A stretch of 53,032 nucleotides of DNA from Thermoplasmatota archaeon (GTDB lineage: Archaea > Thermoplasmatota > Penumbrarchaeia > Penumbrarchaeales > Penumbrarchaeaceae): positions 1-53,032 of the forward strand of contig JAFGLL010000089.1 in assembly GCA_016928095.1 (NCBI GenBank), in the 5' to 3' direction. Of this stretch, positions 1-53,032 are shown piece by piece. The notes beneath the pieces are model-generated. The model was not told where the DNA came from and did not search any database. It saw nothing but the letters and a program-made list of their open reading frames with translations. Positions within the stretch are counted from its first letter, which is position 1, and each line of letters opens with the position of its first letter. Made by a program: the position numbers and the translations under genes.

Positions 1-85
1 CGACCTCTGCGGATCATCGATAGATGTCCCGCATGGAGCTACATCCGTGGAATGCCCCCTGTGCGGGGAAAAGAAGAACCTCTGA
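1..85 (+). CDS. C-terminal fragment of a zinc-ribbon protein (partial, runs off left edge)
   Basis: Reading from base 2, the frame is open to a TGA at 83-85 and gives about 27 residues. They contain C-G-S-S, then C-P-L-C-G near the end, followed by a short basic tail. Two Cys knuckles spaced this way are typical of a treble-clef or zinc-ribbon fold. The rest of the protein lies outside the window, so no function can be assigned. A hairpin followed by a T tract lies just downstream on the same strand, which supports a real gene end. It is one of three zinc-ribbon proteins in the window. Confidence 0.5.
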   Translation, partial: DLCGSSIDVPHGATSVECPLCGEKKNL

Positions 86-109
86 ACGACCAGGTCTGAT
101 GGGGCATAA

Positions 110-148
110 GGGGGTTGGTCATTCATATCAACCCCCATGAATTTTTTT
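110..148 (+). terminator. Hairpin plus T-tract, probable terminator of the left-edge gene
   Basis: GGGGGTTG at 110-117 pairs perfectly with CAACCCCC at 129-136 across an 11-nt loop. A run of seven T follows at 142-148. Archaeal termination depends mainly on the T run. The position, 25 bases after the stop of the plus-strand fragment and before the convergent folP end at 169, fits a terminator. Confidence 0.55.
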
Positions 149-168
149 GTTATCCTCTTTCTCTTTTA

Positions 169-1065
169 TTAATGCTCCAATGGTACTGATTGACCGATGT
201 AAACTGCTCTGTAGATATCGAGTACCCTTTTTGTTTCCTTTACGTCATGCACCCGAACCATCGAGGCCCCGTTCTTAACCGCGATGAGAGCGGAAGCAAG
301 CGATCCCTCGATCCTATCATCGGGACCGGATCCGAGCAGCTGTCCGATGAATGATTTTCTTGATGCTCCGACGAGTACGGGGCAGCCGATATCCGAGAAC
401 CTTCCCAGCTCCCTCAGGATGGAGAGATTGTCTTCCAATCTCTTGCCGAACCCTATCCCTGGATCGACTATCAGACGGTCCTTTGGGACCCCCAATGACT
501 GCATATGGGCAACCCTTCCGGAAAGGAATCCGTGGATGTCCCCGATCACATCGTTATAACCCGGCGAGACCTGCATGTCCTTCGGGGTACCCTTCATATG
601 CATGATGATCGCAGTGGCACCCGAATCTGCCACCAGTCTGTCCATTCCCGTCTCACGAAGGCCATAAACATCATTGATCATGGAGGCACCTGCCTCGAGT
701 GCTCTACTTGCCACAAGGGTATGTCGTGTATCGATGGATATCGGGACCTCGATATTATCGATGATCCGTTCGATCACGGGGATGGTTCGGGCGATCTCGA
801 TATCGATGGTCACAGGGTCAGCAAAAGGTCTAGTGGATTCACCACCGATATCTATGATATCCGCTCCCTGGGAAACCATTTGAAAAGCCCTCTCGACTGC
901 ATTCTCAAGATCAATGTATTTACCACCGTCAGTGAATGAATCGGGGGTCGTGTTAAGAACACCCATTATCAATGGAAACCTGAGGTCATAGAACCTCTCG
1001 GGGGATGCTTTTCTGCCTGTTTTCGTTAGAGGGAAGGTTGAGATCGAGATACTACCTGGTTCCAT
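169..1065 (-). CDS. folP: Dihydropteroate synthase (FolP)
   Basis: This 298-residue protein carries the full bacterial-type DHPS signature set. MGVLNTTPDSFTDGG (34-48) and DIGGESTRP (72-80) form the two classical signatures. They are followed by SIDTRH (110-115), MINDV (129-133), MHMKGTP (155-161), DPGIGFGK (201-208), GASRKSF (233-239) and VRVHDV (270-275). The enzyme joins a pterin pyrophosphate to p-aminobenzoate in the cytoplasm, the committed step to folate-type carriers. The ATG at 1065 lies inside the end of topA (14-nt overlap), so translation is probably coupled. The extra ~30 residues before the barrel look like an ordinary N-terminal extension. The 10-formyl-folate users purN and purH and the one-carbon loader glyA are also in the window. 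In some archaea related enzymes act in methanopterin synthesis; the complete motif set favours true DHPS. Confidence 0.92.
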   Translation of the reverse strand: MEPGSISISTFPLTKTGRKASPERFYDLRFPLIMGVLNTTPDSFTDGGKYIDLENAVERAFQMVSQGADIIDIGGESTRPFADPVTIDIEIARTIPVIERIIDNIEVPISIDTRHTLVASRALEAGASMINDVYGLRETGMDRLVADSGATAIIMHMKGTPKDMQVSPGYNDVIGDIHGFLSGRVAHMQSLGVPKDRLIVDPGIGFGKRLEDNLSILRELGRFSDIGCPVLVGASRKSFIGQLLGSGPDDRIEGSLASALIAVKNGASMVRVHDVKETKRVLDIYRAVYIGQSVPLEH

Positions 1066-3091
1066 CCGCTTCCCCCGATGTTGTCTTTGACCGGCAATCC
1101 GGGTTTATGCATAGGTCCCGGGGTCTCTTGCCCTTCATATAAATAGTGATGATGGGGGATCGGCAGATCTCACAGGATCTGTCCGTGAAACCTACCTTTC
1201 CTTTCTGGGGGAGCGGGTAGCTCTTGGAGCACCCGGGATATTTCGAACATCTGACGTATCTTTTACCTCTCCTGGAACGCATCAGGAGAAGGTTGTTGTT
1301 GCATCTTGGACATATACCGACCACATCCTGCTCGAGGAGGGCTTCGGAAAGCTCTTTACCGATCAGTTCCCTGTGCTCCTCCATCTCTTCCAGGATATTG
1401 GAAAGCATTTCCCTGGATTCCTTGATGACAGTATCCTGCGACAGAGAGGAAGTGGATATCCTTTCCATATCCTCTTCCAATCTTGCGGTCATCTCTGGAA
1501 GTGTTATTGCCCTGGCATGCCGTTCGAGAGCGGTTATTAGAGCTTCTCCCGAATGAGTGGGTCTGGGGGGATCATCTTCTATAAAACGCCTGGTATACAG
1601 TTTCTGGAGGGTCTCATGTCGGGTGGATTTGGTCCCAAGCCCTAGCCGTTCCATCTCCTGAACGAGCCCGCCCTGGCTATACCTCTTCGGAGGTTTGGTC
1701 TCCTTGGACCTGAGCTGAATATCCTCGATCAGGACCCTATCACCCTGAATGAGTAACGGAAGTGTATTCTCGCTTACCTTGGAAAAGGTATAGATCGATC
1801 TGTAACCGGGTTCCAATACCACCTGTCCAGAAGAGTTGAAAAGCTCACCTGACACATCGATCCTGATCTGTGTGGTCTCCAACTTCGTCGGGTCATGCAG
1901 CGTAGCAAGGAACCTCCTTACGATAAGATCGTAGAGCTTGAACTTCTCTGGAGCGAGGTCCTTTGGTGTAGCATAGTTGGTGGGATATATCGGAGGATGG
2001 TCCGTGGTCTCCTTGTTACCTCTGGTTGGAGATATCACTTCTTTTGAGAGGATGTGTTCACATGCGGTCCTGTAAGGCCCCTGTTCCAACATAGTTACGG
2101 TTGCTTTCAGATCAAGACCCTTCGGATAGACTGTATTGTCCGTCCGAGGGTATGAGATATATCCGCTTGTGTAGAGGTCCTCCGCAACGGACATGATCCT
2201 GGCGGCAGCCATACCAAGGGTGTTTGCAGTCCTGATAAGTTCGGTCGTGTTGAAGGGAGCAGGTGGTCTATCGGTCCTCTTCTTCCTGATCACCTCAAGT
2301 ACCGTTCCACTCCTCTCTCCTTTGAGCTTCAGATATAATGATGCCGCCTCCTCCTCCTTCCAGATATCCCCAAGGGAATGGTTTCCAGGGAAAGTAATAT
2401 CGTCCTTGGAGAAAATGGTCTCTATACGCCAGTATGGTTCTGGTTTGAACTCCTTGATCTCCCTCTCCTTGTCGACAATTATAGCCAGGGTCGGGCTCTG
2501 AACCCTTCCCACAGAAAGGAAATCCTGCCAGAGCCTGTTGGAAGCAAGGGATATGAACCGTGTCAGAGTTGCACCCCATATCAGATCCAGTACCTGTCTT
2601 GTCTCCGCTGCGCTTGCCAGGGCCTTGTTCAATCGGGTGAGGTTTGAAAAGGAATGCTTGACCTCAGGTTCGGTCAGAGATGAGAAATGGGCTCTGTAGA
2701 CAGAATCGACGGCATCCGATCCAAGTGCATGGTCCACTGCCTCGCGTCCAATAAGCTCTCCTTCTCTATCGAAGTCAGTGGCGATGTATATCTTACTGGC
2801 CTTGACGCTCAGGTCCTTGAGGACCTTGGCTATTGCAGGGGCGGAGATCGTCCTCTTGGGCTCGGCCGTTATCAGATCTCTGGGGGGAACTTCGGACCAG
2901 TTATTATATCTGTCCGGGAAGTCCATGTTCAGAATGTGACCCCTGAGACCCATGCACAGGGTCTCCTCTCCATCCCAGATAAAATCGTAGACGGCAACAC
3001 GTCCGCGGTGCTCCGTTCGGAACCTGTTCCCGGACATTATCGAGGAGATCCTCTTGGCTGCATTATCCTTCTCGCATATTATCAAACGCAT
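1052..3091 (-). CDS. topA: Type IA DNA topoisomerase with C-terminal zinc ribbons
   Basis: This is a monomeric type IA topoisomerase that relaxes negative supercoils through a covalent 5'-phosphotyrosine. The numbers below count from the upstream GTG at 3097. The TOPRIM domain begins at residue 4 with an early acidic residue and has D-F-D-R-E-G-E at 108-114. SVGRVQSPTL is at 195-204, and the catalytic tyrosine is Tyr316 in SGYISYPRTD. A gate/HTH-like segment (LGLGTKSTR) follows. The last ~85 residues hold paired Cys knuckles (CPRC...CSKYPGC, then CEIC...CINPDC), i.e. two zinc ribbons. There is no helicase domain, so it is not reverse gyrase. I prefer the ATG at 3091, which puts MRLIICEKD at the N-terminus as in relatives. 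It probably shares a transcript with folP downstream and with the HAD gene 84-90 nt upstream. Confidence 0.92.
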   Translation of the reverse strand: MRLIICEKDNAAKRISSIMSGNRFRTEHRGRVAVYDFIWDGEETLCMGLRGHILNMDFPDRYNNWSEVPPRDLITAEPKRTISAPAIAKVLKDLSVKASKIYIATDFDREGELIGREAVDHALGSDAVDSVYRAHFSSLTEPEVKHSFSNLTRLNKALASAAETRQVLDLIWGATLTRFISLASNRLWQDFLSVGRVQSPTLAIIVDKEREIKEFKPEPYWRIETIFSKDDITFPGNHSLGDIWKEEEAASLYLKLKGERSGTVLEVIRKKRTDRPPAPFNTTELIRTANTLGMAAARIMSVAEDLYTSGYISYPRTDNTVYPKGLDLKATVTMLEQGPYRTACEHILSKEVISPTRGNKETTDHPPIYPTNYATPKDLAPEKFKLYDLIVRRFLATLHDPTKLETTQIRIDVSGELFNSSGQVVLEPGYRSIYTFSKVSENTLPLLIQGDRVLIEDIQLRSKETKPPKRYSQGGLVQEMERLGLGTKSTRHETLQKLYTRRFIEDDPPRPTHSGEALITALERHARAITLPEMTARLEEDMERISTSSLSQDTVIKESREMLSNILEEMEEHRELIGKELSEALLEQDVVGICPRCNNNLLLMRSRRGKRYVRCSKYPGCSKSYPLPQKGKVGFTDRSCEICRSPIITIYMKGKRPRDLCINPDCRSKTTSGEADGTR

Positions 3092-3181
3092 GGACACACC
3101 GGATGAGGCCAGTGATTGCAGGTATCGGTATTTAACGGTTGTTGCAGGTCAAGTGGGGGTCCATGGGAGACCCTTTCTTGA

Positions 3182-3691
3182 TCACAGTCCATCGTAGTGC
3201 TGGATGATCTGCGAGATGTTCGTCAACCTGTGGAACCTTTCATCCTTGGGGTTCCTTCTGGGCAACCAGGAAATGAACCAGGGTCTCGGGATGTATATTG
3301 CATGGATACCCGCTTCAAGGGCGGGGAAGACATCATGGTCCAGGGAATTTCCGACCATATAGCACCGGTCCTTTTCCCTTTTCCCGCATATACCAAGAAT
3401 ACTCTCCGATGTCTTGTGTCGAACGAAGAATGCGTTCCTCTCATTGAACCATCTGTCCATGCCAACTCGCTTTAACTTCTTCCATTTAAGTTCATTGTCC
3501 AGGACTACGTTCATTGACAACATTGCAAGAGAGTCCCCTCCACAAGAGAGAAAATCGAGGACCTCTACAGCTCCCTTGATCGTGCCACCAATATGAGGTA
3601 ACACCTTGATGGGTTGCTTGAGGACCCATGAATTGTACATAGAGAAATTGGCCAGTGTGTCATCGAAATCAAAGATGAAGAGGCGGTTCAT
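3182..3691 (-). CDS. HAD-superfamily phosphatase, small
   Basis: The protein has 169 residues. HAD motif I is D-F-D-D-T-L-A at 8-14, with Asp8 as likely nucleophile and Asp10 as acid/base. The motif II region is LSMN (58-61), and motif IV is G-N-S-L-D-H-D at 114-120 with metal ligands Asp118 and Asp120. It should hydrolyse a small phosphate ester in the cytoplasm using Mg2+, but the substrate cannot be read from sequence. The short cap region between motifs I and II recalls phosphoglycolate or pyrimidine-5'-nucleotide phosphatases. A GGAGTGAAGG ribosome-binding site precedes the ATG at 3691. It lies 24 nt after purP and upstream of topA, all on the same strand, so co-transcription is likely. 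Confidence 0.75.
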   Translation of the reverse strand: MNRLFIFDFDDTLANFSMYNSWVLKQPIKVLPHIGGTIKGAVEVLDFLSCGGDSLAMLSMNVVLDNELKWKKLKRVGMDRWFNERNAFFVRHKTSESILGICGKREKDRCYMVGNSLDHDVFPALEAGIHAIYIPRPWFISWLPRRNPKDERFHRLTNISQIIQHYDGL

Positions 3692-3715
3692 CGGCCTTCA
3701 CTCCATTCTGACACT

Positions 3716-4789
3716 TCAAGTGATGATCTCATCGAGCCTTCCGAGCTCCCTTCCAAGTTTTATCTCCTGTGCGATCCTCCTGCCGGTGGACAGGTTCTTT
3801 TCGATAAGGTCGGAATACGGCGATCCGGTGATGTAGGGATTCGTACCTGCCACGATCCTCGCCGAGATCTCGAAAACCACGAACTCGAGCTGGTCTGTAA
3901 CAACGGTCTCCAGACAGAACGGGCCTATCATCCCACCGAATATCTCATATGAGGTCCTGACAACGTTCTCCGCCATCTGGAACGCCCGACCAAGAAGAGA
4001 CTCCCTGATAACCAGAGGGATATTCCCGGTGACGACGAAGGTCGGATAGATACCATGCTCCTTGAGCTCCTCCTGGGAACCAAGCTTGTACATCTCGTCT
4101 ATGTTGGTCTCATCCCTTCTGTCCATTGATAGCAGCTCTATGATCCCTTTTGCCCCGTCCACCTTATATCCCTCTGTCCTGAGAGGAGAGTGGAAGAAAT
4201 GCAGGTAATAACGGGTTCCCATGATATACTCCTGGATGTTGAACTTCTGGCTATGGTCTATTCCAAGCTTGAACTGATTGTGGTCCTTTGCTATGAAGAA
4301 TCCCCTTCCTCCCTTGGCTCCTTGATATTTGACCATCACCGGTCTATCGATCATCCTGGGGTCCTTGATCTCTATAGGCATCTTGACCCCTGACCTTTCA
4401 AGCCAGACCCTTTCCTTGTTCCTGTCCGATTCCCATTCGAGGACATCTCGGTTCCCGAAGGTCGGCAGAGGAAGTTCCTTGAAGCGGGTTGCACCAAGAT
4501 ACTCAACGAAAGAACCGTGCGGTATGACGATACCGTTCTTTTCAATGATACTGTCCACCAGATCGGGGATCTGATCGTAGGTATCCAGTATCAGGAATTC
4601 ATCCGGTTTCGCACCCGGGAAAGCGTCATAGAGCTTGGGGGGCCTTCCAACGGTTATCCCCAGGGTCCTCAACCCCTCGACCTTTGCACCGTGGAATATC
4701 TGCAGACTGGAGTGCGAGCAAACGGTCACAATTGTCAGGTTGTCCTTATCGTAACCTTCCAGGACCCTATCGACTTTAAAAGCTGCCAT
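3716..4789 (-). CDS. purP: Formate-dependent AICAR formylating ligase (PurP)
   Basis: This 357-residue ATP-grasp enzyme matches archaeal PurP along its whole length. Recognisable segments are SHSSLQIFHGAK (25-36), VIPHGSFVEYLG (88-99), the nucleotide-binding YQGAKGGRGFFIAKD (155-169), VVTGNIPLVIRESLLG, MIGPFCLE, and the metal-binding FEISARIVAGTN near residue 310. PurP makes FAICAR from AICAR, free formate and ATP, the penultimate step of archaeal purine synthesis, and needs no folate. Oddly, a complete PurH that performs the same formylation with 10-formyl-folate, plus IMP cyclisation, is encoded at 43.8 kb. PurP lies 43 nt after the giant CARDB gene on the same strand and may lead the purP-HAD-topA-folP unit. 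Confidence 0.9.
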   Translation of the reverse strand: MAAFKVDRVLEGYDKDNLTIVTVCSHSSLQIFHGAKVEGLRTLGITVGRPPKLYDAFPGAKPDEFLILDTYDQIPDLVDSIIEKNGIVIPHGSFVEYLGATRFKELPLPTFGNRDVLEWESDRNKERVWLERSGVKMPIEIKDPRMIDRPVMVKYQGAKGGRGFFIAKDHNQFKLGIDHSQKFNIQEYIMGTRYYLHFFHSPLRTEGYKVDGAKGIIELLSMDRRDETNIDEMYKLGSQEELKEHGIYPTFVVTGNIPLVIRESLLGRAFQMAENVVRTSYEIFGGMIGPFCLETVVTDQLEFVVFEISARIVAGTNPYITGSPYSDLIEKNLSTGRRIAQEIKLGRELGRLDEIIT

Positions 4790-4832
4790 TGTAAGGGAAG
4801 CCCCTATACCTCTTATTAGCCTTTCGGATGGT

Positions 4833-7800
4833 CTATTCGAAAACTGCTCCGCAATGAGGGCAGATCGGTGCCGAGACCGGTATCAAGGCCCCGCATTCAA
4901 AGCATTCTGCAAGGTCTCCACTGTCTTCGGGTGGTTCCCTGGAAGGTTCTGGCACCTCCTCGACCTCCTCCAGCTCCTCGGGTTCCTGATCCGGTCTTTC
5001 CTCTTCGACCTCTTCCCCGCCCTCCAAATCCTCTTTTTCTTCATCATCAACATCTTGGAGGACCTGAGGGGGACCGCCCGCGACCGGTCTACCGCAGGAG
5101 GGACATTCCGTCGCATCTGCCGGTATCACTTCACCGCATTCGCATTCCATTTCATCGCTGAATTCGATACCGCAATGCGGACAAACCGTATCATCGATAT
5201 GGACGAGTCCTCCGCAGTTCGAACATTTTGCCATGTCCTTTGTTCTACTCTTCATGTAAAGGTAGTAACCAGCCACAGCAAGCAGAATGAGGATAAGGAT
5301 GATGATCACCAGGACCACGATCCACATCATGCTTGGTTTTTCAGGCTCCAGAACATTAATGACGCTCGAGGCCTCGTTGTTATTGTAATCCTTTTCATAG
5401 AAACGATCGTCATCGTTCACCTTGCACTTCCAGACAGCTATCTGTCCGGCACCGATATCCGGTTTTATGGTGAAGGTTACGGTCCTTTCCTGATAGGGTG
5501 CGAGATCGATCAGTCTCTGGGGGGCATCGGTCGGGCCGTTATACTCTACAAGCAACCCCTCCAGAGAATGGTTTCCAAGGTTCCGAACAATGAACGAGAT
5601 ATCATACTCCTTACCCTTGGTCATGTCGAACTGCCCGGTCTCGATATTGTAGGGTCCACCCTCTCTTAAAACTGAGACCGTGACATCCGGAGCTTCCACT
5701 ACATCCAGGGTCAGGACGATAATATTGTTACCCTCATCGAATTCCCTGATATTATTGGCCGGGTCCACTATGATCCGCAGTGTATTGATCCCTGTGTCCC
5801 TAAGGTTCCAGAACCCTGTGATGATATCTGTACCGTTGTTCTCGATGAACATGATGATGTTACTGCATTCGACCCTGGTATCAGTCGCATTCGAGGACAT
5901 GAACACCACTGATGTATTACTGGCGGCTTTTCCACCGATGTTCGAGATCGAAAGCTCCAAGGACAGGTTCATTCCCTGATAAGCTACCGGATGGGTCTGT
6001 GGATCGATGGTGATCCCGGGGTAACCAGTACTGAAGGTGAGGGTGTCGTTAAGCGGAAGAAGCTCCGGCACATCATCGATATCGAAGATCTCTATTGGTA
6101 CCGTTATCATATTGTTATTGACCTTCTGCTCGACCCCTTCCAGAAGCTGTGTCCTGACCAATATTGTCCTTACACCTTTTGGATATCCCACTCTCCATGG
6201 CATCTCTATGAACATACTGGACCTGCCTTCGAGAGTTCCCGAGAGATATACAACATCAGATCCCAACGGGAGCGGGTTGGGATCGTTCTCGAACTCCACA
6301 TTGAAGAAGTTCACCTTGAAAGAGGGAGCTGGCATATCGCCCTTGTTCTCGAGGGTGGCATTGATGACCAGGGTCTTTCCGACACCCGCTGAATCGACCT
6401 CAAAATCCCCCTGGAAAAGGGAAAGGTTGGTGAATGTGAGATCGGGAAGGGTCTGGACATATACAGGCCAGTAAACCTTGTTGTTCATCTCATCTGATTC
6501 GTCTATGGCATTGGCGAGGTCCAGTACAACATAGATATTGTGGTAACCTCCCGTCTGCGGTTTCCAGGTGACATTCACCCCTTTCATCCCTCCTGCGGGG
6601 ATCAGACCGATCGAGACCGAGGGTTGGGTCTCTTTCCATGAGATTATCTTGCCTCCTGCAGCGGGGTCGCCATCATAGAACCTGATGAAGACGTTATGGG
6701 CGTCTGTCTCTCCAGAATTCCGTATGGCAGTTGTAATTCCTACATCCTTTCCGATCTCGATCTTCTCATTGGTCTCCACCCTGAAATCATCATTTTCCAT
6801 GTAGAGGTCCGGTTTGGAGATCACCATGAAGTCGAACGATCGAAGGTTATTGGTCTCTACGGGTTCCTTGATAGCATCCCAGTAGTCCGCCACGATGAAA
6901 AGGGTATGAAGGCCCAGACCTTCCGCCTTCCAACCGAAGGAGATGTTCATCTCCTGCCCCGGGGAGAGGTCGATGGACCTGGTTTCAATAACATTTGTAT
7001 CCGAGTCCAAGGAGAAATGGATCATGGCATTCACTGCTTTTGTCCTGCCGACGTTCTTCAGTGTTGCCCAGAAAGTGACGTTCTTTCCCTCTGTCACGAC
7101 CTTCGGACTTGCACCCACCTTGTTGGTGAAGGTAAGGTCCGGTGGTGTATCCACCAAGACCGGGATGATCGCTTCGTTGTTCGTTTCGTTCTGTTCCAAT
7201 ACCGAATCCAGGGGATCTATGACGATGATTATGTCATGATACCCTATAGGCAGTCCTGCGTTCCATGAGAAGGATATCTCACTTGCCGTCTCGGGTAGAA
7301 GGCCATATATCAGGGCTTCGTCACCTATCTGGTTTTCGGGCTCTTTCACCATATCGTACAGTCGTACCATGAAGTCCCCTGCTGGAAGCTCACCCACATT
7401 CTCGACCTGGACCTCGAGGGTCACGGTGGTATTGACGGTGACAGGTACGGGAGCATCGACCCTGAAGGAGTTCAGTACCATCTTCAGGTCAGGAAGGGTT
7501 AAAACGTCCAGAACCATCGTGTCGTAGGAATTGATCGGGGTTCTGTCGAATTTGGAGAATATCTCGACCCTGATGGTTACGAGACCGGCGATATCCGGTG
7601 TCCATTCGACCACCCTTATGACATGGCTTCCAGGTTCTATGTAATCGATATGCAGATATTCAGCAATAATGCCCCTGGAAAATCCGGACACCCATGTGAC
7701 ATTAACATAGAAACCGTTCTCCTCGGGGTCCGACTCACCGATATTGGAAACCGTCAGGTCCAACTCACCAACCATTCCATAAGCCCAAACACCGGGACCA

Positions 7801-10475
7801 ACTTCAAGGTCGATGGTGTAATCCGGTCCGATACCTATGAAGTTCATTTGATCGTATTTGTTATCGTCCTCTTTGGTTTCCTTTACATCGTCCATCGCAT
7901 CAACGGTCAAAGATATATCCGCCTCACCTTCGCTGGTCATCCATTCCACGGATACTTCCGTGAATTCCCCGGCAGCTAGACCCGGAACGGAACTCTCACC
8001 AACAAGGAAACCGTTGACCTCCATTCTGGCGATGAACGGACCGGCATCGAACTCACCTACATTGCTGATATTACCTATCAGAACTACCGGAAAACCACTT
8101 ATGAGGGTGCCATTCACGGAAAGGTTCCCCGGTACCAGGTTAGGGCCGCCGGGAATGGTGATTATTGCATCAACATCAGAGCCTGAGATCAATGTGGTCA
8201 TTGGATCAGAAGTATAACTCCTGTAAGATGCAGATAGCAGGTAATTTCCGAGGAATGTCCTTCCTGTCGTTCTGAGCTCTTCCTGTGCAAGCGGGAACTC
8301 TGAGAGTCCATATTCGTTCGTATCATGGGTTGAGACATCGATCAGAACTGAACCGCTCACCCTCTGGACCTTGATCTTCGAACCAGAAATGGGGTTACCG
8401 ACCGAATCCTGGGCCATCGCGTTTACCCACCAGGCCCTGGCAATGACACCAGAGTCTACCGGTTTAAGCCAATTGGTCCTCCCCTGAGGCAGTGATCCAG
8501 AGAACGAGACATTGGTCAACATTGCATAATTGTCTATGTCCAGCGGGACATTGTACACAGAGTCATATGAATGAAGCGTAACACCTGAGAGGTGGATGTT
8601 CCCGACCTGGACCGGGTCACCATCCAGCTGGAGCATGCAGTTCTCGGCAAATATCCTGTCCGCGTTCACAGACCCTGCAGTGACCTTCACATCGACATTG
8701 GGACCGATCAGATTGAGCGAGCCGTTGAAATAACTACCCTCGATGTACGCCAAAGCTCCATTCCTGGCAATAAGATGCCCGATATCCATTTTGCCTCCAT
8801 CCAAGGTCAAGGTCGGGTTCCCGGTCCCCATGAGATATACATATAGATCATCGAAGCCCATGCTCATAAGGGTGACATTCTCCAATTCCAGGATGCCGCC
8901 ATTCTGCACCAGGATGTAGGCCGGTGACCCGTCTGTCATAAAAGCAACTATGGTGTTAGTGATCTTCAGATGGCCTCCGGATCCTACAATAAGATGTCCG
9001 TCGAAGGCGTAAAAGGAGGGATAGAAAACACCGTCTATCACGGAAGATGTTCCTCTGATGCTGGTCTGTCCGCTCACTGTCAGGTCCACTCCGAGGTCCG
9101 AAAAGAAAGACGAACCGGAGGGGTTAATAACATACTTTCTGAATTCCATAGGACCGGAGAGGAGCGAGATCGCCTCTTCGCTGACGGCCGACCCGTCCAT
9201 GGCCTTCTGGAAGATGTCCTTCTGCTCCCCCATATCGGGGAGTTCAGGATAGCTCTTGAACCTTGTGGACGCCTGGACGGTCTCCCCGTCTAAGGTCACT
9301 GTCACCAGGAAGTCCGGATAGGAATCTGCGTTTGGCATAGTAACGCTTGTGAAAACGTCGGTGATCACTGGAATGAAAGCCCATCCCACAGGTGATGTGT
9401 AGCTCCATTCACTGGCCTGTCTATCCATGTAAGCGAGGATCTCGTTCGTAAGATATGAGCTTACGAGCCTTGTATTTGTACCCCCCTCCACCCTGTAGAC
9501 CGTAACCTCCGTATCCTCCACAGGGATATCCATACCATCCATCAAATGAGCTCCTATCCATCGATAATAGACAACTCGAGATGAGGAATCCAACACATAG
9601 AATGCTGGATGTTCCGCTTTGGCGGAAGCAGATACGTTCACACTAACACCGACCAGATGAGCCACCCCTCCGTTCTCGACTTTGAGCATATTATGAGAAC
9701 CAGTGGATAGACTGGATTCGAAATCTATATCCAGGTAGGAATTGATAACGGTCAAGTTCGATCCCGAACCACCTACGGTTACATTACCCGCAGTGATACC
9801 GTCCCTTGAAGCGGTCTTGAATGAAAGGGTATCCCTCAGTTCAGAATCAACAATGAGAGCGATCGAACCTGACAAGAAGGAGAACAATGGCCCGTCATCG
9901 TTGAGGTCCAGATCGTCCTGTGTGCTTCCATCACCATCTATATCATAAGCTAGCAAGCTCTTATCCTGAAGTTCGTAGAACTCCGATCTTTCGGAGGTCA
10001 GTCTTGCCTGATCGGTCAGTATAATAGTGCCTGGCCCCTCCACCGCCGAATCCCTGAAGCTTATCTGGGACCCGGAACCATCCACCGAAATATCGATCTT
10101 GAAATAGGGGTGTAGCTGCCCAGTCTGTGTCGTGAGCAGAGTGTTCACGAATTCAAGCCGTCCACCGCTTTCGACCTTTATGGAATAAATGTGATCGTCG
10201 CCTCCTCCGATCTCACCATCCAGTCCAACATCCTGGGAAAGCGTTATGGTCGAGTTGGAGAACGTTAATACACTACCGGACCCGGTAACGAGAATATCCC
10301 CGTCGAGCAGGTAGTTTACTTTGTCATAACTCCTTTTACTTCCCCCCGAAACAGTTATCGAACCAATACTTGCAGCATTCACCCTTTGATCATCAGCTGC
10401 CAGTAAGAGCCCGAAAGAAGCTGCGATCAGAAGGGTGATCATGGCTATTGCGGGCATGACCGTTCGTATCTTCAT
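4833..10475 (-). CDS. Giant secreted CARDB-repeat membrane protein with cytoplasmic zinc-ribbon tail
   Basis: About 1880 residues. A signal peptide (M-K-I-R-T-V, then a long hydrophobic stretch) leads into about 750 residues of Ser/Gly/Asn-rich short beta repeats resembling a right-handed beta-helix. About eight CARDB/Ig-like repeats follow, each with an 'N-x-G ... D-x-N-N' pattern (for example ETNNEAIIP, DEGNNIIV). One transmembrane helix (MMWIVVLVIIILILILLAVA, encoded near 5250-5325) precedes a 138-residue tail. The tail has three Cys-x2-Cys pairs of pairs: C-S-N-C...C-P-H-C, C-E-C...C-P-S-C and, after a Glu-rich linker, C-F-E-C...C-P-H-C. The ectodomain is presumably outside and the ribbons inside. 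I chose the ATG at 10475 because AAGGTG lies just before it and a normal signal peptide starts there; the open frame extends to an ATG at 10526. Function unknown: surface adhesion, cell envelope or signalling. Confidence 0.8.
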   Translation of the reverse strand: MKIRTVMPAIAMITLLIAASFGLLLAADDQRVNAASIGSITVSGGSKRSYDKVNYLLDGDILVTGSGSVLTFSNSTITLSQDVGLDGEIGGGDDHIYSIKVESGGRLEFVNTLLTTQTGQLHPYFKIDISVDGSGSQISFRDSAVEGPGTIILTDQARLTSERSEFYELQDKSLLAYDIDGDGSTQDDLDLNDDGPLFSFLSGSIALIVDSELRDTLSFKTASRDGITAGNVTVGGSGSNLTVINSYLDIDFESSLSTGSHNMLKVENGGVAHLVGVSVNVSASAKAEHPAFYVLDSSSRVVYYRWIGAHLMDGMDIPVEDTEVTVYRVEGGTNTRLVSSYLTNEILAYMDRQASEWSYTSPVGWAFIPVITDVFTSVTMPNADSYPDFLVTVTLDGETVQASTRFKSYPELPDMGEQKDIFQKAMDGSAVSEEAISLLSGPMEFRKYVINPSGSSFFSDLGVDLTVSGQTSIRGTSSVIDGVFYPSFYAFDGHLIVGSGGHLKITNTIVAFMTDGSPAYILVQNGGILELENVTLMSMGFDDLYVYLMGTGNPTLTLDGGKMDIGHLIARNGALAYIEGSYFNGSLNLIGPNVDVKVTAGSVNADRIFAENCMLQLDGDPVQVGNIHLSGVTLHSYDSVYNVPLDIDNYAMLTNVSFSGSLPQGRTNWLKPVDSGVIARAWWVNAMAQDSVGNPISGSKIKVQRVSGSVLIDVSTHDTNEYGLSEFPLAQEELRTTGRTFLGNYLLSASYRSYTSDPMTTLISGSDVDAIITIPGGPNLVPGNLSVNGTLISGFPVVLIGNISNVGEFDAGPFIARMEVNGFLVGESSVPGLAAGEFTEVSVEWMTSEGEADISLTVDAMDDVKETKEDDNKYDQMNFIGIGPDYTIDLEVGPGVWAYGMVGELDLTVSNIGESDPEENGFYVNVTWVSGFSRGIIAEYLHIDYIEPGSHVIRVVEWTPDIAGLVTIRVEIFSKFDRTPINSYDTMVLDVLTLPDLKMVLNSFRVDAPVPVTVNTTVTLEVQVENVGELPAGDFMVRLYDMVKEPENQIGDEALIYGLLPETASEISFSWNAGLPIGYHDIIIVIDPLDSVLEQNETNNEAIIPVLVDTPPDLTFTNKVGASPKVVTEGKNVTFWATLKNVGRTKAVNAMIHFSLDSDTNVIETRSIDLSPGQEMNISFGWKAEGLGLHTLFIVADYWDAIKEPVETNNLRSFDFMVISKPDLYMENDDFRVETNEKIEIGKDVGITTAIRNSGETDAHNVFIRFYDGDPAAGGKIISWKETQPSVSIGLIPAGGMKGVNVTWKPQTGGYHNIYVVLDLANAIDESDEMNNKVYWPVYVQTLPDLTFTNLSLFQGDFEVDSAGVGKTLVINATLENKGDMPAPSFKVNFFNVEFENDPNPLPLGSDVVYLSGTLEGRSSMFIEMPWRVGYPKGVRTILVRTQLLEGVEQKVNNNMITVPIEIFDIDDVPELLPLNDTLTFSTGYPGITIDPQTHPVAYQGMNLSLELSISNIGGKAASNTSVVFMSSNATDTRVECSNIIMFIENNGTDIITGFWNLRDTGINTLRIIVDPANNIREFDEGNNIIVLTLDVVEAPDVTVSVLREGGPYNIETGQFDMTKGKEYDISFIVRNLGNHSLEGLLVEYNGPTDAPQRLIDLAPYQERTVTFTIKPDIGAGQIAVWKCKVNDDDRFYEKDYNNNEASSVINVLEPEKPSMMWIVVLVIIILILILLAVAGYYLYMKSRTKDMAKCSNCGGLVHIDDTVCPHCGIEFSDEMECECGEVIPADATECPSCGRPVAGGPPQVLQDVDDEEKEDLEGGEEVEEERPDQEPEELEEVEEVPEPSREPPEDSGDLAECFECGALIPVSAPICPHCGAVFE

Positions 10476-10526
10476 GGCACCTTGCTCCCTCATACGATCC
10501 ACCATCCAATTGAGCACTTTCAACAT

Positions 10527-10827
10527 TAATAACCAATTCTCATTATTTGAGCACTGATGAATTGGTTTTTACCCCCTTATGACATGAGCAGACATCACTG
10601 TCTATATATAGCTTATTACATAGCTCACGATTGTGGCAAATGACTGGAATGCTATCCAAGCGCATTGAATTTCCTTTCACGAGCATAGACCTTTGCATCC
10701 CTATTCATCCTTCACGGGTATGTATCGAAAGATACAGGCCTTTTATATGAATTGTCTCAGTATCCCCGGGGGAATCCCAGGGGGAAGGTTTTTTCTATAA
10801 GCGGGGTCATTAAATATGGGGATATAA
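10527..10827. promoter_or_regulatory. Divergent control region between the two giant exported-protein genes
   Basis: This 301-bp region has no gene. For the minus-strand CARDB gene, the palindromic CTATATATAG at 10602-10611 is the best TATA box. A dyad, AACCAATT at 10531-10538 with AATTGGTT at 10560-10567, lies downstream of it in the leader. For the plus-strand gene at 10828, TTTTATATGA at 10741-10750 is the best TATA box. It is preceded at 10721-10736 by the perfect dyad TGTATCGAAAGATACA, an operator-like site or small hairpin with a GAAA loop. The ~55-nt leader that follows is rich in G and C runs and ends in ATGGGGAT before the GTG start. Confidence 0.5.
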
Positions 10828-13800
10828 GTGCGTTGGACAAGAAAATTTCTTAGATCGGATAATATTAGCTCCAGGACCATCAACCTACGAGGTCACTTCT
10901 CCCGGGTTGTGATCTGTTGCCTCTTGATCATCCTGTTTCCATGTGGTGTTCATCGGGAGGACTGCATCCATAATATGACAAACGGTTGTTCTTCGACCTT
11001 CGATGGTGATCGAACTACCATTGACATACCTGTTATCAACGAAGTGTATCCGGAACCCTCAACAGACCTGAACGATGACGGTCTCGTCAATACCGAAGAT
11101 GAGTTCATCGAGATATTCAATCCGACAGATGGATATTTTGATCTGGCAAATTGGTCTCTGTCGGACAACCATGATAGTCACACGATCCATGGTTTAACGA
11201 TAGCACCAGGAGGGTTTGCTACATTATGGAGGGTTCGGACCCAACTAATGCTCGGAAGGGATGACAGGGTCGAACTCCGCAACGATACCGGAACCTTGAT
11301 TGACTCCTTCGAATGGTCATCGATCAGAACCGGTCTAACGATCCAGAGAGCACCGGATGGAGGTGGGGTTATCAGGAAGGTCTTCCGTCCCAGTCCCGGT
11401 TCTCGAAATCTCGGTCCACCGCTCGTGAAGATCAACGAGATCATGGTGGACCCTCCGGGAGCCAATCTCGGGAACCAGTGGATCGAGCTTCTTAACATCG
11501 GTGAGGAAGAGAACCTTAAAGGTTTCACATTGACCAATGGAGAAGGGGTTGTGGTCTCCTTCGACGATCTCTGGCTGGGAACGGATGAGAGATTAGTGGT
11601 GTTCCTTGGAAAACCTTCCGATGATATCATAATCCCGTTCGAGGCAAGCAGGATATTCTTCTCCCAGACCTCAGCACTTTTTACTGTCGGGGATGATATT
11701 TCCCTTCTAGATGTTGACGCGGTGGTCGTTGATTATGTCGCATGGGGGGCTTCCAGTCACGTAGGTGAACCGGGTAGAGGATACGAGGTGTCCGAGTGGT
11801 ATGGAAAATTCTGGGATGCATCCAATGGGACCATATCAGAAACCGGTGATAAGAACCCATCATTGGTCACTGGCAGATCTATCATCAGGGTCCCCGACGG
11901 TCATGATACTTCTTCCCCTTTTGATTGGACCGCTACCCCGGGAAACTGCACGGGTTCTATGGGGTGGGACAACGGTTTGGACCCCTCCCTGGAGATACTT
12001 TTCGATGAGGAGGAATTCTGGTTAGAAAGGGGTTCCTCAAAGGAGATAAGCATATGGATACTGGACCGGGGCAATATGGCTGGGGAGCTCAATGTCTCGC
12101 TGACCTACGAAGCACCGAACTGGACGATAGAAGACCACGTTACCGGAGGGACATGGATCGGACCAAATGAACCAGTCGAATGTGGTTTCATGGCAAGATC
12201 TCCCAACCAATTGGGCGAGGACAGGAGGGTCACGGTCGGACTATCGGTAGCTTGGGAACAACTTGAACCGTTATCGTTCAAGGATCAGGTCGAGCTTGTG
12301 ATCCCGGCCCCCGATGTGAAGTTCGGGGGTGCAAAACTGGAGTATCAAGATAAGGTTGTGACAGGAGATGTGCCATCCGGAGCGGAGCTTCTTCTTGAAG
12401 GTAATGTCCTGGGGGGCGGGGAGCTGGATCCGGGGACTATCAAACTGTCCATCGAGGTCTTTGAGAATAATGACGTTGAAAATAGGACAGTGGTGCATGA
12501 GGAGGTGGTCTTCAAGGACATGACCACCACGTCAAAAAGGGAATTCGAGGTAACCGTTGACACCCTTGGGCTGGAGGGCTCGTACCGATTGCTGCTCATA
12601 CTTGACAAGGAGGGCCTTATCGAGGAGATAGATGAGGACAATAACCTCTGGACGACCACCTTCGATGCCGTACCCTCTCTCATACCACTGGGTCAGACAG
12701 GATTGATGATCACCAGGGTTCTCTGGAACTGCACCTACGAAGAGAGGTTCATGCAAATTGAGAATCCCACAAAAGGAGATGTGGATATCTCCGGCGTCCG
12801 GATCTCGGATGGGATATCACATTCCAGTTTTCCAAAAGGTGTCGTCCTTCGACCTGGGAATGCCGCTGCTGTAATATGGGGACAGGCTGCGCGTGATAGA
12901 TTGGATCCAGATATAATGATCTTCAATATCTCAGGAGGATCAACGGCAAGCAGAATGGTCTCATCCCTTCAGGTTCCCGACCCATTCGAAACTGGAAGAC
13001 TTCTGCTCAGGACCGAATTCAGGACGGACATCGACATGGTACTTCTAAGAGGTATTGCCACAGATGCCCACGGCTGGACCCATGGGGATGCCGTTGAGAC
13101 AACATGGGGAACGGTGCTATATCGGGTCAGGTCGACAGCCGATACGCTGATCGATACGAACACATCGATGGACTGGACCGTGGATAGGGGTGGCGGGTTC
13201 CTCCTGGAGTTCCTCCTTGATCCTGATGTGTCAGGCCCCGGTGAGTATATAGTGATCTCTGGTGAGTGCTCGGACCGGGACCTATCCGGCATGATGATCA
13301 TGTGCTCTGGACGTGCTGCGGTCATACCCAATGGGACCGTGATAACGGGAGATGATGTTCTGATCATAGCGAAGGACCCTGAGGCTTACGAACAGACATA
13401 CAGAAGGCTACCTGATCTGTCCTTCGGCGACTCAACGGTATTGGATGGTCGGAGGATCGATGGATGCAAGGTCCCGATGTATCCTGAGCTGATAATGCCC
13501 AACACTGAAGGGAACCTGGTTCTGATCGACAGGGAGAACAAGGTCCTGGACACCATAAGATGGGGGAATGGTGAGGGAAAAATCGGGAAACCCTCTAAAG
13601 ATGTTATCATGGGGAGATATCTGCTTTCGAACGGGACTTCCCAAGGCTGGATGGCGGTCGGGTTGGGTTCCGACCCCCTATCCTGCGTATCCATCCCGAA
13701 AATAAACGCTTCAGGGGTATTCTTTCAGGGTCCCCTCGAGAACGGTCTCGAATGGTTGCTGGAGGTCGACGATGACCTCTTCCTGATCACATCCACCCTG

Positions 13801-16800
13801 GATGATGAAGGGGTCCTCGGCATTCTGGGAGACCATCTTTCAAAAGGCTTTGGTCTCCAGATCGTTCTGACCTGTGAACCCTGGTCACCCCTGGGTGAGG
13901 TCGATGAGCTGTTCCACCCGGTGTCGACCAGGGCGGGTTATGCCAAATATCTCCTCAAGAAAGGGGCAGACATTCATACCCTGGACGTTGGAAGGGTTGC
14001 CGGGACATCAATGATCATTTGCGGTGATCGGATCTTGTTCGTATCGGGACCTCTTGTAACGGGACAGGACGGCAAGGATGCAGGCATACCATGCTATTTC
14101 GGAACAGAGCTTGGACCTCTCTGCCATGGAACGGTTCAGGAGATCATGGACCGATACATGAGAGTATCCAGCAACGATCTTGCCGGATTATCGCTGATAG
14201 AACCGACCGAACCTTCACAACGATCCATAGGTCTCGAACCCTCGGACCGACCGGTGATGACGCAGAGCGGGCATCTGAGCATTGGACCCCTCCTGGACAC
14301 CCATATCCCGATGGATACTGGCAAGGTGCTCATACATCACTCGGAGGGACCACTGGATATTACGTATATCCTGGAATTGGCCAATTCCGGAACGGAGATC
14401 AAGCTGATACTCGGTCCCAAATGCCTTGAAGTTCTGGGTCCGGGTTCCAATGGGGGTGTGTCGAATGCATCCTCCCGGATGATCGCATCAGACCATTTCC
14501 TCTCACCGAGCGAACTTTCAGAAGACCTGCTCATGAGAGCTGCGGGATTGGTCAAAGCCTCGGAGGAGATGGGGCTCCCGGTGGTGGTGAAGATAGGTGA
14601 TATGGATTCTGGCAGATACTTTCAGGGGTCCATGATGATCACTGATAAAGAGGCGAGAACGACCCTCCCTTGCTACGATCGTGAAGGAGACCTGCGGTCT
14701 ATGGTACTCACAGGGAATGCCCAGAGCCATTTCCAGGATCTGTTCATGGCGGAATGGGAGAGGGCCAACCCGTTCCCATGGGGTTTGATCGAAGGGGAGG
14801 ACCAGAATATCGGAAGCTGTCCTTCCATAAGGATAGAAGAGGTCTACTATGATACTTATATTGCCAATGACCCGGATGAATATGTATGCCTTATGAACAC
14901 TGGACCGTATCCGATGAATCTATCGGGTCTCATGATCAGCGATGATGAAGGGCTTGGTATCACTTCGGACGGCATCCTGATCCTCGGAAATGTCATACTC
15001 GGACCAGGTGATCGTTTGTTCATAACCAAGAACAGCACGGACCTAATCTCACAGAACGGTTATCTGCCACATATCTCCTGGGGTTCAACGGAGTGGCTGT
15101 GTGCACTTCCCTGCAGTGGCATGCTAAAGCTGGCAAACGGCAACGATTCGGTCATGCTCCGGGATAAGAGAGGATATATCATCGATTCTGTCAGTTGGGG
15201 AACAGCATTCATTCCTGATGGAGTGTGGACCACTTATGAGATGGGAGAATGGATGGGGCCGCCGTGTCCGGATATCAGTTGGGGGACGGTCCTGTTCCGG
15301 GTCAGGGAAACTGATACGAACACCAGGGAGGATTGGATGTCCATCAGGCCAAGATACCCAGGACAGTCAAGGATGGACCTGTTCGATCAAGGAGAGTACA
15401 GGGACATGACGGTCGGAGTATGCCCTGACTCCAGTTCCGAGGTTCTCTGCCGGGCCCTCGATGAAGCAGATAGTAACATCCTTGTGAATGTCTACGAACT
15501 TACATCGGAATGGATCACCTCCAGACTGGTAGGTGTCCATCAAAGAGGAGTGGATGTCAAGTTACTCCTTGAGGGGAACCCTGTGGGAGGTCTGAGCTAC
15601 AGCGAGGAGAAATGCATCTCGAGATTAGTATCGGCAGGGATACAGGTGAGGAAGATGGTCACGAATACTCAACTGGGGATCCGCGACAGATATCGCTATG
15701 ATCATGCCAAATACCTCGTGATGGACAATGAGTTAGTAGTGATAAGCACCGATAACTTCAAGGAAACCTCCTTCCCCCCTCCTGGAAGTCCTCATGGTTC
15801 CGGAACCAGGGGATGGATCGTGAACCTCCACTCAAAGGACATGGCCAGAGATCTTACAGAAGTGTTCATGGATGACTGGGAGGGACCCGATATCGAGGTG
15901 TGCGGGGTCCTTTTCGAGACCGATGACCTTTTGATCGCACCCTCTATGTCCACTGGCTCATACCCGATCTACAGACAATGGTTCGACCCTTTATATACTG
16001 ACCATGGAGGTAATGGATCTATCCTGATCACCCCTGACCATTTATGTCTTGAGATGAACCCTCTTCTTGATCTGATAAAGCGATCGGAAAGTGAGATCAT
16101 CCTGGAGCTGATGGACATTGAGATGGAATATCTCCTTTACAATTCCGGCATGGATACTATACCATTCACATACGCCTCCGACCGAGAGAAGTATGGCGTG
16201 AACATAATGAACCCGTATCTGGAGGAATTGATCCACGCTGCCGCCCGGGGTGTCAATGTGATCCTGCTCCTTGATGGTTCGGATTTCAATGGTGACCTTG
16301 TCCCGGACTGTCTGGAAAAGATAGAGCAGATCACTGATGTCCTGAAAAAAATGGGTGTCGAAGATCATTTCCTTATCCGGATGCACCCTTCCCCGCGTTA
16401 CTGTATGGAGGGAGAGATATACATGGTCCATAACAAGGGGATGATAGTCGATCGCCAATGGGTCTGGGTTTCATCCTTCAACTGGGGGCCCACATCAGGA
16501 CTTGAGAACAGAGAGGTCGGTGTTCTCTTCGGATCGCAAGATGCAGCAAAATACCTCAGGGAGGTACTTCTATTCGACATCGGAGGTTCTCTACAATCCC
16601 AGGTGGATGTTCGGAAGGTGTGGTCCTTTGGTGATCTCAAAGGGGACAGGATATCCTCCCTCGAGGTTGGTCTGGAGGTCGCATGGAGAGGGGAGGGGGA
16701 GATAACCATCGAACTTCAAAGCATTGAATTGTCAACGGGAGATACAAGCTCGCTCCAGACCGTGCACCTGGACCAGGGCTTCATAGGGGTGATCGTCCTC

Positions 16801-17040
16801 GAAGCGCTCGATGTGGACATTGATAGAGAGGTCGGGTTCATCATTAGGGTTACCGGAGAAGGAATGGGCTTTGATGCATGTATCTTCGAAATATCCGAAC
16901 CCATTGAGGGAAATCAATGGTCAGAACCCGGGATCCTTTCCATGCAATGGGTTCCCATTTCCATGGTATTGTTCCTTTCTCTCTCCATATCAATGATAAG
17001 AGCTATCGCCACCAGACGCAAATGGGAGAGTGAAGAATGA
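10828..17040 (+). CDS. Giant exported lamin-tail / phospholipase-D domain protein
   Basis: This 2070-residue protein starts at a GTG. A basic N-terminus and hydrophobic stretch (VVICCLLIILFPCGV) form a signal. About five lamin-tail-like beta domains follow (segments such as INEVYPEP, E-F-I-E-I-F-N-P, INEIMVDPPG, WIELLN), plus a CARDB-like repeat near residues 495-620. There are then two phospholipase-D modules. In the first (about 960-1310) the HxK sites are degenerate. The second has intact H-x-K-x4-D motifs at His1626/Lys1628/Asp1633 (HAKYLVMD) and His1868/Lys1870/Asp1875 (HNKGMIVD). A C-terminal membrane helix and short basic tail anchor it. Two intact HKD motifs imply phosphodiester hydrolysis outside the cell, on lipid or nucleic acid; lamin-tail domains accompany secreted nucleases and PLD enzymes in prokaryotes. 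Substrate not determinable. The pcn gene follows closely on the same strand. Confidence 0.82.
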   Translation: MRWTRKFLRSDNISSRTINLRGHFSRVVICCLLIILFPCGVHREDCIHNMTNGCSSTFDGDRTTIDIPVINEVYPEPSTDLNDDGLVNTEDEFIEIFNPTDGYFDLANWSLSDNHDSHTIHGLTIAPGGFATLWRVRTQLMLGRDDRVELRNDTGTLIDSFEWSSIRTGLTIQRAPDGGGVIRKVFRPSPGSRNLGPPLVKINEIMVDPPGANLGNQWIELLNIGEEENLKGFTLTNGEGVVVSFDDLWLGTDERLVVFLGKPSDDIIIPFEASRIFFSQTSALFTVGDDISLLDVDAVVVDYVAWGASSHVGEPGRGYEVSEWYGKFWDASNGTISETGDKNPSLVTGRSIIRVPDGHDTSSPFDWTATPGNCTGSMGWDNGLDPSLEILFDEEEFWLERGSSKEISIWILDRGNMAGELNVSLTYEAPNWTIEDHVTGGTWIGPNEPVECGFMARSPNQLGEDRRVTVGLSVAWEQLEPLSFKDQVELVIPAPDVKFGGAKLEYQDKVVTGDVPSGAELLLEGNVLGGGELDPGTIKLSIEVFENNDVENRTVVHEEVVFKDMTTTSKREFEVTVDTLGLEGSYRLLLILDKEGLIEEIDEDNNLWTTTFDAVPSLIPLGQTGLMITRVLWNCTYEERFMQIENPTKGDVDISGVRISDGISHSSFPKGVVLRPGNAAAVIWGQAARDRLDPDIMIFNISGGSTASRMVSSLQVPDPFETGRLLLRTEFRTDIDMVLLRGIATDAHGWTHGDAVETTWGTVLYRVRSTADTLIDTNTSMDWTVDRGGGFLLEFLLDPDVSGPGEYIVISGECSDRDLSGMMIMCSGRAAVIPNGTVITGDDVLIIAKDPEAYEQTYRRLPDLSFGDSTVLDGRRIDGCKVPMYPELIMPNTEGNLVLIDRENKVLDTIRWGNGEGKIGKPSKDVIMGRYLLSNGTSQGWMAVGLGSDPLSCVSIPKINASGVFFQGPLENGLEWLLEVDDDLFLITSTLDDEGVLGILGDHLSKGFGLQIVLTCEPWSPLGEVDELFHPVSTRAGYAKYLLKKGADIHTLDVGRVAGTSMIICGDRILFVSGPLVTGQDGKDAGIPCYFGTELGPLCHGTVQEIMDRYMRVSSNDLAGLSLIEPTEPSQRSIGLEPSDRPVMTQSGHLSIGPLLDTHIPMDTGKVLIHHSEGPLDITYILELANSGTEIKLILGPKCLEVLGPGSNGGVSNASSRMIASDHFLSPSELSEDLLMRAAGLVKASEEMGLPVVVKIGDMDSGRYFQGSMMITDKEARTTLPCYDREGDLRSMVLTGNAQSHFQDLFMAEWERANPFPWGLIEGEDQNIGSCPSIRIEEVYYDTYIANDPDEYVCLMNTGPYPMNLSGLMISDDEGLGITSDGILILGNVILGPGDRLFITKNSTDLISQNGYLPHISWGSTEWLCALPCSGMLKLANGNDSVMLRDKRGYIIDSVSWGTAFIPDGVWTTYEMGEWMGPPCPDISWGTVLFRVRETDTNTREDWMSIRPRYPGQSRMDLFDQGEYRDMTVGVCPDSSSEVLCRALDEADSNILVNVYELTSEWITSRLVGVHQRGVDVKLLLEGNPVGGLSYSEEKCISRLVSAGIQVRKMVTNTQLGIRDRYRYDHAKYLVMDNELVVISTDNFKETSFPPPGSPHGSGTRGWIVNLHSKDMARDLTEVFMDDWEGPDIEVCGVLFETDDLLIAPSMSTGSYPIYRQWFDPLYTDHGGNGSILITPDHLCLEMNPLLDLIKRSESEIILELMDIEMEYLLYNSGMDTIPFTYASDREKYGVNIMNPYLEELIHAAARGVNVILLLDGSDFNGDLVPDCLEKIEQITDVLKKMGVEDHFLIRMHPSPRYCMEGEIYMVHNKGMIVDRQWVWVSSFNWGPTSGLENREVGVLFGSQDAAKYLREVLLFDIGGSLQSQVDVRKVWSFGDLKGDRISSLEVGLEVAWRGEGEITIELQSIELSTGDTSSLQTVHLDQGFIGVIVLEALDVDIDREVGFIIRVTGEGMGFDACIFEISEPIEGNQWSEPGILSMQWVPISMVLFLSLSISMIRAIATRRKWESEE

Positions 17041-17134
17041 TGCCAGGTGATTCATGGATGTCTTTAGGCAAACTTTATTATTGCCCTCCTTGATTAGGGC
17101 AGTGGAACGCGATATCGGCCAGCTGGGGATGGAT

Positions 17135-17872
17135 ATGTTCGAGATAGACATTAAAGTGGAAACATTGAGAAGCGTGTTTTCGATACTCACACCTATCGTC
17201 GGTGAGATCAAGCTGAAGGCCGATGAGGAGGGTTGGAAGATCAAAGCGGTCGACCCGGCCCATGTGGCCCTGGTCGATCTGACCCTTTCCAGAGAAGCCT
17301 TCGATAGATATGATGTCGAACCGATGGAACTGGGCCTCAACGTTGAGAGGCTTCTTGAACACCTCAAGGGAGGAAGAGCGGATGAGATCGTGATGATGAA
17401 GTTGGACACCGACAACAGACTTGTCGTTTCCATGTCCAATCTCACTCTGAAGCTGCCCCTGGTGGATGCTTCCGGATTCTCCGATCCCAAGGTACCGAAC
17501 CTACAACTGCCAGTAGGATTGAAGTTGAATTCCGGTGAGCTTCAGAAAGCCCTCAAGGTCTCCGCTTCGATTTCTGATTACATTACCTTCGACTGTTCGG
17601 AGGATAGGATAATCATGACCTCCTCCGAGGACCTCTCCTCGATGACCCTTGAACTTGCCAAGGGTGAGCAATACGAGACCGTTGCTTTCGAGAAACCTGC
17701 CAAGAGCTCGTTCTCCCTTGATTACTTCAGCCAGTTGATGAAGGGTATTGGGGCCAACAGGGACATAGTACTGAACATCGGTAACAGCTATCCCATGAAG
17801 ATCGAGTTCGACTTCTCGGAGGACCAGGGACACGCAAGGTACCTTCTTGCGCCAAGGATAGAAAGCACCTGA
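17135..17872 (+). CDS. pcn: DNA sliding clamp PCNA
   Basis: The 245-residue product begins MFEIDIKVETLRSVF and has the two-domain clamp layout. LKADEEGWKIKAVDPAHVALVDLTL is the first-domain hallmark, an interdomain region follows near residue 120, and the C-terminus ends in YLLAPRIES. It forms a trimeric ring that tethers DNA polymerase, ligase, FEN1 and other partners. The open frame extends upstream to an ATG at 17054, but I chose 17135 because it gives the family's normal length and N-terminus and is preceded by a G-rich GGGGAT. A TATA-like TTTATTATT sits near 17072-17080. The clamp is the only replication-fork gene here apart from RPA at 30-32 kb. Confidence 0.93.
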   Translation: MFEIDIKVETLRSVFSILTPIVGEIKLKADEEGWKIKAVDPAHVALVDLTLSREAFDRYDVEPMELGLNVERLLEHLKGGRADEIVMMKLDTDNRLVVSMSNLTLKLPLVDASGFSDPKVPNLQLPVGLKLNSGELQKALKVSASISDYITFDCSEDRIIMTSSEDLSSMTLELAKGEQYETVAFEKPAKSSFSLDYFSQLMKGIGANRDIVLNIGNSYPMKIEFDFSEDQGHARYLLAPRIEST

Positions 17873-17880
17873 TACTTTTT

Positions 17881-18231
17881 TCAATCGAGATCTATCGTTT
17901 CGATCCTTTCAGGTGGTTTGGAGGTCTTGAACTTCTTCAGAAGAAAATTTGTTATCCGGAATCTCTGTAGGTTCATGATGAGATAGATGAGAAAGAAGGG
18001 GACCGATGATATCAAGATAATGAGAGGGGCCCGTCCCCAATCAAGATAGTTGTCGTTCTTCAATACGACCCTGTCAATGAAAAAGACCAGTAGTTCCGAG
18101 GCTGAAAGGATCACGAGAAGCATGCCTGTGGTCATGGAGATCCCGGAAAGCACCAACCTGAGATAATACCAGAACCTGGAAGGATCGGGTTTACGTCGCT
18201 TGGTCCTGCCGAACCTCGGTCTCAAGTCCAT
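17881..18231 (-). CDS. Small two-helix membrane protein, unknown
   Basis: The protein has 116 residues. A very basic N-terminus (RPRFGRTKRRKPDPSR) is followed by two hydrophobic helices, roughly residues 25-55 and 68-88, and a basic then acidic cytoplasmic tail. This looks like an integral membrane protein with both ends inside. No family is recognised. It converges on pcn with only 8 nt between the stops. It stands upstream of the subtilase 3' end on the same strand but is separated from it by ~90 nt, so no functional link is implied. Confidence 0.6.
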   Translation of the reverse strand: MDLRPRFGRTKRRKPDPSRFWYYLRLVLSGISMTTGMLLVILSASELLVFFIDRVVLKNDNYLDWGRAPLIILISSVPFFLIYLIMNLQRFRITNFLLKKFKTSKPPERIETIDLD

Positions 18232-18321
18232 TTTTGAACCTCCACCCCTTGCTAGTGATCGATACTATTTGATTTTTCCCATTTTACCGACCAAAGCACA
18301 GCTCTTGTAACGTGATGGCCA

Positions 18322-21300
18322 CTACTTAAGGTCTTGCCGGACATCCTCTGTGGGCAATTCTCGGGGTACTAGGGGGTTCGGACCTTCATCCTGTTCCGGA
18401 CCAGCTATCGTGTTCCTCGCCGCTGATCCGCTCTTTGACCTTCTTACAAGCACCAGACCCGTTGCCGTGAGTGCAACTATGACCAATATCCCGATGGGAA
18501 CGATGATCCACATAGCTTTCTTACCACCACTCTCAATGGGCTCGCCGGACCCTCCCGTCTCCAGATGGACATTGAAGCTCCTTACACCTTCAAGAGGATC
18601 TCCCGTCAACGAGGTCCCATCAAGGGTAACAGTATACTCTCCCCCCTTCAAACCATCGATCAAGAACAAGACCGTCCTGTTTTCGACAGAGGTCGAGTTG
18701 AAAGATTGGATGCCTGCTGTCCCGTCCGAAAGTACGAGATACATTTCGGGTGATGCCGGGACGGATAGCTCGAACGTTATCTCCATCGGTTCTCCATGGA
18801 CCGAAAGATGGGACATCAAGATGCGATCTATACCTAGCCCGTTGACCTTGATGATCTCGAATGCTGGTCTCACCACGAACCTGAACTCCTGGACCCGTGA
18901 AGGCTCCCCCGTGATGTCCTTCAATGCTTCTGATATCCTCAATATGTAGACCTTTCCATGGTCCAGAGGGAGTTTTGGGGTGATCAGCAGCGTCCTTGGG
19001 TCCATGGATAAAATGGAGATATCCCTCTCCATGCCAGATGAATAAAGGAAGATACCCGGATCGATGGTTTCGGTCTCGATAGGTTCGTTGAATGTCAGCC
19101 TGAAGACCGTTCCCGGAGCTATCTCCTGAACGTCAGGATGTGGAAAGACCTCCAGAACAGAGGGAGGAACACCATCTGTTACAACGGTTAAAAGTAGTTC
19201 ATCCAGTTGAATATTGCCGGATGGGTCGGTGACCTTCAGCAGTATCCGGTGCTCCCCGAGTTCCGATGCAATGAAAGTGATGTTCATCCCGAACAGGATC
19301 CTATCCGAGCCCTTGAAGACCCAGGTGAAGTTAGCCCCGTTGGGGAAGTCCGGATCGTTATCCGAAGAAAGAGAGGCTGACAAGTTGACAGGGGTCCCTC
19401 TGATCACTGTCTGATCATCACCCGCTACCGCTTGAGGGACCGTAATATCCATGACCGTGAGGTGGAAGGGGACGGATATCGAATTACCGCCCGTATCGGT
19501 CAAGGAAAGGACAACGGAGTATCTTCCAGGAGTGATCACCATCAGCTCCACCTCCAAACCCTCCAATGTCAGTTCATCCGGTCCGGAGAATTGCCAAAGG
19601 AACAGACCGACCTCTTCTATAAGGGGGTCGTTGTCTATCACTCCCTGGGCCTTGAGCTCAAAAAGTGTGTCTTCCTGGACATAGAGGTCGTCTGGTCGTT
19701 CCAGAGAGGGTGTCTGATCGTCCAGGACGGATATCTGTTCGTATGCTTGATCCGAATTACCTGCCGCATCCAGAACCGTCAGCAAGATGGATAGAGGCCC
19801 GGGTCTGGATAGATGTAAACTTGGACCTGGCCCATAGAGGAACATTTTCTGACCCCAGAATGAGAGTGCCCATGTATAATTGACCACACCTGAAAGCCTT
19901 GAGACCGGTCCGATATCGTAGGAACCTGACCCATCCAGCAGGAAACCGGTGGAGGTCACTGCATCGACCTGGGTGATGTTAGCCACCGGGTCATCCGGAT
20001 CGTACACGACGTAAAGGGGATAGGGAAACACTGTCGGCCCGTTCCCGTACATATCATATCCTCTTACTTGGAATTCATTGACGCCTGGGGAAAGCTCGAG
20101 ATATGCCCCGAACCTGCCTTCGTTGTCCACTGATATGTTGCGTATCGTTTGGTCGCCCATTAGGATGACAACGACGGACAGGGGTTCGGCCTCCCCGAAC
20201 AGATGATATAGAGAGATATTCTGGGAGACCTCGGTTCCCGAAAATACATCAAGTATCGGGGGAGGACTGTTATCGATGCTGTACCTTGCAAGGGGGAGAG
20301 TTGTGTTGCTGTTGTTCGCTTCATCAACGGCAACCGCTCTCAGAATGAACCATTCTCCCTCCTTTATATCCTCAGGTCGGGTCTCCGTATCCCAGATCAG
20401 GCCATCGGAGGGGGTCGTGTCGCTTTCAAGATCGGACCATGGACCATCGGGTATCATGTCCTCATTCCAGTCCCGGGCTATCTCGAACTGGACCCAAACA
20501 GTGTCATTCTCCGCTGAATAATCAAGAAGGACCTCCCGAGAGATCACATTACCATTGACAGGTCCGTTCAATACGAACCAAGGAGGTTGCGTATCACAGG
20601 GTACACCACTCACCTGATCCGTGGGTTCGGAGTTGTATCCAAGCAGATTGAAAGAGGATACCCTGTAATAATACGATTTACCGTCAACAAGGCCATTATC
20701 AGTGTAATATGTCCGGTTGTCCGGGGTGGAATGAACATTTGAGAACGATCCCGGGATATCGCTACCAGGCAGGTCCTCGACCGCCCTCCAGATGGTATAT
20801 GACATCAGATTTGTGTCATCTGGACTTTCCCATTCCAGCCTGAGCGAGTTACCGGATGGCAGAACAGATATCGAGAGGTTTGCGGGTCTTCGGGGCAAAT
20901 TCGTATCGATACGAACCGGATGTGTGGAATATCCGGTTGTAGGATGAAGATAGAGCTTATGGATATAACCTCTGATCGAGAAATTCCCCTTGATCAGATT
21001 TGGCACGGTAAAGTACCCGGAATAGTTACCATCAGATGCAACAGTATCCGGTGCTATCCCATCATCCCTTGCCTGGATGTTGGACCTACCGTTCAATCCT
21101 ACGACGTCATACCAGGATGTGAACCCCGGGGTTCCCGATATGGTCACGGTCACCGTGTCCATATATGTCAATGTCCTTCCGATGGTATCATGTGTTACGT
21201 TCAGTATGTAAGGTGGAATGAGGGCCTTTGTCCTGGCCATGACCGTCCTCTTTGGATAAGCCTCTTCATATGAGGCCGTTATTTGTTCATCACCTGAGAC

Positions 21301-23658
21301 AGAGACCTCACCTTCCAATGGTGTTCCGGTCACTACCTTTACGGACCCCTCGAATATACCAAGACCTCTACTTCCATCGACCATCTCGGAAAGATCGATG
21401 AGCTCTCCGGAGGGGTCTGTCGTCGTGTTCACCTTGACCTGCACCCATCCGCCCCCTGTCAGATTGGAATCGGAGAGGAGAAGATGAGCGATGGAACCGT
21501 TCGCCGGTATATGTTCCTCCTCCCATTGGATCCAGCCCACCGCGTCGGATATGTTACCTGTAAGAACGAATGCATAAGGCTGAGTCCCTGTGATGACCGA
21601 ATACCCGGTAACGTTCACAGTATAGATGCCGGCCTGGGGGGCCGGTATCACGATCCGTTCCACATTGTTCACAGAGTCCCTTGTATCATTGTAAGGGGAC
21701 TGGAGATCGTTTCCATTGAAATTCCTCCCGTCCGGAGTTGTGACCTTCAGGTCGAGGTCGTTGACAAGCTTCGTTGAACTCGTGTTCGATCCGGGATGAT
21801 CGCTCCATACCAGAGTGATGACAAGATCGCTGTCGCCGTTCGCAACCGTGAAAAGTCTTGTATGGGATGCCCCGGTCGTCAAACCCGTCGAGTTATCCAC
21901 ATATTTCATTCTCCCTGCATCGCTGTCCACCGTTCCCAATGAATTTGAAAGGTTCACTCTCCCCCAACCCTCTCTGCTGTTCGGGACGGATGACCATTTG
22001 TCATCCAACGGACGGGCGCCGTTGATCACCGCTGCCTTTATCAGCGCCGCGGACGGGGAGTGGCCCTCGACTTCAGAAAAATACTGGGCGATCAATGCTG
22101 CCATTCCCGCCACGATAGGGGTCGACATCGATGTCCCACCGTTGTATGCATAATTCGAGTTCACTCCCTGGTATGTCGAGTTGCTGCCCCAGTAATGGTT
22201 CCAGAAATCCGTAATGAGCGAGGATCTTGTTGATAGGATCCAGGTCCCGGGAGCCACAACATCCGGTTTTATCCTGCCGTCACCCCAGGTAGGTCCCAAA
22301 GATGAGAACGATGCCATCTCCGATATGTTATTGGCCGTCGAACTTATAGTTGGCCGGTAGCTCTCGGAAGCTCCGACAGCGATGACGTTCTTCGATACTG
22401 CCTGTGTCGAAATGGAATAAGGTCCGTCCGAACCCTGGTTCCCTGCGGAGAAAAGGACCAGAAGGTCCTTGTTCCCCCATATGAAATTGTCGGTCTGCCA
22501 TGACCTCCAGGTGTAATTACCGTAGGATCCTCTAGTGGACCATGAATTGGTCTGTATCCTGGCGCCGGACCTGTATGCATCGGAGAATAGAGTATTGTAT
22601 GCCGGGATGGAAAGGGAACCCGTGGAGTTCATTGTGGACTGCATTACAAGGCCAGCGGACGGTGCCATCCCCCGGTATTGCCCGGATGATAAGGTACCGT
22701 TCCCCAGGACCGATCCCGTAACGTGTGTTCCGTGCCCCCCCTTTTAATCCCATGAGCTGGTAGAAGGGTTCCATACATGTATGTCCGCATCGGACCAGTT
22801 CCCGGGCCTTCCATAGGTGTATACCCTTTCGATCCTGCCCTGGAAGTCACCATGCAGCGTGCTGTTCTGTCCTGTATCCAATCCCGTATCAACGACAGAT
22901 ATGATCAAGCCCGTTCCGTCAAGTGATAATGTGTTCTGGACCTCCATGACATCGATGATATCGGCCGATACATCATTGTCGGGGCCTTCTTCCCACCCTA
23001 AAGAGACATGGGATACTCCCTCGATCCTTGAGAGGTCCATCACATCTCCTAGCCTGAAGGTCCCGGAAACGGTCCCGTCCATGGGTTGATAGGTCGATCC
23101 GCCGATACAAAGGTCGTCGAGGGTTCTCAACAGGTCTTCATCGGGAGGTGTGTACAGACCAAGGATCAGTGGTGAGGTCCCTTCACCATCCATTGCGGAT
23201 ACCCTATGGAACAGACCACCTTCCACCTTGAACAATGGATGGTAAGGGACGACAGCCCTTGCATAGGGTCCTATCGAGAGCAGAAAATGACCCAAATCGA
23301 TTTGGGGTTGAACCACAATGGAGGATGATGAGACGATATCTATCAGATCAAAGGTGTCCCCATTGCGACCCATTATCTCCACCATGGATGATGGAACAAT
23401 CGCCTGGACAAGAAGAGGACCGCCTGATGTTCTTCCCGGAAGGTTCCATATCGCTTCGGCATCCAGTTTTGGGTCGAACCTGAAAGCTCCAAGATGGACA
23501 ATATATCGGGGATCACCTTCAAAATGGGGAAATTCCAAAGACCACCACTCCAATTTTAGGTCCTGGGAAGGGAGGGAGGCCTTCCCCAATACTCCAGACA
23601 AGGTGAGGCAGGATAAGAGGAACAGCAATGAGAGCGTCACCACCTTTCTGAAATGCAT
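18322..23658 (-). pseudogene. Giant subtilisin-like serine protease interrupted by an in-frame UAA
   Basis: Two open segments in the same frame are separated by one TAA at 22746-22744. The upstream part (start ATG 23658, signal MHFRKVVTLSLLFLLS) ends ...STSSWD just after the catalytic Asp in S-V-V-D-T-G-L-D (codon at 22890). After the stop the frame resumes at once with K-G-G-H-G-T-H-V-T-G (catalytic His at 22734). It continues through SAGNQGS (oxyanion Asn) and GGTSMSTPIVAG (catalytic Ser at 22131). Then come a P/PPC-like beta domain, an FN3 domain, several Ig/PKD-like domains, a Big_5-like domain and a C-terminal membrane helix. The intact reading would be about 1780 residues: an exported, membrane-anchored protease. 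Nothing else is decayed, so the stop is recent, read through, or a sequencing error. Called pseudogene provisionally. Confidence 0.72.
22744..22746 (-). other. In-frame UAA codon within the subtilase catalytic domain
   Basis: The minus strand reads TGG GAT TAA AAG GGG GGG CAC: Trp-Asp-stop-Lys-Gly-Gly-His. The frame is identical on both sides, so a single base substitution (for example in GAA, AAA or CAA) explains it; a single indel does not. The adjacent A4-G7 run is an error-prone homopolymer, but an error there would shift the frame. TAA is an ordinary stop here, for example in folP. Confidence 0.8.
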
Positions 23659-23752
23659 CGTTATTTGCCCCCAGGGAACGTTCGGCCCATCGGACCGCAA
23701 ATATTGTCTTGGAATATTGAGTTAACGGACGTCTGTTCGTTCAAGTTAGGCC

Positions 23753-24217
23753 TTATATCAGGGGTCCGCAGGCCTTTTCCGAATCCCCGTGATGCTCGTC
23801 CCCCTCATCATCCCTGGGTTTGAGGTCCGTCCTGTTGATACCTTTCTTCCTGTAATATTCATATAAAGCGGCCTTCAAGGCCTCAACGGCCAGCAGAGAG
23901 CAATGTACCTTGACGGGAGGGAGTCCTTCCAGACCTTTCACGACATCTGCCCATTTGATATTTTCTGCATCCTTCAGGTCCATCCCCTTCACGAGCTCGG
24001 TAAGCATCGAGGTCGTGGCTATTGCAGATGCACAGCCAAAGGTCCTGAACTTGATATCCTCTATCTTGTCCCCCTCTACCTTGATGGATAGCTCCATCAT
24101 ATCGCCGCAGACCGGATTACCGACAGTACCAATGGCATCGGCATCCTCCATCTCCCCAACGTTCCTGGGATTCTTGAAATGTTCCAGCACCTTCTTGGTA
24201 TATTCCAGTCTCGTCAT
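23753..24217 (-). CDS. iscU: Fe-S cluster scaffold protein IscU
   Basis: This 154-residue protein carries the three scaffold cysteines: Cys37 in NPVCGD (with the neighbouring Asp39), Cys62 in FGCASA and Cys106 in VHCS. It receives sulfur and iron, assembles a [2Fe-2S] cluster and passes it on. The last ~30 residues form a charged, His/Cys-containing tail (DEGDEHHGDSEKACG) not needed by the family. It lies 8 nt after iscS on the same strand, so the two are co-transcribed. That IscS lacks its PLP lysine, so the sulfur source for this scaffold is an open question. Confidence 0.93.
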   Translation of the reverse strand: MTRLEYTKKVLEHFKNPRNVGEMEDADAIGTVGNPVCGDMMELSIKVEGDKIEDIKFRTFGCASAIATTSMLTELVKGMDLKDAENIKWADVVKGLEGLPPVKVHCSLLAVEALKAALYEYYRKKGINRTDLKPRDDEGDEHHGDSEKACGPLI

Positions 24218-24225
24218 CGGATCAC

Positions 24226-25383
24226 CTATGGGTTGTAGAGAGGGGACATATCCCTCAACTGCTCAACGATTTCAGGCATTATCGATATCACATATTTTGC
24301 ATCTTCCATTGTATTGTCAGGGTTCATTGTGAACTGGAGGCTCCCATGGGCCTCTTCATGTCTCAATCCCATGGAAAGTAGTGTCCTGGAAGGCTCAAGG
24401 TTCTTCTGGGTGCAGGCCGATCCGGAACTGACCGAGATACCGTTCATATCCAGTAAAAGTAGCATCGATTCACCCTCTACGTAGTCGAACCTGATGTTCG
24501 CGTTGTTCGGCAGTCTGCTCTTTGGATGTCCGTTCAAATGGCTGTCGGGTATACCTAGGAGCCCTTTTATTAGATGGTCCCTGATGGAACATAATCTCGG
24601 CGAGTATATTGACATGTTCTGTTTGACATATTCAGCTGCGGCTCCAAATCCAACTATCCCGGGTATGTTCTCGGATCCGCTCCTGAGGCCCCTCTCGTGA
24701 CCTCCGCCTTTGATCAGCCCGGATATCCCTGTTCCCTTCCTTACGAAGAGTGCACCTACACCCTTTGGACCCATCAGATCGACGGAGGAAAGGGTCACAA
24801 GGTCTGCATCCAACTCCTTGACATCGAACGGTATCTGGAAGGCTGACGTCGTCAGATCGATATGAAAGAGTGCCCCATGCTCCTTGACCAGTTCCAGGAC
24901 CTCTCCCAGGGGTTGCAGTGTGCCGACCTCGTGGCTGGCGAAAGGGATGGATACCATGTACACATCTTCCCCGATCGTCCTCTCTGCCTCTTCCATGGAA
25001 ATTCTTCCCGATCCATCAAGCTCAAGAACACTCCTTCTGAGCCCTGAATTCTCTATAGCGGCCGATGTGGCCCTCACGGATTGATGATCTGCCTGCGAGA
25101 TAACTATACGGTCCTTACCGGGACCTCTGAAAGGTATCGGCCCCCGCAATGCAAGATTGATAGATTCCGTTGCACCGGATGTGAATATAATCTCGGATGG
25201 GTCCGAGCCAATAAGGGAAGCAACCCTCTCACGGGCGACCTCCATCGCACGTCTAGGCTTCTTCCCCAGCTCGTGAATGGAGGAAGGATTCCCGTAGTGC
25301 TCGGTGAAGAATGGCAGCATCTCCTCCACCACCTCTCTCCTTGTCGGCATGGCCGAGTTGGAATCAAGATAGATCCTTTTCAA
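24226..25383 (-). CDS. iscS: IscS-like protein lacking the PLP lysine (probably not an active desulfurase)
   Basis: The 385 residues align throughout with class V cysteine desulfurases: YLDSNSAMP near the start, GNPSSIHELG (31-40), FTSGATESINLALRG (67-81), the PLP-stacking His100, Asp176, and the catalytic-loop Cys324 in SSGSAC. The Schiff-base site, normally S-A-H-K-x-x-G-P-K-G, reads SSVDLMGPKG (199-208), so the essential His-Lys is Val201-Asp202. Two further cofactor contacts also differ (N-N-E to S-H-E at 150-152; the Gln of the D-x-x-Q motif to Thr179). PLP is therefore probably not bound and cysteine not desulfurated. From memory, Archaeoglobus fulgidus IscS has the same Lys-to-Asp change and was studied with IscU as a cluster-ligand partner. 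A TATA box at 25429-25437 gives iscS-iscU its own promoter. Confidence 0.88.
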   Translation of the reverse strand: MKRIYLDSNSAMPTRREVVEEMLPFFTEHYGNPSSIHELGKKPRRAMEVARERVASLIGSDPSEIIFTSGATESINLALRGPIPFRGPGKDRIVISQADHQSVRATSAAIENSGLRRSVLELDGSGRISMEEAERTIGEDVYMVSIPFASHEVGTLQPLGEVLELVKEHGALFHIDLTTSAFQIPFDVKELDADLVTLSSVDLMGPKGVGALFVRKGTGISGLIKGGGHERGLRSGSENIPGIVGFGAAAEYVKQNMSIYSPRLCSIRDHLIKGLLGIPDSHLNGHPKSRLPNNANIRFDYVEGESMLLLLDMNGISVSSGSACTQKNLEPSRTLLSMGLRHEEAHGSLQFTMNPDNTMEDAKYVISIMPEIVEQLRDMSPLYNP

Positions 25384-25428
25384 ATCAGATCACCATCCTT
25401 CACGATATTAAGGTTGGATGGGGGATAT

Positions 25429-25437
25429 CATATAAAA
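25429..25437 (-). promoter_or_regulatory. TATA box of the iscS-iscU unit
   Basis: On the minus strand this reads TTTTATATG. It lies about 46-54 nt before the iscS ATG (25383), placing initiation near 25405 and giving a leader of about 20 nt. The site falls between the HTH gene (stop at 25486) and iscS, so the pair can be transcribed independently of the regulator. Confidence 0.5.
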
Positions 25438-25485
25438 GATTCGCACCTAACCCGATCGTTCAGGCCGATACGACCTCCCCATATC

Positions 25486-26136
25486 CTACTCACCCTTCTG
25501 TTCGAAGTAGTGTTCTATTATCTTCTTCTGACCCCTTCTCAGTGTCTCTGAAACGGAAGCCGTCGATATGTCGAACAATCTGGCAAGTTCCCTTATGCCT
25601 ATACGTTTGGGGAAATCATAATACCCTCTCTCCAGGGCGGTCTTGATGATCTTCTCCTGTCTGGGGGTGAGGGATTCCCTGTCATCCACTGGTTGTATCA
25701 GGATCAGTCTGCTATCGATCCCTCTTTTCTCGAGCGACCCTACCAGTTTCTGAAGCTGGACCTTCTCGTTGAGTATGAGCTTCCACTCGACCCACCCCTG
25801 ATCATCGGTAGAAGCGGATATAAGAAAGCACCCTGATTCCAGAATGGACCGACATCCGCTACATCCCTTGGTCCCGACAATAACGATGACCTTATCCTGA
25901 TCCACTTTGCTGGCCTTCACGAAATCGATGTGATCATACTCAGATATGAGCTTCTCTATCAGACCCGGGTCGGCCCCGTTCAATTTCACTTCAGCAAGGT
26001 CCTGGACCCCTTCTTCGCCAAAAGCTATCGTATCGATGATGTTGACCGAAATGGGTAGCTGTCGCGAGATCTTTCCCACCCAGCTCTCTTTAAGATTCAC
26101 GGCCAGTACTGCCTCGTACAATTGTTCACCCCACAC
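25486..26136 (-). CDS. Bat-type HTH transcriptional regulator with clustered cysteines
   Basis: The protein has 216 residues and probably starts at a GTG. The C-terminal ~60 residues (LTPRQEKIIKTALERGYYDFPKRIG, then ELARLFDISTASVSETLRRGQKKI) are a clear bacterioopsin-activator-type HTH (HTH_10), a DNA-binding domain nearly confined to archaea. The N-terminal ~150 residues look like a small-molecule or redox-sensing domain. They contain Cys92, Cys95 and Cys103 (C-S-G-C ... C), a spacing suited to a metal, an Fe-S cluster or a disulfide. It is encoded 102 nt upstream of iscS-iscU on the same strand and diverges from the PAN gene. A role as an Fe-S or redox-responsive regulator of iscSU is an inference from position and cysteines only. 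Confidence 0.8.
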   Translation of the reverse strand: MWGEQLYEAVLAVNLKESWVGKISRQLPISVNIIDTIAFGEEGVQDLAEVKLNGADPGLIEKLISEYDHIDFVKASKVDQDKVIVIVGTKGCSGCRSILESGCFLISASTDDQGWVEWKLILNEKVQLQKLVGSLEKRGIDSRLILIQPVDDRESLTPRQEKIIKTALERGYYDFPKRIGIRELARLFDISTASVSETLRRGQKKIIEHYFEQKGE

Positions 26137-26243
26137 AAAATCCTATGATTGATAATTAAACCTTGTTATGGAACTGGACCCTGTTGTCACAGTTATAGGA
26201 AAAGATTAAAACCCCTGGTATAGATTTATCGTTCCGAGGATCA

Positions 26244-27608
26244 ATGATGAAGAAAAAAAAGGCTGAGGCCTCAGCCGAATGGCCAGAGAACGAGGAGATA
26301 AGCGATGAAGAGGATGAAAATATCTCCTTCGAGGTCGAGGATAGTGAAGGGGAGGACCCCTGGTGGTCGGATAGTGAGGACCATACTGAGAAAGATTGGA
26401 TAAGGGAGGAACTCTCCCGGATGCAGTGGGATAGCGAGAACAACCCCTGGAAACGGGAATCGCTGAGAATGAACGAGGAGAAGCGATATCTTGAGAACGA
26501 GGTCATGAGGCTGCAGAACAAGGTCATGCTCCTGAACGGGGAACTCAATCGTATGAAATCCCCACCTTTGATAGTTGGAACGATCGTCGATCATTATACG
26601 GACGATCAGGTCCTTGTCTCGACATCTGGAGGGCCCAGCTTCGTAGTGAAGGTCCTATCATCCGTGGATATGAACGAACTTTTGATAGGGACGAAGGTAT
26701 CCCTGAACAAGGACAACATGTCCGTCACTGCGATCCTTCCATCGTCCAAGGACCCCTTGGTGGGAGCTGCCGAGATCGAGGAGAGACCGGACCTCAGCTT
26801 CAGGGACGTTGGTGGACTTGAGAAACAGATCAAGGAGCTCAAGGAAGTGGTCGAGCTGCCTCTCCTGAGACCGGACCTTTTCAGGGATGTGGGAATAGAC
26901 CCCCCAAAAGGTGTTCTGCTTATAGGACCCCCCGGATGTGGTAAGACCCTTCTGGCAAAAGCGATAGCCAGGGAGACCAAGGCCACATTCCTGAGGATGG
27001 TTGGATCAGAGTTGGTCCAAAAGTATATCGGGGAAGGCAGCCGTATGGTCAGAGAGCTGTTCCAGCTGGCCAAGGAAAGGGCGCCAAGCATACTATTTCT
27101 CGACGAGATAGATTCCATAGCCGGTAGAAGAACTGATTCATCCACCTCCGCAGACAGGGAGGTCCACAGGACATTGATACAGTTACTGGCCGAACTCGAC
27201 GGTTTCGACAATCTCAGCGATGTCAGGATAATAGCAGCCACGAATAGACCGGATATACTCGACCATGCCATTCTCAGGCCCGGAAGGCTTGACCGGATCA
27301 TAGAGATACCTCTCCCGGACCTCCCGGCCAGAAAGGAGATCTTCAGGTTACATACCAAGAGAATGAACATCGATAGTGATATCTCAATAGATGACCTGGC
27401 CGCGGTCACGGAAGGATTCAACGGAGCCCAGATCAAGGCCGTCTGCACCGAATCCGGTATGTTCGCCATCCGAGAGGAGAGAAGAAAGGTACACCTCAAG
27501 GATTTCAAGGAAGCCATAAAGAAGGTCAAGGAAACGGGAGCGGAAGGGGACCTGTTCTCTCTTCACAAGACCCAGAGTAGAGGTGAAAGGTACTCGATGT
27601 TCGCCTGA
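26244..27608 (+). CDS. pan: Proteasome-activating nucleotidase (PAN)
   Basis: This 454-residue AAA+ unfoldase feeds substrates to the 20S proteasome. An unusually acidic segment (residues about 12-55, many Glu/Asp and three Trp) precedes the usual coiled coil (about 75-105) and OB domain (about 108-165). The AAA domain has Walker A GPPGCGKT (228-235), pore loop KYIGEGSRMV, Walker B ILFLDEIDS, and AATNRPDILDHAILRPGRLDR with sensor and arginine-finger residues. The C-terminus ends S-M-F-A, where PANs usually end in hydrophobic-Tyr-X; here Phe replaces Tyr, so gate opening may be weaker or use the Phe. GAGGATC precedes the ATG, and a TATA-like GTATAGATTTA is at about 26218-26228. The gene converges on metG with 3 nt between stops. 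Confidence 0.9.
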   Translation: MMKKKKAEASAEWPENEEISDEEDENISFEVEDSEGEDPWWSDSEDHTEKDWIREELSRMQWDSENNPWKRESLRMNEEKRYLENEVMRLQNKVMLLNGELNRMKSPPLIVGTIVDHYTDDQVLVSTSGGPSFVVKVLSSVDMNELLIGTKVSLNKDNMSVTAILPSSKDPLVGAAEIEERPDLSFRDVGGLEKQIKELKEVVELPLLRPDLFRDVGIDPPKGVLLIGPPGCGKTLLAKAIARETKATFLRMVGSELVQKYIGEGSRMVRELFQLAKERAPSILFLDEIDSIAGRRTDSSTSADREVHRTLIQLLAELDGFDNLSDVRIIAATNRPDILDHAILRPGRLDRIIEIPLPDLPARKEIFRLHTKRMNIDSDISIDDLAAVTEGFNGAQIKAVCTESGMFAIREERRKVHLKDFKEAIKKVKETGAEGDLFSLHKTQSRGERYSMFA

Positions 27609-27611
27609 AGG

Positions 27612-29660
27612 TCAGTGGATCTTCGACCCGGGTGGCAATTCGCGAGATGGGTCAACTGTCAACATAGCAACGACCTCCTCGTTCTCCGCAGCGAGTAGCA
27701 TGCCGTTAGATGTCACACCCCTCATCTTTGCAGGCTTCAAATTGGCAACGACTATGATCCTTTTACCCTGCATCTCCTCTTTCGTATAGAAACGTTTGAG
27801 GCCTGCAACCAGGGTCCTGGGCTCATCTTCACCCATGTCCACTTTCAATACATACAGCTTATCCGCGTTCGGGTGCTCCTCCACAGAGAGGACGGTCCCG
27901 ACCCTGAGGTCGAGCTTCATGAACTCTTCAAAAGATACATTATCCATTTTCTCTTCCTCCTTATCTTCCTTTTTTTCGACATCATCCATGGGTTTCCAAC
28001 CGGTCTGCTCCTCCTCCGCGGTCTCGAATTCCATCTTCGAGAACAGGGGGGACGGCATGCTCAATCTCATACCTTCCTTAAAAGGCGCCAGAGCTTCGCT
28101 CCATTCGTTGTCTTCCGGACCGGTGGTCCCGAGCATTCCAAACCACCGTTCCGCAGCATGAGGTATGTATGGATACATTCCATACATGATGATCTTACCA
28201 ACGGATAGAGCCACATTAAGAACGGTCGCACATCTTTGTCGATCTTCCTTGATCGACTTCCATGGAGCCTGTTCGTTGAAATACCTGTTGCCCTCATTGA
28301 CAAGCGACATTATAGTGGTGATACCCTCCTTGAGCCTGACCTTCTCCATGGATGACAGTGCATTTTTATAGAGCGTCTCTGCAGTTGTGATCATCCTGAC
28401 ATCTTCCTCTGATAACTGCCCCCTGTGAGGGACCTCTCCGAAATTGTTGACAATGAATGTAACCACCCTATGGAGGTAGTTGCCGAGAGCACCGAGCAGT
28501 TCCGTGTTGTTCTTCTGAACGAACTCCCTCATATCGAAGTTCGAATCTCCCTTCTCGGGCATGTTGAGGGAAAGATAGAACCTCAATGGGTCCACGGGAT
28601 GATCCGAAAGGAAATCGTTGACGGTCACTCCATGCCCTCTGGATTTCGAGAACTGTGCCCCATCCCACTGCAGGTACTCGTTCGAGGGGACATCATAGGG
28701 GAGGTTCAACCCCTCGTATCCGATCAAAATGGCCGGCCAGATGATCGTATGGAACGGTATATTGTCCTTTCCAAGGAAATAATAATGACGGCACTGGGGG
28801 TCCTTCCAGTAAGATTCCCAGAGGTTGGGCTTTTTCACGTTCGTGGAATACAGCATCGATGCGGAAAGATAGCCGCAGACAGCCTCGAACCAGACGTATA
28901 TTCTCTTATCATCAAAGCCCTGGACCGGTATCGGAACACCCCATTTCATATCCCTGGTGATCGCCCTGTCCCTGAGCCCGTCCCTCAGGAAGTTCTCGGT
29001 ATTGTTCCTGGTGTTCGTTCGCCATTCATCCTTTCTGGTATCGATGAACTCCCTGACCTTCGGCTCGAGCTTGGAGAGCAGAATATAGAAATGCTCGGTC
29101 TCGCGGAACTCAGGAAAACTTCCGCATATCTTGCAACGGGGAGATTGCAGTTCTGACGCATCCAGAACCTTACCACAGTTATCACACTGATCGCCCCTTG
29201 CATCGCCAGATCCACAGTAGGGACATGTACCCTCGATATAGCGGTCGGGCATGAACTTGTCACATTTGGGACAATATGGGGCTATACCCCTCTTCTTATC
29301 GATCCAGCCTTTTTCAAGTAGCCTGAGGAATATCTCGCTTACCACTTTGAAATGGTGCTCTGTATGGGTCTTGGTATAGAGATCATATGAGATCCTCAGC
29401 TCCTCGATCGTCTTGAGAATGGAGGCATGGTTGTTCTCGGCCAACTCCTCCGGAGCAAGTCCAAGCTTATCTGCCGTGATCATGATCGGAGTCCCATGCA
29501 TATCCGAGCCTGATACGAATAGCGTGTCATAACCCATCAACCTGCAGTATCTCGCGAATATATCTGCAGGTAGGAGACAACCTGCAATATGCCCAAGATG
29601 CAAAGGTCCGTTCGCATATGGCCATGCTGCTCCGATGAATACTTTCTTTCTGCTGACCAT
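27612..29660 (-). CDS. metG: Methionyl-tRNA synthetase with C-terminal tRNA-binding domain
   Basis: A class Ia synthetase of about 682 residues from the ATG at 29660. PYANGPLHLGHIAG holds the HIGH motif, and QFSKSRGHG the KMSKS equivalent. A knuckle domain with four Cys pairs (CPKC, CPYC, CDNC, CKIC) binds zinc. The anticodon-binding helical domain follows. An acidic linker (EKKEDKEEEKMDN) then joins an EMAPII/Trbp111-type OB domain (DLRVGTVLSVEEHPNADKLY...). Some archaea encode that domain as a separate protein; here it is fused. The frame extends to a TTG at 29681, but 29660 places MVSRKKVFIGAAWPYANG at the start, as in relatives. It lies 48 nt downstream of the RPA-associated gene on the same strand. 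Confidence 0.95.
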   Translation of the reverse strand: MVSRKKVFIGAAWPYANGPLHLGHIAGCLLPADIFARYCRLMGYDTLFVSGSDMHGTPIMITADKLGLAPEELAENNHASILKTIEELRISYDLYTKTHTEHHFKVVSEIFLRLLEKGWIDKKRGIAPYCPKCDKFMPDRYIEGTCPYCGSGDARGDQCDNCGKVLDASELQSPRCKICGSFPEFRETEHFYILLSKLEPKVREFIDTRKDEWRTNTRNNTENFLRDGLRDRAITRDMKWGVPIPVQGFDDKRIYVWFEAVCGYLSASMLYSTNVKKPNLWESYWKDPQCRHYYFLGKDNIPFHTIIWPAILIGYEGLNLPYDVPSNEYLQWDGAQFSKSRGHGVTVNDFLSDHPVDPLRFYLSLNMPEKGDSNFDMREFVQKNNTELLGALGNYLHRVVTFIVNNFGEVPHRGQLSEEDVRMITTAETLYKNALSSMEKVRLKEGITTIMSLVNEGNRYFNEQAPWKSIKEDRQRCATVLNVALSVGKIIMYGMYPYIPHAAERWFGMLGTTGPEDNEWSEALAPFKEGMRLSMPSPLFSKMEFETAEEEQTGWKPMDDVEKKEDKEEEKMDNVSFEEFMKLDLRVGTVLSVEEHPNADKLYVLKVDMGEDEPRTLVAGLKRFYTKEEMQGKRIIVVANLKPAKMRGVTSNGMLLAAENEEVVAMLTVDPSRELPPGSKIH

Positions 29661-29708
29661 AATATGGGTACCTATTTCCAATATTTGAATTGTTCACAGG
29701 TCCTATGC

Positions 29709-30557
29709 TCATATTGCTTTTAGATACCCCAGCACCGGTTCGTAGACAAGACCCTTGTCCAGCAGAGTTGACACGACCTCCTCCACTATGTCCCTTGAAA
29801 GTCTATTGCGGTCCACATGGTCCACCAGATCGTCCCACCTTGCCCCATCTCCCCTGTCGAGCTCGTTTATCATCTCGAGGACCATGTTCTCATATTCCTC
29901 CATCTGGTCGTTACCTTCCATGGTTTCCGATCGGCCAGGTCCCTTCCCGATCCTGTCAAGTTCCTTTGCGAACAATGATTTGTTCAGGAAACGAAGAGTG
30001 TCCAGGACCATGCCCTTGGCTTTTTCATCCACCTCCTCTCCACCCCTAGGGTCTTCGGGTCGCGGAACTTCCATCCAACGTCCGGGCAGCGGGCCCCTGC
30101 CCTCCAACTTCCATAACCTTGCCAGTGCATCCCGGGATGCCAGGTGGTTCCACATCGCTCTCTCATTCTTAGAGATCTCTATGATCATCTCGGGGTTCAG
30201 AGTGATCACCTCCTCACCGCTTTTTGAAGTAAAACTCGAGACCTTGCCCACCACCAGCACCGGGTAGGTATTCCTGAGCTGTGGTAACTTCCTCTGCAGG
30301 TCGGGACTATACCTGCCCACGGTGAAAGTGATACCACCGGTGGGATCGGCAACTCTGAGCTTGAATATGGGTGATCCGTCGGACCCGATGTCGTCCATAT
30401 CCATCAGGATGCCGGCAATGCATACCCTGAACATCCTGGCCCCGGTAATGGAAACGAATGATGTTCTGACGTATCCTTCATCCGTTGTCGTCTCTTCCTT
30501 GGTCGAGGATATCAGGTCCATTATAAGCATCGGATAGGCTGGCTCTCTCCGTTTCAA
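29709..30557 (-). CDS. RPA-associated protein (OB fold plus winged helix)
   Basis: About 282 residues. An N-terminal OB fold (FRVCIAGILMDMDDIG...FKLRVADPTGGITFTVGRYSPDLQRKL) is followed by a central region and a C-terminal winged-helix-like segment (ARWDDLVDHVDRNRLSRDIVEEVVSTLLDKGLVYEPVLGYLK), the organisation of RPA32-like subunits. It should partner the RPA encoded immediately upstream in binding single-stranded DNA. The RPA stop TGA and a TTG start overlap (TTGA at 30557-30554), preceded by GGGGGTGAT; I chose that start because it fits translational coupling. In-frame ATGs at 30530 and 30521 are alternatives. The longest frame (to 30611) would overlap the RPA coding end and is less likely. 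Confidence 0.82.
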   Translation of the reverse strand: MKRREPAYPMLIMDLISSTKEETTTDEGYVRTSFVSITGARMFRVCIAGILMDMDDIGSDGSPIFKLRVADPTGGITFTVGRYSPDLQRKLPQLRNTYPVLVVGKVSSFTSKSGEEVITLNPEMIIEISKNERAMWNHLASRDALARLWKLEGRGPLPGRWMEVPRPEDPRGGEEVDEKAKGMVLDTLRFLNKSLFAKELDRIGKGPGRSETMEGNDQMEEYENMVLEMINELDRGDGARWDDLVDHVDRNRLSRDIVEEVVSTLLDKGLVYEPVLGYLKAI

Positions 30558-31855
30558 ACCATCACCCCCAACATGGAGATGATCTCCCGCTCCATCTGTT
30601 CCACGTCCCACCCCAACGAGATATCCGAGAGATCCAGGATAACACCGTACTCGTCAAGCGATGGGTCCGCTGTCACGGTGACCGGCCTACCCTTGAGCAT
30701 ATCTTCCATTTGTATCAGGACCGTATCCGGGTCGAGGTTCTCCTTCACCTCTTCCGTGACCTCCTCGATGGTCTTATTAAGGAGCTTTTCAACGATATTG
30801 CGGTCACCCTTTATGAAGGCTGTTGCAGACCCATCATCCAGGATCCCCTTGAAGCCAAGGTCCCACTCCGATGCAACCTTCCCATGGACGGTGCAGATAC
30901 CCTTGTCCATTCTCCTTCCGCATTCGACACACCTCTGGAACAGACCGGAGCCATTCCTTATTGAAAGGACGACACCTCTGATCGAGACAGGCCCCGAGAA
31001 CTTGCCTGATAGAAGATTGACCATCCGGGATTCCTCTGGCCGTATAAGCTCATCCATTGGAGGCAGTCTCGGATCGGGCAGAGGATCGAATATCGAACCC
31101 GGGGAAAGGTTCAGGTTGAGGACCCCCCTGAACTCCTTGACATAGCCCCCGATGATCCTGTAACATCCTCCCACTTTGATGTCCACAGGTCCCCAGCATG
31201 TGAATTCCATCCTACCGGTCCTGTCGGCCACGATACCCTTCACTATCTCCTTCTCCTTGCCCCTGGAGGTCACCATCGTCTCCCTGGCCTCTATTATCCT
31301 CACTTCAATATCGATATCGCGGGAATGACCGTTAAGTTCGGTAAGCGCAGATGGGACCGAGTTATCGATCCTAGGTAGAAGGCCTTCAAGGTCCTCTATG
31401 ACCGTAATGAACGACTGGTCGTTCAATACCACCTCGGGCTTTCCGTTCCATTCCCTTATCAACACATTCTGGAGGAATACGGGAGTGTTCACCTGAAGAT
31501 CAAGGTCCTCCCATGCGGTGTATCTGATCTCTCCGCTTGAATCACCTATGTAACCACGAAAATATGGGTCCTTGGAGCTTCGTTCCACTTTCTGGACGGA
31601 GACTATCCTTGCACGAAGGGATACGTTCCTCATTCCGGGTGAAAGGTCCGTTATTGCACCTATGACCTTGGTCTTCACCGGGTACCTCATCCCTTTTTCC
31701 TCGTAGATGATCCTGGCAGCTTCATCTACCGGTATCCCCAGTTCCTCCGATAAACGGTGGACCTCTTCTTGCAGTTTTAACCGTTCCTCACTATCATTTT
31801 CCCTAAGCGCCCCGTCTGTTCCTATTTCGGGCGCGTTCTTTTCGCGTCTCGTCAT
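30554..31855 (-). CDS. rpa: Replication protein A (single-stranded DNA-binding protein)
   Basis: About 433 residues with tandem OB folds. Segments such as GAITDLSPGMRNVSLRARIVSVQKVE (first OB), IRIEARETMV-type strands (second) and SIRGVVLSIRNGSGLF (third) are typical of euryarchaeal RPA. A zinc finger, C-V-E-C-G-R-R-M-D-K-G-I-C with a following His, lies in the C-terminal OB domain. The protein coats single-stranded DNA in replication, recombination and repair. ATG 31855 is preceded by GAGTGGT; a GTG at 31864 is possible. The 3' end overlaps the RPA-associated gene, and metG follows in the same direction, a likely three-gene unit. It diverges from the TPR gene. Confidence 0.9.
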   Translation of the reverse strand: MTRREKNAPEIGTDGALRENDSEERLKLQEEVHRLSEELGIPVDEAARIIYEEKGMRYPVKTKVIGAITDLSPGMRNVSLRARIVSVQKVERSSKDPYFRGYIGDSSGEIRYTAWEDLDLQVNTPVFLQNVLIREWNGKPEVVLNDQSFITVIEDLEGLLPRIDNSVPSALTELNGHSRDIDIEVRIIEARETMVTSRGKEKEIVKGIVADRTGRMEFTCWGPVDIKVGGCYRIIGGYVKEFRGVLNLNLSPGSIFDPLPDPRLPPMDELIRPEESRMVNLLSGKFSGPVSIRGVVLSIRNGSGLFQRCVECGRRMDKGICTVHGKVASEWDLGFKGILDDGSATAFIKGDRNIVEKLLNKTIEEVTEEVKENLDPDTVLIQMEDMLKGRPVTVTADPSLDEYGVILDLSDISLGWDVEQMEREIISMLGVMV

Positions 31856-32045
31856 GAAGACCACTCATATAAGGCATTCCATGATCCCCTCTTTAAGGTG
31901 TTGTCGGAAGGGATGAGTGAAAGTACCATGACCGTAAATTGCTTAAACACGAATGTGATTGCAAATAATAGGGGTAGATCCAGTATAGAGGGTATGAGAA
32001 CTGTTAGAAGTCCATCAAGGGCTGGATCGAAAAGGTGATGATCCC

Positions 32046-33671
32046 ATGGCCGTTAAGAGACACACAACAGCCCTTGGCAGAGGTTTGGCTGCCTTGTTCA
32101 AGGACCAGGAGGGTGTGAGGTCCAGAAAACAGAAGGAGGATGAGAACCGTGCCCATAATTTGGAGTTCTACAGGTCTCTTGTCGAGCAATATATACAGAT
32201 GGGTGAAAGGGACATGCTCACGGAGCAGTTGCTCGATGACATCCGCTCTCATCTCAGCATCTCAGATGAGGAACACCTCCATCTGATCCTTACCCTGAGA
32301 AAGAGGGAACAACATATCCTCCAGAGGTCGGGAGGAACGAATGAGAATATCCAGGTCGAGATAAAAAGGGAGATGGCACAACTGTTGGACGATATCAAGA
32401 AGGAAAAACAGGTAAAGACCGGGATAAAGACTGAAAAAGACACGCCGACCTTCCGGAATGAGGGGGAGATCGACCCTTTGGAGAGGGATCCGATCGAAAA
32501 GCCCCCTGACGGGACGACACATGCCGGAGACCACGGACAATATGAGGGAAAAGGGGTGACAGATATGAAGAAGAAGGATGAAGGTAGATGCCATTCAGAT
32601 GGAACGGCCCATAAGGAGCTCAAAGATGTACTCGATCATACAAAGGTTGACTGGGAGGATGAACTGGAGTATGGTTCGGAGCCTATCATCGCCACGGCTC
32701 CACGACCCGGACTCGAAGAAGGGAACAAACCGATACCAGTCCATGCACCAGTACCCGGTATGAAGGAATCATCCGAGCCGCTCCCCCTGGAACCCTCCTC
32801 GATCGACAATGAGACCGAGATACCGTTGGGCGTCATGGTCGATAATGGAACACCCCATCCGGTCCAGACCCTGATCGACAGGCCCACCTCGATCCATCAT
32901 CCTCTCGATCACCCGGAGGTCAAGACAGCAGGATCAAAGCTCCAACAGGGGACAGAGATCGAGAGACCGATCCTTACCTCAGAACATGACAAGGACCTGA
33001 GAAAAGATCCTCTTGCAGAAGGATCGATCGGCACTATCGAAATTGACAACGAAGGGATGGAGGAGGAATTGGAGGACCTTGATGAGGATGAGATAATGGC
33101 AGAGGAAGTGGAGGTCCTGGATGAATCCCTGATATCCATCAAGATCCTGATGGAAGAGGGGAATTTCGAGGATGCCTTCGAGATGTCAAAGAGGTTATTG
33201 GAGATCGATCCCGGGAACACTGCGGTGCTGAACGAGTGCGGTGTGGCACTCTACCAGCTTGACAGGGTCTCCGAAGCCTACGACTGTTATCAACGGATGA
33301 TGGAGATGGGCGACATCTCTCCGGAAAGCATGGTCAACTATGGACTTGTCCTTGCCGAGATGGGTGACCTTGACGCCTCCCTGTCCAACCTGAACAGGGC
33401 CATCGAAAGGGACCCGTATTCGGAGGACGGTTGGAACAACAAGGCGGTCATCCTCTACAGAGCGGGTAGAATGAGGGAAGCACTCCAGTGCCTGGATGAA
33501 GCCTTGAGGATCAACGAGAGGTCCATTGAAACTTGGTCCAACACCGGCATTATACTCGAGCGGATGGGGGAATATGGACCTGCAATGGAATGTTATCAGA
33601 AGATCCTGGAAATAGACCCTGACAACCAACGGGCCAAAGAGGGACTTGAGTACTGCAGGGACCTGGTTTGA
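32046..33671 (+). CDS. TPR protein with ParB-like N-terminal peptide
   Basis: The protein has 541 residues. The start MAVKRHTTALGRGLAALFKD contains LGRGLAALF at 10-18, the same pattern as the short N-terminal peptide with which bacterial ParB proteins contact ParA ATPases. A helical, charged region (about 35-130) follows. Then comes a ~220-residue low-complexity linker rich in Pro, Glu, Asp and His, with near-repeats such as APRPGLEEGNKPIPV / APVPGMKESSEPLPL. About five TPR repeats occupy 355-535, the clearest being AYDCYQRMMEMG, ASLSNLNRAIERDPYSEDGWNNKA, EALQCLDEALRINERS and AMECYQKILEIDPDNQRAKEG. It is probably a cytoplasmic scaffold. AAGGTGAT precedes the ATG. No catalytic motif is seen and the partner is unknown. 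Confidence 0.75.
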   Translation: MAVKRHTTALGRGLAALFKDQEGVRSRKQKEDENRAHNLEFYRSLVEQYIQMGERDMLTEQLLDDIRSHLSISDEEHLHLILTLRKREQHILQRSGGTNENIQVEIKREMAQLLDDIKKEKQVKTGIKTEKDTPTFRNEGEIDPLERDPIEKPPDGTTHAGDHGQYEGKGVTDMKKKDEGRCHSDGTAHKELKDVLDHTKVDWEDELEYGSEPIIATAPRPGLEEGNKPIPVHAPVPGMKESSEPLPLEPSSIDNETEIPLGVMVDNGTPHPVQTLIDRPTSIHHPLDHPEVKTAGSKLQQGTEIERPILTSEHDKDLRKDPLAEGSIGTIEIDNEGMEEELEDLDEDEIMAEEVEVLDESLISIKILMEEGNFEDAFEMSKRLLEIDPGNTAVLNECGVALYQLDRVSEAYDCYQRMMEMGDISPESMVNYGLVLAEMGDLDASLSNLNRAIERDPYSEDGWNNKAVILYRAGRMREALQCLDEALRINERSIETWSNTGIILERMGEYGPAMECYQKILEIDPDNQRAKEGLEYCRDLV

Positions 33672-33678
33672 GACCTTA

Positions 33679-33975
33679 TCAACCGAACATCAGTCCCAGA
33701 CCTTCAGCCACGTTGTCCTCGTCGTCTTTTATCTTCTTGTAGGTCTCTTCTTTTTCCTGCCCTTTCAGGATGGTTCCTTCCTCTCCGACGATCTCGAGCA
33801 CCCTCCGAAGTGCTGGCTCGGAACCCTCTATCAGGATGATCGTGAACTCTCCCTTCATCCCCAGAGAATCCGTATCCCTGACAGCGATGGTCTGTCTGCT
33901 CACCAGATCGTCCTGGACGATCTTCCCAAGTACTGCGCTCTTTCCCTTTGGCAATTTGATGATCTCGAAATCCAT
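33679..33975 (-). CDS. Small conserved-looking protein, unknown
   Basis: The 98-residue protein is predicted soluble. The N-terminal ~60 residues alternate beta-like and helical segments (FEIIKLPKGKSAVLGKIV, then GEFTIILIEGSEPALRRVLEIV), and the C-terminus is charged and helical. No family is recognised. It lies 31 nt downstream of glyA on the same strand, so it is probably the last gene of a glyA transcript, and converges on the TPR gene with 7 nt between stops. The compact fold pattern and operon position make it more likely real than spurious. Confidence 0.6.
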   Translation of the reverse strand: MDFEIIKLPKGKSAVLGKIVQDDLVSRQTIAVRDTDSLGMKGEFTIILIEGSEPALRRVLEIVGEEGTILKGQEKEETYKKIKDDEDNVAEGLGLMFG

Positions 33976-34006
33976 CTTTTATCCCCCTTAAGTTTATCTA
34001 CAATGC

Positions 34007-35305
34007 TCAGACGATCCTCCACTTATGATAGGCTGGCGAACCCGGAACGAAGCAGTAATGTATCGTCTGGAAATCCTTTTTGAACGCGGCAACGTCCACC
34101 TTCACCTTCATCGGGTCTTCCTTGTCGATCAATATTCTCTTAAAGAACTCGGCCACCTCTGACATGTGTGATCCCTTGAGGCCTATCCTTGTAAGCTCCT
34201 GGGTACCAAGCCTGAGACCGGAAGGTCTCATGGAAGTGCCGGGATCGTCCGGGATAAGGTTCTTGTTGGTGATGATGTTCGCCGTCTCAAGGTCCAATGC
34301 GCAGGTCGCGCCACCTCCCTGTTTCGAAACGTCGATGACCATGGCATGGGATCGTGTGAACCCTAGGGATTCTCCGAGCACATCGAAGCCCCTTTCATGA
34401 AGAGCCTGGGCCAGTGCTTGTGCGTTCCTTATTATCTGATCGGCATAGGATGCGCCGAATTCCAGATGCTCTGCAAATGCGACACCCTTGGCAGCCATGG
34501 TCATCAGATGATGGGAGGAATGCGTTCCCGGGAATACCCTCCTCCTAACGGATTTCCACTGCTCCTCGTCCTTGGGATTTCCAAGGATCACGCCTCCTTG
34601 AGGCCCGGGTAGGGTCTTATGGGTCGACCCTGTCATCAGGTGTGCTCCTTCCCTCAAGGGGTCCTGGAATTTCCCTCCAGCTATGAGTCCAAGTACATGT
34701 GCTCCGTCATACCACACATGGCATCCGATCTCCTGCAGTGTATCCTGCAGCTCCTTGATCGGAGCGGGAAAAAGGAACACCGACCTTCCGAAGAGACAGA
34801 GTTTGGGTCTGTGCTGAAGTAGAAGTTTCCTGGTAGCATCAACGTCGATGTTCATCCGCTCCTTGTCCCAGACATAGGTCATCTCGACCCCCCCTCTCAA
34901 ACCTCCAGCACCGAATTTTGCTGAAGAGATATGGGCTCCATCATTGAGATGTGTGGCGAAATACAGGTCCCCGGGTTCGATGAGGGCAAAGAATGCGGAG
35001 ATATTGGCAGTTGTGCCGGATATAGGCCTTACATCTGCCTCCGGTGCCCGAAATAGCTTCTTTGCCAGCTCCTCGACCCTGACCTCGACCTTGTCAACAT
35101 AGATATTACCATTATAGTACCTCTTACCAGGCAGTCCTTCGGCATACCTGTCGGTAAAGTCGCTCACCTGAAGCTGCCTCGCAAGGGGCGATACAAGATT
35201 TTCGGAAGCTATCATACAGAGAGAGTCCCTGAACCAGTCAGTATGCGTGTCCACCTGCTCGTAGATGAACCTGACATCCTCGTTGTCCGGAAGCGTTAGT
35301 GTCAT
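34007..35305 (-). CDS. glyA: Serine hydroxymethyltransferase (archaeal type)
   Basis: This 432-residue fold-type I PLP enzyme interconverts serine and glycine while loading a one-carbon unit on a pterin carrier. Visible are MIASENLVSPLAR (31-43), DRYAEGLPGKRYYNG (52-66), the cofactor Asp200 and His203 in WYDGAHVLGL, and the PLP lysine Lys230 in MTGSTHKTLPGPQGG. The total length and short N-terminus match archaeal SHMTs. The carrier may be folate or methanopterin; the folP, purN and purH genes favour a folate-type carrier. AAGGTGGA lies 4-11 nt before the ATG. It diverges from elp3 across a 117-bp promoter region. Confidence 0.93.
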   Translation of the reverse strand: MTLTLPDNEDVRFIYEQVDTHTDWFRDSLCMIASENLVSPLARQLQVSDFTDRYAEGLPGKRYYNGNIYVDKVEVRVEELAKKLFRAPEADVRPISGTTANISAFFALIEPGDLYFATHLNDGAHISSAKFGAGGLRGGVEMTYVWDKERMNIDVDATRKLLLQHRPKLCLFGRSVFLFPAPIKELQDTLQEIGCHVWYDGAHVLGLIAGGKFQDPLREGAHLMTGSTHKTLPGPQGGVILGNPKDEEQWKSVRRRVFPGTHSSHHLMTMAAKGVAFAEHLEFGASYADQIIRNAQALAQALHERGFDVLGESLGFTRSHAMVIDVSKQGGGATCALDLETANIITNKNLIPDDPGTSMRPSGLRLGTQELTRIGLKGSHMSEVAEFFKRILIDKEDPMKVKVDVAAFKKDFQTIHYCFVPGSPAYHKWRIV

Positions 35306-35422
35306 TGTTCCACCTTGGGGGTGTAAGATGAACTCACAAAATAACTTTTCCCGTGGCGGCTATGGTCCATAAAGGATAAAGCATAATATCATACCTGATA
35401 TAACACCGGCAGAGGTCGTCGT

Positions 35423-37078
35423 TTGTCCAAACAGAACCCTTTACAGAGATCAACAGGGGAGAGTGAGGGGTGGAAAACGAACACCGACCTCCGATCAGTA
35501 CTGGAATTCCTTGTCGGGAGCATGATCGAAGGGATGATCCATGACAGGGATCAGCTACAGGAAGAGAAGATCAAAGCCCTTCGTTCGGCAGGTCTTGACC
35601 ATGTCCCCACGAACTCGGTCCTACTTGACTATATAAGGAAAATGCGCCCCGATATGGAATCGGCCCTCATAGACCTCCTCAAGAAGAAACCCTCAAGGAC
35701 GCTATCGGGCGTGGCTGTCGTGGCGGTCATGACCTCTCCCTTCGCGTGTCCTCATGGTAAATGCATCTTCTGCCCTGGTGGGGTGGAACAGGAGGTCCCG
35801 ACACCCCAATCCTACACTGGCAGGGAACCTGCTGCAATGAGGGCTGCACAGAATGGGTTCGACCCATACCTGCAGGTCACCAGGAGGATCGAACAACTGG
35901 AGGCGACCGGGCATCCCACGGACAAGATAGACCTCATATTGATGGGTGGTACTATAACTGCAAGACCAATGGTGTATCAGAAAGATTTCGTCAAGGGATG
36001 TCTGGATGGTCTGAACGGATATTGTAGTGCAACTTTCGAGCAGGCCGTGGAACAGAACGAGACCGCACAGCACCGTTGTATCGGTATGACCTTCGAGACC
36101 CGCCCTGACAGGTTGCATCGGGAGGAGATGGAACTCATACTATCCCTTGGAGGGACCAGGGTCGAGCTCGGAGTGCAATCCGTATTTGAAGAGCCCCTGA
36201 GGACCAGTGGTAGAGGGCACAGCGTCAAGGAGACCATCGAAGCCACCCGAATATCCAAGGATTCAGGCCTGAAGGTCGGGTATCACCTGATGCCGGGCAT
36301 TCCCGGATCAACCATCGATATGGACCTTCAAAGTGCCGTTACGGTGTTCCGTGATGATAGGTTCAAACCCGACATGATCAAGATCTATCCTACCCTTGTC
36401 ATAAAAGGGACAAAGCTTTACGATCTTTGGATGGCAGGTGAGTACGAGCCTCTTGATACGGAAGATGCGGCAAAGCTCGTGGCCGAGATCAAAATGAACA
36501 CACCACCTTGGGTCCGTATCCAGAGGGTCCAACGAGATATCCCCAGCCCGCTCGTCGAAGCCGGGGTCAAGAAGAGCAATCTCCGTCAGCTCGCACAGGT
36601 AGAGATGCACCGTCTTGGTTGGGAATGCCGCTGTATCAGATGCAGGGAGATCGGAAGGAAAATGAAAGAGGGAGAGGCAATGCCCCTTCCTGAGGACATA
36701 TCACTTGCAAGAAGGGATTACGACGCTTCTGGTGGCATCGAGGTATTCCTATCGTTCGAGGTCGAATGGAAGGATGCCATCGTCGGATATGCCCGGATAA
36801 GAAAGCCCTCCGAGGAGGCCTATCGTGAGGAAATGGTCAGTTCGGGGATCATCCGCGAACTGAAAGTGTTCGGCCCCATGGTCCCGATAGGAAGGGAAGC
36901 CCTTGGCGAATGGCAGCATAGGGGTTACGGGAAAAGACTCCTTGAATATGCTGGCTCGGTGATCAGGGAGGAATGGGGTTGCGATAAGGTCCTTGTCACC
37001 TCGGGGATCGGTGCAAGGGAGTATTACAGGAGATCGGGATTCGAGCGAATGGGTCCGTATATGGGGAAACACCTTTGA
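35423..37078 (+). CDS. elp3: Elp3-family tRNA U34 carboxymethyl/acetyl transferase
   Basis: The protein has 551 residues from a TTG preceded by AGAGGTC. A helical N-terminal tRNA-binding region (1-90) leads into a radical-SAM domain with the Elp3 cluster C-x4-C-x2-C at Cys109, Cys114 and Cys117 (CPHGKCIFC), then MGGTITARP, ETRPD and VELGVQS. After a Cys-containing zinc region near residue 405 (CRCIRCRE), a C-terminal GNAT domain (about 440-551) ends HRGYGKRLLEYAGSVIREEWG...YYRRSGFERMGPYMGKHL. Archaeal Elp3 works alone to modify wobble uridine 34 of tRNAs, using acetyl-CoA and SAM. It converges on dtdA with 7 nt between stops. Confidence 0.93.
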   Translation: MSKQNPLQRSTGESEGWKTNTDLRSVLEFLVGSMIEGMIHDRDQLQEEKIKALRSAGLDHVPTNSVLLDYIRKMRPDMESALIDLLKKKPSRTLSGVAVVAVMTSPFACPHGKCIFCPGGVEQEVPTPQSYTGREPAAMRAAQNGFDPYLQVTRRIEQLEATGHPTDKIDLILMGGTITARPMVYQKDFVKGCLDGLNGYCSATFEQAVEQNETAQHRCIGMTFETRPDRLHREEMELILSLGGTRVELGVQSVFEEPLRTSGRGHSVKETIEATRISKDSGLKVGYHLMPGIPGSTIDMDLQSAVTVFRDDRFKPDMIKIYPTLVIKGTKLYDLWMAGEYEPLDTEDAAKLVAEIKMNTPPWVRIQRVQRDIPSPLVEAGVKKSNLRQLAQVEMHRLGWECRCIRCREIGRKMKEGEAMPLPEDISLARRDYDASGGIEVFLSFEVEWKDAIVGYARIRKPSEEAYREEMVSSGIIRELKVFGPMVPIGREALGEWQHRGYGKRLLEYAGSVIREEWGCDKVLVTSGIGAREYYRRSGFERMGPYMGKHL

Positions 37079-37085
37079 ACCGGGA

Positions 37086-37946
37086 TCATTCTATCACATG
37101 CAGACCTACTTCTTCCGCATAACGCTCTGCAATTGCGATCGATCTACCGTTCCTTGAGTTCCGATGGAACATGATATTGTCCGCTCCCGGGGTATAGGTC
37201 AGAGCCAAACGGACCAGCTCTGGGACGCTTTCGGCCTTTTCCAGTATGTGGTCAGGTACCATATGGCCGAAGGCGTACTTGTTCCTCATGGCCCTGTCCG
37301 TGAACCTGGGGGCATAATGACCCCCGCCTACCCCGATCGCTACGGGAAGGTCGCGGTCCGGGACATGGAAGTCGTGGGACAGTAGAGCCCTTGCTATCGC
37401 CGTTCCCGGCTCGGGTATGTTCCATCTGCTCTCGTCCGACCCGATCTCGATGAAGAAGCATGGTGAGGACAGGATAGGTCCGTGATGAGTGACCTCGTAT
37501 GTGGTCTGATCGGTAAGACCGAGAGCTTTTTTTTCCCGATAAAGGGTTTTTAGAGCTGCGGTCATCTCATAAGGGGCGGACGGAGGGAGTCTGCCGGGTT
37601 GGCCCCCGAAGTCAGCGTGCAGGTAATTTCCGGGAGGATGTACAGTAAGAGATCTGGTCCCCGTTCCGGAGCGGTGCTTGCTCAGGAAGACAAGCAGGTC
37701 CAGGGGATCGGACGAGGTTTCCTTTATCATATCCGGAAGATATTCGATCATATGGGAAGCTATCTCACGGTCCACATTCTCGAAATGCAGATGGATGCCC
37801 TCCTTCTGATAGAGGAGCAGGTCCCTGTATGAAAGTACCTCCATTCCCCGGAAGTTGCCCACATGTTCCCAATCTACCTCTTCGAGGAGGCGGTCCCTGA
37901 TATTGAGGGATGCCGTATCTTCGGATGAGACCAGAAGGACCTTCAT
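37086..37946 (-). CDS. dtdA: Archaeal D-aminoacyl-tRNA deacylase (DTD2 type)
   Basis: This 286-residue protein matches the archaeal/plant deacylase family. SKHRSGTGTRSLTVHPPGN is the signature near residue 90-107, with THHGPI, FFIEIGS and the metal-binding GVGGGHYAPRFT further on. It removes D-amino acids wrongly attached to tRNA, recycling the tRNA. A strong GAGGGAGGG site precedes the ATG, and the gene begins only 10 nt after the GlmU-like gene on the same strand, so both share a transcript. The functional link between the two is not obvious. Confidence 0.92.
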   Translation of the reverse strand: MKVLLVSSEDTASLNIRDRLLEEVDWEHVGNFRGMEVLSYRDLLLYQKEGIHLHFENVDREIASHMIEYLPDMIKETSSDPLDLLVFLSKHRSGTGTRSLTVHPPGNYLHADFGGQPGRLPPSAPYEMTAALKTLYREKKALGLTDQTTYEVTHHGPILSSPCFFIEIGSDESRWNIPEPGTAIARALLSHDFHVPDRDLPVAIGVGGGHYAPRFTDRAMRNKYAFGHMVPDHILEKAESVPELVRLALTYTPGADNIMFHRNSRNGRSIAIAERYAEEVGLHVIE

Positions 37947-37956
37947 CAGCCCTCCC

Positions 37957-39183
37957 TCAGTGGACCCTCGAGTTCTTTCCTATGGTTCCAGCGGCATGAG
38001 CTCCCGGGCCTATCCGGGTTCCCGAGAATATTATAGTACCCACATCAAGGGTGGAGTTGATCCCGGTCTTCACATCATCACCCATGATCACACCGAGCTT
38101 CCTCCTGCCCGTATCGTATCTCTTGCCCTTCAGGGTCACGGGGACCATGCCATCATCCAGACGAAGGTTGGCAACCTTCGTACCGGATCCAAGATTGCAT
38201 CGGGAGCCGATGATCGAATCACCGACATAATTGTGATGCGGTATGTGGGTTTTATCCATTATTATCGAATTCTTGACCTCAGAGGCAGCTCCCACCCTGG
38301 AGCCTTTACCGATATAGGTGCTTCCCCGGATGTATGAATTGGGGCCGATGACGGCACCCTCGTCGATCACCACATTCCCCTCCAGGTAGGTCCCTGACCT
38401 GATGACAGCACCCTTCTTCAATATGAGCTCGCCATGGATATGAACGTTTTCCTGGACCTCGCCCTGGATGTCGGTCACGATCCGGTCCATGAATATCTCA
38501 TGGGCATTGAGAAGGTCCCAGGGAGAACCGATATCTATCCATTTCTCATCCGATACAAATGCTGAAACGGTCTCTTTCTCCATCAGGACCTTGATGGAAT
38601 TGGTGATCTCATACTCGCCCCTGGGAGAGATGGGGGTCTTCTCTATAGCATTGAAGATATTGGGTTTGAAGAGGTAGGTCCCGGCATTGATCGGCCCCTT
38701 AACGGGAACCCCCGACTTTTCCACGATATCCTTGACGGTATCGCCCTTTATCGTAACCAGGCCAAACCTCGACGCGTCCTGAACACCGATCAGGGTCATG
38801 ACCGTGTTCCCGGTCTCCTCGAACTTCGAGATCATGCCTTCGAGGAGACCGGTCGTGACCACTACATCGCCGTTCATACAGAGGAACGGTTGGTCCATAT
38901 ATCCAATGGCCATTGAGACCGCATGGGCAGTTCCGAGCATCTTGGGCTGAACCAGATAGGATATCCTCACACCGAGAGCTTCCCCGTCCTTGAAATGGTC
39001 CTTGATCGTATTGCCCTGATAACCCGTTAGGATGCATACCTCCTTTATCCCGGCTTCCTTCAAGGCAAGGATCGTGTGTTCCAGGAACGGGCGGCCAGCC
39101 ACTGGAAGCATGGGTTTCGGCATATTCTCGGTCAAGGGCCCCATCCGTACACCCTGACCTGCTGCAAGGACCAAAGCTTTCAT
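37957..39183 (-). CDS. GlmU-like sugar-1-phosphate nucleotidylyltransferase / acyltransferase
   Basis: The protein has 408 residues. The N-terminal Rossmann-like transferase domain opens MKALVLAAGQGVRMGPLTENMPKPMLP with the nucleotide-binding G-x-G-x-R and the catalytic Lys. It carries the metal Asp in MNGDVVV and a sugar-binding E-Y-E-I-T segment. From about residue 245 a left-handed beta-helix of hexapeptide repeats (GAVIGPNSYIRGSTYIGKGSRVG...) forms the likely acetyltransferase. Archaeal homologues make UDP-N-acetylated amino sugars or act on glucose/GlcNAc-1-phosphate, feeding cell-surface glycans; the exact sugar cannot be told. GGAGGAT precedes the ATG. The many N-x-S/T sites in the giant exported proteins would use such sugars. 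Confidence 0.87.
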   Translation of the reverse strand: MKALVLAAGQGVRMGPLTENMPKPMLPVAGRPFLEHTILALKEAGIKEVCILTGYQGNTIKDHFKDGEALGVRISYLVQPKMLGTAHAVSMAIGYMDQPFLCMNGDVVVTTGLLEGMISKFEETGNTVMTLIGVQDASRFGLVTIKGDTVKDIVEKSGVPVKGPINAGTYLFKPNIFNAIEKTPISPRGEYEITNSIKVLMEKETVSAFVSDEKWIDIGSPWDLLNAHEIFMDRIVTDIQGEVQENVHIHGELILKKGAVIRSGTYLEGNVVIDEGAVIGPNSYIRGSTYIGKGSRVGAASEVKNSIIMDKTHIPHHNYVGDSIIGSRCNLGSGTKVANLRLDDGMVPVTLKGKRYDTGRRKLGVIMGDDVKTGINSTLDVGTIIFSGTRIGPGAHAAGTIGKNSRVH

Positions 39184-39603
39184 CGGTCATCCTCCAGAAC
39201 CGGAGTAGAGCCTTCCTTGTTTTTAGCTTTGCGCCCCGGGGCTACCAATTGAAAGGGCTGATAGATCGGGTGGATGTCCCGTAAAAGGATAGGTCAAGAC
39301 CATCAATAGAACATATTTACATTTTTCAAGATGTAAAATGGATAGAAAAATGATAATCCATCCTGACACCCGATAATGGGCTTGAAAAATATATTGTGGA
39401 CATAGTGGAATTTTCTTTACCTTGCGATATTTTGGAATATCCCTGGTCTGTTAAACCTGAGAGGAGTTTGAATTAATAATTTTCTCAACAATTTCCGAAA
39501 AAACCGTAAAATTGGATGGCCAGAAGGAATATGTTTATATAGCCAGCACTCGATACAGAAAACAGGGTAGGGGACGTAGCTACCCTCTTCGGAGGATGGA
39601 AAA
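39184..39603. other. 420-bp AT-rich intergenic region with promoters and a dyad
   Basis: No credible gene was found. The first ~110 bp should contain the glmU promoter and leader. A perfect dyad, TTTACAT at 39316-39322 with ATGTAAA at 39331-39337, lies in AT-rich DNA and could be an operator. The last ~70 bp contain the TATA box (39534-39541), a leader hairpin and the ribosome-binding site of the small gene at 39604. AT content is clearly above that of the neighbours across about 39300-39540. Confidence 0.45.
39534..39541 (+). promoter_or_regulatory. TATA box of the 72-residue protein gene
   Basis: TTTATATA lies 63-70 nt before the ATG at 39604 and predicts initiation near 39565. The transcript would then begin almost exactly at the hairpin AGGGTAG (39564-39570) / CTACCCT (39580-39586), with a GGAGG site at 39591-39595. 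Confidence 0.55.
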
Positions 39604-39822
39604 ATGGCAATGAGCAAGATAGACGTGATGAAGGCAAAGGATATCGCGACCAAGAAGAACCTTAAACCCGGCCGGGTCGTTGGAACCTCCGGGGTGCAGT
39701 TCACCAAGGGCAACAATAAGAGGCTTGAGGTGATCAGCTGGGGGGATTTCGAGAATGCACTGCGTACGAGGAACCTTGCGATATATGAATCCAAGGGCTG
39801 GATGAAGATAATGAAGAGGTGA
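39604..39822 (+). CDS. Small basic protein, unknown, strongly flanked by expression signals
   Basis: The protein has 72 residues, is Lys/Arg-rich, and has no membrane segment or cysteine. It begins MAMSKIDVMKAKDIATKKNLKPGRV; the second half (ISWGDFENALRTRNLAIYESKGWMKIMKR) looks like a compact alpha/beta fold. I do not recognise the family. It is monocistronic, with a consensus TATA box, a GGAGG site 9 nt before the ATG, and a 12-bp hairpin plus T6 after the stop. These features suggest a highly expressed small nucleic-acid or ribosome-associated protein, but that is inference. Confidence 0.7.
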   Translation: MAMSKIDVMKAKDIATKKNLKPGRVVGTSGVQFTKGNNKRLEVISWGDFENALRTRNLAIYESKGWMKIMKR

Positions 39823-39843
39823 GGCATTCCTCACATGACACTG

Positions 39844-39884
39844 TAACTGGCCCCTCAAGGAAGATCAGGGGCCAGTTATTTTTT
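39844..39884 (+). terminator. Intrinsic-type terminator after the 72-residue protein gene
   Basis: TAACTGGCCCCT at 39844-39855 pairs perfectly with AGGGGCCAGTTA at 39867-39878 across an 11-nt loop, followed at once by TTTTTT (39879-39884). It starts about 20 nt after the TGA. This is the strongest hairpin-plus-T terminator in the window and looks like a bacterial rho-independent one; in archaea the T run alone often suffices. Confidence 0.8.
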
Positions 39885-40056
39885 ATATGTTTTTTCCTCA
39901 TGTTGGATGGATCGATATTGACCATTTTACGGTATATTTGAAATGACCGGAAGTGATACGAAGGACTGGGTCAATAGGATAAACAGCAGAGAACCGATCA
40001 ATACCGGTCACCATCTTCCCGAAAAGGTAATTACGAACAAATCTCCTTCGATCATC

Positions 40057-40881
40057 ATGGTAAAGGGTTTGAATGCCCGGTACATTGCCGTCATCGGGAT
40101 CGTTGTGGCGATCATCATCCTTGGCGCCGTTGGGTATCTATTATTCCTTAAATCCGGGGAAGAGGGCTCTGACGGGGACGGGGATGAGAACGGAGGTCCG
40201 AACCGACCTCCGGTTGCCGATGCGGGCTATCCCATCACTATCATGTCGGGTGAGGAGTTGCTCTTGACCGCCAATCGGTCCTTCGATCCCGATGGGGATG
40301 AACTCTCTTACTCATGGGACATGGATGCAGGTGTGGACAGCAATAACGACGGGATCAAGGACAACGACCGGGACGTCCTTGGTATGTATATCATCTATAC
40401 CTATCCCCCCCCGGTCGATACACTGACCTATATCGTGACCCTGAACGTGACCGATAGACCCTTGACGGACCCACAGATGAAGTGGGACACATCCACTGTT
40501 CGGGTGACGATACTCGTGAACGGATCGGCCACCCCTCCGGATGTTATGATGGAATGTCATTATCAATCAGCCACGCCTCTGACGGGCCCGTATTTTCTGG
40601 TGAGAATAAGTGATGTCTCGTCCCCTGAATTCATATCCAACTTCACATTCCACATTGAAAGCCCGGAAGGAGATTCCCTCTTGGAGGGGAGGGTGACAGA
40701 TATCATGGTCGTCCCCTTGAACGCGACCATCAGGTTCATAGATACGCCATCCATGACACTTTTGGACCAGCTAGATACGTTCGATATAAAAGATGGAGGA
40801 GAAATAACCGAAGGATGCCGGTTCTACCTTTACTACAAGGGCCTCATGGACCCTGTGGGAGAGGTGGAATTGAATGAATGA
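40057..40881 (+). CDS. Membrane-anchored PKD-like surface protein
   Basis: About 274 residues from the ATG at 40057. A short cytoplasmic N-terminus and signal-anchor helix (YIAVIGIVVAIIILGAVGYLLFL) are followed by an Asp/Gly-rich linker. One PKD domain comes next: PPVADAGYPITIMSGEELLLTANRSFDPDGDELSYSWDMD is diagnostic, with an inserted Ca-binding-like D-S-N-N-D-G-I-K-D-N-D. A C-terminal beta domain follows. It is probably anchored with the PKD domain outside. The frame opens further upstream at an ATG at 39943, but a TATA-like GTATATTT at 39931-39938 is too close for that start, and 40057 puts the anchor near the N-terminus. Neither start has a good ribosome-binding site. Confidence 0.68.
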   Translation: MVKGLNARYIAVIGIVVAIIILGAVGYLLFLKSGEEGSDGDGDENGGPNRPPVADAGYPITIMSGEELLLTANRSFDPDGDELSYSWDMDAGVDSNNDGIKDNDRDVLGMYIIYTYPPPVDTLTYIVTLNVTDRPLTDPQMKWDTSTVRVTILVNGSATPPDVMMECHYQSATPLTGPYFLVRISDVSSPEFISNFTFHIESPEGDSLLEGRVTDIMVVPLNATIRFIDTPSMTLLDQLDTFDIKDGGEITEGCRFYLYYKGLMDPVGEVELNE

Positions 40882-40928
40882 ACCTGACACGATCTCTCAC
40901 AGCTCTCCCGCCCGGCTCCCGGACCGTC

Positions 40929-40968
40929 GCACAGAACCAACTGTGTAAAAATACATAAGGTTCTGTGC
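40929..40968. repeat. 10-bp inverted repeat between the PKD gene and tRNA-Tyr
   Basis: GCACAGAACC at 40929-40938 is the exact reverse complement of GGTTCTGTGC at 40959-40968, with a 20-nt AT-rich loop. It stands 48 nt after the PKD gene stop. No T run follows on the plus strand, so it is not a clear terminator. Confidence 0.55.
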
Positions 40969-41044
40969 TGGCCTTCGCTTGTACATAGCTGGGAACGGGA
41001 GCCTTATACGGTCCCAACTGGTAAAATGATCATATGGAAAAAGG

Positions 41045-41154
41045 TCCCGGCTCCCGGATTTGAACCGGGGATCTAGGGATATCGGCGGGGTGCCGGAGAA
41101 AACTCCGGTTTCCAACTACAGTCCCCCGCTCTAGCCAGACTAAGCCAAGCCGGG
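41045..41154 (-). tRNA. tRNA-Tyr (anticodon GUA) with a 35-nt intron
   Basis: The minus strand gives acceptor CCCGGCT / AGCCGGG, D stem GCTT / GAGC, anticodon stem GGGGA / TCCCT, loop C-T-G-T-A-G-A with anticodon GTA, variable loop AGATC, and T arm CCCGG-TTCAAAT-CCGGG. The discriminator is A73. C1-G72 is the archaeal/eukaryal tyrosine identity pair, supporting Tyr. Two C of CCA are encoded, but not the A. Exon 1 is 41154-41116 and exon 2 is 41080-41045. A TATA box lies upstream and five T follow the 3' end (41042-41038). Confidence 0.95.
41081..41115 (-). other. tRNA-Tyr intron at the canonical 37/38 position
   Basis: The 35 nt between G37 and A38 must be removed to restore a 7-nt anticodon loop and a 5-bp stem. 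The intron contains a perfect hairpin, CCGGAG-TTTT-CTCCGG. A bulge-helix-bulge for the splicing endonuclease can be drawn only with one mismatch in the central helix (C32-G, U33 opposite C, G34-C, U35-G), so the motif would be a relaxed form. Confidence 0.88.
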
Positions 41155-41187
41155 TAAACGTCTTGCATCCCCTTTAACCCATCCTGG

Positions 41188-41197
41188 TATATAAAAT
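41188..41197 (-). promoter_or_regulatory. TATA box of tRNA-Tyr
   Basis: The minus strand reads TTTTATATA within a GAAATTTTATATACC context, about 34-43 nt before the mature 5' end (41154). Initiation about 25 nt downstream would leave a leader of roughly 9 nt, normal for an archaeal tRNA gene. Confidence 0.6.
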
Positions 41198-41268
41198 TTC
41201 GATATGGTCCATCAGATGGAAACACATCGATAGGGTTTTTTACCAATTGCCCGCTTAATCCCACGAAC

Positions 41269-43761
41269 ATGAACAATGGAAGCTCTTTGACGAACATACC
41301 CGACCAGCCTGTTTTTGTCAACAGGGCAGATGAGAAGGACACTATCGTTCGATACCTTCGATCGGCCATCAACAAAAGGGGTGGTATGGTCCTTGTGGAA
41401 GGGGAGGCTGGGATCGGTAAAACAAGGTTCATCGACGAATGTACCAAGCTTGCCCGTGAGATGGGATTCCTGGTAATGTCTGGCAGGTGCTTCGACAACA
41501 GGGAGTACCCTTACCAGCCATTCATAGAAATGATTAAGGACCACTTTGAAATAGGCAAGAAAGACCTCGAGAGATCGGACATCAACAGGATCGCAGAACG
41601 CATCCAGCATGAACTTCCAATGGTTGGAGGTTACCGTTACGATCTGATCGAACTCTTGTTACCTCGCAATGAGCGATCAACATATTCCGGGAGCGACCCA
41701 TCCCAAGACCAAAGCCGGTTTCCTTTCCCAGTCCGTGAGGAAGAAGGCGAGGAGGGAACGGACGCAAAGAGGACCGGGATATCTATCTACGAACTATTGC
41801 CCATCCTCTTTGAAGAGATATCCGAGCATCAACCGACATTGATGGTCCTTGAAGACCTCCAATGGAGCGAGAAAGCGACCCAGAACCTTATCCAGTTCCT
41901 TTCACGAGATGCCAGGAGAGAGCATTTGCTCATCCTGGGATCCTACCGGTCCGAGGGATCCTCGGTCGAAAACGACCCGGAGGGACCTATCTCCCTGGGG
42001 GATACTCTTCGCAGGATGTCAAGGGAGCATCTCTATATCACTCTGACCCTTGATCGTTTCGATCAGGCAAGGTCCATGCTTCTGGCCGCAGCTCTCCTTG
42101 GTCATGGTATGGACCTCAAGGACACAGGAACAATGATGAGAGAGACAGGAGGTAATCCTCGCCTGATAATCGATTTCATAAAAAGGACCACGGAACTTGA
42201 ATTGCCAATATCAACGCATACCAGACCACCATTGAACCTGGCAGATGGCCAGGTCGGGAACCGGATCTCCTCTCTTGGAGATGAGGCCAGAAGTGTCCTG
42301 GAGATGGCTGCGGTTCTGGGAGAGGGTATTACCGTTGAAAGGCTTTCATCCTTGCTTGAGATCGATCTGGATGGAGTCCTGGACGCACTGGATACTCTGA
42401 TGGATATGAGATTCCTGAAAGAGGGAGGAGATCACTTCTTCTTTGAGCAGCCAGGAGTTAAGGAGCTGATCCTCGAGGGTATCCCAGGCGAGACCAGGAA
42501 AAAGATGCACCTGAAGGTGGCCGGCCTCTTGGAACTCCCTGATAACCTGCAGGACAAGGACACCGGATACGATCTGGCCCTCCACCTCTATTACGGCGGT
42601 GACCTTGAGAAGGCCTTACCTGCCCTGATCGAACGATGTATCGGGTCCTTAAGGGATGGCGACCTGGATAATGCGCTGTCGGTCCTGGACCTTCTGGATG
42701 ACTGCATCGACAGATCTGACGACAATGAGGTGACAGGGAGGATACGTATCGAGACCCTTCAGCTGAGAGGTGATGTTCAGGATGCAAGGGGGAACATCGA
42801 GGAAAGTATGGTCTCTTACAGAAAAGCCATTGAGTACACCGAGAAGAGCGGACTATCCCGGTTCTCCGCCAGGAACAACAGGAGAATGGGCGACCTCCTC
42901 TTGAAAAGGTTCGAATGGGATGCCACCGTGGAGCATTATCTGAGGTCCCTCCAACTATCCAAAAAGATGGGGGATGAGGAAGAGACCGCTCTGTCCTTCA
43001 AGGGGCTAGGGTCCATATACTTGCACAAAGGAGACTACAGCCGATCAATTGAATGTTATATCAAATACCTGGAATTTACTGGAACGAGGACAGGGATCGA
43101 CCATGTACGGGGATTGGTGGAGATCGGGGACATCTACTTTCAGATCGGAGATTTCAACCAGGCCCTGGCCTATTACAAATTGGCGATTCAGAAAGGAGAG
43201 GATGGAAGACTTTCGAACGAGGCTTCCCTGGCACATGTGAAGATGGCGTGTGTTCTGCTCAAGCTCGGAGAGGTGGAGGAGGCGAAAAGGTACGGGGACA
43301 TCATACAATCCAGGGTCCAGAGCAGGGAACCGTCCAAGGTAGCGATAGAGGTAATGCTTCTGAATGCGGACCTGATGCTGGAACTGGGAGAAGTTGAAAA
43401 AGCGGACGAGATCATGCACGACCTTGAGGGTTCGATAGATGGGATGGACCGCCTCCTGCGATCCATAGCCTACCGAGTAAAAGGGATGCTCCTCTCCTTA
43501 CAACGGGACTTCAAGGGTTCGAACCTCCAGATGAAGGCGGCCGTATCCACACTGGAGGAGATCGATGCCCCCTATCATCTGGCCGTCACCTATTTCAATT
43601 TCGGCCTGATCCGGTTCCAGCAAATGGATGTGGAAAGTGCTCTGGAGATGCTGAAGAAGGCGAGCGACATATTCAAAAGGATCAGATCTATGTACTACAT
43701 CAATCGGACCTTTTCCAAGATACGGGAGGTCTCCTTCATCAGGGAGGACCTCAGGACATGA
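41269..43761 (+). CDS. AAA/STAND-type ATPase with C-terminal TPR repeats
   Basis: The protein has 830 residues. The N-terminal P-loop NTPase (AAA_16/'predicted ATPase' type) has F-V-N-R-A-D-E-K, Walker A GEAGIGKT (45-52) and Walker B LMVLEDLQWSE (near 198). Helical lid and winged-helix-like regions follow to about 430 (ARSVLEMAAVLGEGITVERLSSLLEIDLDGVLDAL). From about 480 to the end there are many TPR repeats (for example GDLLLKRFEWDATVEHYLRSLQLSKKMGDEEETALSFKGLG...). The layout resembles STAND regulators such as MalT but lacks a recognisable DNA-binding or catalytic output domain. It probably assembles on a ligand or partner. It sits alone between tRNA-Tyr and purH. Confidence 0.78.
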   Translation: MNNGSSLTNIPDQPVFVNRADEKDTIVRYLRSAINKRGGMVLVEGEAGIGKTRFIDECTKLAREMGFLVMSGRCFDNREYPYQPFIEMIKDHFEIGKKDLERSDINRIAERIQHELPMVGGYRYDLIELLLPRNERSTYSGSDPSQDQSRFPFPVREEEGEEGTDAKRTGISIYELLPILFEEISEHQPTLMVLEDLQWSEKATQNLIQFLSRDARREHLLILGSYRSEGSSVENDPEGPISLGDTLRRMSREHLYITLTLDRFDQARSMLLAAALLGHGMDLKDTGTMMRETGGNPRLIIDFIKRTTELELPISTHTRPPLNLADGQVGNRISSLGDEARSVLEMAAVLGEGITVERLSSLLEIDLDGVLDALDTLMDMRFLKEGGDHFFFEQPGVKELILEGIPGETRKKMHLKVAGLLELPDNLQDKDTGYDLALHLYYGGDLEKALPALIERCIGSLRDGDLDNALSVLDLLDDCIDRSDDNEVTGRIRIETLQLRGDVQDARGNIEESMVSYRKAIEYTEKSGLSRFSARNNRRMGDLLLKRFEWDATVEHYLRSLQLSKKMGDEEETALSFKGLGSIYLHKGDYSRSIECYIKYLEFTGTRTGIDHVRGLVEIGDIYFQIGDFNQALAYYKLAIQKGEDGRLSNEASLAHVKMACVLLKLGEVEEAKRYGDIIQSRVQSREPSKVAIEVMLLNADLMLELGEVEKADEIMHDLEGSIDGMDRLLRSIAYRVKGMLLSLQRDFKGSNLQMKAAVSTLEEIDAPYHLAVTYFNFGLIRFQQMDVESALEMLKKASDIFKRIRSMYYINRTFSKIREVSFIREDLRT

Positions 43762-43776
43762 GAGGTCTTGGAAACC

Positions 43777-43786
43777 TTATTTAATT
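43777..43786 (+). promoter_or_regulatory. TATA box of purH (leaderless-type spacing)
   Basis: TTATTTAATT lies about 26-35 nt before the purH ATG (43812) and no ribosome-binding site is present. Initiation at the usual distance would fall at or just before the ATG, so the purH mRNA may be leaderless. Confidence 0.45.
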
Positions 43787-43811
43787 AATAGTGGATTACC
43801 TTTAAAACGAT

Positions 43812-45386
43812 ATGACCGGTGAAATGAGGTCCGCTCTGGTTTCTGTTTCCGATAAGGAAGGTATCGATCGTTTCTGCAAGGGTCTAAAGGCCAATGGATA
43901 CGAGGTCATCTCCACGGGGGGAACGCATCGATACCTGATGGAAAGAGGTGTCGAATGCCGAAGTGTCGAGGAGATAACGGGATTCCCGGAGATCCTTGAC
44001 GGAAGGGTCAAGACCCTGCATCCAAAAGTTTTCGGGGGTCTCCTCGGAAGAAGGGACCTGCAGTCCCACGTATCGCAGATGAGGGAACATTCCATATCTC
44101 CCATAGATCTTGTCGCAGTGAACCTCTATCCGTTCGAGAGGACCGTCTCGGACGGAGAGGTATCCCTTGAGGATGCTATCGAGCAGATAGACATCGGGGG
44201 CCCTTCCCTGATCAGAGCCGCAGCGAAGAACCACCGCTTCACCACCGTGGTCGTGGAAAGCAGGGACTATGACCGGGTCCTATCGGAGATCGAGACGATA
44301 GGAGAGGTCGGTCCCGAGCTCAGGGCAGAACTGGCGATCAAGGCCTTTCAGATGACCTCCTCTTATGATTCGGCGATCTCCAACTGGCTCCAGGAAAGGT
44401 TCCACCCCGAACTTCCCTGGGGGGACTCGCTGAGGTTGAGGTTCGAGAAGGTAATGGAAACGAGATACGGCGAGAACCCACACCAGAAAGGGGCATATTT
44501 CATGGACCCGGGATACTCAGGGATCTCCGTCCATGGTTCGGAGGTCCTCTGGGGAAAACAGCTGTCCTTCAACAATATCTACGACATAGATGCCGTGCTG
44601 GACATACTTATGGAATTTCCCGAAGACCCTTGCTGTGCCATCATCAAGCATAACAATCCATCCGGAGTGGCGATCGGGTCTCATGGAGCCGGAAGCCTCA
44701 TTGCGGATGCCTTCGAGAGGGCCTTCAACTGTGACCCCATCAGTGCTTACGGCGGTATAATAGGTTTGAACCGTCAATGCGACCTCGAAACGGCGGAACG
44801 GATCGATCAGAGGTTCTTCGAGGTGGTCATCGCTCCATCCTTCGAAGAGGAAGCGCTGAAGGAGCTCATGAGGAAGAGGAACCTCAGGATAATCAGGACC
44901 GATCGCCCCGTGGTCGGTAATATACCACCCGATCACAGGGTGGTCAAGGTGAAGGGCGGCCTTCTCATTCAGACGATGACATGGCCTGAGATGGATGCGT
45001 CCGGATGGAAGGTCGTATCCAGGAGGCCTCCGTCCGATGAGGACCTTAGGGACATGGTATTCGCAACCAAGGTTGTAAAACATGTAAAATCCAACTGCGT
45101 CGTGATGGCCAGGGACAACTGTACGGTGGGTGTGGGAGCAGGACAGATGAGTCGCGTGGATTCATGTTTCATAGCAGGCAAGAAAGCCGGAGAAAGGGCG
45201 AAGGGCGCGGTAGCATCATCGGATGCTTTCTTCCCTTTCAGAGATGGTATCGATACACTTGTCGAAGCAGGTGTGATCGGAGTGGCCCAGGCCGGCGGTT
45301 CCATCAGGGATGCTGAGGTCATCCAGGCAGCTGATGAACACGATATATCCATGGTCTTCACCGGAGTCAGGCTTTTCAAGCACTGA
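43812..45386 (+). CDS. purH: Bifunctional AICAR transformylase / IMP cyclohydrolase (PurH)
   Basis: The protein is full-length at 524 residues. The N-terminal MGS-like IMP cyclohydrolase domain has SVSDKEGIDRF, STGGTHRYL, VEEITGFPEILDGRVKTLHPKVFGG and VNLYPFE. The AICAR transformylase domain has RYGENPHQKGAYF, LSFNNIYDIDA, the catalytic KHNNPSG, SAYGGIIGLNR, ARDNCTVGVGAGQMSRVDS, SSDAFFPFRD and a C-terminus FTGVRLFKH. It formylates AICAR with 10-formyl-folate and closes the ring to IMP. All known key segments are present, so PurP at 3.7-4.8 kb duplicates its first activity. It begins a plus-strand run with purN, uvrB, the aminotransferase and uvrA. Confidence 0.95.
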   Translation: MTGEMRSALVSVSDKEGIDRFCKGLKANGYEVISTGGTHRYLMERGVECRSVEEITGFPEILDGRVKTLHPKVFGGLLGRRDLQSHVSQMREHSISPIDLVAVNLYPFERTVSDGEVSLEDAIEQIDIGGPSLIRAAAKNHRFTTVVVESRDYDRVLSEIETIGEVGPELRAELAIKAFQMTSSYDSAISNWLQERFHPELPWGDSLRLRFEKVMETRYGENPHQKGAYFMDPGYSGISVHGSEVLWGKQLSFNNIYDIDAVLDILMEFPEDPCCAIIKHNNPSGVAIGSHGAGSLIADAFERAFNCDPISAYGGIIGLNRQCDLETAERIDQRFFEVVIAPSFEEEALKELMRKRNLRIIRTDRPVVGNIPPDHRVVKVKGGLLIQTMTWPEMDASGWKVVSRRPPSDEDLRDMVFATKVVKHVKSNCVVMARDNCTVGVGAGQMSRVDSCFIAGKKAGERAKGAVASSDAFFPFRDGIDTLVEAGVIGVAQAGGSIRDAEVIQAADEHDISMVFTGVRLFKH

Positions 45387-45437
45387 CGCCCTATATTAAA
45401 ATAAAATCGGACCTATGTCATACCAACTTTCCAGGTC

Positions 45438-45447
45438 GGGGAGGTGA
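45438..45447 (+). promoter_or_regulatory. Strong Shine-Dalgarno site fixing the purN start
   Basis: GGGGAGGTGA ends 6 nt before the ATG at 45454 and is complementary to the 3' end of archaeal 16S rRNA. It supports the long purN reading with its extra N-terminus over starts at internal ATGs. A TATA-like TATATTAAAATAAAA lies at about 45392-45406. Confidence 0.7.
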
Positions 45448-45453
45448 AATGTA

Positions 45454-46197
45454 ATGATCTGTCCTCCATCTCCATTCGAGGGGAACACCCTCATCGAAGA
45501 CATCAAGAAAGGTTCACCAGCATACTCTGCTATGGGTGGTACAATGGGCAGGAGCAGCATGAAAAGACCGAGGATCGCCATAATGGCATCCGGTCGGGGA
45601 ACCGATTTCCAGGCCATCGTGGATGCCAATGGATCCGGGGATGTCAACCTCAACATCGCCCTTCTCCTGTGTAACAGGTCCGATGCATTCGTCATCCAGA
45701 GAGCGAAGGACCGCGGGATACCCTACGTGGTGATCGATCACAGGGGGAAGGAAAGGGAGGAGTTCGACCGGGAAGTAAATGATGTGCTCGTGGAATACAA
45801 GATCGAACTGATAGTCCTGGCCGGTTTCATGAGAGTGCTGTCACGATGGTTCGTTTCGATGTGGAAGGACCGTATCGTGAACATCCACCCTGCTCTCCTT
45901 CCCTCTTTCCCCGGAGCGCAAGCCCACAGGGATGCCCTGGAATACGGGGTCAAGGTCACAGGGCTGACCATACATTTCGTGGATGAGGATGTTGACCATG
46001 GTCCCATCATCTTCCAGTTCCCGGTGGATGTGCTGAACGATGATGATGAGGATTCCCTATCGAAAAGGGTCCTCGAACAGGAGCATATCTGGTACCCGAG
46101 GGTCATACAATGGATAGCTGACGGCAAGGTCACAAGGATAGGAAGGAAGGTCATCATAATGCGGGAGAGGCCAGATAGAAACGGGGTTGACCTGTAG
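45454..46197 (+). CDS. purN: GAR transformylase (PurN) with N-terminal extension
   Basis: The protein has 247 residues. The formyltransferase core starts near residue 40 (RPRIAIMASGRGTDFQAIVDA). It includes LVLAGFMRVLS, the catalytic N-I-H-P (VNIHPALLPSFPGAQAHRDALEYGVKVTGLTIHFVDEDVDHGPII) with the Asn-His-Asp triad, and a C-terminal helix region. It transfers formyl from 10-formyl-folate to GAR. The first ~38 residues (MICPPSPFEG...GGTMGRSSMK) are absent from typical PurN but have a strong ribosome-binding site, so they are likely translated. The stop TAG abuts the uvrB ATG, so the two are co-translated. Confidence 0.92.
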   Translation: MICPPSPFEGNTLIEDIKKGSPAYSAMGGTMGRSSMKRPRIAIMASGRGTDFQAIVDANGSGDVNLNIALLLCNRSDAFVIQRAKDRGIPYVVIDHRGKEREEFDREVNDVLVEYKIELIVLAGFMRVLSRWFVSMWKDRIVNIHPALLPSFPGAQAHRDALEYGVKVTGLTIHFVDEDVDHGPIIFQFPVDVLNDDDEDSLSKRVLEQEHIWYPRVIQWIADGKVTRIGRKVIIMRERPDRNGVDL

Positions 46198-48183
46198 ATG
46201 CCAAGGGACCTCGTTATCAGATCCAAGTTCCCTCCTGCCGGTGACCAACCGAAGGCCATTGAGGAGATCATCGAAGCATTCGACAACGGAGGGCGTTTCG
46301 TCACGCTCCTCGGCGTTACAGGGTCAGGAAAGACCTTCACCGTGGCAAATGTCATGGAACGGCTGAACGTCCCTACCCTTGTTCTCAGCCACAACAAGAC
46401 CCTTGCTGCTCAACTGGCATCCGAATACCGGGAGTTCTTCCCCGATAACGCCGTCGAGTACTTCGTCTCCTATTATGATTACTATCAGCCAGAGGCATAT
46501 GTGCCACACAAGGACCTCTACATCGAGAAGGAAGCTGACATCAATGAAGAGATAGACATGCTCAGGCACAAGGCCACCCAATCCCTGATGACCAGGAAGG
46601 ACACCATCGTCGTATCATCGGTCTCGGCCATATTCGGTCTTGGTTCCCCCGAGGAATACCGGAAGCATTCACTAGACCTCGCCCATGGACAGAAGGTCCT
46701 GAGAAAGGACATATATTCGAACCTGGTCGAAATGCAATACAAACGGAGCGAAGGCCTTATTAGGGGAAGTTTCAGGGCCAGAGGCAACGTCATCGAGATC
46801 GCAGAGATAGGGAACAGGGTCCTGAGGATAGAGATGAACGATGATTCTATCTCATCCCTGCAGTATTTCGATATCATCACCGGAGAGGTTCTGGATACCC
46901 TTGAGCGAGCCCTGATCTTCCCCGCGACACATTACAACATCGGGGTCGAACAGATAGAGGGGATACTCCGTGATATCGAGAGGGACCTTGAGGAAAGGGT
47001 CTCATGGTTCCGGCGTCAGGATAAATATCTCGAAGCGGAGCGACTCGATCAGAGGACCAGGTTCGACCTTGAGATGATAAGGGAGACCGGGACCTGTAGC
47101 GGGATAGAGAACTACAGCAGGTATTTCGATGGCAGGAGACCTGGAGAGCCCCCTTACACCCTCCTTGATTTCTTCCCGGACGACAGATATCTCATGGTCA
47201 TAGATGAATCCCATGTCACGGTCCCCCAGATAAGAGGAATGTACAAGGGCGACCTGTCGAGAAAGGATAACCTGGTGGAATACGGCTTCCGGCTTCCGGC
47301 CGCTGTCGATAACCGTCCGTTGAAGTTCAAGGAGTTCGAGAAGAGGCTTTCCATGGTGCTCTTCACATCGGCCACTCCAGGACCCTACGAGATGGAACGC
47401 GCGAACAGGACCGTCGAGCAGATAATCAGACCTACAGGTCTTGTGGACCCGGAGATCGAGGTAAGACGGGTGAGGGGTCAGATCGAGGACCTTCTCGGTG
47501 AGATAAGGAAGAGGGTCGATCAGAAGCAGAGGGTCCTGGTCACGACATTGACGAAGAGGATGGCGGAGATGCTCTCAGAGCACCTTGAGGAGCTCAGCGT
47601 GAAGGTGCATTACCTCCACTCCGACATAAAGACACTGGACAGGATCGAGATCCTCCGCGATCTACGTCTGGGGAAGTACGACGTTCTTGTCGGCATCAAC
47701 CTCCTGCGAGAAGGGCTCGATCTCCCGGAGGTCTCTCTGGTGGCCATACTTGATGCCGACAAAGAGGGCTTCCTCCGTTCAGAAACCTCACTGGTTCAGA
47801 CGATCGGAAGAGCTGCCAGACATGTTTCTGGCAAGGTGATAATGTATGCTGACAACACCACCGGTTCGATGAAGCGTGCAATGGACGAGACGAACAGAAG
47901 GCGTCAGATACAGATGGATTTCAACCTGGCCCACGGGATAGTTCCCAGGTCCATTCAGAAGGATATCAGGTCCATTATCGGGGAGAGGGCGGGACATCCT
48001 ACCCTTGAAATGTTCGCTGAGAACGAACCTGATAAGATCGAGGAAAGGATAACCCTGATCGAGGAGGAGATGCACCAGGCAGCATCCGAGCTACGCTTCG
48101 AGGAAGCGGCAATGCTCAGGGACAGATTGACGGAACTGAAGAAAGAGATGCTTGCCCGATCAAGGAAGAAGAGAAGGAGATGA
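46198..48183 (+). CDS. uvrB: Excinuclease ABC subunit B (UvrB)
   Basis: This 661-residue helicase-like damage-verification subunit has Walker A GVTGSGKT near residue 40 and LVLSHNKTLAAQLASEYREFFP. The beta-hairpin region YFVSYYDYYQPEAYVP inserts into DNA. DEAD-like IDESHVT, then LREGLDLPEVSLVAILDADKEGFLRS and QTIGRAARH (motifs V-VI) follow. A C-terminal UVR domain (EEEMHQAASELRFEEAAMLRDRLTELKKEM) should contact UvrC. All parts are present. The ATG directly follows the purN stop and lacks its own ribosome-binding site, so translation is probably coupled. UvrABC in archaea is of bacterial origin. Confidence 0.96.
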   Translation: MPRDLVIRSKFPPAGDQPKAIEEIIEAFDNGGRFVTLLGVTGSGKTFTVANVMERLNVPTLVLSHNKTLAAQLASEYREFFPDNAVEYFVSYYDYYQPEAYVPHKDLYIEKEADINEEIDMLRHKATQSLMTRKDTIVVSSVSAIFGLGSPEEYRKHSLDLAHGQKVLRKDIYSNLVEMQYKRSEGLIRGSFRARGNVIEIAEIGNRVLRIEMNDDSISSLQYFDIITGEVLDTLERALIFPATHYNIGVEQIEGILRDIERDLEERVSWFRRQDKYLEAERLDQRTRFDLEMIRETGTCSGIENYSRYFDGRRPGEPPYTLLDFFPDDRYLMVIDESHVTVPQIRGMYKGDLSRKDNLVEYGFRLPAAVDNRPLKFKEFEKRLSMVLFTSATPGPYEMERANRTVEQIIRPTGLVDPEIEVRRVRGQIEDLLGEIRKRVDQKQRVLVTTLTKRMAEMLSEHLEELSVKVHYLHSDIKTLDRIEILRDLRLGKYDVLVGINLLREGLDLPEVSLVAILDADKEGFLRSETSLVQTIGRAARHVSGKVIMYADNTTGSMKRAMDETNRRRQIQMDFNLAHGIVPRSIQKDIRSIIGERAGHPTLEMFAENEPDKIEERITLIEEEMHQAASELRFEEAAMLRDRLTELKKEMLARSRKKRRR

Positions 48184-48267
48184 GGATCTCCCGAGGTCCG
48201 ACAAGTTACATAAAGGCCTTTCCTTTATGGGGTCCAGGAAATGAACCAATGACAGCGGGGCATCACT

Positions 48268-49467
48268 ATGTCGAGAACCCAAGATATCATAGATATGGAC
48301 ACTGAGTTCGGCGCACATAACTACCACCCCCTACCCGTGGTCCTCTCGAGGTCCGAGGGACCGTGGGTCTGGGATGTAGAGGGAAATAGGTACCTGGATT
48401 GCCTATCTGCCTACTCGGCAGTTAACCAGGGTCACAGGCACCCACATATAGTCAAAGCAATGAAGGAACAGGTGGATAAACTGGACCTTACGAGTAGGGC
48501 TTTCCATAACGACATCATGGGACAGTTCCTGAAGAGATTGTGCGTTTATTGCGGTTATGAGGTCGCGCTTCCGATGAACACCGGGGCCGAAGCTGTCGAG
48601 ACAGGGATCAAACTTGCAAGGAAATGGGGATACCAAAAAAAAGGGATTCCCAGGGACCAGGCCGAGATCATAGTATGTTCCGGTAACTTCCACGGTCGGA
48701 CCACAACGATAGTGGGTTTTTCCACGGACCCTGACGCATGTGAAGGATACGGTCCCAGGACCCCGGGATTTCGGATCATCAACTATGATGACATCGACGC
48801 TCTGAAGGAAGCCATCACTCCGAACACTGCGGCTTTTCTTGTGGAGCCTGTACAAGGTGAGGCGGGAGTCAAGGTCCCGTCCGAGGGATATCTCAGGGAA
48901 ATAAGAAGGATATGTACGGAGAACAATGTCCTTCTGGTCCTGGATGAGATACAGACAGGTTTCTGTAGAACGGGAAAAAGGTTCTGTTTCATGCACGAGG
49001 ATGCGAGGCCGGACGTACTGCTCGTCGGTAAAGCATTGGGAGGAGGCCTTTATCCCGTTTCAGCCGCACTTGCGGACAAAGACAAGATGGAGGTGTTCAC
49101 ACCGGGTACACACGGGTCCACCTTCGGTGGTAACCCGATCGGCGCCGCCGTTGCCATCGCAGCTCTGGAGGTACTGGAGAACGAGAGGCTTGATGAAAGG
49201 GCCCAAGAACTCGGGGAATACTTCCTGCTCGGATTGGAGAAGATGGGGTCGGACAAGGTCAAAGAGATCAGGGGTAAGGGACTTTTGATCGCAGTTGAGC
49301 TTAAGAAAGAGGCCGGACCTGCAAGAACCTACCTGGAGAAGATGAGAGGGATGGGGATCCTTGCTAAGGACACACATGTTCAGACCATCAGGTTCGCACC
49401 ACCACTCGTGGTCACCAAAGAAGAGATCGACTGGGTAATCTCGATCATCTCCCAGGCCCTTGAATGA
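48268..49467 (+). CDS. rocD: Class III aminotransferase, ornithine aminotransferase-like
   Basis: The protein has 399 residues. The PLP enzyme signatures are YSAVNQGHRHP, MNTGAEAVETGIKLARKWGY, NFHGRTTT, LVLDEIQTGFCRTG with the cofactor Asp, and the PLP lysine in LLVGKALGGGLYPVSA. T-H-G-S-T-F-G-G-N-P is the class III phosphate loop. MNTGAEAVETGIKLAR and the N-terminal HNYHPLPVVL pattern favour ornithine delta-aminotransferase, which links ornithine and glutamate semialdehyde, over acetylornithine aminotransferase; this assignment is family-level. It lies between uvrB and uvrA with gaps of ~85 nt, and no functional link to repair is evident. Confidence 0.85.
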   Translation: MSRTQDIIDMDTEFGAHNYHPLPVVLSRSEGPWVWDVEGNRYLDCLSAYSAVNQGHRHPHIVKAMKEQVDKLDLTSRAFHNDIMGQFLKRLCVYCGYEVALPMNTGAEAVETGIKLARKWGYQKKGIPRDQAEIIVCSGNFHGRTTTIVGFSTDPDACEGYGPRTPGFRIINYDDIDALKEAITPNTAAFLVEPVQGEAGVKVPSEGYLREIRRICTENNVLLVLDEIQTGFCRTGKRFCFMHEDARPDVLLVGKALGGGLYPVSAALADKDKMEVFTPGTHGSTFGGNPIGAAVAIAALEVLENERLDERAQELGEYFLLGLEKMGSDKVKEIRGKGLLIAVELKKEAGPARTYLEKMRGMGILAKDTHVQTIRFAPPLVVTKEEIDWVISIISQALE

Positions 49468-49547
49468 TCCTTGAGGCAATTCACTTTTGCCCACCTTCCC
49501 GGGGAGCACATTTTTATGCTAGCTTTGTCTAGCCCGCAAAGGGTCAG

Positions 49548-52385
49548 ATGCTCGATGGAGACATAGTGATCAAGGGTGCCAGGCAGCACAATCTTAGATC
49601 GATCGACGTGAGGATACCCAGGGGAAAACTGGTGGTGATAACGGGGTTGTCCGGCTCAGGTAAATCATCCCTGGCCTTCGATACGATATATGCCGAGGGC
49701 CAGAGAAGGTTCATTGAATCCCTCTCCTCCTATGCCAGGACGTTCCTTGGCGTCATGGACAAACCGGATGTCGATTCCATAGAGGGACTCTCACCTTCGA
49801 TATCGATACAGCAGCATGCTCCCTCACATAATCCCAGATCGACGGTGGCGACATCCACCGAGATAATGGACCATCTGAGGCTCCTTTATGCAAGGATCGG
49901 GATACCTCACTGTCCGGTATGCTCAAGGGAGATCGAAGCCCAGACCCAGGACCGTATCATCAGCGGGCTCTTGTCGGCGAAAGGCCGAAAGATCAGGGTG
50001 CTCTGCCCGATGGTAAGGGGAAAAAAGGGAGCCCATCAGGATGTCTTATCCGACATCGGGAGGATGGGTTTCCAGAACATGCTGGTGGACGGTGAGGAAC
50101 GCAGGACCAGGGACCCAATAGACCTCGACAGGAACAGGAAACATGACATCTTCATCTTGCTGGATACCCTTTTGCTCGATGATGACCACCATGAGCAGTT
50201 GACAGAGGATATATCTCAGTCGCTCAAGGTCTCTGATGGAATGGTGGTCATCGAGGAAATGGATGGGTCTGAAAAGGGGAGGACCACTTTTTATTCCGAA
50301 AAAAGATCATGCCCGGTCCACGGCATATCTGTACCCGAACTCGAACCCAGGATGTTCTCTTTCAATTCACCCTTCGGGGCCTGTCAGGAATGCTCGGGCC
50401 TTGGAAGCATCCTTGATATCGATCCGGACCTGCTGGTTCCTGACCCGACCCGGTCGCTCGCGGACGGTGCCATCACACTTTACAGGTCCGACCCCGATGG
50501 ATCGTACAACCTGAGGTTGCTGGAAGCACTTGGCAGAAACCTGGGTTTCTCGATCCACACCCCGTGGAAGGACCTGCCACAACATGCCAGGGACTCCATT
50601 CTGTACGGGACTGACCGTGCCTACTCCCTCCATGTCACGGCTCCTAACTATGAATGGTCACAGAAACGCCGATATGAGGGGTTCATCCCGACCATCAAGA
50701 GAAGATACAACCAGACAAGCTCGGAGCCTGCCCGCGAGTTCTATCGTAGGTTCATGCGTTTCACACCCTGCCACGCTTGCGGTGGATCACGCCTCAAACC
50801 CGTCAGCCTTTCCGTAACGGTCGGTGATCTCAACATCCACGAGGTCCTGCGACTTTCCGTGAGGGAATGCCTCAGGTTCTTTGAGGACCTTCCAGCGACA
50901 CTTTCAGAAATGGACATGCAGATCTCCGATCTTTTGCTCAAGGAGATAATATCAAGGTTGACCTTCCTGAAGAACGTCGGGCTGGATTATCTCACACTGG
51001 ACAGGATCACGGGCACCCTCTCCGGAGGTGAGGCACAGAGGATACAATTGGCCACTCAGATCGGCTCATCACTTGTCGGGGTCCTCTATGTCCTTGATGA
51101 GCCATCCATCGGCCTGCACCAGAGGGACAATCACAGATTGATCGAGACCCTGGAGAGGTTGAGGGACCTCGGGAACACCATAATCACAGTTGAGCATGAT
51201 GAACAGGTCATAAGGAAAGCAGACCATATCATCGACCTCGGACCGGGGGCGGGGGAACACGGTGGAGAGGTCGTGGCGGAAGGGAACCTGGAGGACATCT
51301 GTTCCTCGGCGGGTTCGATCACAGGGCAGTACCTGTCAGGAAAGAAACGGATACCGGTCCCCGAAAAAAGATCCAAAGGCAACGGAAAATGGCTAGTTAT
51401 CAAAGGGGCAAGGCATCACAATCTCAAGAACATTGATGTGAGGATCCCCCTGGGTACTTTTTGCTGTGTGACGGGAGTGTCCGGTTCGGGGAAATCCACA
51501 CTCGTGGAAGAGATCATCTTCAACGCCTTGAAGAACCATTTCTTAGGGTCGATGGAGAACGTGGGGGATCATGACGGGATAGAGGGACTGGAGAACCTGG
51601 ACAAGGTCATCGTGATCGACCAATCCCCGATCGGACGAACACCACGATCCAATCCTTCGACCTATACCGGAGCCTTCACTCCAATAAGGGACCTCTTCAC
51701 CCGAACACCTCTTGCCAAGGCAAGAGGATACAAACCGGGACAGTTCTCGTTCAATGTGAAAGGGGGAAGATGCGAGAACTGCGAGGGTGACGGCATCATA
51801 AGATTGGAGATGCATTTCCTTCCCGATGTCTATATACCATGCGAGGTCTGCAAGGGAAAAAGATACACAAATGAGACACTTGAGGTGAAGTTCAAGGGGA
51901 GGTCTATAGCGGATGTATTGAAGATGAGCGTGGAGGAAGGTCTCCAGTTCTTCGAGAACATCCCCCCTATCAGACGAAAAATGCAGACACTCTCCGATGT
52001 GGGTCTGGGCTATATAAGGTTGGGTCAGTCTGCAACGACACTGTCCGGTGGAGAGGCACAGAGAGTGAAGCTTGCGACCGAACTGTCCAAAAAGGCGACC
52101 GGTCAAACAATATACCTTCTGGACGAACCCACGACCGGTCTGCATTTCGACGATGTCAACCAGCTCCTGATGGTGCTCCAACGTCTCAGGGCCAAGGGAA
52201 ACACCGTTGTGGTCATAGAACACAACCTTGACGTGATCAAGACATCCGACTGGGTGATAGACCTTGGACCCGAAGGTGGTGATGAAGGGGGGGAGATCGT
52301 TGCTGAAGGCACCCCTGAGGATATAACAAGTGTCGAAGGAAGCCATACAGGAGCATACCTGAAGAAAGTGCTCAGAACCCCTTAG
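49548..52385 (+). CDS. uvrA: Excinuclease ABC subunit A (UvrA)
   Basis: The 945 residues cover both ABC modules. Walker A sites are GLSGSGKSSLAFDTIYAEGQRR near the start and GVSGSGKSTLVEE near residue 645. Signature motifs are LSGGEAQRIQLA and LSGGEAQRVKLA; Walker B motifs are YVLDEPSIGLH and YLLDEPTTGLH. Zinc sites are C-P-V-H...C-Q-E-C in module I (the second ligand is His rather than Cys), C-H-A-C, and the large C-E-N-C...C-E-V-C finger of module II. It scans DNA for bulky damage and loads UvrB. No uvrC is in the window. A TTTTTAT at about 49510-49516 may be the TATA box. Confidence 0.96.
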   Translation: MLDGDIVIKGARQHNLRSIDVRIPRGKLVVITGLSGSGKSSLAFDTIYAEGQRRFIESLSSYARTFLGVMDKPDVDSIEGLSPSISIQQHAPSHNPRSTVATSTEIMDHLRLLYARIGIPHCPVCSREIEAQTQDRIISGLLSAKGRKIRVLCPMVRGKKGAHQDVLSDIGRMGFQNMLVDGEERRTRDPIDLDRNRKHDIFILLDTLLLDDDHHEQLTEDISQSLKVSDGMVVIEEMDGSEKGRTTFYSEKRSCPVHGISVPELEPRMFSFNSPFGACQECSGLGSILDIDPDLLVPDPTRSLADGAITLYRSDPDGSYNLRLLEALGRNLGFSIHTPWKDLPQHARDSILYGTDRAYSLHVTAPNYEWSQKRRYEGFIPTIKRRYNQTSSEPAREFYRRFMRFTPCHACGGSRLKPVSLSVTVGDLNIHEVLRLSVRECLRFFEDLPATLSEMDMQISDLLLKEIISRLTFLKNVGLDYLTLDRITGTLSGGEAQRIQLATQIGSSLVGVLYVLDEPSIGLHQRDNHRLIETLERLRDLGNTIITVEHDEQVIRKADHIIDLGPGAGEHGGEVVAEGNLEDICSSAGSITGQYLSGKKRIPVPEKRSKGNGKWLVIKGARHHNLKNIDVRIPLGTFCCVTGVSGSGKSTLVEEIIFNALKNHFLGSMENVGDHDGIEGLENLDKVIVIDQSPIGRTPRSNPSTYTGAFTPIRDLFTRTPLAKARGYKPGQFSFNVKGGRCENCEGDGIIRLEMHFLPDVYIPCEVCKGKRYTNETLEVKFKGRSIADVLKMSVEEGLQFFENIPPIRRKMQTLSDVGLGYIRLGQSATTLSGGEAQRVKLATELSKKATGQTIYLLDEPTTGLHFDDVNQLLMVLQRLRAKGNTVVVIEHNLDVIKTSDWVIDLGPEGGDEGGEIVAEGTPEDITSVEGSHTGAYLKKVLRTP

Positions 52386-52420
52386 CAACTCAAATAATGG
52401 GTTCCTATGTAAAAAGAGGA

Positions 52421-52428
52421 TTTATATG
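52421..52428 (+). promoter_or_regulatory. TATA box of the right-edge zinc-ribbon gene
   Basis: TTTATATG, preceded by an A/G-rich BRE-like AAAAAGAGGA, lies about 61-68 nt before the GTG at 52489. Initiation near 52450 would leave a ~38-nt leader containing the AGGAGGA site at 52473-52479. Confidence 0.55.
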
Positions 52429-52488
52429 TGCAGGGATTTTATACTATAAATCCCATTGATTGGTGCATTCCTAGGAGGAATAGCTCAG

Positions 52489-53032
52489 GTGATCGCACCA
52501 AGAAGAGTGACCCTCAGAACTTCGTGGATTCAGGAGGATGGATCAGGGTCGCAGGACGGCGTCAAGACAGGTCCGGGCAAAGGATCGCTCTGCCCGGGTT
52601 GCGGTGTGCCATTGAAAAGGACAGGTTCCGGTAGTATGTCCTGCTGGTTCTGTGAGAAGGAGTTCGATATCGATCCATCGGACCTCAAAGAGGAGCTCAA
52701 AAAGGGAACAGGGAAGGAGGAACCGAAATGGGGGAGACCTGCTTCCGAACTTGAGGAGGATGAAGAGGTATTTTCCCCTGACGGAAAGAAACAGGAAGAT
52801 ATTTATGACTTTGAGATAGAGATGAACAATGGTGAGGAAGAAGAGGAAAAGGTTGAAGAATGGGGTGGACACCAGGAGATGGAGGAGGATATCGAGTTCG
52901 ACGAGGACGAAGAAGGGGAGGAGGAGGAAATCGAGGAAGAAGAATGGAAGATCGATAGCGAGGAAGTAACGGAGGAAGAGGAGGAGGAGGAAATCGAGGA
53001 AGAAGAATGGAAGATCGATAGCGAGGAAGTAA
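52489..53032 (+). CDS. Zinc-ribbon protein with long acidic repetitive tail (partial, runs off right edge)
   Basis: The frame is open from a GTG at 52489 to the end (181 codons seen). AGGAGGA lies 9-15 nt before the GTG, with a TATA box further up. After ~33 residues there is a zinc knuckle pair, C-P-G-C ... C-W-F-C. About 120 residues dominated by Glu and Asp follow, with recurrent Trp-Lys-Ile-Asp. The last part is a 21-residue tandem unit (EEEEIEEEEWKIDSEEV plus T-E-E-E). No membrane helix is visible so far. The acidic tail recalls the Glu-rich linker between zinc ribbons of the giant CARDB protein, and a membrane segment could still follow beyond the edge. Function unknown; frame and start are well supported. 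Confidence 0.7.
   Translation, partial: MIAPRRVTLRTSWIQEDGSGSQDGVKTGPGKGSLCPGCGVPLKRTGSGSMSCWFCEKEFDIDPSDLKEELKKGTGKEEPKWGRPASELEEDEEVFSPDGKKQEDIYDFEIEMNNGEEEEEKVEEWGGHQEMEEDIEFDEDEEGEEEEIEEEEWKIDSEEVTEEEEEEEIEEEEWKIDSEEV
52918..53032 (+). repeat. Exact 52-bp direct repeat (63-bp period) in the acidic tail coding region
   Basis: Bases 52918-52969 are identical to 52981-53032, with an 11-bp spacer, a period of 63 bp or 21 codons. The second copy stops exactly at the window edge, so more copies may follow or the contig may have broken there. Confidence 0.85.

Follow-up and report, generated by a model that had tools for sequence, protein, structure and literature searches.

The subtilase locus and its in-frame stop

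The window, by which we mean the whole stretch of 53,032 nucleotides that was analysed (contig JAFGLL010000089.1, assembly GCA_016928095.1), comes from a Thermoplasmatota archaeon whose genome is a Thermoplasmata metagenome-assembled draft of 2.8 Mb in 124 contigs, 96% complete. On the minus strand, it carries the frame of a giant secreted S8 subtilase, which runs for 1778 codons from ATG 23658 to a TAG at 18322-18324 and is interrupted once, by a TAA at codon 305. The minus strand around this stop reads AGC TCA TGG GAT TAA AAG GGG GGG CAC GGA ACA CAC GTT, with the TAA adjoining a 7-base homopolymer (G7). The frame is open for 304 codons before the TAA and for 1473 codons after it, and neither a second stop nor a frameshift was found, leaving the TAA as the sole lesion in a gene of 5.3 kb. 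The stop falls between the catalytic Asp and His, and the S8 catalytic triad is thus not covered by one uninterrupted frame. The preliminary description of the stop, the codon counts and the intact motifs was accurate in every number that we checked.

Table 1 Features of the subtilase locus in the window.
Feature	Position	Strand	Source
Giant secreted S8 subtilase frame, 1778 codons, one interruption; Peptidase_S8, PPC, fn3, PKD, Big_5 domains	18322..23658	-	
In-frame TAA, codon 305	22744..22746	-	
Open frame ahead of the stop (304 codons), with no more than pro-region and catalytic-Asp motif; hydrophobic, signal-peptide-like N-terminus (by eye)	22747..23658	-	
ORF after the stop, taken from the first start codon it offers (ATG 22668); N-terminus, catalytic Asp and His missing	18322..22668	-	
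Peptidase_S8 domain, stop inside	21961..22917	-	Pfam
Catalytic Asp257 codon (VVDTGLD)	22888..22890	-	
Catalytic His309 codon (GGHGTHV), 4 codons past the stop	22732..22734	-	
Oxyanion-hole Asn407 codon (SAGNQG)	22438..22440	-	
Catalytic Ser510 codon (GGTSMSTP)	22129..22131	-	
NifU-like gene, conserved neighbour	23753..24217	-	
Class V aminotransferase (cysteine desulfurase, NifS-like), conserved neighbour	24226..25383	-	
PCNA gene, convergent conserved neighbour	17054..17872	+	

The protein of a genus-mate (G002) is uninterrupted, and the alignment of the window copy to it (53% identity) runs through both sides of the stop; the two open parts are therefore not a chance pair of ORFs. As translated, the 304-residue N-terminal piece contains the catalytic Asp but no catalytic His, Asn or Ser, and should not be an active protease. 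Reinitiation at the downstream start codon was considered and rejected, since its product, having no signal peptide and neither Asp nor His, is predicted to be inactive as an exported protease.

Catalytic domain and the stop-bearing loop

With the stop read as X, the Pfam Peptidase_S8 match spans it, covering residues 248-566 (E = 2.5e-44), and is followed by PPC, fn3, PKD and Big_5 matches, the fn3 match lying just under the Pfam cut-off. The Asp-His-Ser triad and the oxyanion Asn are all present, and their motifs align with those of the orthologues and of 1wmd. The closest solved structures are KP-43 and SubHal (PDB 1wmd and 5fax; E about 1e-84). The match to these S8A subtilases takes in the whole catalytic domain and the beta domain that follows it, with the same catalytic Asp, His, Asn and Ser. 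However, the bacterial enzymes lack both the stop-bearing loop, about 15 residues in length, and the long C-terminal fn3/PKD/Big_5 region of the archaeal protein. The stop-bearing segment is a gap in the alignment to 1wmd and differs in length among the orthologues, and it is probably a surface loop that would tolerate most residues.

The stop site in relatives

For comparison we used 10 genomes of the order, including the source genome, none of the others being of the same species. The neighbourhood of PCNA, subtilase, NifU and NifS is conserved in the genus and the family. The orthologue of the genus-mate G002 is full length and syntenic (53% identity), those of two members of the family (G005 and G007) are syntenic and run to the contig ends, and the copy of G008, a genome of the same order, is a best-scoring homologue on a contig too short to display the neighbours. 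In all four of these relatives, which are the ones with the site intact, the frame is open through the position of the stop, and the stop thus arose on the source lineage alone. The preliminary description had asked for the codon to be compared in relatives; the stop is not shared, and the column holds Phe (G002) or Tyr (G005 and G008), or is deleted (G007). It had also offered GAA as an example of the original codon, which does not agree with the aromatic residue that the relatives have wherever the column exists. Internal stops were likewise absent from the other S8 matches of the source genome, of which there are at least nine, and from the other S8 matches across the 10 genomes.

Two observations on the relatives may be recorded here. 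In an order-level relative that is 54% complete (G009; L074, contig 75, ~570-810), the homologous subtilase is damaged in the catalytic region, where a stretch of about 65-70 bp is repeated and a deletion then removes GHGTHV, with changes of frame. The contig may be misassembled, or the catalytic region may have been hit a second time, independently of the TAA. In addition, contigs of three relatives end inside the subtilase gene (G005, L071; G007, L072; G001, L073), in two of them near residues 816-827; strain variation or repeats may have disrupted the assembly there, or the contigs may merely be short.

A recent nonsense allele or a consensus error

The simplest reading of the stop is a mutation of very recent date or a mistake in the assembly, rather than a concealed regulatory switch. 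To the first of these, namely a nonsense mutation, very recent or confined to some strains, in an otherwise functional KP-43-like secreted subtilase, we assign an even chance. A single-base change would have struck a codon in the length-variable loop, and translation would terminate at codon 305. The TAA allele would then yield no protease, its product being a probably exported N-terminal piece of 304 residues that has neither the catalytic His nor the catalytic Ser and is presumably inert. With at least nine further S8 domains encoded in its genome, the organism may be able to afford such a loss. This account takes the TAA base to be real rather than a consensus error. If the base is confirmed by reads, the gene would offer a snapshot of the loss of a secreted protease in a lineage with many paralogues.

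The other explanation is that the gene truly has a sense codon here, and that the TAA was introduced by sequencing, by assembly or when strains of the metagenome were merged. Its probability, in our judgement, falls a little short of one half; put simply as a real new or strain-level allele against a consensus error, the two are about equally likely. An error would predict nearly everything observed at the subtilase locus. The source is a draft genome of 124 contigs, the change is one isolated event of the substitution type with no other lesion in 5.3 kb, the TAA stands beside the G7 run, and every relative with the site intact is open. Genes with one internal stop occur often in draft genomes, through either recent mutation or base error. 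Among the internal-stop pseudogenes of public assemblies, many are base errors and assembly artefacts, the more so where coverage or quality is low (Cooley and Wright 2024, PMC11017572). The subtilase resembles these spurious or recent pseudogenes in that it comes from a draft assembly and is intact apart from one internal stop, but it differs from them in that the stop is known from one genome.

Two points speak against the consensus error: a well-covered short-read consensus seldom miscalls substitutions, and a screen for split genes turned up no second clear case. The screen was a hexamer-based search for internal stops that have coding signal both before and after them, run over 433 kb (the window and 20 sampled stretches, about 15% of the genome); it covered stops only, and candidates were judged by eye. 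It returned 38 candidates, among which the subtilase TAA was the only clear split gene in the 433 kb. Where the next start codon lay far from the stop, candidates looked, from their translations, like adjacent genes or antisense frames. The lack of a second clear case counts against a generally error-ridden assembly, yet a single split gene could arise under widely differing rates of error or mutation. A random substitution in the subtilase gene is computed to yield a stop about 3.6% of the time, so one case per 433 kb does not discriminate between rates of error and rates of mutation.

Proposed readthrough of the stop

The preliminary description had listed three options, of which the recent nonsense mutation and the sequencing error are those retained above. 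The third, stop-codon readthrough, is not supported, since every relative in which the site is present has a sense codon or none in this column and no recoding element was found. On this third explanation, most ribosomes would stop at codon 305 and a minority would insert an amino acid, giving the full protease, whether the event is programmed or merely tolerated. The open flanks without decay would suit it, as would the position of the stop in a length-variable loop that could probably accommodate many different inserted residues. We nevertheless regard it as highly improbable. The stop is not conserved, the four intact relatives having Phe, Tyr, Tyr and a deletion at its position. No stimulatory RNA element was evident: the 107 nt that begin with the stop fold no better than shuffled sequences (z = -0.5). 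No tRNA with a UUA anticodon was found among the 40 tRNA genes of the 96%-complete genome, three of which had no ARAGORN call (two with introns, whose anticodons were assigned by eye as CAU and GUA, and a fragment close to the end of a contig). The release factor aRF1 is full length, with its NIKS, YRCDSYF (YxCxxxF) and GGQ motifs. A TAA followed by A is not known to be leaky. With stop conservation, RNA element and suppressor tRNA all lacking, programmed readthrough was rejected.

In archaea, stop recoding inserts pyrrolysine at UAG and selenocysteine at UGA, and UAA is recoded in neither case. The subtilase is like these systems in having an in-frame stop in an archaeal gene, but has no conserved stop, element or tRNA to match theirs. 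The archaeal recoding reviewed in PMC5009743 is frameshifting, and a bypass by frameshift or slippage at AAAAGGGGGGG was also rejected, because bases gained or lost in the A4 or G7 run keep the TAA in frame.

A weaker form of the same idea is that near-cognate tRNA reads through the UAA, which is specific to this lineage and lies in a tolerant loop, at a low level; the products would then be mainly the inert N-terminal piece, with small amounts of the full protease. The chance of this appears to us very slim. If reads confirmed the TAA and proteomics also detected the full protein, the locus would be an instance of a cellular gene of an archaeon whose UAA is read through.

One of the intron-bearing tRNA genes missed by ARAGORN as run here lies in the window itself (41045-41154, minus strand), where it matches the Rfam tRNA model; read by eye, its anticodon is GUA (Tyr).

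Constraint on the gene and the use of TAA

An in-frame stop in the catalytic domain might also mark an old pseudogene undergoing decay. In relative-rate tests, amino-acid changes unique to the window copy were counted against those unique to G002. Over the whole alignment, the counts were 63 vs 82 with G005 as outgroup, 69 vs 77 with G007 and 105 vs 138 with G008. Before the stop, they were 33 vs 27, 33 vs 24 and 13 vs 19 with the same outgroups in the same order, none of these differences being significant, and after the stop the window copy was the lower in each case (30 vs 55, 36 vs 53 and 92 vs 119). The tests with three outgroups thus gave no excess of changes that would point to relaxed constraint in the source lineage, and so no measurable decay of the subtilase. 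Base composition by codon position is similar on either side of the stop. The gene was thus functional until very recently, or is so still. Together with all catalytic motifs retained and 5.3 kb free of any further stop or frameshift, these counts leave an old, decaying pseudogene with a minute probability.

Reassignment of TAA to an amino acid in the source organism, for which the open frame itself and nothing further speaks, was rejected as having a negligible chance, as TAA terminates three other genes in the window, aRF1 is intact, the cognate tRNA was not found among the 40 and the other S8 genes of the genome have no in-frame stop.

Other large genes in the window

The window also encodes two further large proteins. 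The first (10828-17040, plus strand; 2070 aa) has four stretches of lamin-tail domain (LTD) and two PLD-like domains and is 60% identical to a protein of the genus-mate; it is possibly a large exported nuclease or phospholipase. The second (4833-10526, minus strand; 1897 aa) contains six stretches of CARDB, with zinc ribbons at its C-terminus.

Follow-up and report, generated by a model that had tools for sequence, protein, structure and literature searches.

The window, by which is meant the whole stretch of 53,032 nucleotides analysed here, encodes on its minus strand (24226–25383) an IscS homologue of 385 amino acids, with a TTG start, that is without the PLP lysine of the cysteine desulfurases. 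Comparison with Archaeoglobus fulgidus IscS gives good support, at a probability of about 0.72, to the reading of this protein as an Archaeoglobus-type pseudo-desulfurase, which would act as a structural partner of IscU rather than as a desulfurase, with Cys324 as a transient ligand and with sulfide, or else a persulfide donated by another protein, as the source of sulfur.

The protein matches the Pfam family Aminotran_5 (9e-68), and its top sequence match in the PDB is A. fulgidus IscS (4eb5, 3e-106). An AlphaFold2 model (pLDDT 92.1, pTM 0.91), in which the only stretch with pLDDT below 50 is the Cys loop at residues 323–326, was matched by Foldseek to 4eb7 and 4eb5 with TM 0.94–0.96 and 44% identity, and also to E. 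coli IscS and NFS1 (TM 0.95); Pfam, model and Foldseek agree on a class V aminotransferase domain of fold-type I. Of the residues that characterise a class V cysteine desulfurase, the PLP Schiff-base lysine, Gln183 and Arg354 (aligned positions are given in E. coli numbering) are replaced by D202, T179 and Q350, and the catalytic loop cysteine is present as C324. The Schiff-base motif reads TLSSVDLMGPKGVG, in which Asp202 (codon GAT, 24778–24780, on the minus strand like the other codons given here) aligns with E. coli K206, so that the Lys-to-Asp change originally read in SSVDLMGPKG is real. Thr179 (24847–24849) replaces Gln183, the contact to PLP O3′; Gln350 (24334–24336) replaces Arg354, which binds the substrate carboxylate; and Leu177 (24853–24855) replaces the alanine, A181, beside the Asp at PLP N1. 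The mobile loop has the motif SSGSACTQK and retains, as had been claimed, its cysteine, Cys324 (TGC, 24412–24414), equivalent to E. coli C328 and to the cluster ligand C321 of A. fulgidus. The cofactor and substrate roles of the E. coli residues, including Arg354, are those set out in PMC9978102. The original prediction had two more cofactor contacts changed besides the lysine; contacts have indeed changed, but that count was too low, since alignment gives H205V, Q183T, N155H, A181L and R354Q in addition to K206D. T76, H104, D180, S203 and C328 are unchanged.

Seven sequences of the window family cover the lysine site (G000 and G002–G007, from a total of eight family genomes), and all seven have Asp there. 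The iscS dN/dS ratio among three congeneric sequences is about 0.12–0.14 (NG86), and the gene is therefore under purifying selection; in view of this ratio and of the 7/7 conservation, the Asp is not the product of chance or of sequencing error. Leu likewise occupies the A181 position in 7/7 sequences, 44 other aligned Asp-type rows having Ala or Gly, while the N155 position varies within the family (H, S, P, Q, Y, N). In this fold Ala181 packs behind the pyridine ring of PLP, so a leucine there would crowd the cofactor, and PLP binding is accordingly less likely in the window family.

The distribution of the substitution was traced in an alignment of 175 non-redundant IscS sequences of adequate length from the fetched loci, together with A. 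fulgidus 4eb5. Of the resulting 176 rows, 50 have Asp at the lysine site, 122 Lys, two Thr, one Ala and one Leu. Trees were built with the trait columns removed. On an 89-row tree all 50 Asp rows and the Ala row are separated from the rest by a branch supported at 100/98.9 (bootstrap/SH-aLRT); the same branch has an SH-aLRT of 80 in a quick 176-row tree, on which the site undergoes four state changes, the minimum possible. A. fulgidus 4eb5 and window IscS are both inside the Asp clade, and repeated independent origin of the Asp was rejected because a single K-to-D change suffices on these trees. The clade's named representatives belong to Archaeoglobus, ANME-2, Bathyarchaeota, Thorarchaeota, Lokiarchaeia, Methanomethyliaceae, Nitrospinota and Actinomycetota, with many more from the window's own phylum and from that of the ANME-2 genome. 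The oddity of A. fulgidus IscS is not, then, the quirk of one organism: it belongs to a single old and widespread branch that reaches across several phyla of archaea and into a few bacteria. The suggestion that Val-Asp might define a clade survives only for the Asp, the residue before it being Asn in 47 of the 50 sequences and Val only in the window protein; Asp and not Val-Asp is therefore the clade marker.

Within this branch the whole catalytic set was lost together. K206, H205, Q183 and the substrate-binding R354 are absent from all 50 Asp-type sequences, a joint loss that supports the predicted loss of desulfurase chemistry, and the lysine-type sequences keep Gln183, His205 and Arg354 in 121 of 122 cases each. 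The IscU-facing loop cysteine stayed (C328, 50/50), as did H104, D180 and T76 (each 50/50). The pocket was also inspected for a conserved lysine elsewhere, and none exists across the Asp clade: the lysine of GPKG (position 207) varies among R, K, Q, P, Y and H, and K327, which lies close to the loop cysteine, occurs commonly in lysine-type sequences too, so both were rejected as compensating residues.

Other lysine-less IscS proteins were encountered. A second, separate lineage in the phylum (L229 in genome G179 and L231 in G253) has Lys206 changed to Thr, His104 to Asp (IEDFP) and Gln183 to His, with Arg354 kept; each gene lies beside an intact iscU, and both genomes also carry a lysine-type IscS. 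Two single sequences, at L233 (G242) and as the second IscS of L078 (Rokubacteria), have the PLP lysine replaced, one by Ala and the other by Leu, and are again beside an intact iscU. The one with Ala falls in the Asp clade, and the one with Leu among the lysine-type sequences, with Gln183, His205 and Arg354 intact.

Pairing with a normal IscU, a further element of the original prediction, was confirmed. The iscU gene (23753–24217, minus strand) starts 8 nt past the iscS stop and encodes a scaffold in which alignment shows all four cluster-site residues, C37, D39, C62 and C106, to be present. In 40 of 50 cases iscU lies no more than 60 nt downstream of an Asp-type iscS, and the IscU ligands are intact wherever they could be aligned; in two of the unpaired cases (G016 and G027), which were checked, a single IscU is encoded elsewhere in the genome. 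When the IscU proteins that go with Asp-type IscS were compared with those of Lys-type IscS for signs of co-specialisation, differences did appear, for example a Val before Cys37 in 39 of 41, but these cannot be told from shared ancestry. The window's own genome has a second, more distant NifU_N/IscU-like gene (contig C96, L244 892–3010), directly after two genes for ferredoxin-containing MinD-type ATPases; G005 has a similar arrangement (L245).

Upstream of iscS and in the same orientation is a gene for an HTH_10 regulator (25486–26136, minus strand). The order HTH_10 regulator–iscS–iscU, beside a proteasome-type ATPase and MetRS, holds throughout the family as far as the contigs reach. The regulator has three cysteines, a CxxC and a third Cys (GTKGCSGCR...SGC), which are invariant in the seven family copies compared. 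It is a putative regulator of iscSU, and possibly an iron-sulfur or redox sensor. No such regulator was found beside iscS at the loci fetched from outside the family, many of them with little sequence on either side of the gene. Beyond iscU is a subtilase-like protease (18322–23700, minus strand) that reads as two open reading frames, 22744–23700 and 18322–22668, being split by one in-frame TAA just before its HGTH motif; three relatives read through without a stop.

Pfam searches for SufB/SufD/SmsB (PF01458) found none in the eight family genomes, although the domain was found in 14/14 control genomes and, of the 116 genomes of the phylum that were sampled, in 77. A two-sequence SmsB profile also gave no match in the family, in a search set that held no positive control, and there was none to the L-cysteine desulfidase CyuA (PF03313), a conceivable source of sulfide. 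As far as iron-sulfur machinery can be recognised in the window lineage, the lysine-less IscS–IscU pair is its main component.

The likely working of the pair can be sketched by analogy with A. fulgidus. In that organism Cys321 ligates the [2Fe-2S] cluster in the complex of IscS with IscU(D35A), as described in PMC9769115 and PMC7585200; PMC9769115 presents the Cys ligation and its exchange with the IscU Asp as shown or modelled. By the same logic window IscS, in which both the IscS fold and the mobile loop with its cysteine survive, is likely to assemble with IscU as an (IscS)2(IscU)2 complex. In that complex Cys324 would reach the IscU site and, alongside the Cys ligands of IscU, complete the coordination of a [2Fe-2S] cluster as it forms. 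Asp39 of IscU might then replace Cys324 and let the loaded IscU leave. The sulfur would not be taken from cysteine by way of PLP on window IscS, but would arrive as sulfide or be handed over by another protein as persulfide; in anaerobic E. coli, H2S can feed assembly on IscU without IscS (PMC13015791).

Three other accounts of window IscS have to be set against this one. That the gene is decaying or mis-sequenced, and so without function, might be thought from the loss of several catalytic residues and from the in-frame stop in the neighbouring protease gene, but it is scarcely credible when the 385-aa frame is intact, every family member covering the site has Asp, dN/dS is so low and synteny with iscU is conserved. 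More serious, if still improbable, is the proposal that PLP sits in the pocket without a covalent bond and supports a slow, lysine-independent turnover of cysteine. In its favour is the invariance of His104, Asp180, Thr76 and Ser203 across the Asp clade despite the loss of the lysine, Gln183 and Arg354, which suggests that the pocket still binds PLP or some other ligand, or else meets a structural need; it also weighs against the pseudo-desulfurase reading, since pure loss of a cofactor site would not predict it. Further, a figure in PMC9769115 depicts the A. fulgidus complex with PLP, and in E. coli K206A the interaction between PLP and cysteine persists, though the reaction is very slow (PMC9978102). 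The original statement that such a protein should not bind PLP is, in the light of the four invariant contacts and of the A. fulgidus complex, too strong for the clade, and better suited to the window family with its Ala181-to-Leu change. Slow turnover, however, has to contend with the loss of Q183 and R354 on top of K206, with the leucine that the window family adds in the ring site, and with the absence of desulfurase activity reported for A. fulgidus IscS in PMC7585200 and attributed there to its reference 47.

A stronger rival, though an unlikely one, is a sulfur relay, in which Cys324 would carry a persulfide loaded by another enzyme, a SufS-like or a rhodanese-like donor, so that window IscS would be a transfer subunit and its cysteine no cluster ligand. 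The search of the genome for a second, lysine-containing desulfurase, envisaged with the original prediction, did find a candidate donor: a class V SufS-like protein on contig C41, with the motif SGHKAMGPTG and an RSGKHC loop, that matches TIGR01979 at 1e-115, below the curated cut-off of that model. Such a protein is present in five of the eight family genomes and could be the real source of sulfur, which would tell against the pseudo-desulfurase reading; the invariant Cys loop of the Asp clade is in keeping with a relay. Against it, the SufS-like gene is unlinked to iscSU, and no SufS-like match was found in G005, a genome 95% complete that keeps its Asp-type IscS and IscU. The pseudo-desulfurase reading remains the preferred one. 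It may be extended for the window family, but only tentatively and at less than even odds, to a system that goes beyond A. fulgidus: Leu would fill the PLP ring site and the protein would work without PLP; with no SufB/SmsB, a sulfide-fed IscS–IscU would be the main iron-sulfur machinery; and the three-cysteine HTH_10 protein would be the sensor in the place that IscR has in bacteria.

An IscS without the lysine is a kind already known from A. fulgidus and, by sequence, from Methanosarcina acetivorans IscS1, and the idea of a scaffold partner that uses sulfide and is no desulfurase is not new either, having been published for the former and suggested for the latter. What looks new in the window family is the Leu in place of A181 (7/7), the lack of detectable SufB/SmsB in eight genomes and the three-cysteine HTH_10 regulator upstream of iscSU. 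These features, together with the wide spread of the clade from one origin and the loss of Arg354, Gln183 and His205 as a package, were not found described in the literature searched, a set without subscription papers such as the first ones on A. fulgidus and on MIS/SMS. The family can serve as a natural experiment on whether a cell's iron-sulfur clusters can be sustained from sulfide by IscU and an IscS that yields no sulfur itself, in the absence of detectable SufB/SmsB.

With E. coli IscS and human NFS1, window IscS shares the fold, the loop Cys and the IscU partner, but those are PLP-lysine enzymes and it is without Lys206, His205, Gln183 and Arg354. It resembles MIS, the minimal IscS–IscU system, as summarised in PMC12192291, in being a minimal iscS–iscU pair without carriers; MIS is described there with a cysteine desulfurase, whereas the window has the gene pair and an IscS lacking the desulfurase residues. 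M. acetivorans IscS1, whose gene is paired with that of IscU1, likewise has no catalytic lysine, and its authors suggest an A. fulgidus-like role for it, but it coexists with the lysine-containing IscS2 and IscS3 and with SufBC, and it went into inclusion bodies (PMC7585200). A. fulgidus itself has an SmsCB system (PMC12192291, Fig. 9), for which no SufB/SmsB counterpart was found in the window family, and the family departs from it further in the A181-to-Leu change and the drift at N155, to which the window protein adds H205 to V. A. fulgidus IscS (PDB 4eb5, 4eb7 and 4hvk; D199K mutant 4r5f) shows, as Asp at the site in 4eb5 attests in agreement with the precedent originally named, the same Lys-to-Asp replacement, the same loss of H205, Q183 and R354, the same retained loop Cys and pairing with IscU, and membership of the same clade.
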